A stretch of 63,047 nucleotides of DNA from Aquificaceae bacterium (GCA_025062075.1 JANXBA010000038.1:1-63047); one strand, 5' to 3'. Positions 1-63,047 are shown, numbered from the stretch's first letter. Notes: a model not told the origin generated them from the sequence alone. A program made the numbers and translations.

Positions 1-339
<339 letters not shown>

Positions 340-346
340 AACCTTC

Positions 347-361
347 GGGGCCCTCGGCCCC
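347..361 (+). terminator. Possible hairpin terminator after thiC
   Basis: GGGGCC (347-352), a CTC loop, and GGCCCC (356-361) form a perfect 6-bp GC stem just after the thiC stop. Only two T residues follow, so as an intrinsic terminator it is weak. It may simply protect the 3' end. Confidence 0.35.
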
Positions 362-421
362 TTAACCAAACCTTAACATAAACTTAAAAGAAACTTAACT
401 TTTCTTCGCTAATATTTAGTT

Positions 422-1171
422 ATGTCCTTTGCCCTTTTGGAGCTACACGATGTAAGTCCCTACTACAAGACAGAATTCTTGGACGCTCTTGAACTTTTGG
501 AGGAGGTGGGTTGCCATAAATTCTCTCTTCTGGTGGTGCCTTACTTCTGGCATAGGGCACCGCTGGGAGAGAACAGAGAGTTTGTCTCCTTAGTAAAAAG
601 CACGGAGGCGGAGATAGTTCTGCACGGCTATACTCACAAAGGAAAGAAAAGGCTTCAGGACTTTCTTTGGACGGATGGGGAGGGAGAGTTTGGGGGGGTT
701 GGCTTGCAGGAGACCTACGAGAAGGTGCGAGCAGGTCTTGAGCTCTTTGAGTATCTGGGCTTTAGGACCGAGTTTTTTGTCCCGCCCGCCTGGATAGGCA
801 ACCCTTACCTGGAGGAGGTGCTCCGCTCCTTAGGCTTTAGAGCAGTTGCCTACCGCTGGCACGTAAAGGACCTCGTGTATAATACCTTCATCAGGTCGCC
901 CGTTCTCACCTTCAGCAGTAGAAGTGGGCTCTCTTGGCTTAGCATAAAGCTTATGCCGGAGCTGGGGCGACTTTACCAAAGGCATCGGGTGATTAGGCTC
1001 GCTCTGCACATGACGGACTTCAGAGACCCGAGAAAGACAAGTCTCTGGAGGTCTTTGCTTGGAGAAATCAAAAACTCAAGGAGGTGGACCAGCTATGGGG
1101 AGCTTTTTGGCAAAGGCGGACCTTCACCTTCACTCAAAGGCCTCCAACCTGCCGGGTGGATGGTTCAGTAG
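422..1171 (+). CDS. DUF2334 / polysaccharide-deacetylase-fold protein
   Basis: This 249-aa protein has the NodB-like deacetylase pattern of the DUF2334 group. It shows HDVSP at residues 9-13, the H-x3-H metal motif HGYTH at 68-72, FVPPAW at 119-124, and a late LHMTDF histidine. Such enzymes are metal-dependent de-N-acetylases, but the substrate of this group is unknown. Two glycosyltransferases directly downstream suggest glycolipid or cell-surface polysaccharide work. There is no Shine-Dalgarno sequence; a TAATAT hexamer at 410-415 sits 6 nt before the ATG. The 3' end overlaps the next gene by 77 nt in another frame. The overlapped tail (after about residue 224) is probably not part of the conserved fold. 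The function is inferred from fold and neighbours only. Confidence 0.8.
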   Translation: MSFALLELHDVSPYYKTEFLDALELLEEVGCHKFSLLVVPYFWHRAPLGENREFVSLVKSTEAEIVLHGYTHKGKKRLQDFLWTDGEGEFGGVGLQETYEKVRAGLELFEYLGFRTEFFVPPAWIGNPYLEEVLRSLGFRAVAYRWHVKDLVYNTFIRSPVLTFSSRSGLSWLSIKLMPELGRLYQRHRVIRLALHMTDFRDPRKTSLWRSLLGEIKNSRRWTSYGELFGKGGPSPSLKGLQPAGWMVQ

Positions 1172-3341
1172 GCTCATAGGTTGTCCCGAGAGCTTGACCG
1201 AGCCCATGGAGATATACAGAAGGCTCAAAGAGAGGGGCATGAGCTTTGTCACCATAACGGACCACAACACCATAAACGGGGTTTTAGAGATAGCCCACCT
1301 GCCGGAGGTGTTCATAAGCTGTGAATACACGGTGGAGGTGCCGGAGGAAAAGGCCAAGGTGCACGTACTCGCCTACGGGCTCAACGAGGAGCACCACAAA
1401 AACCTGCTCTCTCTCAGGGGCAACCTGCAGGAGTTTGTGAGGTATCTCAAGCTACATCGCATAGCCCATTCTTTGGCTCACCCTTTTTATTCGGTGCAGG
1501 GCACAAAGGTGAGCAAAAACTTGGTGGAAAAGCTTGTCCTACTCTTTGACAACTGGGAGGTCATAAACGGCACCCGTGGCGACGGAGTGAGATACATAGA
1601 GGAGTCCATCGCCCGCCTGTACGATGGGTGGGACAAGATACACCAGCTTGCGGAGAAGCACCGCATGGAGCATCAGCGCACGAGGGAGAGAATCACCTTC
1701 ACCGCGGGCTCCGACGACCACGGGGGTATGGACGTGGGAAGGACCTGGACCGGGGTGGAGGGCGCCAGAAGTAAAGAGGAATTTCTCAAGGGGCTGTGGG
1801 AAGGTAGAACGCAGGTGGGGACGGAGGAGCTGGGCGACAACAGACTTCTCAACATGGTCTGCAGGGTGGGCTACGACTTTCTGAGGAGCAAAGGCAGGAT
1901 ACCTTCAGAAATCCGTCCTGTAACCGACTACCTGTTTATGCACTCCGACAACGGTATGGTGGGCATGCTTCTCAGAAACTTTCTAAACGTAAGAGCGGAG
2001 AGACAGTACCTTCTGAGGGAGCTGGCAAAAGCTCTGCCTTCCATAGCTCTGGAGAGGTTTTTCAAAAGCCCCTCGCCGCAGACCATTGGGGAGCTGTGCC
2101 TGTCCCTCTTGGCTCATGGCTTCCCCGCCTTTTTAAAATACGCCCAGAAAAGAGAGGAGAAGAAAATAAAGCTCCTCGGCAAGGCCTTTGGCATCCAAAA
2201 CGGCGGAGCTCCGAAGGTGGCCTACCTCACAGATACCTACCACCACATAAACGGCGTTGCCAGAAGTGCCCGGCTCATCAGACAGATAGCTTTAGAAGAG
2301 GAGCTCCCCTTTACCGTGGTGGTCTGCAACTCTAAGGTAGCCCCGGAGGAGAATCTGGTAAACCTAAAACCCGTGGTGGAGATTCCCACGCCCTTCTACG
2401 AGGAGCTCCGCATGGGCCTGCCAAACCTGATAGAGCTGATGGACTTTATAGAGTCGGAGGGCTTTACGCAGGTGCACGTTGCCACGCCTGGACCCTTGGG
2501 TCTGATGGGCGTCTTGGTGAGCAAGATACTGGACCTTAGGCTCACCTTTGCCTTCCACACTGATATACCCTCCTACGCCTACACCTACACGGGCGACCCG
2601 GTGGTGGAAGAGCTCATGTGGAAGGCCTTCCTTCTGCTGGCAAACCTCTCGGACCGCTTCTTCGTCCCCTCCGAGCACTACAGAAACCTCTTCGTAAGCA
2701 AGGGCTTGGACCACGGTAAGGTGAGCCTCTTCAGACGGGGCGTGGACACGGAGCTCTTCTCCCCCCACAAGAGAGAAGAGGACTTCTGGGCAAGGAGGTT
2801 AAACGTAAAGAAGCATCAGAGGGTGGTGCTCTACGTGGGGCGCGTCTCCAAGGAGAAAGGGCTGGACACTTTCCTCCACACCGCCAAGTGCTTCCCGGAG
2901 GATGTCTTCGTGATAGTGGGGGACGGTCCCTACAGGGCGCAGGTGGAAGCCCAAAAGCCGAAGAACGTCCACACGGTGGGCTACATGGTGGGCGAGGAGC
3001 TGGCCAAGGCTTACGCAAGCTCGGACGTTTTCCTATTCCCCTCCGAGACGGAGACCTACGGTCAGGTGGTTCTGGAGGCCATGGCGAGCGGTCTGCCCGT
3101 GGTGGTAAGCTCAAGGGGTGCCTCCCACGAGCACGTGGAGGAAGGGCTGAACGGCTTTATCGCCACGAAGGCGGAGGAGTTCGTGGAAAAACTCTCCCTG
3201 CTCCTGTCCAACGAACAGCTCCGCAGGAGCATGTCCCAGGAAGCTCTCCAGAGGGCAAGAAGCCTAGACATGAGAAAGAGCTACGTAGACTACATGCTCT
3301 CCATCGCAGGTTTGGGAAGGCTTGTGCATGAAGCTGGTTGA
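1095..3341 (+). CDS. PHP-domain phosphoesterase fused to GT4-family glycosyltransferase
   Basis: This is a 748-aa fusion. The N-terminal half is a PHP metal-dependent phosphoesterase, with DLHLH at residues 9-13, TDHN at 55-58, a later SLAHPF and AGSDDHGG. From about residue 375 comes a GT-B glycosyltransferase of family 4, with a VGRVSKEKG nucleotide-site region and the E-x-Y-G-x6-E donor motif (SETETYGQVVLEAMASG) near residue 650. The ATG at 1095 is chosen over an upstream in-frame TTG at 1059 because AGGAGGT lies just before it. The product probably transfers a sugar to a lipid or surface acceptor, and the PHP half could hydrolyse a phosphate ester in the same pathway. The gene overlaps its upstream neighbour by 77 nt and its downstream neighbour by 14 nt. 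The acceptor cannot be read from sequence. Confidence 0.85.
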   Translation: MGSFLAKADLHLHSKASNLPGGWFSRLIGCPESLTEPMEIYRRLKERGMSFVTITDHNTINGVLEIAHLPEVFISCEYTVEVPEEKAKVHVLAYGLNEEHHKNLLSLRGNLQEFVRYLKLHRIAHSLAHPFYSVQGTKVSKNLVEKLVLLFDNWEVINGTRGDGVRYIEESIARLYDGWDKIHQLAEKHRMEHQRTRERITFTAGSDDHGGMDVGRTWTGVEGARSKEEFLKGLWEGRTQVGTEELGDNRLLNMVCRVGYDFLRSKGRIPSEIRPVTDYLFMHSDNGMVGMLLRNFLNVRAERQYLLRELAKALPSIALERFFKSPSPQTIGELCLSLLAHGFPAFLKYAQKREEKKIKLLGKAFGIQNGGAPKVAYLTDTYHHINGVARSARLIRQIALEEELPFTVVVCNSKVAPEENLVNLKPVVEIPTPFYEELRMGLPNLIELMDFIESEGFTQVHVATPGPLGLMGVLVSKILDLRLTFAFHTDIPSYAYTYTGDPVVEELMWKAFLLLANLSDRFFVPSEHYRNLFVSKGLDHGKVSLFRRGVDTELFSPHKREEDFWARRLNVKKHQRVVLYVGRVSKEKGLDTFLHTAKCFPEDVFVIVGDGPYRAQVEAQKPKNVHTVGYMVGEELAKAYASSDVFLFPSETETYGQVVLEAMASGLPVVVSSRGASHEHVEEGLNGFIATKAEEFVEKLSLLLSNEQLRRSMSQEALQRARSLDMRKSYVDYMLSIAGLGRLVHEAG

Positions 3342-4437
3342 CATAACCCCCTACTTTCACAGAAAGAGCGGAGGCATCAAGCGCTACCTGACGGAGAAGT
3401 CCAAGTTCCTGAAAGGTAAGGGCGTAGAGCACGTGCTCCTCATACCGGGCAAGGAGAGAAAAACCTACTGGCTTGAGGAGACAAAGGTTTACGAGCTTCC
3501 CTCCTTTCCCCTGCCTTTGACCGGGGGCTACCGTTTCTTCTCCTCCCTGTCGGAGATAAAGGAAATTCTCCAAAAAGAAGAGCCCGACATAGTGGAGCTG
3601 GGTGGGACCTACCAGCCTATACCCATGCTCAAGTCTGACCGCTACCTGCTCAGCGTCTTCTACCACTCGGACATAAGGACGGACCTCTCCCTCCTGCCCG
3701 CACCCGAAAGACTGAAAAGAACCTTCGTAGAGCGCACCGTAAGGAAAAAGCTCTCCAAGGCGGACCTTATCTTGGTGCCTTCGAGAAGACAGCAGGAATT
3801 TTTAGAGTCTTACGGGCTGGAGAGGGTCGTAACCGTAAACCTCGGAGTGGACACGGAGGTGTTCAACCCCTCCAAGAGAAACCCCTACTTCGAGAAAATC
3901 ATGCGCATAGGGGAACGCAAGTTTAAACTGCTCTACGTGGGCAGGCTGTCGCCCGAAAAGAACGTAGGCTTTCTCTTGGACTTTTTCCAGCACTTGGACC
4001 CCGCCCTCTTTCACCTGATAGTGGTGGGGGACGGTCCCGTCAGAAGGAAGGTGGAAAGGCTCGCCCAGAAGCTCCCCAACTTGAGCTACTTGGACTACGT
4101 CTATCGGAAAGAGGAGCTGGCGGAGATATACGCCAGCTGTGACATTTTCCTAAGTGCCTCCACGGGTGAGACCTACGGGCTCTGTTTCTTAGAGGCCCAG
4201 GCCTGCGGCTGTCTGCTGGTAGCTCCCAACATGGGTTTAGAGACTCAGCCCTTTGAGGAGTTCCTGCCAAAGGAGCTAACCGTAGATGCCTTCTACGAGG
4301 CCACGCTTAGAGCCTGCAACGCCCTGAGCGTGTCCACGAGAGAAAAGGTGAGTAGCTACGTGGCCACTCATTTCTCTTGGGAGGCCACCTTTGAAAAGCT
4401 CTTGGAGACCTACCGTAGCGCTCTGTCCACCCTTTAA
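3328..4437 (+). CDS. GT4-family glycosyltransferase
   Basis: This 369-aa GT-B enzyme of glycosyltransferase family 4 starts with the acceptor-side sequence YFHRKSGGIKRYL, which contains the glycine-rich loop typical of the family. It has LYVGRLSPEKN in the middle and the donor-binding signature TGETYGLCFLEAQACG near residue 275. The start is the ATG at 3328, which overlaps the end of the PHP-glycosyltransferase gene by 14 nt; an in-frame TTG two codons earlier is less likely. Together with the two upstream genes it forms a likely operon building a glycolipid or surface glycan. The sugar donor and acceptor are unknown. Confidence 0.85.
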   Translation: MKLVDITPYFHRKSGGIKRYLTEKSKFLKGKGVEHVLLIPGKERKTYWLEETKVYELPSFPLPLTGGYRFFSSLSEIKEILQKEEPDIVELGGTYQPIPMLKSDRYLLSVFYHSDIRTDLSLLPAPERLKRTFVERTVRKKLSKADLILVPSRRQQEFLESYGLERVVTVNLGVDTEVFNPSKRNPYFEKIMRIGERKFKLLYVGRLSPEKNVGFLLDFFQHLDPALFHLIVVGDGPVRRKVERLAQKLPNLSYLDYVYRKEELAEIYASCDIFLSASTGETYGLCFLEAQACGCLLVAPNMGLETQPFEEFLPKELTVDAFYEATLRACNALSVSTREKVSSYVATHFSWEATFEKLLETYRSALSTL

Positions 4438-4459
4438 CAGAATCTTAAAAATTTAGCCC

Positions 4460-4473
4460 TATACTACTTCCAC
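4460..4473 (+). promoter_or_regulatory. -10 hexamer TATACT, 8 nt before ATG
   Basis: TATACT at 4460-4465 is followed by 8 nt and the ATG at 4474. There is no Shine-Dalgarno sequence. This spacing predicts transcription starting at or next to the start codon (leaderless). Confidence 0.45.
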
Positions 4474-4680
4474 ATGAAGGAGAGGATAGAGAGTCTGATG
4501 GAAGAGCTTGAAAGGGAAAAAAGAGCCTGTCACAAACTCCTGAAAAAAGGAGAAAAACTGAGAAAGAGAGAAAGGGACACCTTCCTGACGGAGAAGGACA
4601 GAACCATACTCATTGAGTCCTTTGTGGTCGGAGGCCTTCTGGAGAAACTCATCACCAGAGCTCTAAACAAGGTCTTTTAG
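4474..4680 (+). CDS. Small charged helical protein, unknown function
   Basis: This 68-aa protein is dominated by Lys, Glu and Arg (MEELEREKRACHKLLKKGEK) and is probably one long coiled-coil or helical hairpin with a more hydrophobic C-terminal third (ESFVVGGLLEKLITRAL). I do not recognise a family. It is preceded by a TATACT hexamer 8 nt upstream and has no ribosome binding site, so it looks like a separate leaderless unit 36 nt after the glycosyltransferase gene. Its stop overlaps the stop of the convergent SCP2-like gene by 4 nt. The even codon use and its own promoter argue that it is real. Confidence 0.6.
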   Translation: MKERIESLMEELEREKRACHKLLKKGEKLRKRERDTFLTEKDRTILIESFVVGGLLEKLITRALNKVF

Positions 4681-5012
4681 AGCAGTTTCTGTAGCGTGGA
4701 GAGGACCCTCTGGTAGTTGCCCGACACCTTGAGACGACCTTCAAAGAGGTATCTCACCGCCTTGGAGGGTTTTTCCAACAGCCTCATAAGGTCTCTGTAG
4801 CTCACCGCCACCTTGTCCTTGGCTCCCTCTGGGTTCTCCGTGTATGTTATCCTCCCCGAGCCTATCAGAAAGTGGGCCCTCTGCATGTTCGGCAGTTCCA
4901 CCACCAGAAGGAGGGGTTCTTGAATTTGTGAGAGCACCTCCCCGTGCTTTTCCTGTAGGTGATGGGCAATCAGTTTTAGTTCCCTTATGTAGTCCTCAGT
5001 ACTCACTTTCAA
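4677..5012 (-). CDS. SCP2 sterol-binding-domain-like protein
   Basis: This 111-aa protein has the features of a stand-alone SCP2 (sterol carrier) domain: an amphipathic N-terminal helix, a beta segment LLLVVELPNMQRAHFLIGSG, a KVAVSYRDLMRLLEKP helix and a C-terminal FEGRLKVSGNYQRVLSTLQKLL tail typical of the lipid-binding fold. In bacteria such domains bind hydrophobic ligands, but the ligand here is unknown. It is the last gene of the seven-gene P-type ATPase operon. The annotated TTG start overlaps the previous gene by 17 nt; a GTG at 5006 is an equally plausible start. Neither has a clear ribosome binding site, so coupled translation is likely. Confidence 0.7.
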   Translation of the reverse strand: MKVSTEDYIRELKLIAHHLQEKHGEVLSQIQEPLLLVVELPNMQRAHFLIGSGRITYTENPEGAKDKVAVSYRDLMRLLEKPSKAVRYLFEGRLKVSGNYQRVLSTLQKLL

Positions 5013-5253
5013 TGTGGATGACCCTTTCGTCCTTGGAGAGCCTCCCTATGATTTCTTCTAACACGGACGTGGCCTTCTCCTCCGTGGAGTATATGCCAAG
5101 AACAGCAGGCAGGAGCGGTTGGCTCATGTAGGCGACCACCTTGTAAACCACCCTTTTTCTACCCTCCACCTCTATCTTGGCCTCCTCCACGGACAGAGAT
5201 ATCACATGGAGGGTGTTGAGATACCTACCGCTCCTGGTCTTCAGGAAGTTCAT
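4996..5253 (-). CDS. Conserved-looking small protein of P-type ATPase operon, unknown
   Basis: This 85-aa protein is not recognised. It shows alternating beta-like stretches (TLHVISLSVEEAKIEVEGRK and VVYKVVAYMSQPL) and a C-terminal helix with acidic residues (EEKATSVLEEIIGRL). It has no cysteine and no membrane segment. Its ATG overlaps the stop of the upstream gene (GGATGA, 5250-5253) and its end overlaps the SCP2-like gene, so it is translationally coupled on both sides. The position inside the ATPase operon suggests an accessory role in the same process. No function is proposed. Confidence 0.6.
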   Translation of the reverse strand: MNFLKTRSGRYLNTLHVISLSVEEAKIEVEGRKRVVYKVVAYMSQPLLPAVLGIYSTEEKATSVLEEIIGRLSKDERVIHIESEY

Positions 5254-5522
5254 CCTTCTTGCTTATTTTCCTCTTCTTTTAGGGCCTTTTTGGCACCTTC
5301 CACCGCACCCTCCACCGAGTACTTGACCACTTTGAGAGCTCTCTCACCTATGTCGGCGGCGGTCTTGACTATCTCCTTGCTGACTTCCATCACCTTGGAA
5401 AGGGCTTCCGCGGGTAAGTCTTTGAGGCTTTTTTCCTCCGTCATGCCCATCTTTCTTCTCAGCTCCTCCAGCTCCGCCTTGATTTTTTCCAGCTCCTGAG
5501 CCAAGTCCTTCTTCTCTTCCAT
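5250..5522 (-). CDS. Coiled-coil / amphipathic-helix protein of P-type ATPase operon
   Basis: This 90-aa protein is not assigned to a family. The first third is a strongly charged coiled coil (QELEKIKAELEELRRKMG). The second half is rich in Ala, Val and Lys in the style of amphipathic or phasin-like helices (VKTAADIGERALKVVKYSVE) and has no full membrane segment. The ATG at 5522 is preferred over a GTG two codons upstream because GGAGGT lies 7 nt before it. It begins 16 nt after the ATPase stop and overlaps the next gene by 4 nt. It might form a scaffold at the membrane with the ATPase and the small membrane proteins, but that is inference. Confidence 0.65.
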   Translation of the reverse strand: MEEKKDLAQELEKIKAELEELRRKMGMTEEKSLKDLPAEALSKVMEVSKEIVKTAADIGERALKVVKYSVEGAVEGAKKALKEEENKQEG

Positions 5523-5538
5523 GGCCACTACCTCCTGC

Positions 5539-7611
5539 TTATTTTTTTAACGAGTATAACCCCAACAGCACGGTTGTGCCGTTGTTAATAAGCGTTGACA
5601 CGGAAGGTCCAAAAAGACCGAGGACAGAGCCTAAGAGCCCGAGGGTGTTGGCAAGGGAGTTAATCCTGTAGGAGGTCTTGAGCTTTTTCATGGTGCGCTC
5701 CGCTATGTCTACCGCGTCCACAAGGTGCCAGAGGCTGTCCCCGATTACCACGTCCGCCACCTCTATGGCTATGTCCGTGCCACTCCTCAGGGATATGCCC
5801 ACGTCCGCAGAGGACAGGGCAGGCGAGTCGTTAACGCCGTCTCCCACAAAGGCAACCACCCTCCCCTGCCTTTTCAACTCCTCTACCACCTTGGCCTTCT
5901 CCGCAGGAAAGACGCGGGCGTAGAACTCCTCTATGCTTAACTCCTTCGCTATGTACCGAGCTATGCCCTCGTTGTCTCCGGTGCAGAGCACCACCTTTTT
6001 GCCTCTTCTCCTGAGCTCCGCTACCACGTCCTTTGCCTCTTCCCTGAGTGGGTCTCTGAAGGTAAGAAGCCCTACTATCTTCTTATCCTTCACTAGGTAA
6101 AGCACGGACTTTGCCTCTCGGTGGAATTTGTCCACCAGCTCCCTCACCTCGTCCCCTATCTTTATGCGCTTTTTCTGCATAAAGCGGGTGCTACCCAGCA
6201 TGAACTTGACCCCTTCCAGCTCGCCCTCTATGCCCAGACCTATGTGATACTGGGAGTTCTCTCTGGGAACAGGAGACAGACCCCTGTCCTCCGCCAGCTT
6301 TACGATGGCCCTTGCCACTGGGTGGGTGATTCTCTGCTCCAGAGAGGCGGCATATTTGAGGACCTCCTCCTGAGAGATTTCCAGCCCCACTATGTCCTCC
6401 ACCACGGGATGTCCTACGGTCAAGGTGCCCGTCTTGTCCATCACGAAGGTGTCCACCCTCGAGAGGGCCTCCAGCTTGCCACCGCTCTTTATGAGAATCC
6501 CGTAGGTGGAGGCCTGAGCTACGCTGGAGAGCACCGTCAGGGGAGTGCTAAGGTGTATGCCCGTATGGTAGTCTATGATGAGGGTGGAGGTGAGCCTGTT
6601 TACTTGCCCACTCAGGGCGTAGGACAGAAGACCGAGCCACAAGGTAGGCTTGACCAAGCGGTTCGCCCTCTCCTCCGCCAGACGCTGGACATTTATGGGC
6701 TCTTTAATACTCTCTTCCACAATACGGGCTATCTTCGCCACCACCGTGTCCTCGCCCACCTCCTCCACGCGCACATAGAGCTTGCCGTCCTCCACAAAGG
6801 TCCCTGCAAAGACCTTGTCGCCGGGCTTTTTATGCACTGGGTTTGACTCGCCGGTAAGGGACGCCTGATTCACCAAAGCGTCCCCATCTTCCACCACGCC
6901 GTCCGCAGGTATCTTCTCGCCTGCGTAGACCGCAATCCTGCTCCCCTTTTTCAACTCTACAGCCTTGACCTTCACCGCTTGCCCGTTGCCCAGCAAGAGC
7001 CAAGCGCTGTCCTCCTTGTAGGAGAAGAGCTTCTCCACCTTCTCGTAGGCTTTTTTCTCTACCTTCTCCGACAGGTAGTCGCCAAGAGCCAGCAAAAAGA
7101 CCATAGTATGGGCGGACAGGGGACTACCCGTCAGGCTTGCCAAGACGATGGCGGAGGAGTCAAGAAGGTGCACATCTAACTTCCTGTTCCTGAGGGAGTT
7201 AAGCGCCTTTTCAAGAATGGGCTTTGAAAGCAGGAGGGTCATACCCGCCAGCACCGGGTTGGGCAGGAGACCTCTGAAGAGGTAGGGCAGGAAGGCAAGG
7301 GAAGTAAGGGCAAACCAGCGGGAGGTGCTGTCCTGCTTCTTTGCGGGCTTGGGCTTTTCTTTGGAGAGGTCCTCCAAGAAGACTTCCCTTGGGGTAGATT
7401 CTATGTGGTCTAAAAAGGCTATGAGGTCAAAGCTCCGAGGGTCGTATTCAAGGGTGAGCCTGCCGGAGCTCTTGGAGTACCTGACCTTGCGCACGCCCCC
7501 AAACCTTGAAAAGTAGGAGAGCAAGGTCTCCTCTGGGTGATGTAAGTGCTGGAAAAGGTAAGAGCTCAGCCTTATCCTTCCGGGAGAAAGGGACTCTACT
7601 TTGTAGGTCAT
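5539..7611 (-). CDS. Metal-type (P1B-like) P-type ATPase with atypical transmembrane motif
   Basis: This 690-aa pump has all catalytic motifs of the heavy-metal P-type ATPases: TGES at residues 253-256 (actuator), DKTGTLT at 392-398 (phosphorylated Asp392), HP at 430-431 (N-domain marker of P1B pumps) and GDGVNDSPAL at 590-599. Residues 1-80 look like a degenerate HMA-like ferredoxin fold without the CxxC copper motif. Where P1B pumps carry a CPC, CPH or SPC motif in a membrane helix, this protein has DYHTGIHLSTP (347-357), with no cysteine, so the usual cargo inference fails. Its ATG overlaps the upstream stop (ATGA, 7608-7611). It is the core of a seven-gene operon. Transport of some cation is likely; the ion and direction are unknown. 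Confidence 0.9.
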   Translation of the reverse strand: MTYKVESLSPGRIRLSSYLFQHLHHPEETLLSYFSRFGGVRKVRYSKSSGRLTLEYDPRSFDLIAFLDHIESTPREVFLEDLSKEKPKPAKKQDSTSRWFALTSLAFLPYLFRGLLPNPVLAGMTLLLSKPILEKALNSLRNRKLDVHLLDSSAIVLASLTGSPLSAHTMVFLLALGDYLSEKVEKKAYEKVEKLFSYKEDSAWLLLGNGQAVKVKAVELKKGSRIAVYAGEKIPADGVVEDGDALVNQASLTGESNPVHKKPGDKVFAGTFVEDGKLYVRVEEVGEDTVVAKIARIVEESIKEPINVQRLAEERANRLVKPTLWLGLLSYALSGQVNRLTSTLIIDYHTGIHLSTPLTVLSSVAQASTYGILIKSGGKLEALSRVDTFVMDKTGTLTVGHPVVEDIVGLEISQEEVLKYAASLEQRITHPVARAIVKLAEDRGLSPVPRENSQYHIGLGIEGELEGVKFMLGSTRFMQKKRIKIGDEVRELVDKFHREAKSVLYLVKDKKIVGLLTFRDPLREEAKDVVAELRRRGKKVVLCTGDNEGIARYIAKELSIEEFYARVFPAEKAKVVEELKRQGRVVAFVGDGVNDSPALSSADVGISLRSGTDIAIEVADVVIGDSLWHLVDAVDIAERTMKKLKTSYRINSLANTLGLLGSVLGLFGPSVSTLINNGTTVLLGLYSLKK

Positions 7612-7811
7612 TCTCCTTTCGCTTCCTGCTGGAGCTTGAGCTCCAAGGCCTTTACCATGGCTTCTATCTCTTTCTGAGTCTCTTCAAGCCTTCTTCTGTC
7701 TTTTGCCCTGTCCAGTATGTAGAGGGCGAGAATGCCAAGACCAAAGCCTAGGGCAAAACTAAAGGGGCCCGAACACACAGCCCTTCCAAGAATTGAAGCT
7801 ATCTGGTTCAT
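7608..7811 (-). CDS. Small membrane protein with charged helix (PacL-like layout)
   Basis: This 67-aa protein has one membrane segment (about residues 14-32, SGPFSFALGFGLGILALYIL) followed by a long charged helix (ETQKEIEAMVKALELKLQQE). I do not recognise a named family with certainty. The architecture resembles mycobacterial PacL proteins, small membrane partners of metal P-type ATPases, but no sequence motif proves that. It has a strong ribosome site (GGAGGT) directly after the previous gene's stop, and its own stop overlaps the ATPase ATG. It is probably an accessory subunit or platform for the pump. Confidence 0.7.
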   Translation of the reverse strand: MNQIASILGRAVCSGPFSFALGFGLGILALYILDRAKDRRRLEETQKEIEAMVKALELKLQQEAKGE

Positions 7812-7822
7812 CTTCTACCTCC

Positions 7823-8137
7823 TCACAGTTTTTCCTTTATCCTCTGGAGCATTTCTTGCTGTTTTTGGAGCACTTCCAGCTTTTTCTCCACCTCAAGCCT
7901 GTAGAGGTGTTTTGCCTCGGAGACCACGTCCTCCCAGAACTCCTTGCTCTCTTCTAAGTTGCCCGTGAGCCACTGCTGGAAGGCAATCACCTCCTTGGTG
8001 GTGGACACTAAAAAGGGCCTTGCGTCTCTGAGTAGCTTTCCTAGCACCACAAGACCCGCCAAGGCTCCAAAGCCATAGAGCATCATGTTTGTGGAAAAGC
8101 AACCACCAATAGTACTGGGAATATTCAAGTTAAACAT
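7823..8137 (-). CDS. Membrane protein with long charged helix (P-type ATPase accessory)
   Basis: This 104-aa protein has a short N-terminal region containing Cys13, a membrane segment about residues 18-36 (MMLYGFGALAGLVVLGKLL), and a long helix ending in a coiled coil (EVEKKLEVLQKQQEMLQRIK). The layout is the same as in the next protein, which suggests that the two are distant relatives or partners. The family is unknown to me. The ATG follows GGAGG at the end of the upstream gene, so the pair is coupled. Given the neighbours it probably assists the P-type ATPase in the cytoplasmic membrane. Alternatives such as a YtxH-like stress protein cannot be excluded. Confidence 0.7.
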   Translation of the reverse strand: MFNLNIPSTIGGCFSTNMMLYGFGALAGLVVLGKLLRDARPFLVSTTKEVIAFQQWLTGNLEESKEFWEDVVSEAKHLYRLEVEKKLEVLQKQQEMLQRIKEKL

Positions 8138-8148
8138 AACTAACCTCC

Positions 8149-8523
8149 TTAGAGTTTCTGCTTCAAGTAAGGAACTAAAAATATACTACAAACTGCGAAG
8201 GATACCAGACCTACCTTCCAGCCCAGCAGGAGCACGCTAAAGCTCAGCTTCACCGCCGGGTGTTTCAGGAAAGGTTGCAGGTAGAAGTTGTAGTCTTCGC
8301 CGGCAAGCTTCTGAAGAGTCTTGCGACGGGAAAGGTTCTCCAAAAGGTAGTAGGCGAAGCTCCCCCGCCTAAACTTTATCAGGAGCGTTCGGGTGTTTTC
8401 CTTGTACTCTACCCCCTCAATCCCCTCCATGCCACTTATGCCACGCAGAAAGAGGTTCCTCTCCTCCACGCTGGAAAAGTAGAGCCTTGCCTCACTTTCT
8501 CTCAGGGACACATGTTCAATCAT
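8149..8523 (-). CDS. HMA-like domain protein with C-terminal membrane hairpin
   Basis: This 124-aa protein resembles the N-terminal part of its operon's ATPase. It begins with a beta-alpha-beta ferredoxin-like unit (ARLYFSSVEERNLFL, GIEGVEYKENTRTLLIKF) lacking the CxxC metal motif, and ends with two hydrophobic stretches between about residues 88 and 120 (KLSFSVLLLGWKVGLVSFAV). It could be a split-off regulatory or docking domain for the pump. It is the first gene of the operon. A TATAAT hexamer 9 nt before the ATG and the absence of a ribosome site predict a leaderless start. The relationship to HMA_2-type domains is inferred from pattern only. Confidence 0.7.
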   Translation of the reverse strand: MIEHVSLRESEARLYFSSVEERNLFLRGISGMEGIEGVEYKENTRTLLIKFRRGSFAYYLLENLSRRKTLQKLAGEDYNFYLQPFLKHPAVKLSFSVLLLGWKVGLVSFAVCSIFLVPYLKQKL

Positions 8524-8538
8524 GCAGGTAAGATTATA
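8524..8538 (-). promoter_or_regulatory. -10 hexamer TATAAT of the P-type ATPase operon, 9 nt before ATG
   Basis: On the minus strand a perfect TATAAT occupies 8538-8533, followed by 9 nt and the ATG at 8523. A TTAACA is seen upstream of the palindrome. The spacing predicts a leaderless or nearly leaderless transcript for the seven-gene operon. Confidence 0.55.
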
Positions 8539-8553
8539 ACAGGACCCCTGTTA
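8537..8553. promoter_or_regulatory. 17-bp palindrome (candidate operator) at the ATPase operon promoter
   Basis: TAACAGGACCCCTGTTA is a perfect inverted repeat with 7-bp arms around a 3-bp centre. It touches the upstream edge of the -10 hexamer of the minus-strand ATPase operon, where a repressor or MerR-like activator would act. No regulator gene next to it is obvious; the LysR gene at 9170 lies on the other strand. Confidence 0.5.
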
Positions 8554-8623
8554 AGGTTGTGTTAAGAGGCTCGGGCTTTGAGGCTGGTAGCGGTGGCCAG
8601 CTTTTTCAAGCTCTGATTTGTGT

Positions 8624-8641
8624 TATACTATGTCAACCTTC
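8624..8641 (+). promoter_or_regulatory. -10 hexamer TATACT before leader ORF
   Basis: TGTTATACT (hexamer at 8624-8629) precedes the ATG at 8642 by 12 nt. It probably drives the leader ORF and the phosphatase-like gene. No good -35 hexamer is seen. Confidence 0.4.
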
Positions 8642-8737
8642 ATGAGCGGTAAAACTAGAAGAAACTTAATGCATAAAATGGCTGTAAAAGCACTCTGCTT
8701 CCGCAAAGCCCAGAGGATGCAGGCAGGCGTGGAGTAG
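8642..8737 (+). CDS. Possible 31-aa basic leader peptide
   Basis: An ATG at 8642 opens 31 codons starting MSGKTRRNLMHKMAVK and ending in TAG at 8735-8737, one base before the ATG of the next gene. The peptide is basic (many Lys and Arg). It lies 12 nt downstream of a TATACT hexamer, so ribosomes would load at the very 5' end and reach the next gene by termination-reinitiation. Nothing shows conservation, and it may be a chance ORF in a short leader. It is listed because the downstream gene has only a weak ribosome site (GGAG, 8731-8734) of its own. Confidence 0.35.
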   Translation: MSGKTRRNLMHKMAVKALCFRKAQRMQAGVE

Positions 8738-8738
8738 C

Positions 8739-9140
8739 ATGAAGATAGCTTTCGTATCTACTCGCAATGCGGTAAGAGGTATAATGGCGGAGGCGGTGGC
8801 AAGAAAGGTGGCCAGACTTGCCCTGCTGTCGCCGGAGATATACTCTGCGGGCGTGGAACCTGCGGAGAGCGTGCCCGAGCAGGTGCTTGCCCTCCTCCAG
8901 GAGAAGGGCTACTCCACCGACAACCTCTACCCCAAACCCCTATCCTCTATTCCCTACCGGGAGCTGAACCTGCTCATAACCCTGTCGCCTGAAGCCAGAG
9001 ACCGCTGTCCCTACTGGGAGGCCCACATCAGGAGGGAGCACTGGGTGTTGGAAGAGGTCAAAACGGACAGAAGAGAAGAGCTAATCAGGCTTTTGGGGCA
9101 GGTGGAACAGCTCGTAAAGGGTCTTTTTAGATTGCAGTAG
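8739..9140 (+). CDS. LMW protein-tyrosine-phosphatase / ArsC-fold pseudoenzyme
   Basis: This 133-aa protein has the length and fold pattern of low-molecular-weight phosphatases and thioredoxin-type arsenate reductases: a P-loop at the N-terminus (FVSTRNAVRGIMAEA), IYSAGVEP, and LLITLSPEA in place of the usual substrate-loop region. The P-loop normally reads C-x5-R with a nucleophilic Cys. Here position 7 is Ser, while Asn10 and Arg13 remain. The Asp-Pro general-acid motif near the C-terminus is also not visible. It is therefore probably catalytically dead and may bind phosphate, arsenate or a partner. It is followed after 29 nt by a LysR regulator with its own promoter. Confidence 0.8.
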   Translation: MKIAFVSTRNAVRGIMAEAVARKVARLALLSPEIYSAGVEPAESVPEQVLALLQEKGYSTDNLYPKPLSSIPYRELNLLITLSPEARDRCPYWEAHIRREHWVLEEVKTDRREELIRLLGQVEQLVKGLFRLQ

Positions 9141-9169
9141 AAGGTCTTTATATTAAAATTTAGGCTCTA
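9132..9169 (+). promoter_or_regulatory. Promoter of lysR gene (TTGCAG-N16-TAAAAT)
   Basis: TTGCAG at 9132-9137, a 16-bp spacer and TAAAAT at 9154-9159 precede the ATG at 9170 by 10 nt. There is no Shine-Dalgarno sequence. The promoter overlaps the end of the phosphatase-like gene. Confidence 0.45.
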
Positions 9170-10081
9170 ATGATAGACATAAGCAAGCTCAAGACCTTCG
9201 TGGCGGTTGCGGACTTGGGTAGCTTCTCTAGAGCTTCGGAGATACTATACATAACCCAGCCTGCGGTGACCCAGCAGATAAAGGCTCTGGAGCGCATCGT
9301 AGGTGCCAAGCTTTTTCAGCGACAGGGCGGCAGGATAGTGCTCACCGACGAGGGCAAAAGAATCTACCAGATAGCCAAAAGTTTGCTGAGCAACTACGAA
9401 AACCTGATGGAAGAGATGGCCAAGATAAAGAAGGACTTCAAAGACACCCTCTTGCTGGGCGTGAGCACTACTCTGAGCGAGTACAAAGTCCCCGAGCTTC
9501 TCGTGGAGTTTCACAGACAGCTCCCAAACATATCCATAAGAGTGCTGGTGGACAACTCTCAGCACATTGAAGAGGCTCTCTCCTCAGGCGTGCTAAACAT
9601 AGGCATCATAGAGAGAGAGCCTTCTGACAGGTTCAACTCCATCAAGTGGTTCATGGACGAGGTGGTCTTCTTCACATACCCCGGTCACCCTCTTGCAAAA
9701 AGGGGAGAAATTGAGCCCGAGGAACTCTACGGGGTGGACATGATTTTCAGGGAGGTAAGCTCGGGCACTCGCAAGGTGGTAAAGGAGGAGTTGGAAAGGC
9801 TCGGGCTGATTTTTGAGAGGCTCAACATCAGAATAGAGGTCAACTGTGCCAGGTCAATACTGAACATGGTCAAAAGGGGCTACGGGTGCAGTTTTCTCTC
9901 TCAGGGCTTGGTGGAGGGTGCGATACAAGAAGGTAGCCTGGTTCCCGTCAAGATAAGGGGCTTTAGGGCGGTCAGATGGTACTACATTATTTATCCGGAG
10001 AACGAAAGGTTGACCTTTCTGGCGAGCAAGTTCATGAAGTTTATCCTGGCCAAGACTGGCTCCGAGCTGGTGGCCGGATGA
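9170..10081 (+). CDS. LysR-family transcriptional regulator
   Basis: This 303-aa protein has a standard LysR layout. A winged helix-turn-helix occupies residues 1-60 (SFSRASEILYITQPAVTQQI), followed by a linker helix and a periplasmic-binding-protein-like effector domain (DTLLLGVSTTLSEYKVPELL onward). The length matches the family. LysR regulators usually act as tetramers on T-N11-A boxes and respond to a small ligand. The effector cannot be read here. CbbR and CysB-like proteins share this pattern, and in an autotroph a carbon- or sulfur-metabolism signal would be plausible but is speculative. The stop overlaps the ATG of the HAD gene (ATGA). Confidence 0.9.
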   Translation: MIDISKLKTFVAVADLGSFSRASEILYITQPAVTQQIKALERIVGAKLFQRQGGRIVLTDEGKRIYQIAKSLLSNYENLMEEMAKIKKDFKDTLLLGVSTTLSEYKVPELLVEFHRQLPNISIRVLVDNSQHIEEALSSGVLNIGIIEREPSDRFNSIKWFMDEVVFFTYPGHPLAKRGEIEPEELYGVDMIFREVSSGTRKVVKEELERLGLIFERLNIRIEVNCARSILNMVKRGYGCSFLSQGLVEGAIQEGSLVPVKIRGFRAVRWYYIIYPENERLTFLASKFMKFILAKTGSELVAG

Positions 10082-10746
10082 AGAAGGGCGTTATCTTTGA
10101 TGTGGACGGCGTCATCGTGGACGTGAGCCAGTCTTACCACTACGCCATAAAGCACACCGCAGAGCACTTTCTGGGCAAAGAAGTGGACATAAACTTGGTC
10201 AGACACCTTAAGTTCTCCAAAGGCATAAACAACGACTGGGTGGCCACCCTTGAGGTGATAAAAGAGTTGGGAGGTAAGGCTAGGCTGGAGGAGGTGGTTG
10301 AGGTCTTCAACAGAACCTACCGTGAACTGCGCGACCAGGAGGAGCTTCTGCTCAGACCTGAGTTTTTCAAAGAGCTCAGGGATGCGGGTTATCCCCTCGG
10401 CGTGGTGACCGGAAGACCGAGGGAGGACCTAAACTACCTCTTTGAGAAGCACGGGCTTTTCAGGTTCTTTGACTTTGTGGTGGACGAGGACACGATAGAG
10501 CAAAAGGAGCTGAGAAAACCCCACCCTTACGCCCTCCATCTGTGCGTGGAAGGGCTCCGCATAGAGGCAGGCATTTACGTGGGCGACACCTTGGCAGACT
10601 ACTACATGGTCAGAGCCTATAGAGAGCTCTACCCAAAGCCCGTGGAGTACATCCACGTAGGTAAAAACTTCGTGCCAGAGGGTGTCAGGCACTGCCCTCC
10701 TGAGGAGCTCCCCCAAGTTCTTCCAGAGGTCTTGCGTAGTCTGTAA
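10078..10746 (+). CDS. HAD-superfamily phosphatase
   Basis: This 222-aa HAD hydrolase has motif I DVDGVIVD with the nucleophile at Asp8 and the acid at Asp10, motif II VVTGRPRE, motif III lysine in KPHPY and motif IV GDTLADY. The start ATGAAG at 10078 overlaps the LysR stop. The pattern (long cap after DVDGVIVDVSQSY) resembles the HAD group often associated with histidine biosynthesis, but the substrate cannot be determined. The last 62 nt overlap the convergent Trm112-like gene. It is cotranscribed with the LysR gene, which may control it. Confidence 0.85.
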   Translation: MKKGVIFDVDGVIVDVSQSYHYAIKHTAEHFLGKEVDINLVRHLKFSKGINNDWVATLEVIKELGGKARLEEVVEVFNRTYRELRDQEELLLRPEFFKELRDAGYPLGVVTGRPREDLNYLFEKHGLFRFFDFVVDEDTIEQKELRKPHPYALHLCVEGLRIEAGIYVGDTLADYYMVRAYRELYPKPVEYIHVGKNFVPEGVRHCPPEELPQVLPEVLRSL

Positions 10747-10885
10747 GCAGCAGGGGTATGTCCTCCTCCACAGGGTAGTAAACTCTGCAACTATAGCAGA
10801 CGAGAAGGTTTCTCTTCTCGTCGTAGAGGAGCTCTCCCTTACAGATGGGGCAGGCAAGTATGTCCAAGAGCTCTCTGCTCAGCAA
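10685..10885 (-). CDS. Trm112 / UPF0434-family zinc-ribbon protein
   Basis: This 66-aa protein begins MLSRELLDILACPICKGEL, the hallmark of the bacterial Trm112-like (YcaR) family, and has a second pair in CYSC. The four cysteines should bind zinc, although some family members have lost them. Eukaryotic and archaeal Trm112 activate methyltransferases; the bacterial role is less certain. The TTG start at 10885 is supported by AGGAGGAACTGCT just upstream. It is the last gene of the purH-moaE-moaA operon. Its C-terminal 20 codons overlap the HAD gene on the other strand, and this tail is unlikely to be conserved. Confidence 0.85.
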   Translation of the reverse strand: MLSRELLDILACPICKGELLYDEKRNLLVCYSCRVYYPVEEDIPLLLTDYARPLEELGGAPQEGSA

Positions 10886-10906
10886 AGCAGTTCCTCCTTA
10901 GGGTTT

Positions 10907-11908
10907 TTAACCTCCTATTTTAAACATCTCCATCTTTTTTGGCAGGGTGCCCTCTTTTAGGAGTTCCAGTCTCCTCTCCGAGTAGCGGTCTTCTCTGACC
11001 TGCCAGAGATGGCGCACAAAGTCCCTTATCTCCTCCTCCCCGGCGCCCGACCTTATGAGGCTTTTCACGTCGTGCCCCTCTTGGGCAAAAAGGCAGGTAA
11101 GGAGCCTTCCGTCTGCGGTGAGCCTTAGCCTGTTGCAGTCCCCGCAGAAGGGTTGCGTCACCGAGGCTATAAAGCCCACCTCCACTCCGCAGTCCACATG
11201 GCGATACCTTTCCGCCACCTCGCCCCTGTAGGACTTCGCCACTGGCTCCAGGCGGAAGTGCTCGCTGAGAACTCTTAGCATCTCTTTTACGGAAAAGACC
11301 TTCTCCAGCGACCAGCGGTTTAGGTTGCCTACGTCCATAAACTCTATGAACCTTACCACCACACCCATCCTCTTGAAAAGGTGGGCCATGTCCACGATTT
11401 CTCCGTCGTTTACGCCCCTGATTACGCACACGTTGACCTTCACTGGCGTAAGGCCCACGCGCAGGGCCTCCTCTATGCCCTCCAAAATGTGAGAGACGCT
11501 CACCTCTCTGCCTACCAGCTTGGAGAGAACCTCGTCCTTAAGGGAGTGAAGGCTTACGGTCACTCTCCTGAGCCCAGCGGACTTGAGAGACTTGGCCTTT
11601 TCTTTCAGCAGAAAGCCGTTGGTGGTCAGGCTCAGGTCTTGCAGGGGGAGCTCTCCCAGCATGCTCACGAGCCTTTCCACGTTTCGGCGCAGGAGGGGTT
11701 CACCGCCGGTGAGTCTTACTTTCCTTACACCGAGGGGTATCAGGGCTTTAACAAAGTGCTTTATCTCCTCAAAGGAGAGTATCTCCTCCCGGTGGAAGAA
11801 CTGGTAGTCCTCTCCGTCTGGCATGCAGAAGGCACAGCGAAAGTTGCACCTGTCGGTGATGGATATGCGAAGGTCGTGGAGCTCCCTACCAAGACGGTCA
11901 AGGGTCAT
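10907..11908 (-). CDS. moaA: GTP 3',8-cyclase MoaA
   Basis: This 333-aa radical SAM enzyme makes the first intermediate of molybdenum cofactor from GTP. The SAM cluster motif C-x3-C-x2-C lies at residues 21, 25 and 28 (CNFRCAFC), followed by LTGGEPL. The second, GTP-binding cluster motif is the C-terminal [18 protein letters not shown]. The protein ends in Gly-Gly, as active MoaA proteins do. The ATG at 11908 overlaps the moaE stop (ATGA). Longer in-frame extension upstream is rejected because it reads through moaE. Molybdopterin (or tungstopterin) enzymes are expected elsewhere in the genome. Confidence 0.96.
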
Positions 11909-12327
11909 GCCCCGGGCACCCATCGGGAAGCACCGTCTGTAAAGACCTCCTTCTTCCAGAGGGGGACTCTCCTTTTTACCTCCTCTACCGCATACCTGCA
12001 GGCCTGAAAGGTCTCTTCCCTGTGTCCTCCAAAGACCACCACCATGAAGGAGGGCTCGCCCACCTTTACCACGCCAAGCCTGTGATGTATGAAGACCTCC
12101 TTCACGGGAAACTTGCTCAGCGTCTCTTCTCTGATTCTCTCCATCTCCCTTATGGCCATCTCTGGGAAGGCCTCGTAGTGGAGCTCCTGCACATCTCCAT
12201 CCTCCGGTGCGGACCTGGCTATTCCTAAGAAGGTCAGGCTGGCACCGCACTCCTTAGGGGGTCTATACTGGCTGAGAATTCTCTCCGCACCGAACCATTC
12301 CACGCCCAAGTAAACTCTGGGAAGCAT
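11905..12327 (-). CDS. moaE: Molybdopterin synthase catalytic subunit MoaE
   Basis: This 140-aa protein is the large subunit of molybdopterin synthase, which inserts dithiolene sulfur into precursor Z using MoaD thiocarboxylate. Family features are [43 protein letters not shown] and the active-site WKKEVF. The ATG at 12327 is preferred over a start at 12390, which would lie inside purH. A TATATT hexamer 6 nt before this ATG might add an internal leaderless promoter. The moaD partner is not in the window. The 3' end overlaps moaA by 4 nt. Confidence 0.94.
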
Positions 12328-12339
12328 AGTGTAAATATA
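12328..12339 (-). promoter_or_regulatory. Possible internal -10 TATATT before moaE
   Basis: On the minus strand TATATT at 12339-12334 lies 6 nt before the moaE ATG and follows TGC, partly inside the purH-moaE gap. It is weaker than the others because moaE is already in an operon. Confidence 0.25.
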
Positions 12340-12343
12340 GCAC

Positions 12344-13861
12344 TCAGTGTCTGAAGTGCCGAGTGCCCGTAAAGACCAGGGCCATTCCATACTGGTTTGC
12401 CGCCTCGGTTACCTCCGCATCCCTTATGGAACCGCCGGGCTGGATGATGGCCCTTATGCCTGCCTGATGGGCCATGTCCACGCTGTCCCTGAAGGGCAAA
12501 AAGGCCTCCGAGGCCATCACCGCCCCCTCAAGGTCAAGGCCAAACCTCTGAGCTCTGGCTACGGCACACCTGAGACTGTCCACCCGGGACGCGTTACCCG
12601 ACCCTATACCCAAGGTCCTTCCTTCTTTCGCTATTACGACCGCGTTGGACTTTACGTGCTTGCACACTTTCCAGGCAAAGACCAGGTCTTTGAGCTCCTC
12701 CTGAGTAGGGTGTCTTTGGGAGACGGTGCGGAGCTCCTGGTAGTCTAAGTTGTCCTCCTCCTGCAGGAGGTAGCCCCCGCTTATCTTTTTTAAGTCAAAG
12801 TAAAGGGAAAAGCCGAAGGTTTGCACCAGCCGGAGGTTTTTCCTCTTGGAGAGCACCTGCAAAGCCCCTTCGGAGAACTCCGGGGCCACCAGCACCTCAA
12901 AGAAGAGCTCTACCACCTTCTGGGCAAGCCTTTCCTCCACCGTGTCGTTGAAGGCTAAGATGCCTCCGAAGGCAGACTCTGGGTCGCTCCCGTAGGCTCT
13001 TTCAAAGGCTTCCAGAAGGCTCCCGCCTAAGGCTACGCCAGAGGGGTTGCCGTGCTTGACTATTGCGCAGGCGGGCTGGCTGAACTCGCTCACCAGACGA
13101 AGGGCTGAGTCCGCATCCAAGTAGTTGTTAAAGGACATCTCCTTGCCCTGCAAGACCCTTGAGTGCACCACTCCCAAGCTCTCCAAAGGGTTTAGGAAAA
13201 GCCAGCCTTTTTGGTGGGGGTTTTCGCCGTAGCGCAGTGCACCCTTCAGCTTTAGGGGCAGGGCAAGGTAGGGCAAGGGCTCTTCCACCTCAAAGAGCTC
13301 TGCCAAAGCTCTGGATACGAGGGCGTCGTAGTAGGCGGTCATGGAGAAGGCCTTTACCGCAAGCCTTTTCCTGTCTTCAAGAGTGAGGCTGTTTTGCTCT
13401 ATCTTCTGGGCAACCCAGCGGTAGTCCGCCGGGTCCACCACCACCGCCACTCGGTAGAAGTTCTTTGCGGAGGCCCTGATAAGGGCCGGTCCTCCTATGT
13501 CCACAAACTCCATGAGCTCCCGCTCGGTAAGGTCTTCCCTGAGCTTTTCCTCAAAGGGGTAGAGGTTAACCACCACCAAGTCTATGGGTTCTATGCCCAG
13601 CTTCTGTATGTCTTCCCTGTCCTTCTCCACCCAGTCTCTGTAGAGTATTCCCCCGTGCACCGCCGGGTGCAGAGTCTTTACTCTTCCCTCCAGTATCTCG
13701 GGAAAGCGGGTAAGCTCTTCCACGAGCTTGACAGGGTAGCCTAGCTCCCTAACAAACTTGGCAGTCCCGCCCGTGGATACTATCTGGTAACCTCTTTTGT
13801 GGACCGCCTCCAGCAAAGGTTCTATCCCCTGCTTGTAGTAAACGGAGAAGAGAGCTCTCAT
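12344..13861 (-). CDS. purH: Bifunctional AICAR formyltransferase / IMP cyclohydrolase PurH
   Basis: This 505-aa protein catalyses the last two steps of IMP synthesis. The cyclohydrolase domain comes first, without the short N-terminal extension of many homologues, with [27 protein letters not shown] and NLYPFE. The transformylase domain has [46 protein letters not shown], the C-terminal [18 protein letters not shown] and [10 protein letters not shown]. The length is typical. A TAAAAT hexamer 9 nt before the ATG and no ribosome site predict a leaderless transcript that continues into moaE, moaA and the Trm112-like gene. Confidence 0.97.
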
Positions 13862-13876
13862 GAGTTGGAGATTTTA
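13862..13876 (-). promoter_or_regulatory. -10 hexamer TAAAAT before purH, 9 nt before ATG
   Basis: On the minus strand GTGGTAAAATC places TAAAAT at 13876-13871, 9 nt from the ATG at 13861. There is no ribosome site. The context GTGGTA-AAT matches that before rplN, rpmJ and fbp. Confidence 0.45.
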
Positions 13877-14126
13877 CCACGCAAAGAGGCGGTCGGCCCA
13901 GCTTCTTCAACGCAGTCTGCGACGAACCTCCCGTGGTGATGCTCTCGGTCAGCAAAAAGGAGGACAACATACTCCACGTGGGCGACTTTGTGGTGAACTT
14001 GGTCTCCGAGGAGCTCTCGGAAAAGCTCAATGGCGGGCGTAGAAGGAGACCTCAGTGGGCAGGTTGGGCACTGGCTTCTGCAAGGTGGTTGAGATAGGTC
14101 AGGAAAAGGAGGTCTTTCAGGACTAA
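13864..14126 (+). pseudogene. Remnant of a flavin-reductase-like (FMN split-barrel) gene
   Basis: Between purH and the ferredoxin gene the plus strand encodes, in the frame starting at 13864, a recognisable stretch SFFNAVCDEPPVVMLSVSKK followed by HVGDFVVNLVSEELSEKLN (13903-14031). This is the core signature of flavin-reductase-like FMN-binding proteins. There is no start codon with a ribosome site; an in-frame stop at 13861 truncates the N-terminus. The frame then degenerates and stops at 14095. A different frame from 14043 to 14126 gives a tail-like segment ending VVEIGQEKEVFQD. A deletion plus frameshift explains this best. The identification is by pattern; it is probably non-functional. 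Confidence 0.55.
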
Positions 14127-14136
14127 AATATTGCCC
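14124..14136 (+). promoter_or_regulatory. -10 hexamer TAAAAT, 7 nt before ferredoxin ATG
   Basis: TAAAAT at 14124-14129 lies 7 nt before the ATG at 14137. There is no Shine-Dalgarno sequence at proper distance. A leaderless transcript is predicted. Confidence 0.45.
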
Positions 14137-14424
14137 ATGGCAAAGGTGAAAGTAAACGGCAAAACCCTTGATGTCCCCGTAGGCGTCAAGTTTGGAGAGC
14201 TCCACCACGAGATTGAAAAGGCGGGGGTGGAGTTTGGGTGCACGGACGGTCAGTGTGGCGTGTGCGTCTGCACGGTGAAGAAGGGCTTAGAGTGTCTTGC
14301 AGAGCCCTCGGAGCAGGAAGAGGAGACCCTTTGGAGGATAGGGGAGTACGAGGAGACCCGCAGGCTGACCTGCCAGTTAGTCTTAGAGCGGGAGGGGTGC
14401 GAGGTAGAGCTGGAAACGGACTAA
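14137..14424 (+). CDS. [2Fe-2S] plant-type ferredoxin
   Basis: This 95-aa protein is a soluble electron carrier with the plant/adrenodoxin-type cluster motif: Cys35, Cys40 and Cys43 (CTDGQCGVC) and a distal Cys79 (RLTCQLVL). Cys45 and Cys53 are extra cysteines. The beta-grasp fold fits the N-terminal VKVNGKTLDVPVG. Its redox partners are not evident; the neighbours are a decayed flavin reductase gene upstream and ilvE downstream. The ATG at 14137 is favoured over a TTG two codons earlier because of the 7-nt spacing to the TAAAAT hexamer. Confidence 0.92.
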   Translation: MAKVKVNGKTLDVPVGVKFGELHHEIEKAGVEFGCTDGQCGVCVCTVKKGLECLAEPSEQEEETLWRIGEYEETRRLTCQLVLEREGCEVELETD

Positions 14425-14438
14425 GGGCTTTTGCGTGC

Positions 14439-14452
14439 TATAATCTTTCCAC
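14439..14452 (+). promoter_or_regulatory. -10 hexamer TATAAT before ilvE, 8 nt before ATG
   Basis: GTGCTATAATC places a consensus TATAAT at 14439-14444, with 8 nt to the ATG at 14453 and a TG element upstream. There is no ribosome site. This is one of the clearest leaderless promoters in the window. Confidence 0.55.
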
Positions 14453-15370
14453 ATGGAATACGCCTTCTTTGAGGGTAGCTTTGTCCCCATAGAGCAGGCA
14501 AACATAAACATAAAGACCAACTCCCTCCACTACGGCACTGCGGTCTTTGAGGGTATAAGGGCCTACTGGAACGAAGCCCACCGCCAGCTTTACATACTCT
14601 TTGCCCGCGAGCACTACCAGAGGCTTTTAAACAACTGCAAAGCCATGTTCATGAACCTACCCTACAGCTCAGAAGACCTGGTACGCATAACCGTGGAGCT
14701 CCTGAGAAAAAACCAAGTGAGAGAAGACGTGTACATCAGGCCCATAGTCTACTTCAAGGACCTAAAACTGACGCCCAAGCTCATAGACTACACCCCCGAG
14801 ATTGCCATATACACCTACAACTTCGGCAGGTATCTGGATACCTCGGAGGGCATAAGGGTCAAGGTGTCCTCTTGGCGCAGAAACGATGACAACTCCATAC
14901 CTTCCCGCTGGAAGGTGGCAGGTGCTTACGTAAACAGCGCTCTGGCAAAGACGGAGGCCCTCCTCTCAGGCTACCACGAGGCCATCATGCTTAACCAGCA
15001 CGGCTACGTGGCGGAGGGCTCTGGGGAGAACATCTTCCTCGTAAGAGAGGGCAAGGTCATAACACCCTCCTACTCGGAGCACATACTGGAAGGCATCACC
15101 AGAAACGCAGTGAAAAAGCTCCTAAAAAACGAGCTGGTGGTAGATATGGAAGAAAGGCCTATATCTCGCAGTGAGCTCTACGTGGCAGAGGAGATTTTCC
15201 TGACCGGGACGGCGGCGGAGATAACTCCGGTAGTGGAGGTGGACAACCGAAGGGTGGGGAGCGGTAAGGTTGGAGCTATAACTCGGGAGCTTCAGGAGCT
15301 CTACTTCCGTGCGGCAAGGGGGCTGTTAGACAGGTACATGGGATGGCTCACGCCCGTGTATGAAAGGTGA
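14453..15370 (+). CDS. ilvE: Branched-chain amino-acid aminotransferase IlvE
   Basis: This 305-aa fold-type IV PLP enzyme transfers the amino group between glutamate and the keto acids of Val, Leu and Ile. Family features are LHYGTAVFEGIRAY at 26-38, the PLP lysine at about 154 (SRWKVAGAYVNSALAKTEA), EAIMLNQHGYVAEGSGENIF and LTGTAAEITPV. The length matches IlvE. It opens a likely operon with an M28-like protein, a LolA-like protein and a GNAT; the next gene starts 11 nt before its stop. Transcription probably begins at its start codon. Confidence 0.96.
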   Translation: MEYAFFEGSFVPIEQANINIKTNSLHYGTAVFEGIRAYWNEAHRQLYILFAREHYQRLLNNCKAMFMNLPYSSEDLVRITVELLRKNQVREDVYIRPIVYFKDLKLTPKLIDYTPEIAIYTYNFGRYLDTSEGIRVKVSSWRRNDDNSIPSRWKVAGAYVNSALAKTEALLSGYHEAIMLNQHGYVAEGSGENIFLVREGKVITPSYSEHILEGITRNAVKKLLKNELVVDMEERPISRSELYVAEEIFLTGTAAEITPVVEVDNRRVGSGKVGAITRELQELYFRAARGLLDRYMGWLTPVYER

Positions 15371-16436
15371 CCAGCTGGACTTTTTCAAAGAGTTCTCCTA
15401 CAAACTCCTTACCTACAACAGGCTGGTTGGTACACATGGCCACAGAAGGGCCTTGGAACTGGCAGAGTCTTTTTTAGAGTACTTGTCTGTTCTACCGCAG
15501 AAAGAGGTCTTTAGCTTAAAAGAATACCTGCCACAAGAGAGCTGGCTACAGGTGGCAGAGGAGAAGATAAAGGCGGTGGCCCACTTGGGCGTCAAAAGCG
15601 TGGAGCTGGAGGGTTACCTCAAGAGGGACTACCTGCAGGGCGACATAGCCCTCATACCGGACCTCAGCCGGGACAAGGCCCTCCGAGCGCAGGAAGGCGG
15701 TGCCTCGGCCATAGTAACCTACACGAGCACAGGGGAGTATCTCTACGGGGGCTATACGGGTCTGTCTATTCCCGTCTTGAGCGTGAGAGAGGCGGACCTG
15801 CCCAAGGTGGAGGACTTTAAGGTCAGCCTGCGCGTGAACTCCGTGGAGAAAAACCTCCAGGGCACGAACCTACTGTTGGAGCTGGGCAGAGGACCAGTTA
15901 TATACATCACAGCCCACTTGGATACGGTGCACGGAGGGTACGGCGCACTATGTAGCGGCGTGGGGGTTGCACTCTTGCTCTTTCTTTACATGGAGCTCAA
16001 AGACAACTACAAGGTGCCTTACAGACTTAGGTTTCTGCTTACCGACGCACGGGAGATGGGCTCAAAAGGTGCAAAGTTTCACCTGCGGGGTAGCACAAAG
16101 CACATCTTCTACTGCATAAACCTTGAAGGCGTAGGCTGGCACAGCCCCTGCGTCGTGTACAAAGATGCAGGAGGATACAACGGCGAGAGGATAAACGAGC
16201 TCTTCTACAAGCACCTGCAGGACGTGGGCGTAAAGATGGACTTCTGCAGTGCGGAGGACAGGGACGGCGATCACATCCCTTTTAAGGAGAAGGGCGTCCA
16301 GACCCTTTTCCTGAGCTCCTGCCCCCTTACTGTTAGGCACACTACCTACGACAACTACGAAGCGGTCTGCTGGGATACGGTGGAGCTCTGGTATGAGGTT
16401 ATACTATCCTTCCTGAGGAGGTTTCACAGGTTGTGA
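15360..16436 (+). CDS. M28-family peptidase homologue with altered metal site
   Basis: This 358-aa protein has the M28 zinc-aminopeptidase fold, with the protease-associated-like insert before it. First metal ligands AHLDT (His186, Asp188) are present. The bridging Asp expected in the GA-D-N-SGV loop is replaced (GALCSGVGVALL, Cys198). The catalytic EE pair reads RE (Arg231-Glu232). INLEGVG (Glu256) and the late histidine in RHTTYDN (His327) are kept. Catalysis as a di-zinc peptidase is therefore doubtful. There is no signal peptide, so it is cytoplasmic. It overlaps ilvE by 11 nt and lolA by 4 nt. Its role is unknown, possibly regulatory or a changed hydrolase. Confidence 0.8.
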   Translation: MKGDQLDFFKEFSYKLLTYNRLVGTHGHRRALELAESFLEYLSVLPQKEVFSLKEYLPQESWLQVAEEKIKAVAHLGVKSVELEGYLKRDYLQGDIALIPDLSRDKALRAQEGGASAIVTYTSTGEYLYGGYTGLSIPVLSVREADLPKVEDFKVSLRVNSVEKNLQGTNLLLELGRGPVIYITAHLDTVHGGYGALCSGVGVALLLFLYMELKDNYKVPYRLRFLLTDAREMGSKGAKFHLRGSTKHIFYCINLEGVGWHSPCVVYKDAGGYNGERINELFYKHLQDVGVKMDFCSAEDRDGDHIPFKEKGVQTLFLSSCPLTVRHTTYDNYEAVCWDTVELWYEVILSFLRRFHRL

Positions 16437-17035
16437 AGTTCGTGTTGGCCCTTCTCCTGCTTGACTGCGTCTTTGCCCAGACCTTAGAAGAATTTCAGAG
16501 AAAGCTTGAAGAGCTAAGGAGCATAAAAGTGGTCTTCAGCCAGAGCGTTCAGTATCCCTGGCAGTCAAGACCGGAGACCTCAAAGGGCGTCTTTTACGCC
16601 CAGAAGGGTGGCAAGTTTAGGATAGAGTACGAACAGCCAGAAAAAACTCTCATAGTCTCTGACGGCTTTCAGATAATGGTATACTCCCCTAAGGACAGGA
16701 CCGCCTTCGTGGACCGCGTAGAGAGAAACAGCTCCCCGGTGGTGGAAGCTCTTTTCTTGCTCTCCCGCCCGCTCTCGGAGGTCTTTGACCTCGTAGGGGA
16801 AATAGAAGGTACGCGAGGAAAGGCCTTTATCCTGAAGCCCAAGGTCAAGGACGGGCACTTCTCCAAGGTCTTTGTAGAAGTCTCCCCCAAGGGGGATATA
16901 AGGAGCGTAAAAGTGGAAGAGAGAGAGGGTATCGTCACCACCGTAAAGTTTGCGAGCGTGGTCTACAACTTCAACCCTTCGGAGGGACTCTTCAGGGTGC
17001 GCGTGCCGGAGGGAGCAAAAATCTTAAGGCCATGA
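16433..17035 (+). CDS. lolA: LolA-like outer-membrane lipoprotein carrier
   Basis: This 200-aa protein has an N-terminal signal peptide (MKFVLALLLLDCVFA, cleavage probably before QTLEEF), then a LolA/LolB-type half-barrel with VVFSQSVQYPW, SKGVFYAQKGGKFRIEYEQPEKTLIV in the first half and GKAFILKPKV later. LolA carries lipoproteins through the periplasm from the LolCDE transporter to the outer membrane, so this supports a diderm cell. The GTG start at 16433 overlaps the previous stop. The end overlaps the GNAT start (ATGA). The family assignment is good; orthology to lolA is probable. Confidence 0.85.
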   Translation: MKFVLALLLLDCVFAQTLEEFQRKLEELRSIKVVFSQSVQYPWQSRPETSKGVFYAQKGGKFRIEYEQPEKTLIVSDGFQIMVYSPKDRTAFVDRVERNSSPVVEALFLLSRPLSEVFDLVGEIEGTRGKAFILKPKVKDGHFSKVFVEVSPKGDIRSVKVEEREGIVTTVKFASVVYNFNPSEGLFRVRVPEGAKILRP

Positions 17036-17493
17036 GGCTTCGCCCTGCGAAGAGAGAGGACATAAAAGAGATGGTGAAAGTCTACCTGGAGAGCTACAGG
17101 GGTCTTGAGGAGTACGCCTACAACCACCCAGACGACGTGCAGGCTTACCTTGACTGGCTCTTCAGAAGAGACGCGGAGGGCATATGGCTCGCTCAGGACT
17201 GTGGTCAGGTGGTGGGCTTTGTAGCAGGCGACCGCAGGTGGTTTAGCAAAAGGGAGGGTAAGGTGGTAGGTGCACTGCACGAGCTGGTGGTCCTGCCCGC
17301 CCACAGAAGAAAGGGGATAGGCAGGTCTCTGGTGGAGAGAGCTTTTGAACACTTCAGGGACAGGGCTCTGGACACGGTAGAGCTCTGGGTGGGCGACGAG
17401 AACAGGCCCGCCATGAGCTTTTACAAAAGGCTGGGCTTTCAGGAAAGAGACAGGTTCAACTACTGGCTCAGGATGACAAGGCCTTTGAAGTGA
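17032..17493 (+). CDS. GNAT-family N-acetyltransferase
   Basis: This 153-aa GNAT enzyme uses acetyl-CoA to acetylate an amine. The acetyl-CoA loop is LPAHRRKGIGRSLVERAFEH (motif A, R-R-K-G-I-G near residues 88-93), with the usual GDENRPAMSFYKRLGFQ motif B. The substrate is unknown; the general pattern fits RimI-like or small-molecule acetyltransferases. Its ATG overlaps the lolA stop, so it ends the ilvE operon. The last 26 nt overlap the convergent ttuA gene. Confidence 0.9.
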   Translation: MRLRPAKREDIKEMVKVYLESYRGLEEYAYNHPDDVQAYLDWLFRRDAEGIWLAQDCGQVVGFVAGDRRWFSKREGKVVGALHELVVLPAHRRKGIGRSLVERAFEHFRDRALDTVELWVGDENRPAMSFYKRLGFQERDRFNYWLRMTRPLK

Positions 17494-18370
17494 GCCTTTC
17501 CCTGAGCCTGCACACCCCACAGACCTCCCCTTGGGTGGGCTCTCCGCACACCTTGCAGGGTCTGAGGGCCGGACCCTTCTCCAGCATGGGACGCACCCTC
17601 CGGAGGAAGTCCAAGTAAAACCTGAGCTTGGTCCCTGGGCTTTCCTCCTCTATCTGGGACAGGAGCCTCTTATAGCGCAGGGAGCTGGCACCCTCCGCAA
17701 AGGGGCACTCTTCTTCTAAGTACTCAATGCCCGACAGAAAGGCGTAGAGGGCGTTTTCCTTCTCGGTAAACTTAAAGAGGGGTTTTACCTTGCGCACGAA
17801 GCCACTCTCTTCGGGAAGAAGGGGGGCCTGCCGTGCCATGTAGTCCACCTGCCAGCTCAGAGTGTTGGCAAAAAGCGTGGCCACCTCGTCGTCCAAGTTG
17901 TGTCCTGTGGCAACCACAGAAAAGCCTCCCTCTTTAGCGAACCTGTTCATGTAGTATCTCTTGAGCTGACCGCAGAAGGAGCAGGCAGGCCTACTCTCCA
18001 AACTCTTTATGGTGGGGACGCTGGCTATGACCTTTTCCAGCTCAAGCATGTGCAGGGTCAAGCCCCTTTCCTCGGCGAAGCGCTTGCAGACCGCCTTGGA
18101 CCTCTCCGAGTACTCCCCTATGCCTAAGTGAATGTAAAGGCCCTCCGCGTGGTAGCCTAAGCTGTGTAGCACCTGCCACAGGGACAGGCTGTCCTTTCCC
18201 CCAGACACTGCCACCAACACCTTCTCCTCCCTGTCAAACATGCGAAACTCCCTTATGGTCTCCTCCACCCTCTTGGTGTACCACTCCAAGTAGTGTTCCT
18301 TGCAGAAGGCTATCCGGTGCTGGGGCAGATAAACCACCGCCCTCTTCCCGCACTTGCGACACTTTCTCAT
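17468..18370 (-). CDS. ttuA: tRNA 2-thiolation enzyme TtuA (tRNA-5-methyluridine54 2-sulfurtransferase)
   Basis: This 300-aa protein belongs to the TtcA/TtuA/Ctu1 PP-loop family. It has an N-terminal zinc ribbon (Cys4, Cys7, Cys23, HYLEW), the ATP-binding SGGKDS at 56-61, the cluster cysteines in ACSFCGQL and CPFAEG, and a C-terminal zinc ribbon (CKVCGEPTQGEVCGVC). This two-ribbon layout is that of TtuA, which makes 2-thioribothymidine at tRNA position 54 and raises tRNA stability in thermophiles. A TtuB sulfur carrier is expected elsewhere. It lies 20 nt after the ArsA-like gene on the same strand. Its end overlaps the convergent GNAT gene. Confidence 0.9.
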   Translation of the reverse strand: MRKCRKCGKRAVVYLPQHRIAFCKEHYLEWYTKRVEETIREFRMFDREEKVLVAVSGGKDSLSLWQVLHSLGYHAEGLYIHLGIGEYSERSKAVCKRFAEERGLTLHMLELEKVIASVPTIKSLESRPACSFCGQLKRYYMNRFAKEGGFSVVATGHNLDDEVATLFANTLSWQVDYMARQAPLLPEESGFVRKVKPLFKFTEKENALYAFLSGIEYLEEECPFAEGASSLRYKRLLSQIEEESPGTKLRFYLDFLRRVRPMLEKGPALRPCKVCGEPTQGEVCGVCRLRERLTSKALSS

Positions 18371-18390
18371 AGCCTAAAAAAGATAAACCC

Positions 18391-19578
18391 CTAGGGCTTT
18401 GAGAGAAAGACCTTAAGATAACCCTCTTCTATGCGAGCTCCCTTGGGCTCGCACTCCCTGAGCTTTCTGGGTAGTAGCACATGGCTTTTGAAGTTCTTCC
18501 ACCTTATGACTATCTCGCCGTCGCTCTTTAGCACGGACAGGCCCTCCTTGGTCAGGAAGGGTGCCCTCAGCTTTACCACGTAACCCCCCTCCTGCTCCAC
18601 AAACTCGTAGGGTTTTTCTTTGTGGAAGACCTCCATTGGGTCCCTGTCGCCGTAGATGAGCTCGGAAAGCACCCTCAGTCTTTCTTGACCTACCACCTCG
18701 TCCTCCATCAGGGGCACGAGAAACACGGGCACAGGGTAGAAAAGGGCGTGGATGTCCTCTATGTGCCTTTTCTGGGTGTGTATCCAGTGGGAGAAGTGCG
18801 GGCAGTCCTGCACCTGTGGAGGTAAAACCTTGTTCACTATAACCGAGTCCACGTTCACCCCAAACATGTTAAAGTAGAGTAAAGCTCTTTGGCTCTCTTT
18901 CAGCACCATCTTCTCCGGGTTTGCCACGATTCTCACCGAGGTAATCTCCGGGTTTACCAAGAGCTCGTCCACCCCCTTTAGCTTCTCGTAGAAGTTCTCC
19001 AGAGCTCTGAAGTACTCGTCGTCAGGTATGGGAATGTCGGTGAGCCTTCTGGCGACGGGCCTGGCCACTTTTAGGATGGTTCTTTCCACGTTAAAGACCT
19101 TTCTCATGTACCACTTGAGGACTGTGGGCATGGAGACAAAGCGCAGGGACTCGCCCGTGGGAGGAAGGTCCAACACCAAGACGTCAAACTCCTTCTCCTT
19201 GTAGTACTTATTTACATAAAGCAGGCTGGTTACCTCCTCCATGCCCGGCAATATGGCCAGCTCCTCCGAGACCACCTGGTCCAGTCCGGTGGTGTTAAAC
19301 AGGAGCTCAAGAAAGCGGTACACCTCTCCCCAGTATCGGTCTATCTCCTCCTGTATGTATATCTCTTGAAGGTAGAGGGAATCCGAGAGGGCTATGGGTA
19401 GCCCGGCCGCTTTGGTCTTTTCCTCCTCGGGAAGGTCAAAGGCGTCTCCCAAGCTGTGGGCCGGGTCTAGAGAAACCACTATAGTCTTGTAGCCAAGCTC
19501 CGCCAGTCTGTAGGCAGTGGCCGCAGAAACAGTCGTCTTACCAACTCCACCCTTGCCGGAGAAGAGCAGAATTCTCAT
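18391..19578 (-). CDS. ArsA/GET3-family ATPase
   Basis: This 395-aa ATPase has the deviant Walker A GKGGVGKTT at residues 8-16, the switch I motif DPAHSLGDAF and the switch II region DLPPTGESLRF. Family members power arsenite efflux (ArsA) or target tail-anchored proteins (GET3). The protein has one ATPase domain and lacks the cysteine set of true ArsA, and no arsB is nearby. A small C-terminal beta domain (after about residue 310) is typical of bacterial ArsA-like proteins of unknown role. A TATATT hexamer 8 nt before the ATG predicts leaderless expression, although AGGAG also lies within those 8 nt. Confidence 0.88.
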   Translation of the reverse strand: MRILLFSGKGGVGKTTVSAATAYRLAELGYKTIVVSLDPAHSLGDAFDLPEEEKTKAAGLPIALSDSLYLQEIYIQEEIDRYWGEVYRFLELLFNTTGLDQVVSEELAILPGMEEVTSLLYVNKYYKEKEFDVLVLDLPPTGESLRFVSMPTVLKWYMRKVFNVERTILKVARPVARRLTDIPIPDDEYFRALENFYEKLKGVDELLVNPEITSVRIVANPEKMVLKESQRALLYFNMFGVNVDSVIVNKVLPPQVQDCPHFSHWIHTQKRHIEDIHALFYPVPVFLVPLMEDEVVGQERLRVLSELIYGDRDPMEVFHKEKPYEFVEQEGGYVVKLRAPFLTKEGLSVLKSDGEIVIRWKNFKSHVLLPRKLRECEPKGARIEEGYLKVFLSKP

Positions 19579-19592
19579 AGACTCCTAATATA
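19579..19592 (-). promoter_or_regulatory. -10 hexamer TATATT, 8 nt before ArsA-like ATG
   Basis: Minus-strand TATATT at 19592-19587 lies 8 nt from the ATG at 19578. The intervening AGGAG could alternatively act as a ribosome site if transcription starts further upstream. Confidence 0.4.
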
Positions 19593-19672
19593 CTTCAAGC
19601 GTCTGCGCTTTTATAGTTACGATATTGGCCTTATGCTATGCTCTTAGTGTAGGTTAAAGGAGGAGGTGAGCC

Positions 19673-19903
19673 ATGGAAATTATTCTGGCGTTGCTGGCTC
19701 TGCTTTTCTTAGTTTTTTTTGGCTAATCCTGTTCTGGAAGGCAAGGTAGGTAGACTACCATATCCATTACTCGGACAGGCATACCAGCTTCCTTGGTGAA
19801 AGAGGTTCGGACTCTGTCTGCGGAGGGACATACTCAAGTCAGGACGGTGGTGGAACTTCTGACTCAAATGGCGATTCTGGGGGGTGGTAGCTCGTGTGAT
19901 TGA
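19673..19903 (+). pseudogene. Decayed or frameshifted small membrane protein with Gly/Ser/Asp/Cys-rich tail
   Basis: A very strong ribosome site (AAAGGAGGAGGTGAG) precedes an ATG at 19673 that encodes a single membrane helix, MEIILALLALLFLVFFG, and then stops at 19724-19726. The T8 run at 19713-19720 is followed in the neighbouring frame by WLILFWKAR, a TAG (19747-19749), then YHIHYSDRHTS and a tail rich in Gly, Ser and Asp with a cysteine (SVCGGTYSSQDGGGTSDSN). Removing one G from the G6 run at 19879-19884 would make it end SGGGSSCD with a stop at 19901-19903. This reads as one gene interrupted by two homopolymer shifts and a stop. It may also be only a 17-aa membrane peptide. Confidence 0.5.
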
Positions 19904-19917
19904 AGAAGCGTCTTCTT
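19903..19917. other. Small hairpin after the decayed gene
   Basis: AAGAAG-CGT-CTTCTT is a perfect 6-bp stem with a 3-nt loop. It follows the presumed end of the small gene, but there is no proper T tract, so terminator function is doubtful. Confidence 0.25.
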
Positions 19918-19923
19918 TGCCTC

Positions 19924-19953
19924 TTGACTAGGTCGCTTTTGGTGCTTTATAAT
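19924..19953 (+). promoter_or_regulatory. Promoter P1 of the spc cluster (TTGACT-N18-TATAAT)
   Basis: TTGACT at 19924-19929, an 18-bp spacer and TATAAT at 19948-19953 form the best sigma70-type promoter of the window, 76 nt before the rplN start. Confidence 0.65.
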
Positions 19954-19993
19954 TTAACACCTCGGTTGGTTGGAGCTCCCCAGAAGACCCAGC

Positions 19994-20005
19994 TGTGGTA
20001 TAATC
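19994..20005 (+). promoter_or_regulatory. Promoter P2 of the spc cluster (TGTGGTATAATC)
   Basis: A second consensus TATAAT (19999-20004) preceded by TGTGG lies 25 nt before the rplN ATG. The same 12-mer occurs before rpmJ at 27062-27073. The leader between contains a GAGAGGAG ribosome site. Confidence 0.6.
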
Positions 20006-20029
20006 TTTAACTTTGAGAGGAGCGTTGCC

Positions 20030-20395
20030 ATGATACAGAGACAGGGTTATGCCAACGTGGCGGACAACTCGGGCGCCAAGAGGGTGCAGATAATAGGCAT
20101 ACCCTACGCACCCAGAAGGTATGCCACGGTGGGTGATGTGGTCACGGTGACCGTAAAGGTGGCAGCCCCCAACGGAGCTGCCAAGAAGGGGAAAGTCTAC
20201 AGGGCGGTGGTGGTAAGGACCAAGAAGGAGGTAAGGCGCCCCGACGGCAGTTACATAAAGTTTGACGACAACGCAGTGGTCCTGTTAAACCAGTACGGAG
20301 AGCCTCTTGGCACCCGCATCTTGGGGCCTATAGCCAGAGAGGTGAGAAACAGAGGCTTTACCAAGTTGGCCTCCTTGGCACCGGAGGTGGTCTGA
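20030..20395 (+). CDS. rplN: 50S ribosomal protein uL14
   Basis: This 121-aa L14 protein binds 23S rRNA at the subunit interface. It begins [20 protein letters not shown] and contains [16 protein letters not shown] and DDNAVVLLN, and is of usual length. The ATG at 20030 follows GAGAGGAG; a TTG at 19970 in the same frame is rejected because it lies within promoter sequence. This is the first gene of the spc cluster here. The S10 genes and rpsQ, which normally precede it, are absent from this place. Confidence 0.97.
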
Positions 20396-20751
20396 TGGCG
20401 CAGAGGATAAAAAAGGGCGACACAGTGGTGGTCATGAGAGGTAGGGAAAAAGGTAAGGTAGGGCAGGTTCTGCGCGTGCTGAGAGAAGAGGGCAGAGTGC
20501 TCATAAAGGAGGTAAACTTGGTGAAAAAGCACGTCAGGGCCATACCCAACGTGAGAGAAGGAGGTATTTACGAAGTGGAAGCTCCCATCTCACTGAGCAA
20601 CGTGATGCTCCTGTGTCCCAAGTGTGGAAAGCCCACCCGGGTGGGCATAAGGACGGTGGTAGAGGGCGACACGGTCAGAAAGTACCGCTACTGCAAAAAG
20701 TGCAACGAAAACATTGACTTAGTCAGAGAAAAGGTGAGGGTCAAGAGATGA
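20395..20751 (+). CDS. rplX: 50S ribosomal protein uL24
   Basis: This 118-aa L24 is an early assembly protein of the large subunit. It has an N-terminal KOW motif ([18 protein letters not shown]) and a C-terminal half carrying two CxxC pairs, LLCPKCGK and YCKKCNE, which probably bind zinc. Cysteine-containing L24 forms are common in thermophiles. Its ATG overlaps the rplN stop by one base (TGATG), and its end overlaps rplE by 4 nt. Confidence 0.97.
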
Positions 20752-21317
20752 GCGTGGAGACTAGGTACGTGCCAAGGCTCTACAGCAAGTACAGGGAAGA
20801 GGTGGTGCCTCAACTGATAAACCGCTTCGGCTACAAAAACCCCATGGAGGTCCCCAAGATAGTGAAGGTGGTGGTCAACATGGGCGTAGGAGAGGCGGTG
20901 GGCGACATAAAGCATTTAGAGAGAGCCCTGGAGGACCTCAAGGCCATAACCGGTCAACAGCCGGCGGTCAGGCGTGCAAAGAAGTCCGAAGCGGGCTTCA
21001 AGCTCAGGAAGGGCATGCCAGTGGGTTTGAAGGTTACCCTGAGAAAGGAGAGGATGTGGGACTTTTTAGACAAGCTCATATCTGTGGCTCTGCCCAGGGT
21101 CAAAGACTTCAAGGGTTTAAACCCCCGCTCCTTTGACGGAAGGGGCAACTACGCCTTCGGCATCTCAGAGCAGATAGTCTTTCCCGAGATTGACTACGAG
21201 AAGGTGGACGCCATAAGAGGTATGGACGTCATCATCCACACCACCGCAAAGAAGGACGAGGAGGCCTTTTGGCTTCTGTCCTTGCTTGGACTGCCCATCA
21301 GAAGTGTAGGAGGTTAA
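20748..21317 (+). CDS. rplE: 50S ribosomal protein uL5
   Basis: This 189-aa L5 binds 5S rRNA and contacts the P-site tRNA. Typical features are [38 protein letters not shown] and [20 protein letters not shown]. The N-terminus is a little longer than in E. coli. The ATG overlaps the rplX stop (ATGA). Confidence 0.97.
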
Positions 21318-21318
21318 C

Positions 21319-21507
21319 ATGCCAAGGAAGGCAAAGGTGGAAAAGGACATAAAGCACTTTCCCAAGTACGCGGTAAGGCAGAAAAACCGCTGTCCCATAT
21401 GCGGAAGGCCAAGAGGTTACATCAGGCAATTTGGCATGTGCAGGCTGTGCTTTAGAGAACTCGCCCTGAAGGGCGAAATCCCGGGCGTTAAAAAGTCAAG
21501 CTGGTAA
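21319..21507 (+). CDS. rpsZ: 30S ribosomal protein uS14, zinc-binding type Z
   Basis: This 62-aa S14 is of the short zinc form: [20 protein letters not shown] carries the four zinc ligands, and [22 protein letters not shown] is the conserved end. It helps assemble the 30S head. It starts one base after the rplE stop, within GGAGGTTAAC-ATG. A zinc-independent paralogue is not present in the window. Confidence 0.96.
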
Positions 21508-21518
21508 GGAGGTAGAGA

Positions 21519-21923
21519 ATGGACCCAGTAGCGGACATGTTTTCTGCGATTAAAAACGCCATAAGGAGAAAGGCGGACCATGTGGAAGTGCCCTCCTCAA
21601 AGCTGAAAGAAGCCCTGCTGGAGCTCCTGAGAAGAGAGGGCTACATAAAAGGCTGGGAAAAAGTGCAGGACGGAGCAAAAGGCACCCAGTACACTCTCAG
21701 GGTGCACCTGAAGTACTTAGACCCCAAAAAGGAAAGAAGCGCCATATCTGGGCTTCAAAAGGTCTCCAAGCCCGGGCGGAGGATATACACGCCCAAGCAC
21801 AAAATACCCTACGTGGAGAGAGGCTTTGGAATAGCCATTCTCTCCACGGACGCAGGCCTCATAACCGACCATGAGGCCCGCAAGCTGGGCAAGGGCGGAG
21901 AGCTCATAGCCTACGTGTGGTGA
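21519..21923 (+). CDS. rpsH: 30S ribosomal protein uS8
   Basis: This 134-aa S8 binds the central domain of 16S rRNA and in many bacteria represses its own operon. It has DPVADMFSAIKNA at the start, SKPGRRIYTPKHKIPYV and the C-terminal STDAGLITDHEARKLGKGGE. A good AAGGAGGT ribosome site precedes the ATG. Confidence 0.97.
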   Translation: MDPVADMFSAIKNAIRRKADHVEVPSSKLKEALLELLRREGYIKGWEKVQDGAKGTQYTLRVHLKYLDPKKERSAISGLQKVSKPGRRIYTPKHKIPYVERGFGIAILSTDAGLITDHEARKLGKGGELIAYVW

Positions 21924-21932
21924 GGTGAAACC

Positions 21933-22487
21933 ATGTCAAGAGTAGGAAAAAAACCAATACCAGTCCCCTCCGGCGTGAAGGTAAGCCTTCAGGAAGGTGA
22001 GCTGAGAGTGGAAGGTCCTAAGGGAAAGCTCTCCCTGAAGCTCCACCCTGACATGAAGGTCTCCGTAGAGAACAACGCAGTAAAGGTGGAAAGGCCTACT
22101 GACCAGCCCTTTCATAGGGCCATGCACGGCACCACCGCAGCTCTTATAAAGAACATGATAAAGGGCGTTACCGAGGGCTTTACCAAGGTCTTAGAGGTAG
22201 TAGGACTGGGATACAAGGCATCGGTCAAGGGCAATACGCTGGAGCTCAGCTTGGGATTTTCCCACCCCGTCCTCTACTCCATACCCCCCGACGTTAAGAT
22301 AGAGGTAAAAGAGAACAAAATATACGTGAGCGGTATAGACAAGCAAAGGGTGGGACAGGTCTGCGCCCAGATTAGGGCCTTCAGAAGGCCTGATGTATAC
22401 AAGGGCAAGGGCATTCGTTACGAGGGTGAGGTGCTCAGGCTAAAGGCGGGCAAGTCCGCAGGTAAGGGTAAGGGCGGTAAGAAGTAA
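21933..22487 (+). CDS. rplF: 50S ribosomal protein uL6
   Basis: This 184-aa L6 lies near the sarcin-ricin loop. It begins [15 protein letters not shown] and shows the duplicated fold with [17 protein letters not shown] and [21 protein letters not shown] short basic tail rich in Gly and Lys closes the protein. It follows rpsH by 9 nt. Confidence 0.97.
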
Positions 22488-22498
22488 GGAGGTTCTCC

Positions 22499-22876
22499 AT
22501 GGCAAAGCTCAGCAGGCACGAAAAGAGAGAGAGAAGACACAAGAGGATAAGAAAGAAAATCCATGGCACGCCCGAAAGACCGCGTCTTTGCGTATACAGA
22601 AGCCTCCATGCTTTCTACGCCCAGATAGTGGACGACTCTGAGGGCACTTCCCGGACTCTCCTGTCCGCCTCCTCCATAGACCCGGAGTTTGTCCAGCTCA
22701 CAGGCAAGCGCGGCGGAAAGTCGGTGAAGGACGTGCAAAAGCTGGCGGAGATTCTGGTAAAGAAGGCCACCGAAAAGGGTATAAGGCGAGTGGTCTTCGA
22801 CAGGGGCGGTTTTCTTTACCACGGCAAGATAAAGGCCTTTGCGGAGAAGTGCAGAGAGCTCGGCTTGGAGTTTTAA
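22499..22876 (+). CDS. rplR: 50S ribosomal protein uL18
   Basis: This 125-aa L18 forms the 5S rRNA complex with L5. It has RPRLCVYRSLHAFYAQIVDD and VVFDRGGFLYHGKIKAFAEK, the usual conserved ending. GGAGGTTCTCC precedes the ATG. Confidence 0.97.
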   Translation: MAKLSRHEKRERRHKRIRKKIHGTPERPRLCVYRSLHAFYAQIVDDSEGTSRTLLSASSIDPEFVQLTGKRGGKSVKDVQKLAEILVKKATEKGIRRVVFDRGGFLYHGKIKAFAEKCRELGLEF

Positions 22877-22888
22877 AAGGAGGTGTCT

Positions 22889-23476
22889 ATGGGTGGTGTA
22901 GCTATTGAGAGGCTAATCGACGAGAAGAGAAGGCTCCAGCGCGTAGCAGAGCTGGAGGACCAGCTTCAGATAGAGGAGAGGCTCATCTACGCCAAGAGGA
23001 CCACGAGGGTCACCAAGGGCGGAAAGCGCTTCTCCTTTAGTGCCTTGGTCGTCGTGGGTGACAAGAGAGGTTTTGTGGGCTTTGGTCTGGGCAAGGCCCG
23101 GGAGGTGCCCATAGCTATAGCAAAGGCGATAGAGGACGGCAAAAAGCACCTCATAAAAGTGCCTATAGAGAACGGCACGGTGCCTCACGATACTGTGGGC
23201 CACTACGGACCCACCATGATAAAGCTCATACCCGCCAGAAGGGGGACGGGTATAGTGGCAGGCGGAGCGGCCAAGCCCATCTTTGAGCTGGCGGGCTACA
23301 CGGACGTGCTGACCAAACTCCAGGGTAGCACCAACCCAAACAACGTGGTAAGAGCTGTCTTTGATGCCCTTCTCAAGCTCAGGTCTTTGGAAGAGGTAGC
23401 TCAGATAAGAGGGCTTGATGCGGAGCTCCTCAGAAAGCGCTACCACATCTACGCCAGAGACCTACGCATACCCTAG
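22889..23476 (+). CDS. rpsE: 30S ribosomal protein uS5
   Basis: This 195-aa S5 contributes to decoding accuracy and mRNA unwinding at the entry channel. Family features are [56 protein letters not shown] and [16 protein letters not shown]. The ATG at 22889 is preferred to a GTG two codons earlier because of AAAAGGAGGTGTCT. The N-terminal 25 residues ([20 protein letters not shown]) are a charged helical extension beyond the core. Confidence 0.96.
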
Positions 23477-23487
23477 GGAGGTCCAAC

Positions 23488-23673
23488 ATGGCCAAGCTGA
23501 AGGTAAAACTCCTGAGAGGTCTTGCAGGTAAGCCTGAGGCTCAGGTGCAGGCGGTCAAAAGCCTGGGGCTGAAGAAGGTAGGTCAGGAGGTCGTCCTAGA
23601 GGACAATCCCATGGTCAGAGGAAACATCATAAAGGCCGTTCACCTTCTGAAGGTAGAGGAGGTCCAAGAATGA
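23488..23673 (+). CDS. rpmD: 50S ribosomal protein uL30
   Basis: This 61-aa L30 is of usual size, with [20 protein letters not shown] and [20 protein letters not shown]. Its end overlaps the rplO start by 4 nt (ATGA). Confidence 0.96.
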
Positions 23674-24119
23674 AGATGCACCAGCTTGCACCTAACGAGG
23701 GGGCCACCAAAAAGAGAAAGAGAGTAGGAAGAGGCATAGGCTCAGGTTTGGGTAAGACCTGCGGTAAAGGTCACAAGGGTCAGAAGACCCGCTCTGGGGA
23801 CAGAAGGCTCCCCTCTTGGTTTGAAGGCGGTCAGACACCTCTGCACAAGCGCGTGCCCAAAAGAGGATTCAGACCCATAGACAGGGTGGAGTACGCAGTG
23901 GTGAACCTAAAGACCTTGGAACGACACTTCCAGCAGGGGGAAGAGGTCTCACCCGAGAGCCTCTTAGAAAAAGGTCTGGTGCGCAAGGGCATGCCCGTGA
24001 AGGTGCTCGGAGATGGTGAGCTCACCAAGGCTCTCAAGGTAAAGGCTCACGCCTTTTCCAACTCCGCGAGGGAGAAAATCCAGAAGGCAGGCGGTCTCTG
24101 CGAGGAGGTAAAGTGGTAG
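23670..24119 (+). CDS. rplO: 50S ribosomal protein uL15
   Basis: This 149-aa L15 is an assembly protein of the large subunit. It has the basic glycine-rich start [20 protein letters not shown] and [17 protein letters not shown]. The end overlaps the secY start by 7 nt. Confidence 0.97.
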
Positions 24120-25408
24120 AGTACATAAGACAGCTTTTTAACTTGGAGGACTTCAGGAGCAGGCTACTCTATACCCTTTTTATGCTGGCCGTATACAGGC
24201 TGGGCAGCCACATACCTCTGCCCGGCATAGACACCACCGCCCTGCAGGAGTTTTTCAAAACCTTTGAGGGGACCATTTTCTACCTTTACGATATCTTCTC
24301 CGGAGGTAACTTAGGGAGGATGACCCTTTTCGCCCTTGGCGTCATGCCTTACATTTCTGCCTCCATCATGATGCAACTTCTTACCGTGGCAGTTCCTGAG
24401 CTCCAAAGACTTGCCAAGGAGGAGGGCGACTACGGGCGATACAAAATAAACCAGTACACCAGATACTTGACTCTGTTTGTGGCCTTGGTGCAGGCGGTAG
24501 GCATAGCGGTGTGGCTTCAGGGCCAGGTGTCTCCCAAGGGCACGCCCATCGTGCCTGAGACTGGCTTTCTGTTCTTCATCACCACCGTGGTCGCCTTGGT
24601 CTCCTCCACCATGTTTCTGACTTGGGTGGGCGACAGGATTACGGAGAAGGGCATAGGCAACGGTATGTCCATTCTTATATTCGCAGGTATAGTGGCAGGC
24701 TTTCCCAGCGCAGGCATAAGAGTTTGGGACATGCTCCAAAACGGGGACATCTCCCCCTTTGCCTTTGCAGGTGCCATACTCTTCGTCGTAGCTGTGGTGG
24801 TGGGCATAGTCTTCATTCAGGAGGCGGAGAGGAGAGTGCCTATTCAGTACCCCAGAAGGCAGATAGGAAGACAGGAGGTAGTAGGCTCTTCCAGCTACCT
24901 ACCCATAAAGATAAACCCCGCAGGCGTCATACCCATCATCTTTGCCCAGTCTTTGCTGATTATCCCCTCCACCGTGCTGGGCTTTATCCAGCACCCCATA
25001 GCCAAGGCCATGCACGACGCTTTTAACCCCACCACCCTGCCCTACAACATTCTTTACATAGCCTTCATATTCTTTTTCACCTACTTCTACACTGCGGTCC
25101 TCATAAACCCGGTGGACGTGGCGGACAACCTGAGAAAGTCCGGTGCCTTCATACCCGGCGTGCGCCCGGGACAGGACACCCAGCGCTACTTGGAGTACAC
25201 GGTCAACAGGCTCACGCTGGTGGGGGCTCTCTTCCTGAGCGTGGTGGCGGTGGTGCCTATATTCGTCAGCCTGTGGCTTAACGTGCCCTTCTACTTCGGC
25301 GGGACCACCGCCCTGATTGTGGTGGGAGTGGCGTTGGACACTATCAACAAGTTGGAAGCTCAGCTCCTTCAGCAGAGGTACACCAGGTACAGGAGGAAGG
25401 TAAGGTGA
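24113..25408 (+). CDS. secY: Protein translocase subunit SecY
   Basis: This 431-aa integral membrane protein is the channel of the Sec system. Ten hydrophobic segments are visible. Landmarks are [13 protein letters not shown] near the N-terminus, the plug region [31 protein letters not shown] in the cytoplasmic loop, [18 protein letters not shown] and the C-terminal [14 protein letters not shown]. The GTG start at 24113 overlaps the rplO stop and is preceded by GAGGAGGT. The secE and secG partners are not in the window. Confidence 0.97.
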
Positions 25409-26046
25409 TAGTGGTCTTTTTAGGACCGCCCGGCTCTGGAAAGGGAACGCAGGCAAGAGAACTCTCGCAGAAGACGGGACTGCTTCACATCTCTACCGGA
25501 GACCTTCTGAGGGAGGCGGTCAAAAAGGGCACCGAGCTGGGCAAGAGGGCAAAGGAGTACATGGACAGGGGCGAGCTGGTTCCCGACGGTCTTATGGTGG
25601 CCATGATAGAGGAGGTCATGCCCCCCGAGGGTGGGTTTATCTTGGACGGCTTTCCCCGCACCGTGGCTCAGGCCTTGGCCTTGGAGGAGATGCTCCAAAG
25701 ACACGGAAAGGAGCTCAGCAAGGTGGTGCTCTTTGAAATTCAGGAAGAGGATGTGGTGCAAAGGCTCTCCGGCAGGCTCACCTGCTCAAACTGCGGTGCG
25801 GTCTATCACAAGGTTTACAACCCTCCCAAGCGGGAGGGTACCTGCGACCTGTGCGGTGGCAAGCTCTTTCAGAGGGAAGACGACAGGGAGGAGGTGGCAA
25901 GAAAACGCTTCCGCGTGTATCAGGAGCAAACCCAGCCCTTGGTTGAATTCTACAAACGCAGGAATAAATTAATCAGCTTGAACGCAAGGGAGAACCACAG
26001 GCTGGTGAGCCAGAAGCTGTTAGAGGTCCTGAAAGATGGCGGTTGA
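25405..26046 (+). CDS. adk: Adenylate kinase
   Basis: This 213-aa enzyme interconverts AMP, ADP and ATP. The P-loop is GPPGSGKGTQA at about 6-16, the AMP site includes HISTGDLLREAV and FPRTVAQA, and the LID carries a four-cysteine zinc site (CSNCGAVYHKVYNPP, CDLCG), as common in Gram-positive bacteria and thermophiles. The GTG start overlaps the secY stop (GTGA). It overlaps map by 11 nt. Confidence 0.97.
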   Translation: MIVVFLGPPGSGKGTQARELSQKTGLLHISTGDLLREAVKKGTELGKRAKEYMDRGELVPDGLMVAMIEEVMPPEGGFILDGFPRTVAQALALEEMLQRHGKELSKVVLFEIQEEDVVQRLSGRLTCSNCGAVYHKVYNPPKREGTCDLCGGKLFQREDDREEVARKRFRVYQEQTQPLVEFYKRRNKLISLNARENHRLVSQKLLEVLKDGG

Positions 26047-26827
26047 GCTCTACTCCTTTAAGGAGATTGAGAAGATAAGAAGGGCCTGTCAGGTGGTGGT
26101 GGAAGTTTTGCAAGAGCTCGCACGGGCGGTAAGGCCAGGTCTGTCTACGCATGAGCTGGACCTCATGGCCCGAGAGGAGGCAAAGAAGAGAGGTGCCAAA
26201 CCTGCTTTTCTTAACTACAAGCCTCCTTTCAGCAACGAGAAGTTTCCCGCCAGCCTGTGCGTGTCAGTCAACGAGGCGGTCGTCCACGGGCTTCCCAAAC
26301 GGGAGCAGGTCATAAAGGAAGGAGACATAGTGAGCTTGGACTTTGGGGCATACTTGGAGGGTTACGCAGGAGACTCCGCCCTTACCGTGGCGGTAGGTCA
26401 GGTCAGCAAGGAAAAAGAGCTCCTCATGAATGCTACCAAGGAGGCCCTCGAAGAGGCGGTGAAGGTCTGCGTGCCCGGCAACTGGGTCTCCGACATAGTG
26501 GAGGTCATCTACAGGGTGGCCAAGAGGCACGGAGTGTACCCGCTTAAGAACTTAGGAGGTCACGGCATAGGGCGGAGGGTGCACGAGGAGCCTTTCATAC
26601 CCAACCACCCTGCCACGCTGGCTCAGGAAAGAAAGGACTACAAGCTCAGGCAGGGCATGGTGGTAGCCATAGAGCCCATGCTCTCTCTCGGGACTGAAGA
26701 GATAGCCCACGACGGGGACCGCTGGACGGTCATAACCGCAGACAGAAGCCCCGCCGCCCACTACGAGTACGTGGTAGCCATAACAAAACAAGGCCCGATG
26801 GTGCTTACGGAGTTCAAAAATGGCTAA
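26036..26827 (+). CDS. map: Methionine aminopeptidase, type I
   Basis: This 263-aa enzyme removes N-terminal methionine. The five metal ligands are in [14 protein letters not shown] (two Asp), [12 protein letters not shown] (His), AIEPML (Glu) and the C-terminal ALT-type sequence ending with Glu in [18 protein letters not shown]. The substrate histidine is in VVHGLP. The length is typical of the short type Ia form. Start and stop overlap adk and infA. Confidence 0.97.
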
Positions 26828-27059
26828 GAAAAAGGGAGAGGAAAAACAGAAGGAGAAAGGCATAGTCTTAGAGGGTGAGGTGGTAGAGGCTCTTCCCAAC
26901 GCCATGTTCAGGGTCAAGCTGGATACGGGGCACGAGGTGCTCGCCCATGTGTCAGGCAGGATGCGTATAAACTTCATAAAAATTTTGCCTGGAGACAAGG
27001 TGAAAGTAGAGCTCTCCCCCTACGACCTGACCCGAGGCAGGATTGTCTACCGCGGATAA
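26820..27059 (+). CDS. infA: Translation initiation factor IF-1
   Basis: This 79-aa OB-fold protein binds the A site of the 30S subunit during initiation. It has [39 protein letters not shown] and [14 protein letters not shown] lysine-rich N-terminal extension ([11 protein letters not shown]) makes it somewhat longer than the usual 72 residues. The ATG overlaps the map stop by 8 nt. Confidence 0.97.
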
Positions 27060-27061
27060 CT

Positions 27062-27073
27062 TGTGGTATAATC
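27062..27073 (+). promoter_or_regulatory. Internal promoter before rpmJ (TGTGGTATAATC)
   Basis: This is the identical 12-mer seen at rplN P2 (19994-20005). TATAAT is at 27067-27072, 23 nt before the rpmJ ATG. It divides the spc part from the alpha-operon part of the cluster. Confidence 0.6.
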
Positions 27074-27095
27074 AACTATTTACATGGAGGTAAGC

Positions 27096-27212
27096 ATGAA
27101 GGTTAGACCTTCCGTAAAGCCTATATGTGCCAAGTGCAAGATTATAAGGAGAAAGGGCAGAATCATGGTCATATGCGAGAACCCCAAGCACAAACAGAGA
27201 CAGGGCAACTAA
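27096..27212 (+). CDS. rpmJ: 50S ribosomal protein bL36
   Basis: This 38-aa protein starts [20 protein letters not shown]. It has the zinc-binding form with Cys11, Cys14, Cys27 and His32 ([13 protein letters not shown] at the end), as in most C+ L36 proteins. The ATG follows TGGAGGTAAGC. It sits between infA and rpsM, the standard place, and is short enough to be missed by length-filtered gene calling. Confidence 0.96.
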
Positions 27213-27223
27213 GGAGGTAAAGG

Positions 27224-27604
27224 ATGGCAAGGATAGCGGGCGTGGACCTTCCCGACGGCAAAAAGTTAGAGGTGGTCCTCACCTACCTCTACGGTATAGG
27301 AAAGACGAGGGCAAAAGAGATATGCGAAAAGACCGGCATCCCCAGCACCAAAAGGCTGGGTGAGCTGAGCCCCGACGAGCTCAACACGATTCGTAAGTTC
27401 ATCGAGCAAAACTACACGGTAGAAGGAGACCTGCGCAGAGAGGTGCAGATGAACATAAAAAAGCTCATAGACATGGGCTGTTACAGAGGTATGAGGCATG
27501 TAAAAGGCCTCCCGGTGAGAGGTCAGCAGACGAGGACCAACTCAAGGACTAGAAAGGGCAAGAGAAAGACCGTAGGCGGGACCAAGAAGAAGATAGTCAA
27601 GTAA
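27224..27604 (+). CDS. rpsM: 30S ribosomal protein uS13
   Basis: This 126-aa S13 contacts the large subunit from the 30S head. It has [56 protein letters not shown] and a basic tail [21 protein letters not shown] strong AAGGAGGT ribosome site precedes it. Confidence 0.97.
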
Positions 27605-27614
27605 GGAGGGCCAG

Positions 27615-28004
27615 ATGGCAAGGAAGAAACAACCCCAGAAAAAGCAGAAAAAGACAGTAACTGAAGGCATAGTGCACATCCTGAGCACCTTCAACAACAC
27701 GATTGTTACCATCACCGACAAGCAGGGTAACGTGCTGGTGTGGGAGAGCGGAGGGACGGTAGGCTTCAAGGGCACGAGGAAGAGCACGCCCTACGCAGCC
27801 CAGCTTGCCGCTCAGAAGGCCGCCAGAAGGGCGGTTCAGGAGTACGGCCTCCAGGAGGCGGAGGTGAGGATAAAAGGGGCAGGAGCAGGAAGAGAGTCTG
27901 CCCTCAGGGCAGTTTACGCCGCAGGCATAAAGATAAAGTCCATCAGAGATGTCACGCCGATACCCCACAACGGTTGCAGACCGCCGGCAAAGAGGAGGGT
28001 ATAA
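27615..28004 (+). CDS. rpsK: 30S ribosomal protein uS11
   Basis: This 129-aa S11 lies on the 30S platform. It has [56 protein letters not shown] and the C-terminal [18 protein letters not shown]. The N-terminus is lysine/glutamine rich. Confidence 0.97.
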
Positions 28005-28007
28005 GCT

Positions 28008-28637
28008 ATGGGAAGATACATAGGACCTCTGGTAAGGATAGACAGAAAACTGGGAGTGGTAGTCTCGGGCAAAAAGGGAGCTCCTAAAACCCTCTCCAGA
28101 AGAAACTTCCCGCCCGGTCAGCACGGAAGGCTCAAGGGCAGACGCCGTAAACTCACCGAGTACGGCCTGCGTCTGCTTGAAAAGCAAAAGCTCAAGTTCC
28201 TCTACGGAGGCTTGCGCGAAAAGCAGTTCAGAAGATACTTTGACCAGGCCTCCCGCTCTAAGGGAAACACAGGTCAGGTGCTCCTACAGCTCCTTGAGAG
28301 GAGGCTGGACAATGTGGTCTACAGGCTGGGTTTTGCCTGCACGCGCAGGCAGGCAAGACAGTGGGTCGCCCACGGGCACTTTCTGGTAAACGGTAGAAAG
28401 GTGGACATACCCTCCTACCAGGTGGAGCCCGGGGACGTCATAGAGGTAAAGACCAGCTCACGGGACGTGCCCCAGCTCTTGGAAAACCTGCAAAACATAG
28501 ACCCAAGAAGCGTGCCCTCCTGGTTGGAGCTGGACAAGGAAAACTTCAGAGGTAAGGTAATAGACATGCCCAGAGATGTGCAGCTGGAGGTGCCCGTCAA
28601 CCTTCAGTACATTATTGAGTTCTACTCAAGGGTCTAA
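28008..28637 (+). CDS. rpsD: 30S ribosomal protein uS4
   Basis: This 209-aa S4 starts 30S assembly by binding 16S rRNA. It has MGRYIGPLVRIDRKLGVVVS, the S4 domain RRLDNVVYRLGFACTRRQAR and QWVAHGHFLVNGRKVDIPSY. It follows rpsK after 3 nt. In many bacteria S4 represses the alpha operon, but I see no clear operator here. Confidence 0.97.
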   Translation: MGRYIGPLVRIDRKLGVVVSGKKGAPKTLSRRNFPPGQHGRLKGRRRKLTEYGLRLLEKQKLKFLYGGLREKQFRRYFDQASRSKGNTGQVLLQLLERRLDNVVYRLGFACTRRQARQWVAHGHFLVNGRKVDIPSYQVEPGDVIEVKTSSRDVPQLLENLQNIDPRSVPSWLELDKENFRGKVIDMPRDVQLEVPVNLQYIIEFYSRV

Positions 28638-28647
28638 GGAGGAGACT

Positions 28648-29601
28648 ATGCTTAGACAGTTTCTCTTTCCCTCCAAAGTTTACTGGGAAGAGAGAAGTAA
28701 AACCTATGGCAGGTTTGTGATGGAACCTTTGGAGAGGGGATTTGGCATAACGGTGGGCAACTCCCTGAGAAGAACCCTGCTGTCTTCCATAGAAGGCACT
28801 GCCATGACCGCCCTGAAGATATACGGCGTGTATCACGAGTTCTCCGCCATAGAGGGCGTTCAGGAGGACACGCTGGAAATTATCGCAAACCTAAAAAGGG
28901 TCAGGTTTAAACTGCACAGCTCAGACGTGGAGGTGCTCTACCTGAAAAAGAAGAGCGAAGGAGTGGTCTACGCCAAGGACATAAGCCTGCCCCCAAACGT
29001 GGAGGTGATAAACCCAGACCAGAAGATACTCACCATAACGGACCCCGGCAGGGAGGTAAACATAGAGATTAGAATAGAGCGGGGCTTTGGTTACTTGCCC
29101 ACCGAAGAGATGGAAGTGCTGGGCGAAGTTGGCTGGATACTGGTGGATGCGGACTTCTCCCCAGTGCGTCAGGTCTCCTTCAGGGTGGAGAAGACCCGTG
29201 TGGAGAAAAGGAGCGACTACGACCGCCTCATCGTGGAGGTCTACACAGACGGCACCAAGACGCCAGAAGAGGTGGTAAAAGAGGCCCACCAGCTCATCGT
29301 GAAAAACTTCAACGCCCTCGAGAACATATCCTTCGAAGTGCCCGTGCGAGAAGAGCCTACTGGCACTGTGGATGAGCTCTCCGACAAGCTAAGCCTGCCG
29401 GTGGAGGAGCTGGATATATCCCAGAGGGCTCTCAACTCCATAAAACGCATGGGTATTGCTACAATCGGAGACCTGGTGAGGCTCACGGAGGAAGACCTCA
29501 AGAGCACCAAAAACGTGGGACGCAAAGCCATAAACGAGATAAAGGAGGCCCTGAAACAGATGGGTCTCTACTTAGGGATGGACCTGGAGAGCAGGAGGTA
29601 G
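28648..29601 (+). CDS. rpoA: RNA polymerase alpha subunit
   Basis: This 317-aa subunit nucleates RNA polymerase assembly. The N-terminal domain has [20 protein letters not shown] and [15 protein letters not shown]. The C-terminal domain includes [20 protein letters not shown], which contacts UP-element DNA and activators. The ATG at 28648 follows TAAGGAGGAGACT; a TTG far upstream inside rpsD is rejected. The length is normal. Confidence 0.97.
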
Positions 29602-29603
29602 AG

Positions 29604-29960
29604 ATGAGACACAAGGTTAAGAAAAAGCACTTTGACAGGACAAAGGAGCAGAGACTTGCCCTGTATAGGTCGCTGGCCAGAGCTCTCATCTTAGAGGAGA
29701 GAATAGAAACCTCCCTGCAAAGAGCTAAGGTGGTAAAAGCCTTTGCGGAGAGGTTGATTACCTTAGGCAAGAGAGGAGACCTGCACGCTCGCAGGCTCGC
29801 CCTGGAACTCCTACCTGACAAGAAGGCGGTGAGAAAGCTCTTTGAAGAGGTTGCGCCCCGCTTTGAAAACAGACAGGGAGGATACACCCGCCTGATAAAG
29901 CTACCAGACAGAAGAAAGGGCGACGGATGCGAGCTTGCGATTCTTGAGCTGGTGGAATGA
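29604..29960 (+). CDS. rplQ: 50S ribosomal protein bL17
   Basis: This 118-aa L17 has [40 protein letters not shown] and [20 protein letters not shown]. It directly follows rpoA, as is typical, and overlaps the YggT-like gene by 4 nt (ATGA). Confidence 0.97.
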
Positions 29961-30196
29961 TTAAAGGTTTTTTCTCCCTGCTTGTAAACCTTCTGATTCT
30001 CCTCGTGCTTTTGCACGCTTTGGGTTCTTGGATACCCAAGCTAAGAGAGAGCAAAGCCTACGAGCTCCTTGACCGTCTGGTCTCCCCGCTCTTGGAGCCT
30101 ATTCGGAGAGTGCTCCCGCCTACCGGAGGTCTTGACTTCTCACCCTTGGTCTTGCTCTTTGCCCTTTACTCTGTAAAACAGCTCTTCAGGCTTTGA
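29957..30196 (+). CDS. YggT-family membrane protein
   Basis: This 79-aa protein has two hydrophobic segments (about residues 5-25 and 58-77) around a conserved-type loop with [24 protein letters not shown], which matches YggT/Ycf19-like proteins. The members are inner-membrane proteins linked to cell-envelope or thylakoid organisation; the precise role is unknown. Translationally coupled to rplQ upstream and to the TlyA gene downstream (TTG-A overlap). Confidence 0.8.
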
Positions 30197-30969
30197 GGCT
30201 GGACCTGTACTTGGTGGAGAAGGGCTACGCCCCTACCAGAGAAAAAGCCCAAGCCCTCATCATGGCAGGTCTGGTGCTGGTAGAGGGCAAAAGCGTCAGC
30301 AAGCCAGGCACGCAGATAAAGGAAGGCCAGAGAGTAGAAGTAAAGGAACCGCCCCGGTATGTCTCCAGAGGTGGTTACAAGCTGGAGGGAGCTTTGCATA
30401 GGTTTAACCTAAAAGTGGAAGGTGCGGTAGCCTTAGACGTGGGCTCTTCTACCGGGGGTTTCACTCAGTGTCTTCTCCTGCACGGTGCGAGAAAGGTCTA
30501 TGCGGTGGACGTGGGCAAGGGTCAGATGGACCCAAAGCTCAGGCAAGACCCCCGAGTGGTGCTCTACGAGGAGACAGACGCAAGAGAGCTCACCACCGAG
30601 CATATCTGCGAAAAGGTAGACCTTATAACTGTGGACGTGTCCTTCATATCCCTTGTAAAAGTTCTGCCCGCAGTGCTAAAGTTTTTAAAAGAGGAAGGTC
30701 TGGTGCTTTCCTTGGTAAAGCCCCAGTTCGAAGTGGGCCCTGAGAAGGTAAGAAAGGGCATAGTGAGAGAACCCCAGCACAGAAAAGAGGCAGTCCTGCA
30801 AGTGGCGGAGTTTTTGCAAGGTCAAGGCATGCAAGTAGCTGGCGTGGTAAAGGCAAGGCCCAAGGGCACGAAGGGAAACGAAGAGTTTTTCCTGCTCGCA
30901 GGGAAAAAGGTCAGACCGGTGGACAATCTGTTTCAGGTGGTAGAGAATGCTCTCAAAGAGCCTCTTTGA
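30193..30969 (+). CDS. tlyA: TlyA-family rRNA (cytidine-2'-O)-methyltransferase
   Basis: This 258-aa protein joins an N-terminal S4 domain ([20 protein letters not shown]) to an FtsJ-like SAM methyltransferase domain (ALDVGSSTGGFTQCLLLHGA, VDVSFISL, VKPQFEVG). TlyA methylates 2'-O of cytidines in 16S and/or 23S rRNA and affects capreomycin sensitivity. The TTG start overlaps the YggT stop. The motif EEFFLLAGKK near the end is usual in the family. It shares 23 nt with the next gene. Confidence 0.9.
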   Translation: MRLDLYLVEKGYAPTREKAQALIMAGLVLVEGKSVSKPGTQIKEGQRVEVKEPPRYVSRGGYKLEGALHRFNLKVEGAVALDVGSSTGGFTQCLLLHGARKVYAVDVGKGQMDPKLRQDPRVVLYEETDARELTTEHICEKVDLITVDVSFISLVKVLPAVLKFLKEEGLVLSLVKPQFEVGPEKVRKGIVREPQHRKEAVLQVAEFLQGQGMQVAGVVKARPKGTKGNEEFFLLAGKKVRPVDNLFQVVENALKEPL

Positions 30970-31342
30970 AGACAAGAGCTTGAAGGGGAAGCCCGGGCTC
31001 TACCCCCTTACTGCGGAGAGCCTTCTCAGAGTAGGTTTAGCCCTGTGCCTTTACCTTAAGCTACACAGGCAAGTAGAGAGGCCTAAAATGGCACTGCAGG
31101 AGCTGAGCTTTCTCACCACTGCCCTAAGCGCCGGCTTCATGGCGGGGGGAGGCGACGTGCACGTGGGCTCCTCTTGCGGACACATCAGCCTCAGAGTAGA
31201 GGGAGAGCAGGACAAGACCATCTTAACTTTTCAAGGGCTGGAGGACCACGAGCTGAGGATGGTTGAATCCATACTCTTTAGCAGGTATAATATACCAAGA
31301 GCGGAAGGAGAGGAGGTTGGTCGCATATGGATACACGCCTGA
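30947..31342 (+). CDS. Stand-alone protein resembling domain I of phosphohexomutases
   Basis: This 131-aa protein looks like the first domain of phosphomannomutase/phosphoglucomutase: GKPGLYPLTAESLLRVGLAL, then KMALQELSFLTTALSAGFMA followed by GGGDVHVGSS correspond to the normal G-D-x-R-x-S and aaGLlaaG-V-x-x-G blocks. The catalytic serine loop (GRDTRxSS in true enzymes) is absent and the other three domains are missing. It is therefore not an active mutase and may be a binding protein or an ancient fragment under new use. The ATG lies 23 nt inside tlyA, and the end overlaps the next gene by 16 nt. Function unknown. Confidence 0.6.
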   Translation: MLSKSLFEDKSLKGKPGLYPLTAESLLRVGLALCLYLKLHRQVERPKMALQELSFLTTALSAGFMAGGGDVHVGSSCGHISLRVEGEQDKTILTFQGLEDHELRMVESILFSRYNIPRAEGEEVGRIWIHA

Positions 31343-31575
31343 AGGCGGTAGAGCTGTCGGAGGAGACTTCAAAAATCCTTCTGCGGATGGGTACTGAGAT
31401 AGACGAGATTTACAGAAAGTTTCGAGAGCTCCGCCTGCTTGAAGACGACCTGGCCTTCCAGTCCGCCCTTCTCAAGGTAGAGCATGCCTTCTTCATGGTG
31501 GTTCAGTCGCTAAACATCCTGCGAGAGCACCTGCACCTGATAGGAGTATCTGCAAAGAAAGGGGAGGCGTACTAA
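31327..31575 (+). CDS. Small alpha-helical protein, unknown function
   Basis: This 82-aa protein is mostly helix-forming, with charged N-terminal heptads (ETSKILLRMGTEIDEIYRKF) and a more hydrophobic second helix (HAFFMVVQSLNILREHLHLI). There are no cysteines and no signal peptide. I do not recognise it. It overlaps the genes on both sides (16 nt and 1 nt), so it is cotranslated with the pseudo-receiver/ODP protein. It may be its partner. Confidence 0.55.
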   Translation: MDTRLKAVELSEETSKILLRMGTEIDEIYRKFRELRLLEDDLAFQSALLKVEHAFFMVVQSLNILREHLHLIGVSAKKGEAY

Positions 31576-33290
31576 TGGGCTTTATGTGCATGTTACTGGA
31601 CAAGAAAAGGCAGTACACAGCCTTGCTGTCGGACATATTTAACGTGACGGGACACAAGCTACTCATAGCCACGGAAGAGGAAAAAGCTGTAGAGTTGCTA
31701 CAGAAAGCTTCTCCGGAGGTAATTCTCATCCCCTTGGAGGACTTTGGATTTTGGTTTAAGTTGATGGAAATGGAACACTACCTGTTTCCGGTGGTCTTTT
31801 TGGAGAAAGAGGAAGACCTCCAAAACCTCAGGGCTTACGGGTTGGAGGAGTCCAACGCGGTAGTCCTCCCCTTTAACCCTATGGAACTCTTGACGAAGGT
31901 GGTGAGCCTCGCCAAGAACCTTGAAGGGTCTCAGCAGACGGAGTTTTTAAGTTTTACGAACCTGCTACTTAAGCTACTCCGTCAAAAGTTGACCTTTTCT
32001 CTTGTGGTGCAGGCCAAAGAGAGCTCCTGCACTCTAATAGTAGAAGAAGGACGCATAAAAGGGATCACCTGCCCCGTAAAGGAGCTCTCTGAGCTCCTGT
32101 CTGAGGAAGTTACTCTGAAGCTTTTGCCTTTCCAGCAGGAGGAGGTGCGGCGGCAGTTCAGGGACAACTGGGAGTTCTTCTCAGAGCTCTTCCGCACAGC
32201 CCTTCCTGAGGCCCCCACCCGGTTGGAAGAGACGCCTCCCACCCCTGCACAGACCGTATCCATCGCCGAGAAGGAGGTGGACCTGGACCAGCCGGTGGAG
32301 TTGGAGAGTAACTTCTACTGGGTTGGGGTCCCAGACAGGACCGGTCTCTTCCAGAGGAACGTGTACCTACGCATCTACCAGAAGGAAGGCATCCAGGTGC
32401 CCGTACTCATAAACCTTGGCACAGCTCAAGACTTTCTGTTCGTAAAAACAAAAGTGGAACAGCTGTTTGGCTCCGTGGGAGCCCTTCGGGGGGTCATTCT
32501 GCTCGGCTCGCACGTAGAGGAGGCATCGGGCGTACTGGCCCTGCTCCAGGCAAACCAGAAGATTTTCGTCATAAGTTCCGTGGGCATAGCCAACAGGTTG
32601 AGAGTTCTGGGCATACCTCAGTCGCGCATGAGAACGCTGGAAACCCTTCCAGAAGGACGCATGAGACTTGCCTCGGGAGATGTTTTGAGGTTTATCCCAA
32701 CGCCCTTTCTGCCAGAGGTAGGTAGCTTCGTAGTGCTTGAAGAGAACACTGGCCGTCTCTTCACTGGCCGTTTCTTGAGCTCTCTGTGCACCTTTGAAGA
32801 CTTCAGCCCTCTCAGAAGTGCAGACCTAGCGGACTTCGTCATGTACGCCAGCGTCCACTTGCCCTCTCGAGAGCTCCTGGACGGACTCCTCAGCAGGTTG
32901 CCCACAGAGAGCATAACTTCCATCTATCCCATGTTTGGCAACCCTGTGCTGTCGCAGGAAGGTGTAAAATGGCTACTTTCCAAACTGGAAGGGCTTCAGG
33001 GTTTACCGAGAGCGGGCGACGGCTTGCAGGAGGAAACCGTGCTGAAAGCCTGTCAGAGCATTCTGGACTTTTTAAAGGCCAACACGGATACGGAGGAGTT
33101 TAACAGCCTGGTGGAAGAGCTGGGGCGTCACCTGTACGTGGAAGAGGGCAGGATAACTCAGCTCATTACCCAGCCTGAAGTTTTACCCTCCGCAGTTCTG
33201 GGCATCATGCAGGCCAAGAAGGTCAGACCTGAACTCGTAAAGGAGTCTCTGAAACTTCTGTACGTTTCAGGTGTGCCCTTTACCATATGA
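31575..33290 (+). CDS. Pseudo-receiver / DUF4388-like / metal-free ODP-type metallo-beta-lactamase-fold protein
   Basis: This 571-aa protein has three parts. Residues 1-115 resemble a response-regulator receiver but lack the phosphorylated Asp (VILIPLEDF) and the conserved Lys (VLPFNP). Residues about 120-210 fit a DUF4388-like module (LLLKLLRQKLTFSLVV, EEGRIKGI). Residues 245-460 follow the ODP/flavodiiron metallo-beta-lactamase pattern (RIYQKEGIQVPVLINLG, GVILLGSHVEEASG, FIPTPFLPEVGSFVV, RLFTGRFLSSL). Of the diiron ligands only His313 and Glu315 are left. It probably senses or scaffolds rather than catalyses. The final 110 residues are helical. It overlaps the convergent lepB by 11 nt. Confidence 0.65.
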   Translation: MGFMCMLLDKKRQYTALLSDIFNVTGHKLLIATEEEKAVELLQKASPEVILIPLEDFGFWFKLMEMEHYLFPVVFLEKEEDLQNLRAYGLEESNAVVLPFNPMELLTKVVSLAKNLEGSQQTEFLSFTNLLLKLLRQKLTFSLVVQAKESSCTLIVEEGRIKGITCPVKELSELLSEEVTLKLLPFQQEEVRRQFRDNWEFFSELFRTALPEAPTRLEETPPTPAQTVSIAEKEVDLDQPVELESNFYWVGVPDRTGLFQRNVYLRIYQKEGIQVPVLINLGTAQDFLFVKTKVEQLFGSVGALRGVILLGSHVEEASGVLALLQANQKIFVISSVGIANRLRVLGIPQSRMRTLETLPEGRMRLASGDVLRFIPTPFLPEVGSFVVLEENTGRLFTGRFLSSLCTFEDFSPLRSADLADFVMYASVHLPSRELLDGLLSRLPTESITSIYPMFGNPVLSQEGVKWLLSKLEGLQGLPRAGDGLQEETVLKACQSILDFLKANTDTEEFNSLVEELGRHLYVEEGRITQLITQPEVLPSAVLGIMQAKKVRPELVKESLKLLYVSGVPFTI

Positions 33291-33963
33291 GGGGCTTGCC
33301 TATTCTTTCAAGGCGAGGGTTGAGAAAGGCCAAAAAGAGCTGTCTAAAGCCGGTCAGAAGGTTCACCTCCGTGGTGTCCAAGGGAGGTATGTCGCCAGAG
33401 AAGTAAATGACGAAGGCCTTGCCCACTAAGTTTTCTTTAGGCAGAAGTCCCCAGTATCTGCTGTCCTCGCTGTTGTCTCGGTTATCGCCCATCACAAAGT
33501 AGTGACCCGGTGGTATGTGTATCTGTTGGACCCCCTTTCTTGGTAGTAGAGGGGTCTCGTAGAGGGCAATCCTGTACTTTACGCCGTTGGGCAGGCTCTC
33601 CTCGTATATGAGCTTGGCAACGCCGTTTTCCTCTACCCTTTCTACGAAGCGCAATGGGAGTTCCTGTCCGTTTATGAAGACCTTGTGGTCAGATATCTCA
33701 ATGATGTCCCCTGGCATTCCTATGATTCTCTTTATAAAGTCGAGGTTTGGGTTGAGGGGCCACTTGAAGACCACTAAGTCACCCCGTTGGGGCTCGGAGA
33801 GCCTGTAGACCAGCTTGTTGACCAGAATGAAGTCGCCTACCAGTAGGGTGGGCTTCATAGAGCCGGAGGGTATGTTGTAGGCTTGGACCAGAAAGGTTCT
33901 TATCAGAAGGACTACGAGGACTACCACCACAAGTTCTCTGACCCATCTGGGAAGTGCGCGCAC
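33280..33963 (-). CDS. lepB: Signal peptidase I
   Basis: This 227-aa membrane serine protease removes signal peptides. It has an N-terminal membrane anchor (residues 9-25), the Ser in PSGSMKPT (Ser35), the general-base Lys79 in FIKRIIGMPGD and the box E motif MGDNRDNSEDSRYWG. The GTG start at 33963 lies 4 nt after the rlmN stop on the same strand. The end overlaps the convergent ODP-like gene. The length is normal. Confidence 0.96.
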   Translation of the reverse strand: MRALPRWVRELVVVVLVVLLIRTFLVQAYNIPSGSMKPTLLVGDFILVNKLVYRLSEPQRGDLVVFKWPLNPNLDFIKRIIGMPGDIIEISDHKVFINGQELPLRFVERVEENGVAKLIYEESLPNGVKYRIALYETPLLPRKGVQQIHIPPGHYFVMGDNRDNSEDSRYWGLLPKENLVGKAFVIYFSGDIPPLDTTEVNLLTGFRQLFLAFLNPRLERIGKPLIW

Positions 33964-33967
33964 CCTT

Positions 33968-35008
33968 CTATTTTACCACGAGAGCTCTCTTACTTCTGAG
34001 TTGTCCGCAGGCTCCGAAGACTTCTACCCCCTTACTTAGCCTGACGAAGGTGGACACTCCGTGGCTTCTCAGCACCTCCTGAAAGGCGTAAACCCTCTCC
34101 AAGGAGGGCCGTTCGTAGGGCAGGGCCGGGTCTGGGTTGTAGGGTATGAGGTTTACCTTAAACTTGCGCCTGTGGGGTGCTATCAGACGGGAGAGCTCTT
34201 GGGCTTGAGCCTTTGAGTCGTTGACGCCCTTTATGAGCACGTACTCCAGCATTATCCTCCTGTCGGAGGGGTAGGGAAAGTCCACGAGAACCTGCAGGAG
34301 ATCCTGCAGGCTGTTGGTCTTGCTTATGGGCATCAGGGCCTCCCTCAAGGACTGGTCCGGGGCGTTGATGGAGACCGCCAGATTGAGCTCTCTCATAAGG
34401 GGGTCTTGGGCCATTCTTCTGAGCTGGGCTATTAGCCCGCTGGTGGAGATGCTCACCCGTCTCTTGGAGAGCTCTATACCCCAAGGGCTTACAAAAATCT
34501 CCACCGCCTTCCTGACCGCCTCGTAGTTGGCCAGCGGTTCACCCATGCCCATGAAGACCAGGTTTCTTATCCTCTGGGGTGTGTTCCTCTGGACCTGCAG
34601 GTACTGGTCCACTATCTCCGCAGGAGTGAGGTTGCGCAGGAGACCGTCCTTTGCGGTGGCGCAGAACTTACAGCCTACCGCACAGCCTATCTGCGAGGAC
34701 ACGCACAGGGTAAGGTGGTCCCTCTCCCGTATGAGCACGGTCTCCACGAGGTGCCCGTCCCGAGTTTTAAAAACATACTTAGTGGAGTCCTCTGCGGGGA
34801 CCTTCTGGAGGAGCTCAAGAGCTCTGACCCCGAAGCGCTCCCCAAAAGCTTGCCTGTGCTCTTTTGGCAGGTCCGTCATGCGCTGGAAGTCGTCCTCAAA
34901 ACGCTTGTAGAGCCACCTTAGCACCTGATTTGCCCTGTAGGTTTCAAAGCCGAGCTCCTCAAACCTCTTTCTGAGTTCTGGCAAGGTGTAAGAAGTGAGC
35001 AGTTCCAT
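33968..35008 (-). CDS. rlmN: Dual-specificity RNA (adenine-C2)-methyltransferase RlmN
   Basis: This 346-aa radical SAM enzyme methylates C2 of A2503 in 23S rRNA and A37 of some tRNAs. An N-terminal accessory domain is followed by LCVSSQIGCAVGCKFCATAK, with Cys102 (methyl-bearing/resolving chemistry), the cluster at Cys109, 113 and 116, then FMGMGEPLANYE and the C-terminal GACGQL with Cys334. The ATG at 35008 is favoured over a far upstream start because murF begins 18 bp away on the other strand. A TATATT hexamer 8 nt before it predicts leaderless expression. A shorter paralogue is at 61606. Confidence 0.96.
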   Translation of the reverse strand: MELLTSYTLPELRKRFEELGFETYRANQVLRWLYKRFEDDFQRMTDLPKEHRQAFGERFGVRALELLQKVPAEDSTKYVFKTRDGHLVETVLIRERDHLTLCVSSQIGCAVGCKFCATAKDGLLRNLTPAEIVDQYLQVQRNTPQRIRNLVFMGMGEPLANYEAVRKAVEIFVSPWGIELSKRRVSISTSGLIAQLRRMAQDPLMRELNLAVSINAPDQSLREALMPISKTNSLQDLLQVLVDFPYPSDRRIMLEYVLIKGVNDSKAQAQELSRLIAPHRRKFKVNLIPYNPDPALPYERPSLERVYAFQEVLRSHGVSTFVRLSKGVEVFGACGQLRSKRALVVK

Positions 35009-35026
35009 ACTTATACAATATAGTGG
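35009..35026. promoter_or_regulatory. Overlapping divergent -10 elements between rlmN and murF
   Basis: Only 18 bp separate the two start codons. The minus strand has TATATT (35022-35017) 8 nt before rlmN; the plus strand has TACAAT (35014-35019) 7 nt before murF. The hexamers share three base pairs, so the two promoters cannot be melted independently. Confidence 0.55.
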
Positions 35027-36355
35027 ATGGACACATACGAACTTGCGAAGATTGTGGGCGGAAGACACGCAGGAAGGTCGACGCCCTTTAGGGGTTTTTC
35101 CACAGACAGCAGAAGCGTCAGCCCTGGTCAGGTCTTCGTAGCCCTTAGGGGAAAAGTGCACGACGGCCACCACTTTGTGCTGGAAGCTCTCCAGAGGGGG
35201 GCGGTGGGTCTTTTGGTGGAAAGGCCCTTGTCTTTGCCCTACGAGGTGCCCTGCGTGCTGGTCCAAGACTCTTTGGAAGCCCTTCGCAGTTTTGCCCGCT
35301 GGCGGAGGAAGAACTTCACCGGGAAGGTGATAGCGGTGGCCGGCTCTGCGGGCAAGACCACCACCAAGGAGCTCCTCGCCTACCTGCTCTCAAAGGTGGG
35401 TAAAGTGTGCAAGACTCCCAAAAACTACAACTCCCAAGTGGGCGTCCCTCTGTCGGTGGCCAACTTCGAAGAAGACTGTCAGTTCTGGGTGGTAGAGGTG
35501 GGCGCCAGCCAACGAGGAGAGGTAAAAAGGCTGGTAGAGCTCGTAGAGCCACACATCAGGGTCATAACTGCCATAGGTGAGGAGCACCTGCAGACCTTTG
35601 GCTCCCTTGAGGATGTGCTGGCAGGAAACGGGGAGGTCTTCTACTACATGAGGGACTCAGACTGGGGCGTGTGTCCGCAGGAGGTTGCCTACCACTACAG
35701 ACTACCCAAAGTCCTCACCTTTGGAGGTGAAGACTTCTGCCCCGAGCAGGTAGAGCTCTCGCTGAGTGGGGTCAGCTTCAAACTCAATGGAGTGGACCTT
35801 TACCTGCCCGTGCCCAGCCTGGCCATAGTGAAAAACGCCCTGTGTGCCCTCCGCGTGCTGGAGGCCCTGGGCATAGACTGGGAAGGCTTGAGCCAGCACC
35901 TTAAGCACTTCCAGCCCGTAGAGGGGAGGTTCAGGGTGCTCCACAGGGGCGAGCTCGTGCTCATTGACGACACCTACAACGCCAACCCGCCCTCCGTCAG
36001 GATGGCTCTCAAGAGTCTTAGCCTGCTTGAAGGATACAGAGTGGCGGTTCTAGGAGACATGTTAGAGCTGGGCAAGGACTCCGCTCTCTACCACCGGGAG
36101 GTGGGAAGGCTCTGCAAGGAGCTGGGCATAGACCTGTGCCTTTTCTACGGGGAGCAGATGAGACAGGCCTATCAGGAGTGTCTCCAGCTGGGTGGGAACT
36201 GTGCCTTTTACGAAGAGCCACGAAAGCTCTTGGAGACTCTAAGGCAGTTTAAAAAAGCGATTATACTTTTCAAAGGCTCCAGGGGCATGAACATGGAAAA
36301 ACTTCTGGAGGGGCTTACGGATGGACCGCTTAGTGAGTATATACAAGATTCTTGA
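35027..36355 (+). CDS. murF: UDP-N-acetylmuramoyl-tripeptide--D-Ala-D-Ala ligase MurF
   Basis: This 442-aa ligase adds D-Ala-D-Ala to the peptidoglycan precursor. It has STDSRSVSPGQVFVAL, the ATP site AVAGSAGKTTTKE at about 104-115, KNYNSQVGVPLS, EVGASQRGEV, and the C-terminal GRFRVLHRGELVLIDDTYNA and VAVLGDMLELG. The length is standard. Transcription appears leaderless. The last 35 nt overlap the PilZ-domain gene. Confidence 0.96.
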   Translation: MDTYELAKIVGGRHAGRSTPFRGFSTDSRSVSPGQVFVALRGKVHDGHHFVLEALQRGAVGLLVERPLSLPYEVPCVLVQDSLEALRSFARWRRKNFTGKVIAVAGSAGKTTTKELLAYLLSKVGKVCKTPKNYNSQVGVPLSVANFEEDCQFWVVEVGASQRGEVKRLVELVEPHIRVITAIGEEHLQTFGSLEDVLAGNGEVFYYMRDSDWGVCPQEVAYHYRLPKVLTFGGEDFCPEQVELSLSGVSFKLNGVDLYLPVPSLAIVKNALCALRVLEALGIDWEGLSQHLKHFQPVEGRFRVLHRGELVLIDDTYNANPPSVRMALKSLSLLEGYRVAVLGDMLELGKDSALYHREVGRLCKELGIDLCLFYGEQMRQAYQECLQLGGNCAFYEEPRKLLETLRQFKKAIILFKGSRGMNMEKLLEGLTDGPLSEYIQDS

Positions 36356-36914
36356 TAACAGCGTTCTTCTTCATGCAAAGGTGCAAAAGCTCGGCTACGA
36401 GCAGGGGAGGGTTTTTCTATCTATGACGCCCTTGGTAAGAAGGTACGTGCTTATAGGGGACATAGTTCGTATAGGCTACGCAAACCTGCTCTTGCCCGCT
36501 CGCATATTAGGCAAAAGCGACCACCTGGTGGCCGACATCTTCTACACAGGTGAAGGCAAACTAGCAGACAGGAGCAAGCCGAGGGTGCCCGCGCAGAAAG
36601 AATTTGGCTTTACCGTGCTCCTGAAGGTGGAAGGGGTATACCGCACCTTTGACCCTGTGGACATATCCGAAGTAGGCATATCGGTAACCTCCTCCGACCC
36701 TCATCTTGTTCCCCTACTCATGGGAAAAAGCACGAGCTTTAAAATAACGGGCAGAGAGGAGCTCTCGGGAGTGACAGGCACCGCCCAAATGGTAAGCGTC
36801 ATGGAAGAGGGGCTTGAGATAAGGCTCGCTTTTGAGCTGGAGCTGGAGGATGCCTATACCACCAAGATAAGGCTGTACGTGGTAAATGCCATAAAGAGAA
36901 TTCTTGGCAGTTGA
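36321..36914 (+). CDS. PilZ-domain protein (candidate c-di-GMP receptor)
   Basis: This 197-aa protein has an N-terminal YcgR-like beta domain and a C-terminal PilZ domain. The R-x3-R motif is RSKPR at 84-88 and the D-x-S-x2-G motif is DISEVG at 114-119. Both c-di-GMP-binding motifs are therefore intact. Members of the family control flagella, pili or exopolysaccharide. It is coupled to murF by a 35-nt overlap; the biological link is not obvious. The downstream efflux operon has its own promoter. Confidence 0.75.
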   Translation: MDRLVSIYKILDNSVLLHAKVQKLGYEQGRVFLSMTPLVRRYVLIGDIVRIGYANLLLPARILGKSDHLVADIFYTGEGKLADRSKPRVPAQKEFGFTVLLKVEGVYRTFDPVDISEVGISVTSSDPHLVPLLMGKSTSFKITGREELSGVTGTAQMVSVMEEGLEIRLAFELELEDAYTTKIRLYVVNAIKRILGS

Positions 36915-36939
36915 TGGTTTAAGAAATTTATGATATAAT
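36911..36939 (+). promoter_or_regulatory. Promoter of the RND efflux operon (TTGATG-N17-TATAAT, extended -10)
   Basis: TTGATG at 36911-36916, a 17-bp spacer and TATAAT at 36934-36939 with an upstream TG (TGATATAAT) form a strong promoter. Transcription should start near 36946. No palindromic operator is seen. Confidence 0.65.
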
Positions 36940-36949
36940 TATATAAGCA

Positions 36950-36964
36950 ATGTCTAAGACATGA
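36950..36964 (+). CDS. Possible four-codon leader ORF (MSKT) coupled to the efflux operon
   Basis: ATG at 36950 encodes MSKT and stops with TGA at 36962-36964. That TGA overlaps the ATG of the outer-membrane factor (ATGA at 36961-36964). The leader ATG lies 10 nt after the -10 hexamer. The main gene lacks a Shine-Dalgarno sequence, so initiation may work by handover. It may also be chance. Confidence 0.3.
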   Translation: MSKT

Positions 36965-38271
36965 GGACGTGGCTTTTGGCTTTGCTGAGCTTTTGCGTGG
37001 TCTTTGGTAGAGAACTCACGCTTCGGGAAAGTATGGAGCTGGCCCTTAAGAACAGTCCCCTCATCAGGTCGGCCCAGAGAGAGGCAAAGGCTCAGGAGCT
37101 CCAAGTCAGGGCAGCCAGAGGGGCGCTCTTTCCTAAGGTGAAGCTGGAAGAGAACTTTACCTTGGGTGATGTGCCCGCCTACGCTTTTGTGTCAAAGCTC
37201 AACCAGGAGAGAGTATCTCAGCAAGACTTTAACCCTCTTAAGCTCAACAGTCCATCCTCAGTGAGCAACTTTGAGACCAAGCTCACCCTTGAAGTGCCCC
37301 TGTGGTTGGGGGGTAGAGTCCAGTCTTCGAGAAAAATCGCAGAGCACCAGCACAGAGCAAGCCTCCTCGAAGCGGAGCGAAGGCAGGAAGAGGTCCTAAA
37401 GCAGGTCTATCAGGCCTACGCCGAGGCGGCAACTGCAAAGAGAGCTCTGCAGGTATCCCGTCAAGCGGTGGAGGAAGCCCGCGAGCACTACAGATTGGCC
37501 GAGCAGATGCACAGGGCAGGGGTAGCCCTCCTGTCGGACGTGCTCAGAGCCAAAGTGCACCTTTCCAAGGCGGAGGAACACTTAGAGAGGGCGAAAAAAG
37601 ACTACCAAATAGCCAAAAGAGGTCTGGAGCTCGCCGTAGGCACTGCCCTGGGAGAGTTTGAGGTGGTGGACTTAGGAGAGTGCCCTTCAGTAAACTTCAA
37701 AGGTCTTGCGGAGAGAGCGCTCCAGAGGAAGGACCTTAGAGCTCTGGAAGAGAGGATAAAAGTCCTGCAGGAGTCTTACCGGCTTGTTCTTTCAGACACT
37801 CTCCCGCAGGTCTTTGCCTTTGCCCAGTATGTTCTCAACTCAAGGGACTACCCACTGGGAGCTCAGGGGAGTGGCTACCTTCTGGGCGTGTCGCTGTCTT
37901 GGAGCTTTGAAACTGGGTTTTCTACCTTGCGGAGGGCTCAGGCCAACTTGGAGAGAAAGGCGGGATTAGAAGAGAGGCTAAAGCTGCTCAGAGACTCCGC
38001 AGTCTTTGAGGTAGAGAGAGCCTACGCAGACTACGAGAAGTCCATGCTCACCCTCAGGTCCGCTCAGGACAGGATAAAGGCCAGCCAGGAGGTGCTACGG
38101 GTCGTGGAGGTGCGCTACAGAAACGGGCTCGCCAGAATGGTGGACCTTCTGGACGCTCAGGTAGAGTTGGACAGGGCAAGGTTTGAGAAAGTCCAGGCGG
38201 TAAACGCCTGCCACAAGGCCTATGCAGAGCTCCTTTTTAACGCAGGTCTTACTCAGGAGGTGCTCAAATGA
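36961..38271 (+). CDS. TolC-family outer-membrane efflux protein
   Basis: This 436-aa protein is the outer-membrane channel of a tripartite pump. It has a signal peptide (WLLALLSFCVVFG, residues 3-15), the family opening LTLRESMELALKNSPLIRSA, and two repeats of long periplasmic helices (for example RQEEVLKQVYQAYAEAATAK and EVERAYADYEKSMLTLRSAQ) each ending with beta strands. RYRNGLARMVDLLDAQVELD is a typical TolC motif. The next two genes encode the adaptor and the RND pump, with a 4-nt overlap and a 3-nt gap. Confidence 0.93.
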   Translation: MRTWLLALLSFCVVFGRELTLRESMELALKNSPLIRSAQREAKAQELQVRAARGALFPKVKLEENFTLGDVPAYAFVSKLNQERVSQQDFNPLKLNSPSSVSNFETKLTLEVPLWLGGRVQSSRKIAEHQHRASLLEAERRQEEVLKQVYQAYAEAATAKRALQVSRQAVEEAREHYRLAEQMHRAGVALLSDVLRAKVHLSKAEEHLERAKKDYQIAKRGLELAVGTALGEFEVVDLGECPSVNFKGLAERALQRKDLRALEERIKVLQESYRLVLSDTLPQVFAFAQYVLNSRDYPLGAQGSGYLLGVSLSWSFETGFSTLRRAQANLERKAGLEERLKLLRDSAVFEVERAYADYEKSMLTLRSAQDRIKASQEVLRVVEVRYRNGLARMVDLLDAQVELDRARFEKVQAVNACHKAYAELLFNAGLTQEVLK

Positions 38272-39386
38272 AGGGATGGCTTAAGTATCTCTTGTTTCTG
38301 GCGGTTATACTTGCCATGGTGGTCTGGTTGGGGGGCTTTTTAGACAAGAAGGAAAAGCCCGCAGAGGTTTCAAGGCCCGCTAAGGTGGTAAGCGGTCTTG
38401 AATTCGGTCAGGTGAAGAAAGTGGAAGTGTTGGACGCTCCCTACGCAGGGCAGGTGGTGGCGGACAAGAGGGTAGAGCTCTCCACCCGGGTCATGGGCAA
38501 GATAGTGGGCCTGTATGTAAAGGAAGGTCAGAGGGTAAGCCCAGGACAGCTCCTCGTGAGCGTGGACGCCCAGGACATTCAGGCTCAGGTCTCTGCGGTG
38601 GAGCACCAGATAAAACAGGCGGAGCAGGCTCTGGCCTCCGCCAACGCCCACTACGAGGCAGTCAGAAAAACCTTTGAAAGGTACTCCCAGCTCCTGAAGG
38701 AGGGTGCGGTAACTCCTCAGGAGTTTGACCAGATAAAGGCCCAGCACGATGCTGCCAAGGCTCAGGTGGAACAGGCCAAGGCAGGTTTGAGGGCAGTCCA
38801 GAGCCAGAGGCAGGCAATTGCCAGCAACCTGAGCTACACCAGCTTGACCTCACCCGTAGGGGGCGTGGTAGTCCAGAAGAGAGCGGACGTGGGAGACCTG
38901 GCAGTCCCGGGACAGCCCCTGCTGGTGATAGAGGCACCCCCCTACCTGTTCGAAGTTTTCCTGCCAGAGAGGTTAGTCGGTAGGCTAAAGGTGGGCGAAG
39001 AGTACGAGGTTTATCTGCCTACGCTGAAGAAAAGCACAAAGGCCAAAGTGGTGGAGGTCTCACAGGCCTTAGACCCGGTCAGCAGGACCTTCCGCGTAAA
39101 GCTACAGCTCCAGGAGACAGAAGGCGTAAAGAGCGGTATGTACGGCAGTCTCCTCTTTCCCGAGAGAGTAGAGGCCCTTCTCGTGCCGGAGTCTGCAGTA
39201 GTCAGGCGCTTTGACTTCACCGGCGTGTGGGTGCTAAGGCCCGATAACACCCTGGAGCTCAGGTTCGTAAAGCTGGGAGAGAAGAGAGGCGACAAGGTGG
39301 AGGTCCTCTCAGGACTCAAGGAAGGGGAGAAGGTGGTGGTGCGCGGGACAGAGAAGGCCTGCGAAGGCTGTAGGGTAGGAGGCTAA
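38268..39386 (+). CDS. RND efflux membrane-fusion (adaptor) protein
   Basis: This 372-aa periplasmic adaptor has an N-terminal membrane anchor (residues 5-25), a split lipoyl domain (RVELSTRVMGKIVGLYVKEG and SLTSPVGGVVVQKRADVGDL), a coiled-coil hairpin with many Gln, Ala and Lys, and a beta-barrel ending in KSGMYGSLLFPE. It couples the RND pump to the TolC-like channel. ATGA overlap with the upstream gene. Confidence 0.93.
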   Translation: MKGWLKYLLFLAVILAMVVWLGGFLDKKEKPAEVSRPAKVVSGLEFGQVKKVEVLDAPYAGQVVADKRVELSTRVMGKIVGLYVKEGQRVSPGQLLVSVDAQDIQAQVSAVEHQIKQAEQALASANAHYEAVRKTFERYSQLLKEGAVTPQEFDQIKAQHDAAKAQVEQAKAGLRAVQSQRQAIASNLSYTSLTSPVGGVVVQKRADVGDLAVPGQPLLVIEAPPYLFEVFLPERLVGRLKVGEEYEVYLPTLKKSTKAKVVEVSQALDPVSRTFRVKLQLQETEGVKSGMYGSLLFPERVEALLVPESAVVRRFDFTGVWVLRPDNTLELRFVKLGEKRGDKVEVLSGLKEGEKVVVRGTEKACEGCRVGG

Positions 39387-39389
39387 GGC

Positions 39390-42300
39390 ATGTACGGCTT
39401 TGCTGGAAGGCTTGCCCACTACTTTATAGACTCTAAGCTCACGCCGGTTCTCATACTGGTCTCTATAGCCCTCGGGCTCTTTGCGGTGGCCACCACCCCC
39501 AAGGAGGAGGAGCCCCAGATAGTGGTCCCCATGATAGACATCATGATTTCCTACCCGGGGGCTACTCCAGAAGAAGTAGAAAGAAGGGTAGTGGCACCTC
39601 TTGAGAAAAAGCTCTGGGAGCTCCGAGACATTGAGTACATCTACTCGGCCAGCATGGAGGGTATGGCGGTGGTCACCGCCCGCTTCTACGTGGGCACGAA
39701 CCCCGTCAAGGCTCTGGTGGACCTAAACACCAAGATGATGTCCGCCATGGACCTTGCCCCGCCGGGTGTGATGCTCCCGCCCCTGATAAAACCCAAGTCC
39801 ATAGACGACGTGCCTATTCTGACACTCACTCTGTGGGGTAAAAACTACGACTCTTACGACCTCAGACGCATTGCAGGGGCGGTGGAGAACGAGATAAAGA
39901 AGGTGCAGAACGTGGCGGACGTCTTCGTGGTAGGGGGCAGACCAAGGCAGATAAGAGTACTCTTAGACACCCAACGCATGGCCGCCTACAGGGTTTCCCC
40001 TATGCACGTGGCCCAGCTCCTGCAGAATGCCAACGTCCAGTCCCTAAGCGGTAAGCTGGTGCAGGAAAACAGAGAGTATTTAGTCAGAACAGGCGAGTTT
40101 CTGCGCTCTAAAGAAGATGTGGAGAACATAGTGGTGGGCGTCTTTGAGGGCAGGCCCGTGTACCTGAGGGACGTGGCCACCGTGGTGGACGGCCCATCTG
40201 AGGTAAGGGACTACGTGCTTATGGGTTTTGGACCAAAGCACGAGGAAAAGGGTATAAGAGGCGTAAGCCCAGGAGAGCTCTACCCGGCGGTTACCTTGGC
40301 GGTCTCCAAAAGGGTGGGCACCAACGCGGTGGAGGTGTCCCGAGAAGTGCTGGAGCTCGTGGAACATCTCAAGGGCAAGACCATCCCCAAAGACCTTAAT
40401 TTGACCATCACCAGAAACTACGGCGAGACCGCCAAGGAGAAGGCGGACACTTTGATAAAAAAGCTCCTGGTAGCCACCTTCTCGGTCATCCTGCTTATTG
40501 CGGTGGCCTTGGGCTTTAAAGAGGCCATCGTGGTAGGCATAGCGGTCCCGGTCACCTTGGCCATTGCCCTCTTCCTGAGTCAGGTCTTTGGCTTTACCCT
40601 AAACAGGGTAACCCTCTTTGCCCTGATATTTGCCATTGGCATTCTGGTGGACGACGCCATCGTGGTGGTGGAGAACATCCACCGCTGGTTTGAGCTAAAG
40701 CTGGCAAGAACGCCAAGGGAGGCCATAGTCAAGGCTACCGACGAGGTGGGAAACCCCACCATACTGGCTACCTTTACGGTCATCGCCGCCCTCATGCCCA
40801 TGGCCTTCGTAACAGGTCTGATGGGTCCCTACATGAGACCCATACCCATAAACGCCTCGGTGGCTATGTTCTTCTCCCTGCTGGTGGCCTTCATCATTAC
40901 CCCTTGGGCCAGCTACCTGCTCCTGAGAAAAGACTTTGAAAAAGAGCACCAGAAGGAAGAGGTAAACATAAAGGAGACCACCTTCTGGAGGGTCTACTCG
41001 CGCCTCGTGGTGCCTCTACTGGTGAGCAGGCCCAAGAGGTACGCCTTCTACGGCTTTACCCTGGCCCTGATGGGCTTGTCTGTAGGACTGTTGCTGACCA
41101 AGGCGGTGGTGGTTAAGATGCTCCCCTATGACAACAAGAGCGAGCTCCAGATAGTAATAGACATGCCGGAGGGCACTCCCCTGGAGAAGACCCTTGAGAC
41201 CGCTCGGGCCATAGGGGACTACCTCTCAAAGCAGTCGGTGGTGACCGACTACCAGATTTACGTGGGCACCTCTTCCCCTTTCAACTTCAACGGTTTGGTG
41301 AGACACTACTACCTGAGGCAGTCCCCCAACCTTGCGGACATACAGGTCAACTTGGTAAGCAAGGACAAAAGAGAGGAGCAGTCCCACGACATTGCCAAAA
41401 GGATAAGACCTGCGGTTCAGCAGATAGCGCAGAGGTACGGGGCTAAGTACGTGGCGGTGGTGGAGGTCCCTCCCGGCCCGCCAGTCCTGTCACCCATAGT
41501 GGCAGAGGTCTACGGTCCTGACCTGGAAACTCAGCAGGCCTTTGCCCGTGAAGTGCTAAAAGTGTTCAGAAAGAGCGACAGCATCACCGACGAGGGCATA
41601 TACTTGGAGGAGCCCGCACCGCTCCTGCGTCTTGCGGTAAAGGAGGACAAGGCCAAGACTGCGGGCCTGTCCAAGCAGGAGCTGGTCTACACCCTTCAGG
41701 CCCTTCTGGGGGGCTACCAAGCGGGCATAATGCAGAACACGGACACGGAGCATACGCCCATACTGGTAGGCTTTGAGCAAAGACACAAGACCTTAGACCT
41801 CCTCAAAGCTCTGCAGATTCCCACGAAGGAGGGCAAACTCGTTCCCCTGTCGGAGCTCGTAGAAGTCAAAGAGGATAAAGTCCCGCCCACCATATACAGG
41901 AAGAACCTCAGGCGCGTGGTCTATGTGATAGGAGACGTGGCAGGCAGAGAGGAAGCCCCCTTCTACGGCATTCTGGAGGTAAGGAAAGACATAATCAATC
42001 TTCCAAACCCCTACGGAGAGGTAAAAGAGCTCTGGATGTCTTTACCTCTGGTTGAGGACGGGCTTTACGTTAAGTGGGACGGGGAGATGCACATCACCTT
42101 GGAGGTCTTCAGAGACTTGGGACTTGCCTTTGGCGTTGCTCTGTTTGTTATGTACGTGCTTATCCTTGGCTGGTTTAAGGACTTTAGAATACCCGGGATT
42201 ATCATGGCACCTATACCCCTTACGCTGGTGGGCATAATTCCGGGACACCTCCTCATGGGTGCCTTCTTCACCGCCACCTCCATGATAGGCTTTATAGCCC

Positions 42301-42632
42301 TTGCGGGCATAATCGTGAGGAACTCCATACTTTTGGTGGACTTTGCGGAGGAGCGCATCAGGAACGGCGTGCCACCTCATCTGGCGGTGGTGGAGGCAGG
42401 CATCATAAGAACCAGACCCATACTTCTGACCGCAGTGGCGGTCATCGTGGGAGCCTTCGTGATTATCTTTGACCCCATCTTTAATGGTCTTGCTATCTCG
42501 CTTATATTCGGCACTATAGGCTCTACCACTCTCACGCTCGTGCTCATACCCGTTATGTACTACGCCAGCAAGGTCAGGAGAACGGGTAGCCTGCCCAACC
42601 CGGCGGAGGTGCGTAGAGACGTTATGGGATAA
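39390..42632 (+). CDS. RND-family efflux transporter (HAE1-like)
   Basis: This 1080-aa inner-membrane pump has the RND layout: an N-terminal membrane helix, a large periplasmic loop (about residues 35-345), a six-helix bundle, a second loop and a second bundle. Asp421 and Asp422 in GILVDDAIVVVENI are the proton-relay pair of multidrug (HAE1) pumps; heavy-metal CzcA proteins carry DG and DE instead. PGATPEEVERRVVAPLEKKL is a family landmark. The substrate is unknown, probably hydrophobic or organic compounds. It ends the three-gene operon. Confidence 0.93.
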   Translation: MYGFAGRLAHYFIDSKLTPVLILVSIALGLFAVATTPKEEEPQIVVPMIDIMISYPGATPEEVERRVVAPLEKKLWELRDIEYIYSASMEGMAVVTARFYVGTNPVKALVDLNTKMMSAMDLAPPGVMLPPLIKPKSIDDVPILTLTLWGKNYDSYDLRRIAGAVENEIKKVQNVADVFVVGGRPRQIRVLLDTQRMAAYRVSPMHVAQLLQNANVQSLSGKLVQENREYLVRTGEFLRSKEDVENIVVGVFEGRPVYLRDVATVVDGPSEVRDYVLMGFGPKHEEKGIRGVSPGELYPAVTLAVSKRVGTNAVEVSREVLELVEHLKGKTIPKDLNLTITRNYGETAKEKADTLIKKLLVATFSVILLIAVALGFKEAIVVGIAVPVTLAIALFLSQVFGFTLNRVTLFALIFAIGILVDDAIVVVENIHRWFELKLARTPREAIVKATDEVGNPTILATFTVIAALMPMAFVTGLMGPYMRPIPINASVAMFFSLLVAFIITPWASYLLLRKDFEKEHQKEEVNIKETTFWRVYSRLVVPLLVSRPKRYAFYGFTLALMGLSVGLLLTKAVVVKMLPYDNKSELQIVIDMPEGTPLEKTLETARAIGDYLSKQSVVTDYQIYVGTSSPFNFNGLVRHYYLRQSPNLADIQVNLVSKDKREEQSHDIAKRIRPAVQQIAQRYGAKYVAVVEVPPGPPVLSPIVAEVYGPDLETQQAFAREVLKVFRKSDSITDEGIYLEEPAPLLRLAVKEDKAKTAGLSKQELVYTLQALLGGYQAGIMQNTDTEHTPILVGFEQRHKTLDLLKALQIPTKEGKLVPLSELVEVKEDKVPPTIYRKNLRRVVYVIGDVAGREEAPFYGILEVRKDIINLPNPYGEVKELWMSLPLVEDGLYVKWDGEMHITLEVFRDLGLAFGVALFVMYVLILGWFKDFRIPGIIMAPIPLTLVGIIPGHLLMGAFFTATSMIGFIALAGIIVRNSILLVDFAEERIRNGVPPHLAVVEAGIIRTRPILLTAVAVIVGAFVIIFDPIFNGLAISLIFGTIGSTTLTLVLIPVMYYASKVRRTGSLPNPAEVRRDVMG

Positions 42633-42636
42633 ACAC

Positions 42637-42924
42637 CTACAGCTGTATAAGACTGTCCGTAGTGCCGAAGGGGTTGGGCACCTGCTGGTCTGCGGACATG
42701 TCGTTTTCCCAGAACTGTCCGTCTATGAGATACTTAAACCGGTAGGCCCTTCCCTTTTTGAGCCACTTGGTTATCCAGAAGGTGCCGTCCTTTTTTCTCT
42801 TCATGGCTTCGGGCTTCCAGTCGTTCCACTCTCCTACCAACTCTACTTGTTTAGCTTCAGGCTTTTCCACGTAGAAGGTTATGACGCAGACATCCTTCCC
42901 GTTCTGACAGCTTTTTGTCAGCAT
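42637..42924 (-). CDS. Small CBM48 / AMPK-type glycogen-binding-domain protein
   Basis: This 95-aa protein consists of one beta-sandwich domain. VELVGEWNDWKPEAMKRKKD and YRFKYLIDGQFWENDMSADQ with DPxA-like QVPNPFGT are the features of CBM48 domains that bind glycogen or starch. Short independent copies exist in some bacteria; partners are unknown. A strong ribosome site (GGAGGAGGTGAG) precedes the ATG. Transcription probably starts within hisF's tail side via TATAAT at 42958-42953. It ends 4 bp from the convergent RND gene. Confidence 0.85.
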   Translation of the reverse strand: MLTKSCQNGKDVCVITFYVEKPEAKQVELVGEWNDWKPEAMKRKKDGTFWITKWLKKGRAYRFKYLIDGQFWENDMSADQQVPNPFGTTDSLIQL

Positions 42925-42952
42925 TTCTCACCTCCTCCTTCTTAAGTTAAGA

Positions 42953-42979
42953 ATTATACAAGCTAAGGGTGATTGACAA
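42953..42979 (-). promoter_or_regulatory. Promoter of the CBM48 gene (TTGTCA-N15-TATAAT)
   Basis: Minus-strand TTGTCA at 42979-42974 and TATAAT at 42958-42953 are separated by 15 bp. The leader of about 21 nt contains the ribosome site. The -35 lies in the end of hisF. Confidence 0.5.
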
Positions 42980-43730
42980 GAGGCCTGACTGGCAGACCTT
43001 TGGACATCAGGTAGAGCTTCAGCTCAGGTATGCTTACCTCCTTGAAGTGGAACAGGGAAGCGGCCAGACACGCATCCGCACCTGCGGTGAAGGCCTCGTA
43101 GAAGTGCTCCACCCTTCCTGCCCCGCCAGAGGCTATGACAGGGATGTTGACCGCCTGAGTTACGCTCCTTATGAGCTCCAGGTCGTAGCCTATCTTAGTG
43201 CCGTCTCTGTCCATTGAGGTGAGCAGAATCTCCCCCGCACCCAGGCCTTCTACCTTCTTTGCCCACTCTACCGCGTCCAAACCGGTAGGAGTCCTACCGC
43301 CGTGTATGTAAACCTCCCAGCGGTCGCCCTTTCTCTTGGCGTCTATGGCTACCACCACACACTGAGAGCCAAACCTCCTGGCACCTTCCCACACGAGCTG
43401 GGGGTTTTTTACCGCCGAGGTGTTTACAGAGACCTTGTCCGCCCCAGCCTCCAGAAGCTGACGCATGTCCTCCAGACTGGACACGCCCCCTCCCACGGTG
43501 AAGGGCGTAAATACCTCCTCCGCCACCTTTTTTACCACTTCAAGCGTTATCTTCCTGTCCTCTGCGGAGGCGGTAATGTCCAGAAAGACCAGCTCGTCCG
43601 CACCTTGGTCTTCGTAAGCTCTGGCTACCTCCACCGGGTCTCCCGCGTCCACCAAGTTCACAAACCTTACGCCCTTTACCACTCTTCCCTTGTCCACGTC
43701 AAGACAGGGTATTATTCTCTTTGCGAGCAT
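42963..43730 (-). CDS. hisF: Imidazole glycerol phosphate synthase cyclase subunit HisF
   Basis: This 255-aa TIM barrel forms IGP and AICAR in histidine biosynthesis with the glutaminase HisH. Landmarks are [18 protein letters not shown] (catalytic Asp11), [37 protein letters not shown] (Asp about 130) and PVIASGGAG. It starts in TGATG overlap with mutL, so the two are cotranslated. AICAR released here feeds PurH, encoded at 12344. Confidence 0.97.
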
Positions 43731-45013
43731 CAGTATTCCCTACCGAGTTTTTTGTAGAGGTCTCCTAAGTATATTCTGTAGTAGAGGGGTCTTCCGTGAG
43801 GACATACTTCGCGGTTTTCAAACTCAAGCCAGCTCCTCAGGAGCTCCCTTGCGGTCTTCTCGTCCAGCTTGTCGCCCGCCCTTACGGACATGTGGCAGGC
43901 CCTGTCTGCCTGCGTCTTGAGCCTTTCGTAGTTGTACCGCTCCGAGAGCAGGTGCTGGTCAAAAAAGTACAGGTAGTCGCCGTGCTTTGCTACGAGAAGG
44001 GTGTTGTCCAGTATGCCGATAAGCTGGGGCTCTACTTGGTAGCGGGCGGTTTCTTGACTGAGAAAAGGCACCTTGGGTGCGTGTCTGCTCTTCAGGACCA
44101 GACTGAGCAGTTCTTTTATAAGACCCTCTTTTAGGAGCCTTACCTCCGTCTTCTTGGGATGAACGTTTAGGTCCACTAAGTAGGGAGGCATCTGAAGGTA
44201 GCACAGGCACAGGCTCCACTTACCGGTAAGTTTTCTCAAGTACTCTACCAGCTTTCTGTTCTGGACTGGTCTTCTGTTGACGAAGAGAAGGACCTCGCCG
44301 GAGGTTTTTTGCGAGGACAGGAGAAGGTCCACTCTGAAGGGTTTTTCCTCCAGAGTTAAGTGTTCCAGCCTGACTTCAAAGAGGTCCTCCGCCCTCTCCT
44401 TTAGGTCTCTGGCAGGATTGAGCCTTATGACCTCTCTCTCCTCCGCCATCAGACGGAAGGAGACGGAGGGATTTACCAAGGCTAAGGCTTTGAACACTTT
44501 GTAGACTTGTTTTCTCTCTGTCTCTTCCTTTTTTAGGAAGGCTTTTCTCACGGGCAGGTTGTAGAAAAGGTCATAGACCTCCACCTGCGTGCCCACTTGC
44601 ATGCCCACGGTCCTCTGGGAGAGCACCCTACCGCCTTCGACCCTTATCTCCTTTCCGGTCTCCTCCTGATAAAAGCGAGACCTTATGACCGTCCTGCTAA
44701 CCAGCGATATGGCGTGAAGAGCTTCACCTCTGTAGCCGTAGGTGTGTAGGTTCTGAAGGTCCTCCAGGGTCCTTATCTTGCTGGTGGCACCGCTTAGGAT
44801 GGCCTTCGGTAGGTCCTCCGCAGGAATGCCCAAGCCGTTATCCCGCACGCCTATAAACCTTTTACCGCCCTTGAGTATCTCCACTTCTACTCTGGTGGCC
44901 ATCGCATCCAAGGAGTTTTCTACGAGCTCCTTCACGCACTCGGCAGGGTTCTCTATGACCTCGCCCGAGGCTATGTAGCTTTTCACCTCTTCAGGCAGGA
45001 GCTCTATACGCAT
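43730..45013 (-). CDS. mutL: DNA mismatch-repair endonuclease MutL
   Basis: This 427-aa protein, shorter than typical 600-aa MutL, has the GHKL ATPase part ([36 protein letters not shown]) and a compact C-terminal part with the endonuclease motif [12 protein letters not shown] (an A-to-L variant of DQHAx2Ex4E) and CPHGRP. It should nick DNA during mismatch repair. A small linker explains the length. The ATG at 45013 has no ribosome site and follows TATCAT by 8 nt, so it is probably leaderless. A much longer in-frame extension overlaps the divergent YyaL gene and is rejected. Confidence 0.94.
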
Positions 45014-45027
45014 GAGAGTATATGATA
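45014..45027 (-). promoter_or_regulatory. -10-like TATCAT, 8 nt before mutL ATG
   Basis: Minus-strand TATCAT at 45027-45022 is 8 nt from the mutL ATG. A better TATACT lies only 3 nt from the ATG, too close to use for this start. Confidence 0.35.
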
Positions 45028-45073
45028 ATGTCTGTTGTGGTTTCCGCCTAAATTTGGTCTTCAGGAGGGAAAA

Positions 45074-47008
45074 ATGGCAAACAGACTGGCGCGCTCTAAA
45101 AGTCCTTACCTTCAGAAGTCCGCCCACCAGCCGGTGGACTGGCACGAGTGGTCTGAAGAGGCTTTCAGGAAAGCCAAAGAGGAGGACAAGCCCATCCTGC
45201 TCTCCATAGGTGGCGTCTGGTGTCACTGGTGCCACGTGATGGCCCACGAGAGCTTTGAAAACCCCCAAATCGCCCACATCATAAACCAGCACTTTGTCCC
45301 CATCAAGGTGGACCGGGACGAGCGTCCCGACATAGACAGACGCTACCAGGAGGTGGTCATAGCGCTCACAGGCTCAGGTGGCTGGCCCCTTACCGTCTTT
45401 CTCACGCCGGAGGGTAAAGCCTTTTTTGGGGGGACCTACTTCCCGCCAGAGGACCGCTGGGGAAGGCCGGGCTTTAAAAGCCTTCTTCTGAGGATAGCCC
45501 AGCTTTGGAAAGAGGACAGACAGCGCATATTCAAGTCCGCAGAGAGCCTCTACGAAGGCCTGAAAATTTACAACCAGAGAAACTTCAAAGACCCAGTAGG
45601 AGAAGACCTGCTTCAGGCAGGGCTTACCAGCCTGCTTACCAGCATTGACTACCAGTGGGGAGGCATAGGCTCCGCTCCTAAGTTCCACCACGCAAAGGCC
45701 TTTGAACTCCTGCTCTACCACTACCACTTTAGCCCCTCCCCTACCCTGAGGAAGGCCATAGAACTCTCCTTAGATGCGATGGCAAAGGGCGGGGTTTACG
45801 ACCACCTGCTTGGGGGCTTTTTCCGCTACTCCACCGACGAGAGGTGGCACATACCCCACTTTGAGAAGATGCTCTACGACAATGCGGAGCTCCTGAGCCT
45901 TTACTCCTTGGCCTACAAGATTTTAGGAAAAGAGCTCTACAAAAAGACCGCGGAGGGCATCTTTGAGTATTACAGAACCTACTGCTACGACCCGGAGGGC
46001 GGCTTTTACGCCTCTCAGGATGCGGACATAGGCCTTCTGGAAGAAGGTGGATACTACACCTTCAGAAGAGAAGAGATAGAGAGCCTGCTCACTCCTGAGG
46101 AGCTCAGGCTGGCAAGCTTGCACTTCGGACTTGCTCCCATGCCCCACGAGCCGGAAAGGCAAGTGCTCTACCTCTACATGGAAGAGGAGGAGGTGGCCCA
46201 AGCCGTGGGCATGCGCTTAGATAGGGTAAGGGAGCTCTTGGACAGGGCCAAGCTCAAGCTAAGAAGCCACAGGGAAAGCAGGCAGATGCCCTACATAGAC
46301 AAGACTCTCTACACCAACTGGAACGCCCTGATGGTGTCCGCTCTTTGCGAATACTACAAGGTCTTCGGTCAACCACAGGCTCTACAGATGGCTGAAGCCA
46401 CGGCGAAAAGACTCCTGAGAGACCACTACAGAGAGGGCACTCTCTACCACCGGGAAGGTCTGGAGGGCTTTTCTGAGGACTACCTGTTCCTGTCGCAGGC
46501 CCTAATACAGCTCTTTGAGCTGGTCCAAGAAGGCACCTACCTGGAGACAGCTCTGTGGCTCGCCAGAAGAGCCATAGAGCTCTTCTGGGACGATATGGAC
46601 TGGGGCTTTTACGACAGGGCCGGCGAAGGGGAAGGTCTCCTGCAGGTCAGGGTCAAGAACCTCCAGGACACACCAACCCAGTCGGTGAACGGCTCTGCGG
46701 GCTACACCCTACTGCTCCTGGGCACGCTTACGGGACAGGGAGACTTGGTAGAATATGCGGAGAAAACCCTGCAGGCCTTTTCCCGCTACGTGAGGCAGGT
46801 GCCCATGGTCTCCCACTCTTACCTGATTAGCCTCTATGCCTACCTGAAGGGGCCGGTGCGCTTAGAGACCAGAGACTTCTTCCGACGGGCTTTAGAGCTA
46901 TTTATACCCTTTAAGGTGGTCCTACGCTCTGAGGTGGACGGGCTCGTAGTGTGCAAAGGTCAGAGCTGTCAGAGATACCAAACTCTGGAGGAGGTACCCG
47001 TAAGATAG
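45074..47008 (+). CDS. YyaL/SSP411-type thioredoxin-domain protein (DUF255)
   Basis: This 644-aa protein has an N-terminal thioredoxin-like domain ([30 protein letters not shown] with C-x2-C at 50 and 53, [20 protein letters not shown]) and a large alpha/alpha barrel like N-acylglucosamine epimerases ([33 protein letters not shown]). The family is widespread but its reaction is unsettled. The ATG at 45074 follows AGGAGGG; an in-frame start at 45035 is rejected. It is divergent from mutL. Confidence 0.92.
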
Positions 47009-47013
47009 GGGGC

Positions 47014-47919
47014 TCAAAGGGCGTATCCAAAGCTCTTGACCAGCTCGGGTCTTCTCTTCCAGTCCGGCTTTACCTTAACCAGGAGCTCCAGATAGACCTT
47101 TCTACCCGTCAGGAGCTCTAACTCCTCTCTGGCCATCTTGCCTATGGCCTTTAGACGCTGGCCCCCCTTTCCTATGAGAATGGGCTTGTAGTTTTCTCGG
47201 TCCACTATTATCTCCGCCTTTATCACCAGCATCTGCGGGTCGTGCTTACCCTGCGTTATGTCGGTGACCACCACCGCCACGCCCTGAGGTATCTCCTGAT
47301 GGACTTTGAGAAGCACCTTTTCCCTGATTATCTCCGCACTCATAAGCCTGAAGGGTAGGTCCGTGACCGTGTCCTCGGGGAAAAGGGGCTCACCTTCGGG
47401 CAGGTACTTCAGAAGAGTCTTCAAGAGCTCTTGGATGTTGTAGCCCCTGAGGGCACTGATGGGGACTATCTCCTTAAATTCTGGATATTCCTTGGAGAGC
47501 TCTTCCGCCATCGGCAGGAGCTCTTTCACGTCCCCCACCCTGTCCACCTTGTTAATCACCAAAAACACAGGCTTTTCCTGAGCCTGCGGTCTTACGTGGT
47601 TCTCAAAGACCTGTCTGTCTTCCGCCCTAAAACCCTCTTCCGCATCTATCATGAAGAGTATCACGTCCGCATCCTGCAGGGAGCTCAAGGCCATCTCCAC
47701 CATGGCCTCTCCCAAGGCATCCTTTGGGCGGTATATGCCCGGCGTGTCTAAGAAGATTATCTGTGCCTCCTGAGGTATGTTTTTGACGCCCAGCACCCTT
47801 ATGCGCGTGGTCCCCGGCTTGGGGGAGATGATAGAGACCTTCGTGCCCAGCAGGCTGTTAAGGAGCGTGGACTTGCCCACGTTGGGCTTGCCTACGATGG
47901 TCGCATAACCTACCTTCAT
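47014..47919 (-). CDS. era: GTPase Era
   Basis: This 301-aa GTPase checks 16S rRNA maturation. It has G1 GKPNVGKST, G3 DTPGIYRP, G4 NKVD, and a C-terminal KH domain (KPILIGKGGQRLKAIGKMAR). A consensus TATAAT lies 7 nt before the ATG, inside the tail of the upstream TauE gene. No ribosome site is seen, so it may be transcribed as a leaderless mRNA in addition to read-through. Confidence 0.96.
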   Translation of the reverse strand: MKVGYATIVGKPNVGKSTLLNSLLGTKVSIISPKPGTTRIRVLGVKNIPQEAQIIFLDTPGIYRPKDALGEAMVEMALSSLQDADVILFMIDAEEGFRAEDRQVFENHVRPQAQEKPVFLVINKVDRVGDVKELLPMAEELSKEYPEFKEIVPISALRGYNIQELLKTLLKYLPEGEPLFPEDTVTDLPFRLMSAEIIREKVLLKVHQEIPQGVAVVVTDITQGKHDPQMLVIKAEIIVDRENYKPILIGKGGQRLKAIGKMAREELELLTGRKVYLELLVKVKPDWKRRPELVKSFGYAL

Positions 47920-47932
47920 CTTCTTGATTATA
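47920..47932 (-). promoter_or_regulatory. -10 hexamer TATAAT before era, 7 nt before ATG
   Basis: Minus-strand TATAAT at 47932-47927, overlapping the stop codon of the TauE/SafE gene (47928-47930). Spacing of 7 nt to the ATG. Confidence 0.5.
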
Positions 47933-48647
47933 CCTCCGTCAGGAGGATAAGCACAAAGCCCAGCAACATAACCCAGTAGGGAATGCTCTTTCTGTAGAAT
48001 TCCTCAGGTAGTTTCCTATCCAGAAGACTACCCAAAAGCACTCCCAGTAGCAGGCCCAGAAACCCTGAAAGTACGAAATCCCACTGCAGGTTTACCACTT
48101 GCAGTTGTTGGTAGAAGGTCAGCCGGAGAATTATGTTGGAGGTAAAGTACAAATTCAGCATGAGCCTGATAGAACAGGGGTCTGAAAGGTGTTGTCGCAG
48201 GAAGACCAGTGGTGGTGGCCCTCCCATGCCTACTAGTCCTGCGAAGAATCCTCCCACAAAGCCTATGGGCATGCCCCAGTGCCTGCCAAAGTAGAGCTCC
48301 AAGCGTTTCTTGCTCACCAACAGGTCATACAGCCCCAGAAGGACTATAAGAGTACCTATGACAAGACGCAGGCTTTCAGAGTCTACGTGATGCAAAACCT
48401 GAGCACCTAAGAAAATACCCGGCACAGAACCCACCACGAGGGAAAAAAGCAGGTATCTGTCTACTTTCCCGTTTCTGTTCTGATACAGCAGTAGTAGAGT
48501 GCCCACGAGATTGAAGAGGGCAGAAGAGACTACCACTACTTTTGGGTCATACAGAAGAGAAAGTATGCCTATTATAAAAATGCCCGCTCCAAAGCCGGTG
48601 ATGGATTGAAAAAACCAGGCAAAGAGGACCACCAGGAAAGGTATCAT
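47928..48647 (-). CDS. TauE/SafE-family membrane transporter
   Basis: This 239-aa membrane protein has seven or eight hydrophobic segments and the family's two-fold repeat (FFQSITGFGAGIFIIGIL, and FVGGFFAGLVGMGGPPPLVFL). TauE/SafE proteins export or import anions such as sulfoacetate, sulfite or related organosulfur compounds. The substrate here is unknown; sulfur anions would fit a sulfur-oxidising relative, but this is a guess. Its ATG overlaps the upstream gene's stop. Confidence 0.9.
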   Translation of the reverse strand: MIPFLVVLFAWFFQSITGFGAGIFIIGILSLLYDPKVVVVSSALFNLVGTLLLLYQNRNGKVDRYLLFSLVVGSVPGIFLGAQVLHHVDSESLRLVIGTLIVLLGLYDLLVSKKRLELYFGRHWGMPIGFVGGFFAGLVGMGGPPPLVFLRQHLSDPCSIRLMLNLYFTSNIILRLTFYQQLQVVNLQWDFVLSGFLGLLLGVLLGSLLDRKLPEEFYRKSIPYWVMLLGFVLILLTEV

Positions 48648-49099
48648 TTACCAAAGAATGACTTTATACGATTTACCAGGCCACCGAACCTCCTTTTGAA
48701 CTCCGTATTAAGGTTCTCCGCCCATTCGCCTATCTTGCCAGAAGTCTTAGAAAGTGCAGACTTGTCCCCTATCTGGTCTGAGTAGAGAAACTCCTTCAAC
48801 ACCTCGCCAGTTTCCTCCAACGTCTTTATGAGCCTTTTGAGCTCCTCCCTGTTCTGAAGGTCCACCCTATTTATGGCACCCTCTAAGCTCTTGAGTATGC
48901 CTTCCACTGCGCTGTTGAAGCTTGCGTTCCTCGCCTGTGGGTCGGTGGGAAACTGGCTCAGGAGCTGAAGGAGCTTGGAGCGTAGGTTAAAGCGGTATTC
49001 AGAAAGAAGGGAGGGAAAGGGCTCTTTGGAGGAGAGGTCTTTTGTAAACTCCTCCACTATGAGAATGACCCTTTCCTCTATGCTGTAGATTCTCTCCAT
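48644..49099 (-). CDS. Helical protein between fbp and TauE/SafE gene, unknown function
   Basis: This 151-aa protein is predicted mostly alpha-helical (SAVEGILKSLEGAINRVDLQ, REELKRLIKTLEETGEVLKE) with an amphipathic basic C-terminus (FKRRFGGLVNRIKSFFGK). There is no signal peptide or cysteine. I do not recognise the family. Start and stop overlap fbp and the TauE/SafE gene, so the three are cotranslated. The C-terminal amphipathic helix might bind the membrane. Confidence 0.65.
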   Translation of the reverse strand: MERIYSIEERVILIVEEFTKDLSSKEPFPSLLSEYRFNLRSKLLQLLSQFPTDPQARNASFNSAVEGILKSLEGAINRVDLQNREELKRLIKTLEETGEVLKEFLYSDQIGDKSALSKTSGKIGEWAENLNTEFKRRFGGLVNRIKSFFGK

Positions 49100-50244
49100 C
49101 AGTCCGTCTCCGTGTGGTGCTCTTCGCCCGTAGGTGCCTTTTTACCCTCTTCCAGCTCGTAGAACCTGTCTTCAATCTTTTTGAGAATTTTGGGCAGGGT
49201 GGTGTACTCCATCTCCTCGGAGGGCAGTCTGTGGGGCTCAAAGATGCCCTGTCTTCTGAGTATGTCTGCAATGAGCTGGGCCTGCCGTCTTGCCTCGTCA
49301 AAGGCAGGGTCGTCAAAGAGGTCTCTCGGACCTACGAGCTTTCCTCCTGCTATCTGGTAGCCTGCCGCTATGACTCGGGGTGGACCGTCAAACCTGGAGG
49401 GCGTGGCGTTTTTGAAAGAGACGGGCATCAGCGGTCCGTTGTGAGAGCCCCTCATCCAGCCCTCCACTATCCAAGGTCTTGCGAAGGGCTCTAAAATCTC
49501 GCCTATGGCAGGAAAGCCCGACTGAGCCCTTACCACCATCACCGGGTCGTCTTTGCCCACGTACTTGCCCGCTACGAGGGAAAGTCTCTGGGTAGAGGCC
49601 ACCGCCCCAATCTCGCCGTCCGAGTTCCTGTAGACGCTCTTTATTGCGTACCTTTCCACTGTGCCGATGAGGGCAAGAAGGTCGTAGAGCTCGGCGGGCG
49701 TTGAAAGCTTTACCGCCTTGCCCGTGAAGGTGTCCAGCACTTCAAAGGTAAAACCCTCGTGCATCTTGGGGTCTATGACCAGACCTGCGCACACCATAGG
49801 GTCCGCAAACATCTCGTACAGGGGCAGGTTCCAGGCGCTTGGAGCGGTCTTGTCCGCAAAGAAGACCACCACGGGCTCGGAGGGTCTTTCCACAAACTCC
49901 ATCTCCGCCACGCCGGGACCCATGCCTTTTATGTTGCCTGAAAAAGTGTCCGAAAGAAGGTCCTGTCCCGCACCGTAGAGCTTTAGCTTTTTGGCCACTT
50001 GAGTGCCCTCCTCAAAGGCCCTCCAAGCTATGCCGTGCACCAGCTCACTGTCCGTGCCCTGCTCGTGGGTCATCACCAGAGCAATGTCGTCGCCACACAC
50101 CAGCACCTGACAGTCAATTAGGTTGCCCCTTTCCACCTCCTTGAGACCTACCTCCTTGACCCTTTGCACCACTTCAGGATGGGCAGAGGAGTGTCCTACG
50201 TATCCCCCTATGTCCGCTTTTATCACGCTCAGAGTGAGCTTCAT
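49099..50244 (-). CDS. fbp: Fructose-1,6-bisphosphate aldolase/phosphatase (archaeal type, class V)
   Basis: This 381-aa enzyme joins aldol condensation of triose phosphates with dephosphorylation of the resulting FBP. The signature starts MKLTLSVIKADIGGYVGHSS (metal ligands), with GDDIALVMTHEQG, ADPMVCAGLVIDP, RRQAQLIADILRRQGIFEPH and GSHNGPLMPV. It is typical for archaea and deep-branching thermophilic autotrophs, where it makes gluconeogenesis one-way. It has a strong ribosome site (GAGGAGGTAG) and a TATAAT 29 nt upstream. A polar acidic C-terminal tail follows the conserved part. Confidence 0.95.
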   Translation of the reverse strand: MKLTLSVIKADIGGYVGHSSAHPEVVQRVKEVGLKEVERGNLIDCQVLVCGDDIALVMTHEQGTDSELVHGIAWRAFEEGTQVAKKLKLYGAGQDLLSDTFSGNIKGMGPGVAEMEFVERPSEPVVVFFADKTAPSAWNLPLYEMFADPMVCAGLVIDPKMHEGFTFEVLDTFTGKAVKLSTPAELYDLLALIGTVERYAIKSVYRNSDGEIGAVASTQRLSLVAGKYVGKDDPVMVVRAQSGFPAIGEILEPFARPWIVEGWMRGSHNGPLMPVSFKNATPSRFDGPPRVIAAGYQIAGGKLVGPRDLFDDPAFDEARRQAQLIADILRRQGIFEPHRLPSEEMEYTTLPKILKKIEDRFYELEEGKKAPTGEEHHTETD

Positions 50245-50270
50245 GACTACCTCCTCAAACTTTCTGCGTC

Positions 50271-50279
50271 TATATTATA
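50271..50279. promoter_or_regulatory. Overlapping divergent -10 elements between fbp and radA
   Basis: Minus strand: GTGGTATAAT with the hexamer at 50279-50274, 29 nt before fbp (leadered, with ribosome site). Plus strand: TATATT or TATTAT between 50271 and 50278, 15-17 nt before radA. The two -10 regions occupy the same base pairs. Confidence 0.5.
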
Positions 50280-50293
50280 CCACTTGGGGCCCT

Positions 50294-51628
50294 ATGAAAA
50301 AAGACAAAAGCTACTTCGTGTGTCAGGAGTGTGGATTTTCCAGCCCAAGATGGTTGGGTAGGTGCCCCTCCTGCGGTGCTTGGAACACCATGGTGGAGGA
50401 AAAGGCACTGCCAGAGCTCACCGTGAAGGCCACCTCAGCGGGAAGTCCCAGACCCGTATTAAGTTGGGAGGAGGAGAGTCTCCACAGGCTAAGCACGGGT
50501 TTTGGCAACTTGGACAGAGCTCTGGGCGGAGGGCTGGTGGAGGGCCAAGTAGTCCTGCTGGCGGGAGAGCCGGGCATAGGAAAGTCTACCTTGCTCCTGC
50601 AGGTCTGCGAGCACTTTTCCCGCAACTACGGGGAGGTGCTCTACGTCTCCGGCGAGGAGTCTCCTTCCCAGATAGCGGTAAGGGCAAGACGGATAAAGGT
50701 TTCTTCCAAAAAGCTCCTTACCTTGCCAGAGACCCAGCTGGAAGCCATCATAGACACCTTGCAGGCTTACAAGCCGACCCTTCTGGTGGTGGACTCAATC
50801 CAGACCCTTCACAGCAGAACCCTGGAGTCTTCTCCTGGGTCTGTGTCGCAGGTGAGAGAGTGCGCCTTCAAGCTCTCAGAGGTGTGCAAGCAAATGGGCG
50901 TGCCCCTCCTTATGGTGGGTCAGGTCAACAAGGAAGGGGTAGTGGCCGGACCTAAGGTGTTAGAACACATCGTAGATACAGTGCTCTACTTTGAGGGCGA
51001 GAGGTTTAACTTCTACAGGTCTATCAGGGTCATAAAAAACCGCTTCGGGGCGGGTGGAGAGATGGCCTTTTTCAAGATGTCTGGGTCCGGGCTGGAGGAG
51101 GTGCCCGAGCCCTCCGCCTTCTTCCTGCAGGAGAGGGTGGCCTCCTCCGGTAGCGTGGTCTTCCCGCACACCGAGGGCAGTAAGCCAGTCTTACTGGAAG
51201 TGCAGGCCCTTACCATTCAGGCCCTGTACACCACCCCCCAGAGAAGGACGCAGGGCTTTGATGTGAACAGGCTCTCCCTTATACTGGCAGTGCTGGAAAA
51301 AGAGGCCAAGATATTCACCCGCGACAGGGACACCTTTGTGAACGTGGTAGGGGGCGTGAGGGTGGAAGAGCCTGCCGCAGACTTGGCGGTAGCTCTGGCA
51401 GTGGTGAGCTCGGTAAAGGACAAGCCCGTGGGCGACCTTTTAGTCTTTGGAGAGCTGGGACTTTTGGGTGAGGTGCGCTCCGTCCACTTTGCCCGGGAGA
51501 GGCTCAAAGAGGGGCTCAGGTTCGGCTTCAGAAGAGCCCTCGTGCCCAAGGGCTCAAACGTGGAGATAGAAGAGGTGGAGGTCCTGCCCGTCAAACACAT
51601 AAGGGAGGCCCTAGAAGCTATAATTTAA
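50294..51628 (+). CDS. radA: DNA repair protein RadA (Sms)
   Basis: This 444-aa branch-migration helicase has an N-terminal C4 zinc finger (Cys10, Cys13, Cys24, Cys27), Walker A GEPGIGKST, the KNRFG motif and a C-terminal Lon-like domain (FVNVVGGVRVEEPAADLAVA). It processes recombination intermediates. The ATG at 50294 has no ribosome site and its leader is very short. A TTG or GTG further upstream would overlap the divergent fbp gene. Confidence 0.96.
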   Translation: MKKDKSYFVCQECGFSSPRWLGRCPSCGAWNTMVEEKALPELTVKATSAGSPRPVLSWEEESLHRLSTGFGNLDRALGGGLVEGQVVLLAGEPGIGKSTLLLQVCEHFSRNYGEVLYVSGEESPSQIAVRARRIKVSSKKLLTLPETQLEAIIDTLQAYKPTLLVVDSIQTLHSRTLESSPGSVSQVRECAFKLSEVCKQMGVPLLMVGQVNKEGVVAGPKVLEHIVDTVLYFEGERFNFYRSIRVIKNRFGAGGEMAFFKMSGSGLEEVPEPSAFFLQERVASSGSVVFPHTEGSKPVLLEVQALTIQALYTTPQRRTQGFDVNRLSLILAVLEKEAKIFTRDRDTFVNVVGGVRVEEPAADLAVALAVVSSVKDKPVGDLLVFGELGLLGEVRSVHFARERLKEGLRFGFRRALVPKGSNVEIEEVEVLPVKHIREALEAII

Positions 51629-51632
51629 CTGC
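51619..51632 (+). promoter_or_regulatory. -10 hexamer TATAAT, 8 nt before the response-regulator GTG
   Basis: TATAAT at 51619-51624 overlaps the end of radA and is 8 nt before GTG 51633. No ribosome site. Leaderless start predicted on a GTG codon. Confidence 0.5.
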
Positions 51633-52280
51633 GTGAAGGTGCTCCTGGTAGAGGACGACCACCTGTTGGGGGAGTCTCTGAGAGAGTACCTGAGCTCAGA
51701 GGGCCTGGTGGTGGACTGGATACAGGACAGCAGGGAGTTCTTTGACCTTCTGGAGGTGTCCATCTACGACGTGATAGTTCTGGACCTTATGATGCCTCAC
51801 GTAAGCGGTGAAGAGCTCCTGAAAGAGCTCAGGGCAAGGGGCGACAAGACGCCCCTGCTGGTGCTTACCGCCCGCGGAAGACTGGAAGACAAGGAGAAGT
51901 GCTTCTCCCTTGGTGCGGACGACTACCTTACCAAGCCCTTTGAACCAAAAGAGCTCCTCCTGCGCATAAGGGCCCTTCATAGGAGGGTGGTCAAAGAGGA
52001 GAGAGTAAAAATAGGCCAGGTGGAGGTGGACCTGCAGAACTGCAGGCTCTGGGTGTCAGACAAAGAGGTGAAGTTAACCAGAAAAGAATGGCTTTTGCTC
52101 AAGTATCTGGTGGAAAACAGAGACAGGTACGTGTCCACCCAAGAGCTCCTGAACTACGTGTGGGGCGACGAGCCAGTTGGAGACGACGTGGTGCGTGCCC
52201 ACATAAAGAACCTGCGCAGAGTCCTGCCAGAGGGCTTCATTCTGTCGCATAAGGGCTGGGGCTACAAGGTTGAAGGCTGA
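51633..52280 (+). CDS. OmpR-family response regulator
   Basis: This 215-aa regulator has a receiver domain with the acidic pair in VEDDH, the phosphorylated Asp about residue 51 (IVLDLMMPH), Thr in LTARG and Lys in LTKPFEP. The C-terminal winged helix (LTRKEWLLLKYLVENRDRYV, VRAHIKNLRRVL, HKGWGYKVEG) binds DNA. It overlaps the histidine kinase gene by 11 nt. The signal and targets are unknown. Confidence 0.94.
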   Translation: MKVLLVEDDHLLGESLREYLSSEGLVVDWIQDSREFFDLLEVSIYDVIVLDLMMPHVSGEELLKELRARGDKTPLLVLTARGRLEDKEKCFSLGADDYLTKPFEPKELLLRIRALHRRVVKEERVKIGQVEVDLQNCRLWVSDKEVKLTRKEWLLLKYLVENRDRYVSTQELLNYVWGDEPVGDDVVRAHIKNLRRVLPEGFILSHKGWGYKVEG

Positions 52281-53247
52281 GAAGTTCTGGTTGTACATGT
52301 CTCTGTCTTCCCTTCTCGTAGTGGGCTTTGGTATTATAAACCTAATCGTCTTCCGAGAGGTAAAAAAGGCAGAAGAGGAACAGCTCTACGAGCTCGCCCG
52401 TCAGCACTTCAAACACTACCTGTGCAACCCTAAGTACAGGGGCGAAGGTTACGCAGTGGTAAACCCCAATCCTGACCAGGGCTACAGGGTGTTCCTCTTT
52501 GAAGACCCCAGCAACCCTCTGCGCACGGTAAAAGTAGGCATAAAAAAGGAGAGCACCAGAAAAAGGGCAGAGGCGCTCGTAAAGAGGCTCATGCTCATAG
52601 AGTTCGTCTTTGTCTTCACGCTAGTGCTTCTTTTCCAGACGCTGGTAGAGAGCTACATAGGAAAGCTCAAGGATAAAGAGGAGTGGGTCAGGGGGCTGAT
52701 GCTCTCTCTGATGCACCGTCTGGGCAACTTCATGGCAACTCAAAGGGTGCTCTTGGCCATGCTCAAAAAGAACTCCGCAAAGGACGCCAACCTTCAGCGC
52801 ATGGAAAGGAGCCTGCAAAGAGTCCAGAGAGAGTTCAGCATCTTCATGAACCTGGCAAAGGAAAACCCTCCGCTGGAGGTGAGCCCCCAGAACTTGGAAG
52901 AGCTAATAAAGGAAAGCCTCAAGTACTTTGAAGAGGAGCTGGACAAAAAAAGGCTCGTCCTGTCTCTAAGGGAGATGCACGTGCGCATAAACAGAACGGA
53001 CTTAGAGGACGTGCTTTACAACCTCATAGGCAACGCGGTAAAGCACTCCAAAAGTTTACTGCACCTTAAAGTTTGCCCAAAGTTGGGCATTTTGGTGATT
53101 CGCAACGATGTGGGCGAGGGGGTGAGCTTTGGCATGGGTATAGGGGTGGAGCTCACTAGGAGAGTGCTCAAAAGGTACGGCTTTGAGCTGAGAATAAGAC
53201 TTAAGAGTCACTACACGGTCTTTGTGCACTTCACAGGGCGGGGTTGA
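52270..53247 (+). CDS. Sensor histidine kinase
   Basis: This 325-aa membrane kinase has two membrane segments (about residues 8-28 and 108-128) flanking a small 80-residue extracytoplasmic sensor. The H box LMHRLGNFMATQR carries the phosphorylated His. The ATP domain shows N box LYNLIGNAVKHS and G box GMGIGVELTRRVL. The kinase core is short and the DxGxG motif appears as NDVGEG. The TTG start at 52270 overlaps the response regulator. The end overlaps the convergent hisS by 17 nt. Confidence 0.88.
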   Translation: MKAEKFWLYMSLSSLLVVGFGIINLIVFREVKKAEEEQLYELARQHFKHYLCNPKYRGEGYAVVNPNPDQGYRVFLFEDPSNPLRTVKVGIKKESTRKRAEALVKRLMLIEFVFVFTLVLLFQTLVESYIGKLKDKEEWVRGLMLSLMHRLGNFMATQRVLLAMLKKNSAKDANLQRMERSLQRVQREFSIFMNLAKENPPLEVSPQNLEELIKESLKYFEEELDKKRLVLSLREMHVRINRTDLEDVLYNLIGNAVKHSKSLLHLKVCPKLGILVIRNDVGEGVSFGMGIGVELTRRVLKRYGFELRIRLKSHYTVFVHFTGRG

Positions 53248-54445
53248 ACTCCACCCGCACCTGCTGACCTGTTTCCATGTCCTTGAGCAGGTAAAAGCCT
53301 CCCGCCTTTTCCTCCTCACCTACCAGGACTACGTAACTTACCCCCAGCCTGTTTGCCAGCTCCAGCTGTTTTTTCAGGCCAGCTCTCTTGTAAGAGAGCT
53401 CCACCCTTTTACCCTCGGAGCGCAGCGACTTTACTACCGCCAGGGCGTAGTCCATGACGTCGCCAAAAGGGAGCACCATGTATAGGGGCTCTTCCCGGGG
53501 CAGTTCTTTCACCAGCAGGGAGAGCCTCTCCAAGCCTGCTGCAAAGCCTACTGCGGGAGTAGGTGGTCCGCCCAGCTCCTCCACCAAGTAGTCGTACCTT
53601 CCGCCCGCCACCAAGGTCATGTCCAGCTCGGGAGAGACTGCTTCAAAAACTGTTTTTGTGTAGTAGTCAAGCCCGCGCACCAGATAGGGGTTTTCCCTGT
53701 AGGGAACAGACAGGAGCTGAAGATACTCCTTTAGCTTGGCGTAGTGCTCGGTGCAGTCCTGACAGAGAAAGTCCACCATCTTGGGAGCTCCTCTTACCGC
53801 CTCCTTGCAAGTGGGTACCTTGCAGTCCAAGACTCTCAGGGGGTTTCTGTCCTTCCTGTCCAGACACACCTGACACAGGTGCTCGGACACGCCCTCCAGA
53901 TACTCTTTTAGAGCTACTCTGTAGGCAGGTCTGCAGACCCTACAGCCTATGGAGTTTATCTCTATGACCGAGGGCACACCCAGCTCGGAGAGGAACTCAT
54001 AGACCAACTGTATTATCTCCGCATCCACCAAGGGGTCTATGGAGCCGAAGACCTCCGCCCCTATCTGGTGGAACTGCCTGTATCTACCCGCCTGAGGCCT
54101 CTCGTGCCTAAACATAGGACCTTCGTAGAAGAGCTTGACGTGGGGCTTTAGGGCGTAGAGTCTGTTCTGCACGTAGGCTCTGACCGCACCTGCCGTGCCC
54201 TCCGGGCGTAGAGCCAACCACCGACCCTTCTGGTCTTTGAAGGCGAACATCTCCTTCTGCACTATGTCCGTTACCTCGCCGATACTACGCTGAAAGACCT
54301 CCAAGTACTCTACCACTGGGAGCACCACCTCTTCAAAGTTGTATAGCTTGAGCTTCTCCCGCAGGTGTTGGGACACGTGCCTGAACTTGCGCAAGTCCTC
54401 TCCCAAGAGGTCGTGGAAGCCCCTTACGCTTTGAAACTCGGGCAT
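53231..54445 (-). CDS. hisS: Histidyl-tRNA synthetase
   Basis: This 404-aa class II synthetase charges tRNA-His. Motif 2 lies in YEGPMFRHERPQAGRYRQFHQ, the histidine motifs are LVRGLDYYTKTVFEA and AGGRYDYLVEELGGPPTPAVGFA, and the C-terminal anticodon domain follows. The insertion domain carries CRVCRP, CQVCLDRK and CQDC cysteines, which may bind zinc. The start has no ribosome site and lies 8 nt after a perfect TATAAT. Confidence 0.97.
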   Translation of the reverse strand: MPEFQSVRGFHDLLGEDLRKFRHVSQHLREKLKLYNFEEVVLPVVEYLEVFQRSIGEVTDIVQKEMFAFKDQKGRWLALRPEGTAGAVRAYVQNRLYALKPHVKLFYEGPMFRHERPQAGRYRQFHQIGAEVFGSIDPLVDAEIIQLVYEFLSELGVPSVIEINSIGCRVCRPAYRVALKEYLEGVSEHLCQVCLDRKDRNPLRVLDCKVPTCKEAVRGAPKMVDFLCQDCTEHYAKLKEYLQLLSVPYRENPYLVRGLDYYTKTVFEAVSPELDMTLVAGGRYDYLVEELGGPPTPAVGFAAGLERLSLLVKELPREEPLYMVLPFGDVMDYALAVVKSLRSEGKRVELSYKRAGLKKQLELANRLGVSYVVLVGEEEKAGGFYLLKDMETGQQVRVEFNPAL

Positions 54446-54459
54446 AAGTGATAATTATA
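54446..54459 (-). promoter_or_regulatory. -10 hexamer TATAAT before hisS, 8 nt before ATG
   Basis: Minus-strand TATAAT at 54459-54454 is followed by 8 nt and the hisS ATG at 54445. Leaderless start predicted. Confidence 0.55.
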
Positions 54460-54486
54460 GTCCTGACTACACCTGCAGGCGTGTGC

Positions 54487-54500
54487 TATATTTATGTATG
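54487..54500 (+). promoter_or_regulatory. -10 hexamer TATATT before hemA, 8 nt before second ATG
   Basis: TGTGCTATATT places TATATT at 54487-54492 with an upstream TG. The ATG at 54501 is exactly 8 nt away; the ATG at 54498 is 5 nt away. Confidence 0.5.
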
Positions 54501-55727
54501 ATGTATCGCATATTTGTCTGGGGCTTGAACTTCAAAACTGCCCCAGTGGAGCAAAGAGAGCTCCTGGCCTGTAGTAGAGAAGATGCCTACTACCTGCTCC
54601 CACCTCTGGCCACCTGTAGAGGTATCAAAGAGCTCATGCTCCTGTCCACCTGCAACAGGGTAGAAGTTTACGGCGTGGCGGAGGACTACGAGGCGGTCAA
54701 CGGGCTGGTGCTTGAACTGCTCAGGCTCAAGGGAGTTGACGCTCGGCTCAGAAGGAACTCCTTCTTCTTGGAAGGGGACAGGGCGGTGGCTCATGTCTTC
54801 AGGGTAGCAAGCGGGCTGGAGTCCATGGTAATAGGAGAGACGCAGATAGTAAGCCAGTTTAAAGAAGCCTACCGCATAGCTAAAGAGCTGGGTTGCGTAG
54901 GTAAGGTCCTCAACCGGCTCTACGAGAAGGCGCTTAGGACTGCCAAAAAGGTGAGGACCTACACTGGGATAAGCAAGAACGCAGTCTCGGTGAGCTACGT
55001 GGCGGTGGAGCTGGCCAGAAGAATCTTCGGTAATCTGTCAAAGAGCAGGGTACTCTTGGTAGGTGCGGGAGAGATGGCAGAGCTGTGCGCCAAGTATCTG
55101 AAAAAGCTTGAAGCCTACCTGTTTATCGCCAACCGCACCTACGAGAGGGCAGTGGAGCTCTCTAAGGAACTTAGAGGACACGTGCTCAGGTTTGAAGAGC
55201 TCTCCGAACATCTTCAAGACTTTGACATAGTGCTGGTCTCCACAAGCAGTAAGGAGTACATCGTAAACAGGGCCATGGTGAGCAGAGCCATAAAGAGGAG
55301 AAACTACAAACCCATGTTTTTCATCGACATATCTGTGCCGAGAAACGTGGACCCCACCGTAAAAGAACTGGACGGGGTCTTTCTCTACGACATCGACGAC
55401 CTGAAGGAAGTGGCGGAGAAAAACCTCAAAGAGAGAATGCAGGAAAAGGAGAAAGGAGATATAATCGTGTGGGACGAAGTGGGTAAGTTTATGAAGTGGT
55501 TGGACCTGTTGAAAGTGGAGGGCACCATAGTGTCTCTCAAGGAGAGTTGGAAGGAATTAGAAGAGAGAGAACCGAGGGTGAGAAGACTTATCCACCGAGT
55601 GGTGCAAGAGATAAGGAAAGAACCCTCTTTTGCGGAGAAGTTGGCTAAAATATTCCTGCAGGAGGTGGATAATGCAGATGCAAAACGAAGGCTATCCTAT
55701 GTCCATCACCGAACTGATGGAGCTTGA
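54501..55727 (+). CDS. hemA: Glutamyl-tRNA reductase
   Basis: This 408-aa enzyme reduces glutamyl-tRNA to glutamate-1-semialdehyde, the first step of C5 tetrapyrrole synthesis. It has GLNFKTAPVEQRE, the catalytic Cys in LLSTCNRVEVYG, GLESMVIGETQIVSQFKEAY and the NADPH site VLLVGAGEMAEL. Two ATG codons stand in tandem (54498 and 54501). The second is chosen because it lies 8 nt from the -10 hexamer, like other starts in the window. A GTG at 54483 overlaps the hexamer and is rejected. Confidence 0.95.
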   Translation: MYRIFVWGLNFKTAPVEQRELLACSREDAYYLLPPLATCRGIKELMLLSTCNRVEVYGVAEDYEAVNGLVLELLRLKGVDARLRRNSFFLEGDRAVAHVFRVASGLESMVIGETQIVSQFKEAYRIAKELGCVGKVLNRLYEKALRTAKKVRTYTGISKNAVSVSYVAVELARRIFGNLSKSRVLLVGAGEMAELCAKYLKKLEAYLFIANRTYERAVELSKELRGHVLRFEELSEHLQDFDIVLVSTSSKEYIVNRAMVSRAIKRRNYKPMFFIDISVPRNVDPTVKELDGVFLYDIDDLKEVAEKNLKERMQEKEKGDIIVWDEVGKFMKWLDLLKVEGTIVSLKESWKELEEREPRVRRLIHRVVQEIRKEPSFAEKLAKIFLQEVDNADAKRRLSYVHHRTDGA

Positions 55728-55971
55728 GAGCGAGTACTCTATAAAGGCTTACGTACTCATAAAGGCTGACCCCAGAGAAATACCTTCCATCATGCTGGCC
55801 CTTTCCACCTTTGAAGGCATAAAGACCGCAGACGTGGTGACCGGCCCCTACGACATAATCGTCTTTGCGGAGCTGAGAAACCAGGACGAGCTCGGAAGGC
55901 TGGTTATAAACAAGATACACTCGCTGGAGGGGGTGAAAGAGGCCCTTACCTGCGTAGTGGTAAAGATATGA
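55672..55971 (+). CDS. Lrp/AsnC ligand-binding (RAM) domain protein without DNA-binding domain
   Basis: This 99-aa protein corresponds to the RAM effector domain of Lrp/AsnC regulators: SIKAYVLIKADPREIPSIML, TADVVTGPYDIIVFAELRNQ and VINKIHSLEGVKEALTCVVV. There is no helix-turn-helix. Stand-alone RAM proteins form rings that bind amino acids and may act as partners of full-length regulators. The ATG at 55672 follows CAGGAGGTGGATA and overlaps the end of hemA by 56 nt. The next small gene overlaps its stop. Confidence 0.85.
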   Translation: MQMQNEGYPMSITELMELESEYSIKAYVLIKADPREIPSIMLALSTFEGIKTADVVTGPYDIIVFAELRNQDELGRLVINKIHSLEGVKEALTCVVVKI

Positions 55972-56144
55972 AGGACTTTCCCTTGGTGGTAGAGGAGGAG
56001 GGGAGGATAGTGGTGCTCTACTCTTTAGAACCCCCTTTTTACAAGGAAGAGGACAACGGCGTAGAGATTTTTTACTCCCGACGAGGAGAGGTTGTCAAAA
56101 TAGTCATAAAAAAAGATGAAAAGTACCAGATTGTATACTTCTGA
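55968..56144 (+). CDS. Small DUF2283-like protein
   Basis: This 58-aa protein starts with ATGA overlap of the upstream stop and ends 29 nt inside murA. The sequence VVLYSLEPPFYKEEDNGVEI and YSRRGEVVKIVIKKD follows the DUF2283 pattern (a short beta protein often found beside toxin-antitoxin-like or regulatory genes). There is no known function. It is too short for usual ORF cut-offs, but tight coupling on both sides argues that it is real. Confidence 0.6.
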   Translation: MKDFPLVVEEEGRIVVLYSLEPPFYKEEDNGVEIFYSRRGEVVKIVIKKDEKYQIVYF

Positions 56145-57402
56145 GAGCTTTTTTATTGAAGGTGGCAACCCTCTGAGAGGAAAAGTGCAGGTCTCTGGCT
56201 CAAAGAACGCCTCCCTGCCCATACTGGTGGCCAGCCTGCTCACCAAAGAGGAGAATCTGGTGGAAAATGTGCCCGACCTCCTGGACACTCACACCGCTCT
56301 GGAACTGCTGGGGAGCTTGGGAGTGCAGGTGGAGTTCCAAGACCACAGAGTGCGTCTGCAGGCGAGAGAGCTCTCAAGCTACAGAGCTCCAGACGCAATG
56401 GTGCGTCGTATGAGAGCCTCCGTGCTGGTCATGGGTCCACTGCTCGCGAGGTTTGGTAGGGCGGTGGTGTCCATGCCAGGTGGTTGCTCCATCGGAGTCA
56501 GGTCCATAGACCAGCACCTGCGCGTCTTTGAAAAGGGAGGTGCCAGCATACGGATAAAACACGGCTACATGGACATGGAAGTCAAGCGGATAAAGCCCGT
56601 GGAGTACACCTTTGAAGTCATTACCGTCACCGGCACGGAGAATGCCCTCATGTTCCTCAGCGGTTGTGAGAAGAGGAGCATTCTCAGGAACATAGCCTTG
56701 GAGCCGGAGGTGCTCGACCTTGTGGAGGTGCTTAGAAAAATGGGCGTGGAGATACACATAGAGGACAGGACTGCGGTGGTGCGAGGCTCGAGGGAGCTCA
56801 GAGGTTTTCACCACAGGGTCATACCTGACAGGATAGAAGCAGGGACCTTCATGGTGGCAGGCTTCATCACGGGAGGGGACGTGGAGCTACAGGGGGTCAG
56901 AGTGGAGCATCTGGGTGCCGTCATGGACAAACTGCGGGAAGCGGGGGCCCAAGTGGACGTACTTAGCCTTGACCGTCTGAGGGTGCGGTCCAAGGGGGAG
57001 ATTTGGCCTCTGAGCATATCCACCGCCGAGTATCCGGGCTTTCCCACGGACATGCAGGCCCAGTTTACGGTGCTTTGCTGTCTTGCCAGAGGGCAGTCAG
57101 AAATCAAGGAAAACATCTTTGAAAACCGCTTTCAGCATGTGGCGGAGCTCCAGCGCATGGGTGCGGACATCCACGTGCGGGACAGGCTGGCCATCGTCAG
57201 AGGAGTAGAAAAGCTCTACGGGGCAGAGGTTTACTCTACGGACCTTAGGGCTTCCGCCAGTTTGGTGCTGGCAGGACTTGTTGCAGAGGGCACCACCGTG
57301 GTTCGGGACATACACCACTTAGACAGGGGCTACGAAAGGCTGGAAGAGAAGTTGAGAGCCCTGGGGGCAACCATTGAAAGGCTACCCCCTGAAGGGTCTT
57401 AG
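56116..57402 (+). CDS. murA: UDP-N-acetylglucosamine 1-carboxyvinyltransferase MurA
   Basis: This 428-aa enzyme makes the first committed peptidoglycan precursor and is the fosfomycin target. It has GKVQVSGSKNASLPILVASL, the active-site loop MPGGCSIGVRSID with the fosfomycin-reactive Cys kept, and TEYPGFPTDMQAQF-like AEYPGFPTDMQAQFTVL. The start ATG at 56116 overlaps the small upstream gene by 29 nt; the first dozen residues (MKSTRLYTSESFF) are an extension before the usual first strand. It overlaps the convergent hsp20 by 4 nt. Confidence 0.96.
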   Translation: MKSTRLYTSESFFIEGGNPLRGKVQVSGSKNASLPILVASLLTKEENLVENVPDLLDTHTALELLGSLGVQVEFQDHRVRLQARELSSYRAPDAMVRRMRASVLVMGPLLARFGRAVVSMPGGCSIGVRSIDQHLRVFEKGGASIRIKHGYMDMEVKRIKPVEYTFEVITVTGTENALMFLSGCEKRSILRNIALEPEVLDLVEVLRKMGVEIHIEDRTAVVRGSRELRGFHHRVIPDRIEAGTFMVAGFITGGDVELQGVRVEHLGAVMDKLREAGAQVDVLSLDRLRVRSKGEIWPLSISTAEYPGFPTDMQAQFTVLCCLARGQSEIKENIFENRFQHVAELQRMGADIHVRDRLAIVRGVEKLYGAEVYSTDLRASASLVLAGLVAEGTTVVRDIHHLDRGYERLEEKLRALGATIERLPPEGS

Positions 57403-57830
57403 GATATCTCTATTCTCTTTTCCTTGGCGCTCTCCGCCTTAGGTATCCTTATCTCCAGAATGCCATCCTTGAACTCCGCCTTGGCTGCATCCGGTTTGAC
57501 CTCTCTGGGCAGGTGGACCACCCTCTCGAACCTCCCGTAAACCCTCTCCAGTCGTTGGTAGGTCTCCACATTCTCCTCCTTCTCCTCTTTCTTCTCACCT
57601 CTTATAATCAGGGCGTTGTCCCTGATGGACACCTCCACCTGCTCCTTTTTCACGCCCGGGAGCTCTGCTTTTACCACGAGCTCCTGGTCCGTCTCGTACA
57701 CGTCCACCGCTGGGGCAAAGACCCTCTCCACCTCTTCTCTGGGCATGAGCTCCTCAAACAGCCTGTCAAACTCCCTTCTGATACGCTCAATCTCCCCGAA
57801 GAGGCTCCAGGGCATAAGTGCTCTTCTCAT
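57399..57830 (-). CDS. Small heat-shock protein Hsp20 (alpha-crystallin family)
   Basis: This 143-aa chaperone holds unfolding proteins. It has the alpha-crystallin domain with VDVYETDQELVVKAELPGVK, ALIIRGEKKEE and the FKDGILEIRIPK signature near the C-terminus, followed by the I-x-I-like EKRIEIS tail. GGAGGTGTAGG precedes the ATG. The promoter upstream has a perfect TTGACA, unlike most in the window, which fits strong expression. No HrcA/CIRCE repeat is seen. Confidence 0.94.
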   Translation of the reverse strand: MRRALMPWSLFGEIERIRREFDRLFEELMPREEVERVFAPAVDVYETDQELVVKAELPGVKKEQVEVSIRDNALIIRGEKKEEKEENVETYQRLERVYGRFERVVHLPREVKPDAAKAEFKDGILEIRIPKAESAKEKRIEIS

Positions 57831-57865
57831 GGCCTACACCTCCTTTTAAAGTTTTTCTATAAAAA

Positions 57866-57894
57866 AATTTAAGTCAGGCAATATCAAGTGTCAA
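57866..57894 (-). promoter_or_regulatory. Promoter of hsp20 (TTGACA-N17-TAAATT)
   Basis: Minus-strand TTGACA at 57894-57889, a 17-bp spacer and TAAATT at 57871-57866. The leader of about 35 nt holds the ribosome site AAAGGAGGTG. Confidence 0.55.
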
Positions 57895-57908
57895 GCCCGC
57901 CCTCAGCC

Positions 57909-58481
57909 TTACTCCTTCCACCTGCGGTAGAGCTGATGCTCAACCCTTAAGCTGTCCAAGACTTTACCCACCACAAAGTCCACCAGCTCCTGCAGGCTTT
58001 GAGGTTTGTGGTAAAAGCCAGGGCTTGCAGGAAGGACCAACGCACCTGCCCTCGCCACTTTTAGCATGTTTTCCAAGTGCACCTGAGAGTAGGGAGCTTC
58101 CCGCACCAAAAGGAGCAGGGGCACTCTTTCTTTTAGGGCCACCTCTGCCACCCGGTGAATGAGGTTCTGGTTCGTGCCCTGGGCTATGTGGGCCAGTGTG
58201 CTCATGGAGCAAGGAGCTATCACCACACCTCTGTACTTTACGAGCCTTGAACCGCTGGCGATGGGGCTGGTTATGTCCTTTTCGTGCACCAGATGCACGG
58301 TGGGAAACTCCTTCAGAAGGTCCGCCTTGGTGAGTCCCAGCTCCTGCTTTAGCACCACCCAGCCCGAGGAGGAGACCACCAAGTCAAGCTCAAAGCCCAT
58401 GGCGGTGAGCACTTGGAGGAGTCTGTAGCCGTAGACTGCCCCGCTGGCGCCGGTGATGCACAAAACCAACTTGTCCCACAT
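57909..58481 (-). CDS. ubiX: Flavin prenyltransferase UbiX
   Basis: This 190-aa flavoprotein attaches dimethylallyl to FMN, making the prenyl-FMN cofactor of UbiD decarboxylases used in quinone synthesis. It has LVLCITGASGAVYGYRLLQV, APCSMSTLAHIAQGTNQNLI, LLLLVREAPYSQVHLENML and LPASPGFYHKPQSLQELVDF. The ATG at 58481 is favoured over extensions that overlap accC on the other strand. A TACAAT hexamer is 6 nt upstream and there is no ribosome site. A ubiD partner is outside the window. Confidence 0.95.
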   Translation of the reverse strand: MWDKLVLCITGASGAVYGYRLLQVLTAMGFELDLVVSSSGWVVLKQELGLTKADLLKEFPTVHLVHEKDITSPIASGSRLVKYRGVVIAPCSMSTLAHIAQGTNQNLIHRVAEVALKERVPLLLLVREAPYSQVHLENMLKVARAGALVLPASPGFYHKPQSLQELVDFVVGKVLDSLRVEHQLYRRWKE

Positions 58482-58520
58482 AGGAAAATTGTAGATTTTT
58501 AGGAGTGTAAAATATTTGGG
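58482..58520. promoter_or_regulatory. Divergent leaderless promoters of ubiX and accC
   Basis: Minus-strand TACAAT at 58493-58488 is 6 nt before the ubiX ATG. Plus-strand TAAAAT at 58508-58513 is 7 nt before the accC ATG. The whole intergenic region has 39 bp. Confidence 0.45.
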
Positions 58521-59852
58521 ATGCAAACCATCCTGATAGCCAACCGGGGCGAGATAGCGCTGAGAGTTATAAGAACTTGCAGGGAGATGGGCATAAACAC
58601 GGTGGCCATATACTCGGAGGGAGACACAAACAGCATGCACGTAAAGCTGGCAGACAGGAGTCTGTGCATAGGGCCTGCGGAGCCTTCCAAGAGCTACCTT
58701 GACATACCTCGCGTCATGTCCGCCCTTGAAGTGTCTGGGGCTGAGGGAGTCCATCCCGGTTACGGCTTTTTGTCGGAGAATCCCCGCTTTGCGGAGATTG
58801 TAAGAGCGAGCGGAAAAGTCTTCATCGGGCCCTCTCCTGAGACCTTGGAGCTCATAGGTGACAAGGTGAAGGCCAAGGAGGTGGCCAAAAAGGTGGGACT
58901 ACCTCTGGTGCCGGGTAGCGACGGCCCTGTGGACCTTCAGAAGGCTTTAGAAGTAGCGAGCAAAGTGGGCTACCCAGTGGTCATAAAGGCCTCCACAGGA
59001 GGCGGTGGTAGGGGCATAAGAGTGGTGAGCAACGACAGGGAGTTGCGGGAGAAGTTTCCCTTGGCTACGCAGGAGGCGGAGGCCTCCTTCGGCGACGGCA
59101 GGCTCTACATAGAGAAGTACCTGATAAACCCCAAGCACATAGAAGTGCAAGTCCTGGCAGACAGGTACGGGAATGTGATAACTCTCGGCGAGAGGGAGTG
59201 CTCGGTGCAGAGAAGACACCAAAAGCTCGTGGAGGAAGCCCCTAGCACCGCCCTAACCGAAGAGAAGAGAAGAGAGATACAGGCCTTGGTGGCAGACTTT
59301 TGCAGGGAGATAGGCTACGAAGGTGCGGGAACGGTGGAGTTTCTTCTGGACCAGGAGGGAAACTTCTACTTCATAGAGATGAACGGTCGGATACAGGTGG
59401 AGCACCCTGTGACTGAGATGGTCTACGGCGTGGACCTCGTGGAGTGGCAGATAAGGATAGCTCGGGGAGAGAAACTAAACCTGCCAGAGCTCCAGAGAAG
59501 AGGCCACGCGGTGGAGTGCAGGATAAACGCGGAAGACCCCAGAACCTTCGTGCCCTCCCCTGGAAAGGTGGAGGAGCTGTATCTGCCGGGCGGTTACGGT
59601 ATACGAGTAGACACGCACCTGTACTGCGGATACGTGGTCCCACCCTTCTACGACTCTCTTTTGGCCAAGCTGATAGCTTGGGGGAGAACCCGAGAGGAGG
59701 CCATAGCCAGAGCTCTCAGAGCTCTGGAGGAGTTCAAAGTGTCCGGCAGTGGACTGAAGACCAACATAGAGTTTCACAAGCTGGTCCTGTCCAGCAGGGA
59801 GTTTCAGCAAGGCAGACAGCACATCAGGTTCGTGGAGGAGCTCCTGCTCTGA
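58521..59852 (+). CDS. accC: Biotin carboxylase subunit (acetyl-CoA carboxylase type)
   Basis: This 443-aa ATP-grasp enzyme carboxylates biotin on its carrier protein. It has IANRGEIALRVIRTCREMGI, VHPGYGFLSENPRFAE, ASTGGGGRGIRVV, SVQRRHQKLVEEAP, FIEMNGRIQVEHPVTEMV (where most have EMNTR, here Gly) and the C-terminal domain. The length fits AccC of fatty-acid synthesis; in Aquificales a similar subunit (CfiB) serves 2-oxoglutarate carboxylase in the reductive TCA cycle, so the partner must be checked. It overlaps holB by 1 nt (TGATG). Confidence 0.9.
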   Translation: MQTILIANRGEIALRVIRTCREMGINTVAIYSEGDTNSMHVKLADRSLCIGPAEPSKSYLDIPRVMSALEVSGAEGVHPGYGFLSENPRFAEIVRASGKVFIGPSPETLELIGDKVKAKEVAKKVGLPLVPGSDGPVDLQKALEVASKVGYPVVIKASTGGGGRGIRVVSNDRELREKFPLATQEAEASFGDGRLYIEKYLINPKHIEVQVLADRYGNVITLGERECSVQRRHQKLVEEAPSTALTEEKRREIQALVADFCREIGYEGAGTVEFLLDQEGNFYFIEMNGRIQVEHPVTEMVYGVDLVEWQIRIARGEKLNLPELQRRGHAVECRINAEDPRTFVPSPGKVEELYLPGGYGIRVDTHLYCGYVVPPFYDSLLAKLIAWGRTREEAIARALRALEEFKVSGSGLKTNIEFHKLVLSSREFQQGRQHIRFVEELLL

Positions 59853-60820
59853 TGAGAGAGAGAGTGAGAAAGTTCTTGAGTGCCCTAGTGCACCGCCGAC
59901 GCGTGCCTTCCTCCCTGCTCCTCTTTGGTAAGGAGGGCGTAGGCAAGAAAGACTTAGCCTTTGAGTTTGCCAGTGCCTTACTGTGCTTGAAGGAGAGCTA
60001 TCCCCCCTGCGGTGAGTGCACCTCCTGCAAGCACATGAAGAACTTTCTAAGCAAAAAGAAGGAAGAGCTCCTTTTCTACGGGGAGGACAAGACGGGCAAG
60101 AGCACCTTTCTCTTTCTGCGGGGAGACCACCCGGACTTCGTCTACTTAACGCCTGAAAAGAGCGAGATAAAGATAGACCAGATAAGGGGCGCGAAAGACT
60201 TTGTTTACCTTGCCCCCGCTCTGTCCAAGAGAAAGGTGGTGCTGGTAGAACCTGCGGACAGCATGAACCCTTACGCCCAGAACGCCCTCCTCAAGGTGCT
60301 GGAAGAGCCTCCCCTACATACCCACTTTCTGCTGGTGACCGCCCACCTGCAGAAGATCCTGCCCACCATACGCTCCAGGAGCTTTCTCTTGGAAGTGCCC
60401 CCTCTCACTCCGCAGGAGATAAAGGAGTTGACCGGGGTAGACGACCCGCTCATCCTTGAGCTCTCGGAAGGTAGCCTGAAGATGGCCCTAAAGCTCAAAG
60501 AAGACACAGAGCTCCTGAAGACCGCTCAGGCCATCGCAGAAGGAGATATACTCACCCTTTACAGAAAAGCCCTGGAGGTAGAAAAGTGGGACATGGAGAG
60601 ACAGCTCTACCTTCTTAAGCTCCTACAGGCCAAACTGCACAGAAGGTTCCTTCAAAAAAGGAACAGCTCGGACAAGCAAGCTCTTGACAGGATATCCGCC
60701 GGATTAGAATATTTAAGCAGAGGAATTAAGCTGAGCCTTTTGCTCTTCCAGCTTGCAGGAGGTGAAAAACATGCCCTACATAAAGGCAAGGTTTCCAGAC
60801 AACAAGGTCTTTCAAGTTGA
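59852..60820 (+). CDS. holB: DNA polymerase III delta' subunit (clamp-loader ATPase-like)
   Basis: This 322-aa AAA+ protein belongs to the clamp loader. It has a P-loop-like GKEGVGKKD (about 25-33), a zinc module with CGECTSCKHM, the sensor region VEPADSMNPYAQNALLKVLE and the PTIRSRSFLLEVPPL Arg-finger context. Delta' subunits keep a residual P-loop. It is followed by the PSP1/YaaT gene, its usual neighbour in many bacteria. The last 50 nt overlap that gene. Start ATG at 59852 in TGATG overlap with accC. Confidence 0.9.
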   Translation: MRERVRKFLSALVHRRRVPSSLLLFGKEGVGKKDLAFEFASALLCLKESYPPCGECTSCKHMKNFLSKKKEELLFYGEDKTGKSTFLFLRGDHPDFVYLTPEKSEIKIDQIRGAKDFVYLAPALSKRKVVLVEPADSMNPYAQNALLKVLEEPPLHTHFLLVTAHLQKILPTIRSRSFLLEVPPLTPQEIKELTGVDDPLILELSEGSLKMALKLKEDTELLKTAQAIAEGDILTLYRKALEVEKWDMERQLYLLKLLQAKLHRRFLQKRNSSDKQALDRISAGLEYLSRGIKLSLLLFQLAGGEKHALHKGKVSRQQGLSS

Positions 60821-61640
60821 GGGGTTGGAGGGGCACGAAGTCTCCAGAGGGGACTTATTGGTGGTGCAGTCTGACAGGGGCGAAGAGGTGGTCACCGTGC
60901 TTGGCACTTCAAAGGAGCCATCTACCCTGAAGGCGCTCTTCCTCCGAAAGGCAGAGCAAGCGGACATAAAAAAGATGAGAGAGAACGAAAGGAGAGCTCA
61001 AAAGGCTATGCACCTGTGCAAGAGAAAAATTGCGGAGCACAAACTTGAGATGAAGCTCATAAAAACCTACATACCTCTGGACGGGAAAAAAATCTTTTTC
61101 TACTACACCTCCGACCAGCGGGTGGACTTCCGGGGTCTGGTAAGAGATTTGGCCAAAATCTTCAGAAAAAGAATAGAGATGAGGCAGGTGGGCGTAAGAG
61201 ACGCAGTTCAGATGCTGGGATGGGTGGGCACGTGCGGTGATGTGCCCTGCTGTGTGAGGTTTCAGGAGGACTTTCACTCGGTTTTTCTGCGGGACATCCA
61301 GGAGCAGAACTTACCCCTGTCTCCCCAAAAGTTTACCGGCCCCTGTGGGAGGCTTCTGTGCTGTCTGGCCTTTGAGCGGGAAAACTACTTGGTAAAACAC
61401 CTTTTGCCCGAGGTAGGTACAGAACTCTGTCTTGACGGAAAGACCTATCAGGTCCTGCAACTGGACCCCATACTTTGGAAAATCACGCTAAGTGCGGAGG
61501 GCTCCAAGAGAGAGCTCCACCTTGAAGAAATCCTACCCAAAGGCTTTGAAAAAGCCCTCCAGCACTGTAAGAGCTGTGGAGGGTGCTGTTCAAGGTTTGC
61601 AGAGCATGAAGCTTTTGCAGGAATTGAGGAGCAGTCTTAA
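60771..61640 (+). CDS. PSP1-domain protein (YaaT/RicT family)
   Basis: This 289-aa protein has the PSP1 C-terminal domain common to YaaT/RicT: KKIFFYYTSDQRVDFRGLVR, MRQVGVRDAVQMLGWVGTCG, and three cysteine clusters (CGDVPCC, CGRLLCC, CKSCGGCC) likely to bind a metal or iron-sulfur cluster. In Bacillus it works with YlbF and YmcA in RNA turnover and sporulation. The extra C-terminal CxxCxxCC is unusual. The ATG at 60771 follows CAGGAGGTGAAAAAC. It overlaps holB and the next gene. Confidence 0.9.
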   Translation: MPYIKARFPDNKVFQVEGLEGHEVSRGDLLVVQSDRGEEVVTVLGTSKEPSTLKALFLRKAEQADIKKMRENERRAQKAMHLCKRKIAEHKLEMKLIKTYIPLDGKKIFFYYTSDQRVDFRGLVRDLAKIFRKRIEMRQVGVRDAVQMLGWVGTCGDVPCCVRFQEDFHSVFLRDIQEQNLPLSPQKFTGPCGRLLCCLAFERENYLVKHLLPEVGTELCLDGKTYQVLQLDPILWKITLSAEGSKRELHLEEILPKGFEKALQHCKSCGGCCSRFAEHEAFAGIEEQS

Positions 61641-62403
61641 CAGGCTGTTCGTCTTTGAACTCTCCGACCACAGCAGGGTGGAAGCAGTCTTCTACCGAGG
61701 TGACACTCTTTGTCTGTCCACGCAGGTGGGCTGTGCCTTAGGTTGTCCCTTTTGCATCTCAGGAGCTGACGGCCTGCGGAGAAACCTCTCGGCGGAAGAG
61801 ATATTAGGGCAGTACGAACTTCTCAGGTCCGCTCTTCCCGTCAGACGTATCGCTTTTGCGGGCATAGGTGAACCTCTCATGAACTGGGAACAGGTAGAGA
61901 CCGCCTTCTGGCACTTTAAGAAGTCAGGCCTGGGCGTGAGCTTCTACACCACTGGCTATCCTACATCCAAGCTCAGAAGGCTCCTCCAACTCCCCCATAG
62001 AGGTGTTACCATATCTCTGCACGCAGTCTCCGAGAAAAAGAGAAAAGCCCTTCTGCCCCACGCAGGAAGGTTGCAGGACCTTCTACAAGCTCTCAGAGAA
62101 ACCCTAAAAGAGCTCCCAAAGAGGAAAAGAAAAAGGATAAGCTTGGCCTACTTGCTTTTGAAGGGGGTAAACGACGGCGAGCAAGACTTAAGGGCCTTCG
62201 GCGAGCTGGTCAGAGAACTTGGACTGAGTGCCACCTTGCTGAGATACAACCCTACGGTGAAAACTTACCAAGACGTGGAGGAAGAAGAATACGAGAAGGC
62301 CTTCCTGCTCCTTAGGTCTTACGGGATAAGGGTTACACTTTCCACGCGCTTTAGGAAGGACAGCTTAGGTGGCTGTGGCACCTTGACCATACGCAGAGTG
62401 TAG
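61606..62403 (+). CDS. RlmN/Cfr-like radical SAM methyltransferase, short form
   Basis: This 265-aa protein resembles RlmN but lacks the N-terminal accessory domain (346 aa in the rlmN at 33968). LCLSTQVGCALGCPFC keeps the catalytic Cys36 and cluster cysteines 43, 47 and 50, then GIGEPLMNWE and the C-terminal GGCGTL with Cys257. Both cysteines of the RlmN/Cfr mechanism are therefore present. It may methylate another RNA adenine. The substrate is unknown. The ATG at 61606 overlaps the PSP1 gene by 35 nt; no ribosome site is obvious. Confidence 0.88.
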   Translation: MKLLQELRSSLNRLFVFELSDHSRVEAVFYRGDTLCLSTQVGCALGCPFCISGADGLRRNLSAEEILGQYELLRSALPVRRIAFAGIGEPLMNWEQVETAFWHFKKSGLGVSFYTTGYPTSKLRRLLQLPHRGVTISLHAVSEKKRKALLPHAGRLQDLLQALRETLKELPKRKRKRISLAYLLLKGVNDGEQDLRAFGELVRELGLSATLLRYNPTVKTYQDVEEEEYEKAFLLLRSYGIRVTLSTRFRKDSLGGCGTLTIRRV

Positions 62404-62407
62404 CTCC

Positions 62408-63047
62408 ATGGTGGAGAGCTTGTCCGCTGAGCTAAAGGCTGAAGTTCTCCAAACTCACACCAGCTGGGTGCTGGTGCTGGAGCATGTGGTTTACAAGATA
62501 AAGAAACCCGTAAACTTTGGCTTTCTCGATTACTCTACCCTTGAAAAAAGGCTTGAAAATTGCAAGAAAGAAATAGAGCTAAACAGAAGGCTTTGCCCAT
62601 GGGTCTACTTGGACGTGGTTCCCATCAGCCTTGTGGACGGTAAATACCTTCTGGAAGACCCAACCAATCCAGTGGAATATGCGGTAAAGATGAGAAGAAT
62701 TCCAGAGGAAAGGCTTTTGAAAAATATTTTAGGCACAGTAAAGGAAGAGGAAATAAAAGAGCTTTCAAGACACATTGCAAACTTTCATCTAAGAGCGGAA
62801 AGAAGGGATGAGTTGGGGAAGCTTGAAGTTATGAAGTTTAACACGGAAGAAAACTTCGTGCAAACGGAAAAGTACATAGGTATAACCATAAATGTGGAAG
62901 ATTACCGATTTATTAGGGACAAAGTTAATGGTTTTTACGAAAAGTATTCTGGACTTTTTGAAAAGAGAATAAGGGAAGGTCGCATAAGGGATGGTCATGG
63001 GGACATAAGGCTTGAGCATGTGGCTTTTCTTGATGAGGGTATATGTG
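62408..63047 (+). CDS. Aminoglycoside-phosphotransferase-like kinase, N-terminal part (runs off window)
   Basis: An ATG at 62408, 4 nt after the previous stop, opens a frame of 213 codons to the right edge without a stop. The start LSAELKAEVLQTHTSWVLVL, then YKIKKPVNFGFLDYSTLEKR, ELNRRLCPWVYLDVVPIS and EYAVKMRRIPEERLL match the APH-like half of a family in which a kinase domain is fused to a P-loop ATPase. The catalytic-loop-like DGHGDIRLEH is near the end. The base composition falls to about one third G+C from roughly 62500 on, unlike the rest of the window. The second domain, if present, is outside. Substrate unknown. Confidence 0.75.
   Translation, partial: MVESLSAELKAEVLQTHTSWVLVLEHVVYKIKKPVNFGFLDYSTLEKRLENCKKEIELNRRLCPWVYLDVVPISLVDGKYLLEDPTNPVEYAVKMRRIPEERLLKNILGTVKEEEIKELSRHIANFHLRAERRDELGKLEVMKFNTEENFVQTEKYIGITINVEDYRFIRDKVNGFYEKYSGLFEKRIREGRIRDGHGDIRLEHVAFLDEGIC

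Follow-up and report, generated by a model that had tools for sequence, protein, structure and literature searches.

P1B-type ATPases are understood as soft-metal exporters, with cysteine and histidine sites and with control by metal sensors. FezB, the pump of the fez clusters, is one that we take to be of the P1B-6 type. An HN motif in TM6 is a feature of P1B-6 ATPases (PMC9374683), and DUF6110 proteins, which have been named PacL-like, typically have their genes beside those of such pumps (PMC9374683, PMC13043812). Here we describe a locus from an Aquificaceae bacterium that shares the core of such clusters and differs from them in its pump motifs, in its additional genes, and in its regulation. 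We give slightly better than even credence to the view that its eight genes encode a membrane complex induced by phosphate starvation, a cation-pump platform built around an ATPase derived from P1B-6 and including an SCP2 subunit.

Gene content and conservation of the operon

The window, by which we mean the whole stretch of 63,047 nucleotides that was analyzed, is contig C9 of a 1.25-Mb genome; no RNA families or tRNAs were found within it. An earlier note on this DNA, made from the sequence alone, had described a seven-gene operon, and the seven open reading frames, g1 to g7, are indeed present on the minus strand from 8523 down to 4677 (Table 1). The same note called all of the junctions coupled. 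From g1 to g7 these measure +11, +11, −4, +10, −4, and −17 nt, and the description fits the three overlaps, while the other three junctions are tightly packed with gaps of 10–11 nt.

Table 1. Positions of the operon genes, the regulatory boxes, and the neighboring genes in the window.
Feature	Position	Strand	Description
g1	8149..8523	-	HMA2-like membrane protein, 124 aa; hydrophobic C-terminal segment, conserved Cys112
g2	7823..8137	-	104 aa, single membrane helix and long charged helix; PacL/DUF6110-like scaffold candidate
g3	7608..7811	-	67 aa, second small single-helix protein; invariant CS at N-terminus
g4	5539..7611	-	P-type ATPase, 690 aa, HMA2 domain at N-terminus
g5	5250..5528	-	92 aa, coiled coil and amphipathic helix
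g6	4996..5253	-	alpha/beta protein, 85 aa
g7	4677..5012	-	SCP2-fold protein of lipid-binding type, 111 aa, TTG start
f68	4474..4680	+	helical protein, 68 aa; eighth member, convergent with g7
Pho box, CTTAACACAACCTTAACA	8549..8566	-	upstream of g1; 10 nt before TATAAT (8533-8538)
Pho-box-like site, TTTAACAGAATCTTAAAA	4433..4450	+	23 nt before f68; weaker copy
Tandem Pho boxes	361..400	+	four CTTAA repeats, 11-bp period; before DUF2334-glycosyltransferase operon
DUF2334 protein	422..1171	+	probable co-regulated neighbor
Family-4 glycosyltransferase	1059..3341	+	N-terminal part PHP-like (our own reading); Pfam recognizes the glycosyltransferase part only
Second family-4 glycosyltransferase	3322..4437	+	probable co-regulated neighbor

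The order g1–g7 is kept in about 20 genomes, and the genes are conserved one for one in the Aquificaceae, the Hydrogenothermaceae, a third Aquificota family, and the Thermodesulfobacteria. Neighbors that failed to travel with the ATPase would have spoken against the proposed grouping; instead, the set is kept across two phyla, and conservation of such small genes at such a distance is not a matter of chance. Public records containing the system come from Aquificaceae, Sulfurihydrogenibium and other Hydrogenothermaceae, Caldimicrobium, and Thermodesulfobacteriaceae. Orthologs of the ATPase are 72–87% identical in most genomes of the genus and 51–63% identical elsewhere in the order. Hydrogenobaculum has the g1–g4 core only, and all eight genes lie on one strand in G325, a genome of yet another family in this class.

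The count of seven was one short. The additional gene, f68, overlaps the convergent g7 by 4 nt and is strongly conserved (LTEKDRTILIESFVVGGLLE). In Thermodesulfobacteria f68 heads the operon, and in the third Aquificota family (G325; locus L119) it comes last, on the same strand as the other genes in both cases; in one genome (G029) it is unlinked to the operon, yet has a Pho box of its own. Hence f68 belongs to the system, which consists of eight genes.

The ATPase and its partner proteins

The earlier identification of g4 as a P1B-like ATPase is correct as to family. The protein is unambiguously a P-type ATPase and is derived from the P1B type, matching TIGR01525 (E 1.5e-146), the NCBIfam subfamily of heavy-metal P-type ATPases, and beginning with an HMA_2 domain (E 2.8e-4); the DKTGT, TGE (TGES), and GDGVND motifs are all intact. 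However, the label masks the alteration of both signature motifs. The M4 motif is DYHTGIH, with YHT at the place where P1B-6 pumps have YSC and where CPC is usual, and it contains no cysteine; the alignment shows the Cys to be missing at this position from 18 of 18 Aquificota and Thermodesulfobacteria rows of the clade. In M6, the last helix, g4 has INNG, in which NN replaces HN, and NN is found in every row of the clade except that of Deinococcus (SH). The histidine of M4 is itself variable, being replaced in Caldimicrobium (YYT or FYT) and in Hydrogenobaculum (YNT, with no flanking His). The ligand set is therefore uncertain, and HxxxH in M4 as a general conserved metal site was rejected on the same grounds. 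With its two signature motifs changed, g4 cannot be classed as a standard P1B-6 pump.

In the phylogenetic tree, the thiol-free ATPases, namely those of the operon, Hydrogenobaculum, Gloeothece, and Deinococcus, form one clade (support 100/98), neighbored by the canonical P1B-6 pumps of Vibrio, Azospirillum, Arcobacter, Cereibacter, and Desulfobacterota, with which it makes up a 29-row HMA2/P1B-6 superclade (99/97). A Caldimicrobium genome (G064) has both kinds of pump, the eight-gene operon and a canonical P1B-6 cluster lying on separate contigs, which argues for separate jobs. Judged by descent and motifs, the predicted pump g4 comes from the P1B-6 (FezB/CtpC-like) line but no longer has the thiol and imidazole ligands typical of it, and the change of ligands would favor harder cations. 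Genes for CDF cation-efflux proteins follow g5 in one locus (L044) and directly follow the ATPase gene in Hydrogenobaculum. By eye, these CDF proteins lack the usual zinc-site residues of their family, so that the reading "divalent metal" comes from family membership alone. The earlier note had left the choice between metal-linked and lipid-linked transport; the lineage of the pump and the insertion of CDF genes into the operon in two lineages nevertheless point to cation transport as the favored function.

The first partner, g1, is only weakly recognized as an HMA protein in single-protein scans, but the resemblance that the earlier note had seen is clear when its profile is compared with HMA2 proteins (HHalign 95%, E 5e-8). 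Its orthologs contain no invariant His and no conserved pair of His for heme. At the membrane segment, g1, g2, and g3 all have a Cys that is kept without exception, or almost so, among their orthologs, although the g1-like proteins of Hydrogenobaculum lack it, and the g2 proteins of full-operon members have an invariant GGC motif. Both small proteins have the single membrane helix and the long charged helix ascribed to them, and thereby the PacL/DUF6110-type build: an N-terminal TM helix, a long charged region, and a gene beside a P1B-6-like pump. The profile of g2 matches a DUF6110-type protein adjoining a canonical YSC/HN P1B-6 pump (E 4e-4) and, more closely, the g2-like proteins beside the canonical P1B-6 pumps of Desulfobacterota (HHalign 99%, E 4e-17, 43% identity), while g3 resembles the g3-like proteins of the canonical clusters in that phylum (HHalign 87%). 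The DUF6110 model itself (PF19605) matched one of 12 g2 members (E 0.023), and the match of g2 to DUF5132 is weak (HHalign 72%, E 3e-5, one sequence). A direct assignment of g2 to DUF1490 was rejected (HHalign 2% to a DUF1490 protein). The PacL-type C-terminal metal-binding motif is absent from g2 and g3, whose C-termini are rich in K, E, and Q and have no His/Asp cluster. Since the core of ATPase, two single-helix proteins, and HMA2-like protein is homologous to P1B-6 clusters, the comparison with PacL-type partners, already drawn in the earlier note, is a sound analogy.

Less can be recognized in the distal genes; single-protein scans against Pfam and NCBIfam left g5, g6, and f68, like g2 and g3, unnamed. 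g5 has an N-terminal coiled coil and a strongly amphipathic helix (moment 0.67), with no transmembrane helix. The predicted alpha/beta fold of g6 is confident (pLDDT 93), and a search for solved structures of similar fold found none. The best hits of g6 are uncharacterized phage proteins. The SCP2-like nature of g7, in contrast, is well established: PF02036 is found in each of 15 orthologs (best E 8e-8), and a comparison of the predicted fold with solved structures points to SCP2 proteins (E ~1e-6).

Pho boxes and phosphate genes

What the earlier note overlooked is the context, a conserved regulatory box of the phosphate-starvation (Pho) regulon. Members of the genus have a direct repeat, CTTAAC-N5-CTTAAC (most commonly CTTAACCAAATCTTAACA), upstream of g1; after it, close to the start codon, comes a −10-like hexamer. 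The box in the window shares its core and its 11-bp period with the cyanobacterial Pho box already published, CTTAACCT, which consists of 8-bp repeats with a 3-bp linker (PMC1906773). An inverted repeat, TAACAGG-N3-CCTGTTA, was rejected as the operator: it overlaps the promoter in the window but is not conserved, the conserved element being the direct repeat.

The exact 18-mer (CTTAAC-N5-CTTAACA) occurs at five sites in the 1.25-Mb genome, compared with none for the reversed control. These sites precede pstS-pstC-pstA-pstB, the gene for a PhoX phosphatase, the DUF2334-glycosyltransferase operon, and g1; the remaining one, on contig C19, has an unclear context. A weight matrix trained on promoters that carry the box, without the operon and f68 sites, finds only five sites above 8 bits in the 63 kb, at 361, 372, and 383 (before 422), 4433, and 8549; they score 16–27 bits, and the next site scores 7.7. 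With up to two mismatches, there are seven sites against 1.6 expected, a number reached by 0 of 100 shuffles.

The same box is found in relatives before pstS, PhoX, PhoU and a histidine kinase, a phosphate-selective porin, and TonB-ExbBD genes. In Hydrogenothermaceae (L044, L045, L046, L047, and L060) it lies upstream of the leading operon gene, and in Hydrogenobaculum it precedes both the core operon and ExbB. Thermodesulfobacteria have tandem TTTAAC repeats of 11-bp period before g1 and/or f68, pstS, a porin-like gene, and the DUF2334-glycosyltransferase operon; before g1, these repeats stand out from shuffled sequence in L064, L065, and L067 (P 0.000–0.003) but not in L066. L048 has no strong box, and neither do L119 and L066 on the side of g1. 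Because a relaxed form of the box showed no genome-wide enrichment over the control in Thermodesulfobacteria, our support in that group is confined to gene context and to tandem repeats near the genes concerned. Phosphate genes, recognized by sequence, also adjoin the operon: PstS, PstC, PstA, PstB, and PhoU-like genes lie just upstream in L045 and L060, while in L119 the operon is closely followed by pyrophosphatase-like and PhoU-like genes. All in all, the boxes argue strongly that the operon, f68, and the neighboring glycosyltransferase operon are under PhoB-type activation at low phosphate.

Proposed mechanism, rival explanations, and comparison with known systems

If the eight genes do form a cation-pump platform, its synthesis would begin when phosphate falls and a PhoB-type regulator, very probably acting through the Pho boxes, switches on the operon, f68, and the glycosyltransferase operon. 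By homology with PacL, which serves CtpC, g2 and g3 would be one-helix anchors whose long helices gather or stabilize the pump. A detached and membrane-anchored HMA2 domain, g1 may dock on the pump beside the HMA2 domain of the pump itself. In the weakest step of the model, the pump would export a hard divalent cation from the cytosol, with Mg, Mn, Ca, or Fe(II) more likely than Cu, Zn, or Cd; our guess is that export disposes of the cation freed when the cell depletes its phosphate and polyphosphate, with which that cation is chiefly associated inside the cell. Through its amphipathic helix and its SCP2 fold, respectively, g5 and g7 may tune the surrounding membrane or bring lipid to it, and the glycosyltransferases may remodel lipids or glycans.

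The best-surviving rival, which we nonetheless consider unlikely, is a ferrosome-like organelle: the operon would be a divergent fez cluster, and its products would form stores of iron, iron-phosphate, or polyphosphate enclosed by a membrane; g4 would then be a FezB-like pump, g1 a FezC-like protein, and the small membrane proteins would be joined by membrane-shaping g5 and g7. The position of g4 in the P1B-6 superclade agrees with this, and the canonical P1B-6 clusters of Desulfobacterota hold, besides homologs of g2 and g3, an HMA2 and DUF4405-like protein as in FezC (PMC10979944). A membrane compartment would also suit the SCP2 protein and the amphipathic helix, and a store containing phosphate would fit the phosphate link. 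On the other hand, g1 lacks the conserved pair of heme His, the FezB-type metal motifs are replaced in g4, and control is of the Pho type here, whereas fez of C. difficile is repressed by Fur (PMC12574912).

Rather improbable is a role in metal supply, in which the pump would export Fe or Ca as cofactors for Pho-regulated periplasmic phosphatases such as PhoX. There is a parallel in the CcoI-type pumps, which supply copper oxidases. PhoX is preceded by the same box here as well as in related genomes, and a PF04185 phosphoesterase gene lies just upstream in Hydrogenobaculum. Among 136 Aquificota genomes, PhoX is present in 19 of the 30 with the operon and in 10 of the 106 others (Fisher p 5e-9, a statistic that ignores phylogeny), but this also means that PhoX is missing from 11 of the 30 and occurs without the operon in 10 genomes.

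A shade less probable still is lipid or glycolipid handling, in which the ATPase complex and its SCP2 subunit would move or turn over lipids during phosphate-starvation remodeling, together with the co-regulated glycosyltransferases. The SCP2 fold of g7 and the amphipathic g5 would be at home in such a role, as would the apparently co-regulated DUF2334-GT4-GT4 operon: in the same 136 genomes, the DUF2334 gene is found in 29 of the 30 operon carriers and 16 of the 106 others (kinship ignored), the sole exception, G282, having a decayed copy of the operon. However, the ATPase is a P1-type ion pump with an HMA2 domain, not a P4 flippase, and the CDF partners indicate cations. Finally, the NCBIfam heavy-metal label might suggest an ordinary exporter of copper, zinc, or cadmium, with the small genes as hitch-hikers; this is very improbable, because M4 has no Cys and the HN of M6 is lost, and also in view of a gene set conserved in two phyla and of Pho-type rather than metal-type control.

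Returning to the pump platform, we searched titles and abstracts of the openly available literature and found no bacterial P-type ATPase tied to the Pho regulon in this manner. The clade appears to have lost the usual ligands, kept the catalytic machinery, gained a lipid-binding subunit, and come under phosphate control. If confirmed, this would link the transport of cations with the Pho response and pose a specific, testable substrate question for an uncharacterized clade that is present in cyanobacteria and Deinococcus as well. The small conserved families g2, g3, g5, g6, and f68 gain a context and a likely mode of regulation. More speculatively, and with rather low confidence, the thiol-free ATPase with its scaffold, amphipathic, and SCP2 subunits may constitute a new phosphate-starvation machine of deep-branching thermophiles, either a cation/phosphate compartment or pumping coupled to the remodeling of membrane lipids.

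Among the nearest relatives of the locus are the canonical P1B-6 clusters of Desulfobacterota, Azospirillum, Arcobacter, and Vibrio, which likewise encode a homologous ATPase with an N-terminal HMA2 domain and a separate HMA2 membrane protein, and which in Desulfobacterota include g2/g3-like single-helix proteins. Their pumps keep the M4 Cys (YSC) and the HN of M6, unlike that of the window, and neither g5, g6, g7, and f68 nor a Pho box was found there. The fez clusters (FezA/B/C) also combine a P1B-6-type pump with an HMA-like membrane protein and small membrane proteins, but they are under Fur control, whereas the operon has Pho-type control, four extra genes, and altered pump motifs. FezC has an HMA-like N-terminus and DUF4405-like heme-binding His, whereas g1 is HMA2-like and has no such pair; on these features of FezB and FezC, the operon cannot be classed as a fez cluster. 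In the mycobacterial PacL/CtpC effluxosomes (DUF1490), a small one-helix protein with a long charged region is again encoded beside a P1B-6-like ATPase. That single protein has a metal-binding C-terminus, whereas the operon has two motif-less ones, Pho control, and no direct DUF1490 match. The thiol-free HMA2 ATPases on plasmids of Gloeothece and Deinococcus belong to the same clade (100/98) and have the motif D-F-x-[TS]-G-I. We count as a further likeness a DUF5132 protein with WEDLVAEAK near the Gloeothece gene; a search of the openly available literature for DUF5132 found nothing. At these plasmid loci, no g3, g5, g6, g7, or f68 was noted and there is no Pho box. Set against these systems, the core of the operon is homologous to known P1B-6 clusters, and what is new is the thiol-free clade of its ATPase together with the Pho box.

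Glycosyltransferase operon, g1 promoter and g6 fold

The pump operon is neighboured in the window by a Pho-boxed operon for a DUF2334 protein and two family-4 glycosyltransferases, a candidate for lipid or glycan remodelling during phosphate starvation, which has a counterpart in a thermodesulfobacterial genome (L204). A perfect inverted repeat, TAACAGG-N3-CCTGTTA, spans the promoter of g1 (HMA2-like membrane protein); it is not conserved among relatives. The predicted fold of g6, the 85-aa protein, resembles small uncharacterised phage proteins (TM 0.79) and matched no solved structure.

Operon copies in relatives

In genome G282 the operon has decayed: the ATPase is in pieces and fused to g3 (small single-helix protein), and g6 and g7 (SCP2-fold protein) are absent. 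No DUF2334 gene is present in this genome either. One Caldimicrobium genome carries, as well as the thiol-free operon, a canonical P1B-6 cluster (DYSCAL, HN) adjoining TonB-receptor-like and ExbBD-like genes. Aquificaceae-type operons also occur in L054 and L058, from records labelled Acidobacteria (J001) and Caldimicrobium, contigs that are probably misnamed or misbinned.

Features of the window and of related loci
Locus	Positions	Feature
Window	361-4437	DUF2334-glycosyltransferase operon
Window	8536-8552	inverted repeat
Window	4996-5253	g6
L122 (G282)	5641-8744	decayed operon
L085 (Caldimicrobium)	151-6975	canonical P1B-6 cluster
L065 (Caldimicrobium)	4981-7218	catalase-peroxidase-like gene immediately upstream of f68, the operon's eighth gene (by eye)
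L066 (Caldimicrobium)	4932-7139	same
L086	10231-12258	second P1B-6-type ATPase
L087	2093-4180	same
L078 (Gloeothece)	6708-7959	HMA2 protein with ATPase-like part
L044	9827-10672	CDF cation-efflux protein
L050	9499	same
L051	10132	same
L070	10576	same

ATPases and CDF proteins with altered or apparently altered motifs

Two loci encode a second ATPase in tandem with an intact one, its catalytic motifs destroyed (NKAGILT, GGGIND); it is likely a dead pump retained as a partner subunit. The Gloeothece HMA2 protein, which adjoins a live thiol-free pump, seems to have AAKSFFAL in place of DKTGT and is possibly another dead relative. In the CDF proteins encoded within or after the operon, the usual zinc-site His/Asp residues appear, by eye, to be replaced, which would parallel the altered site of the pump.
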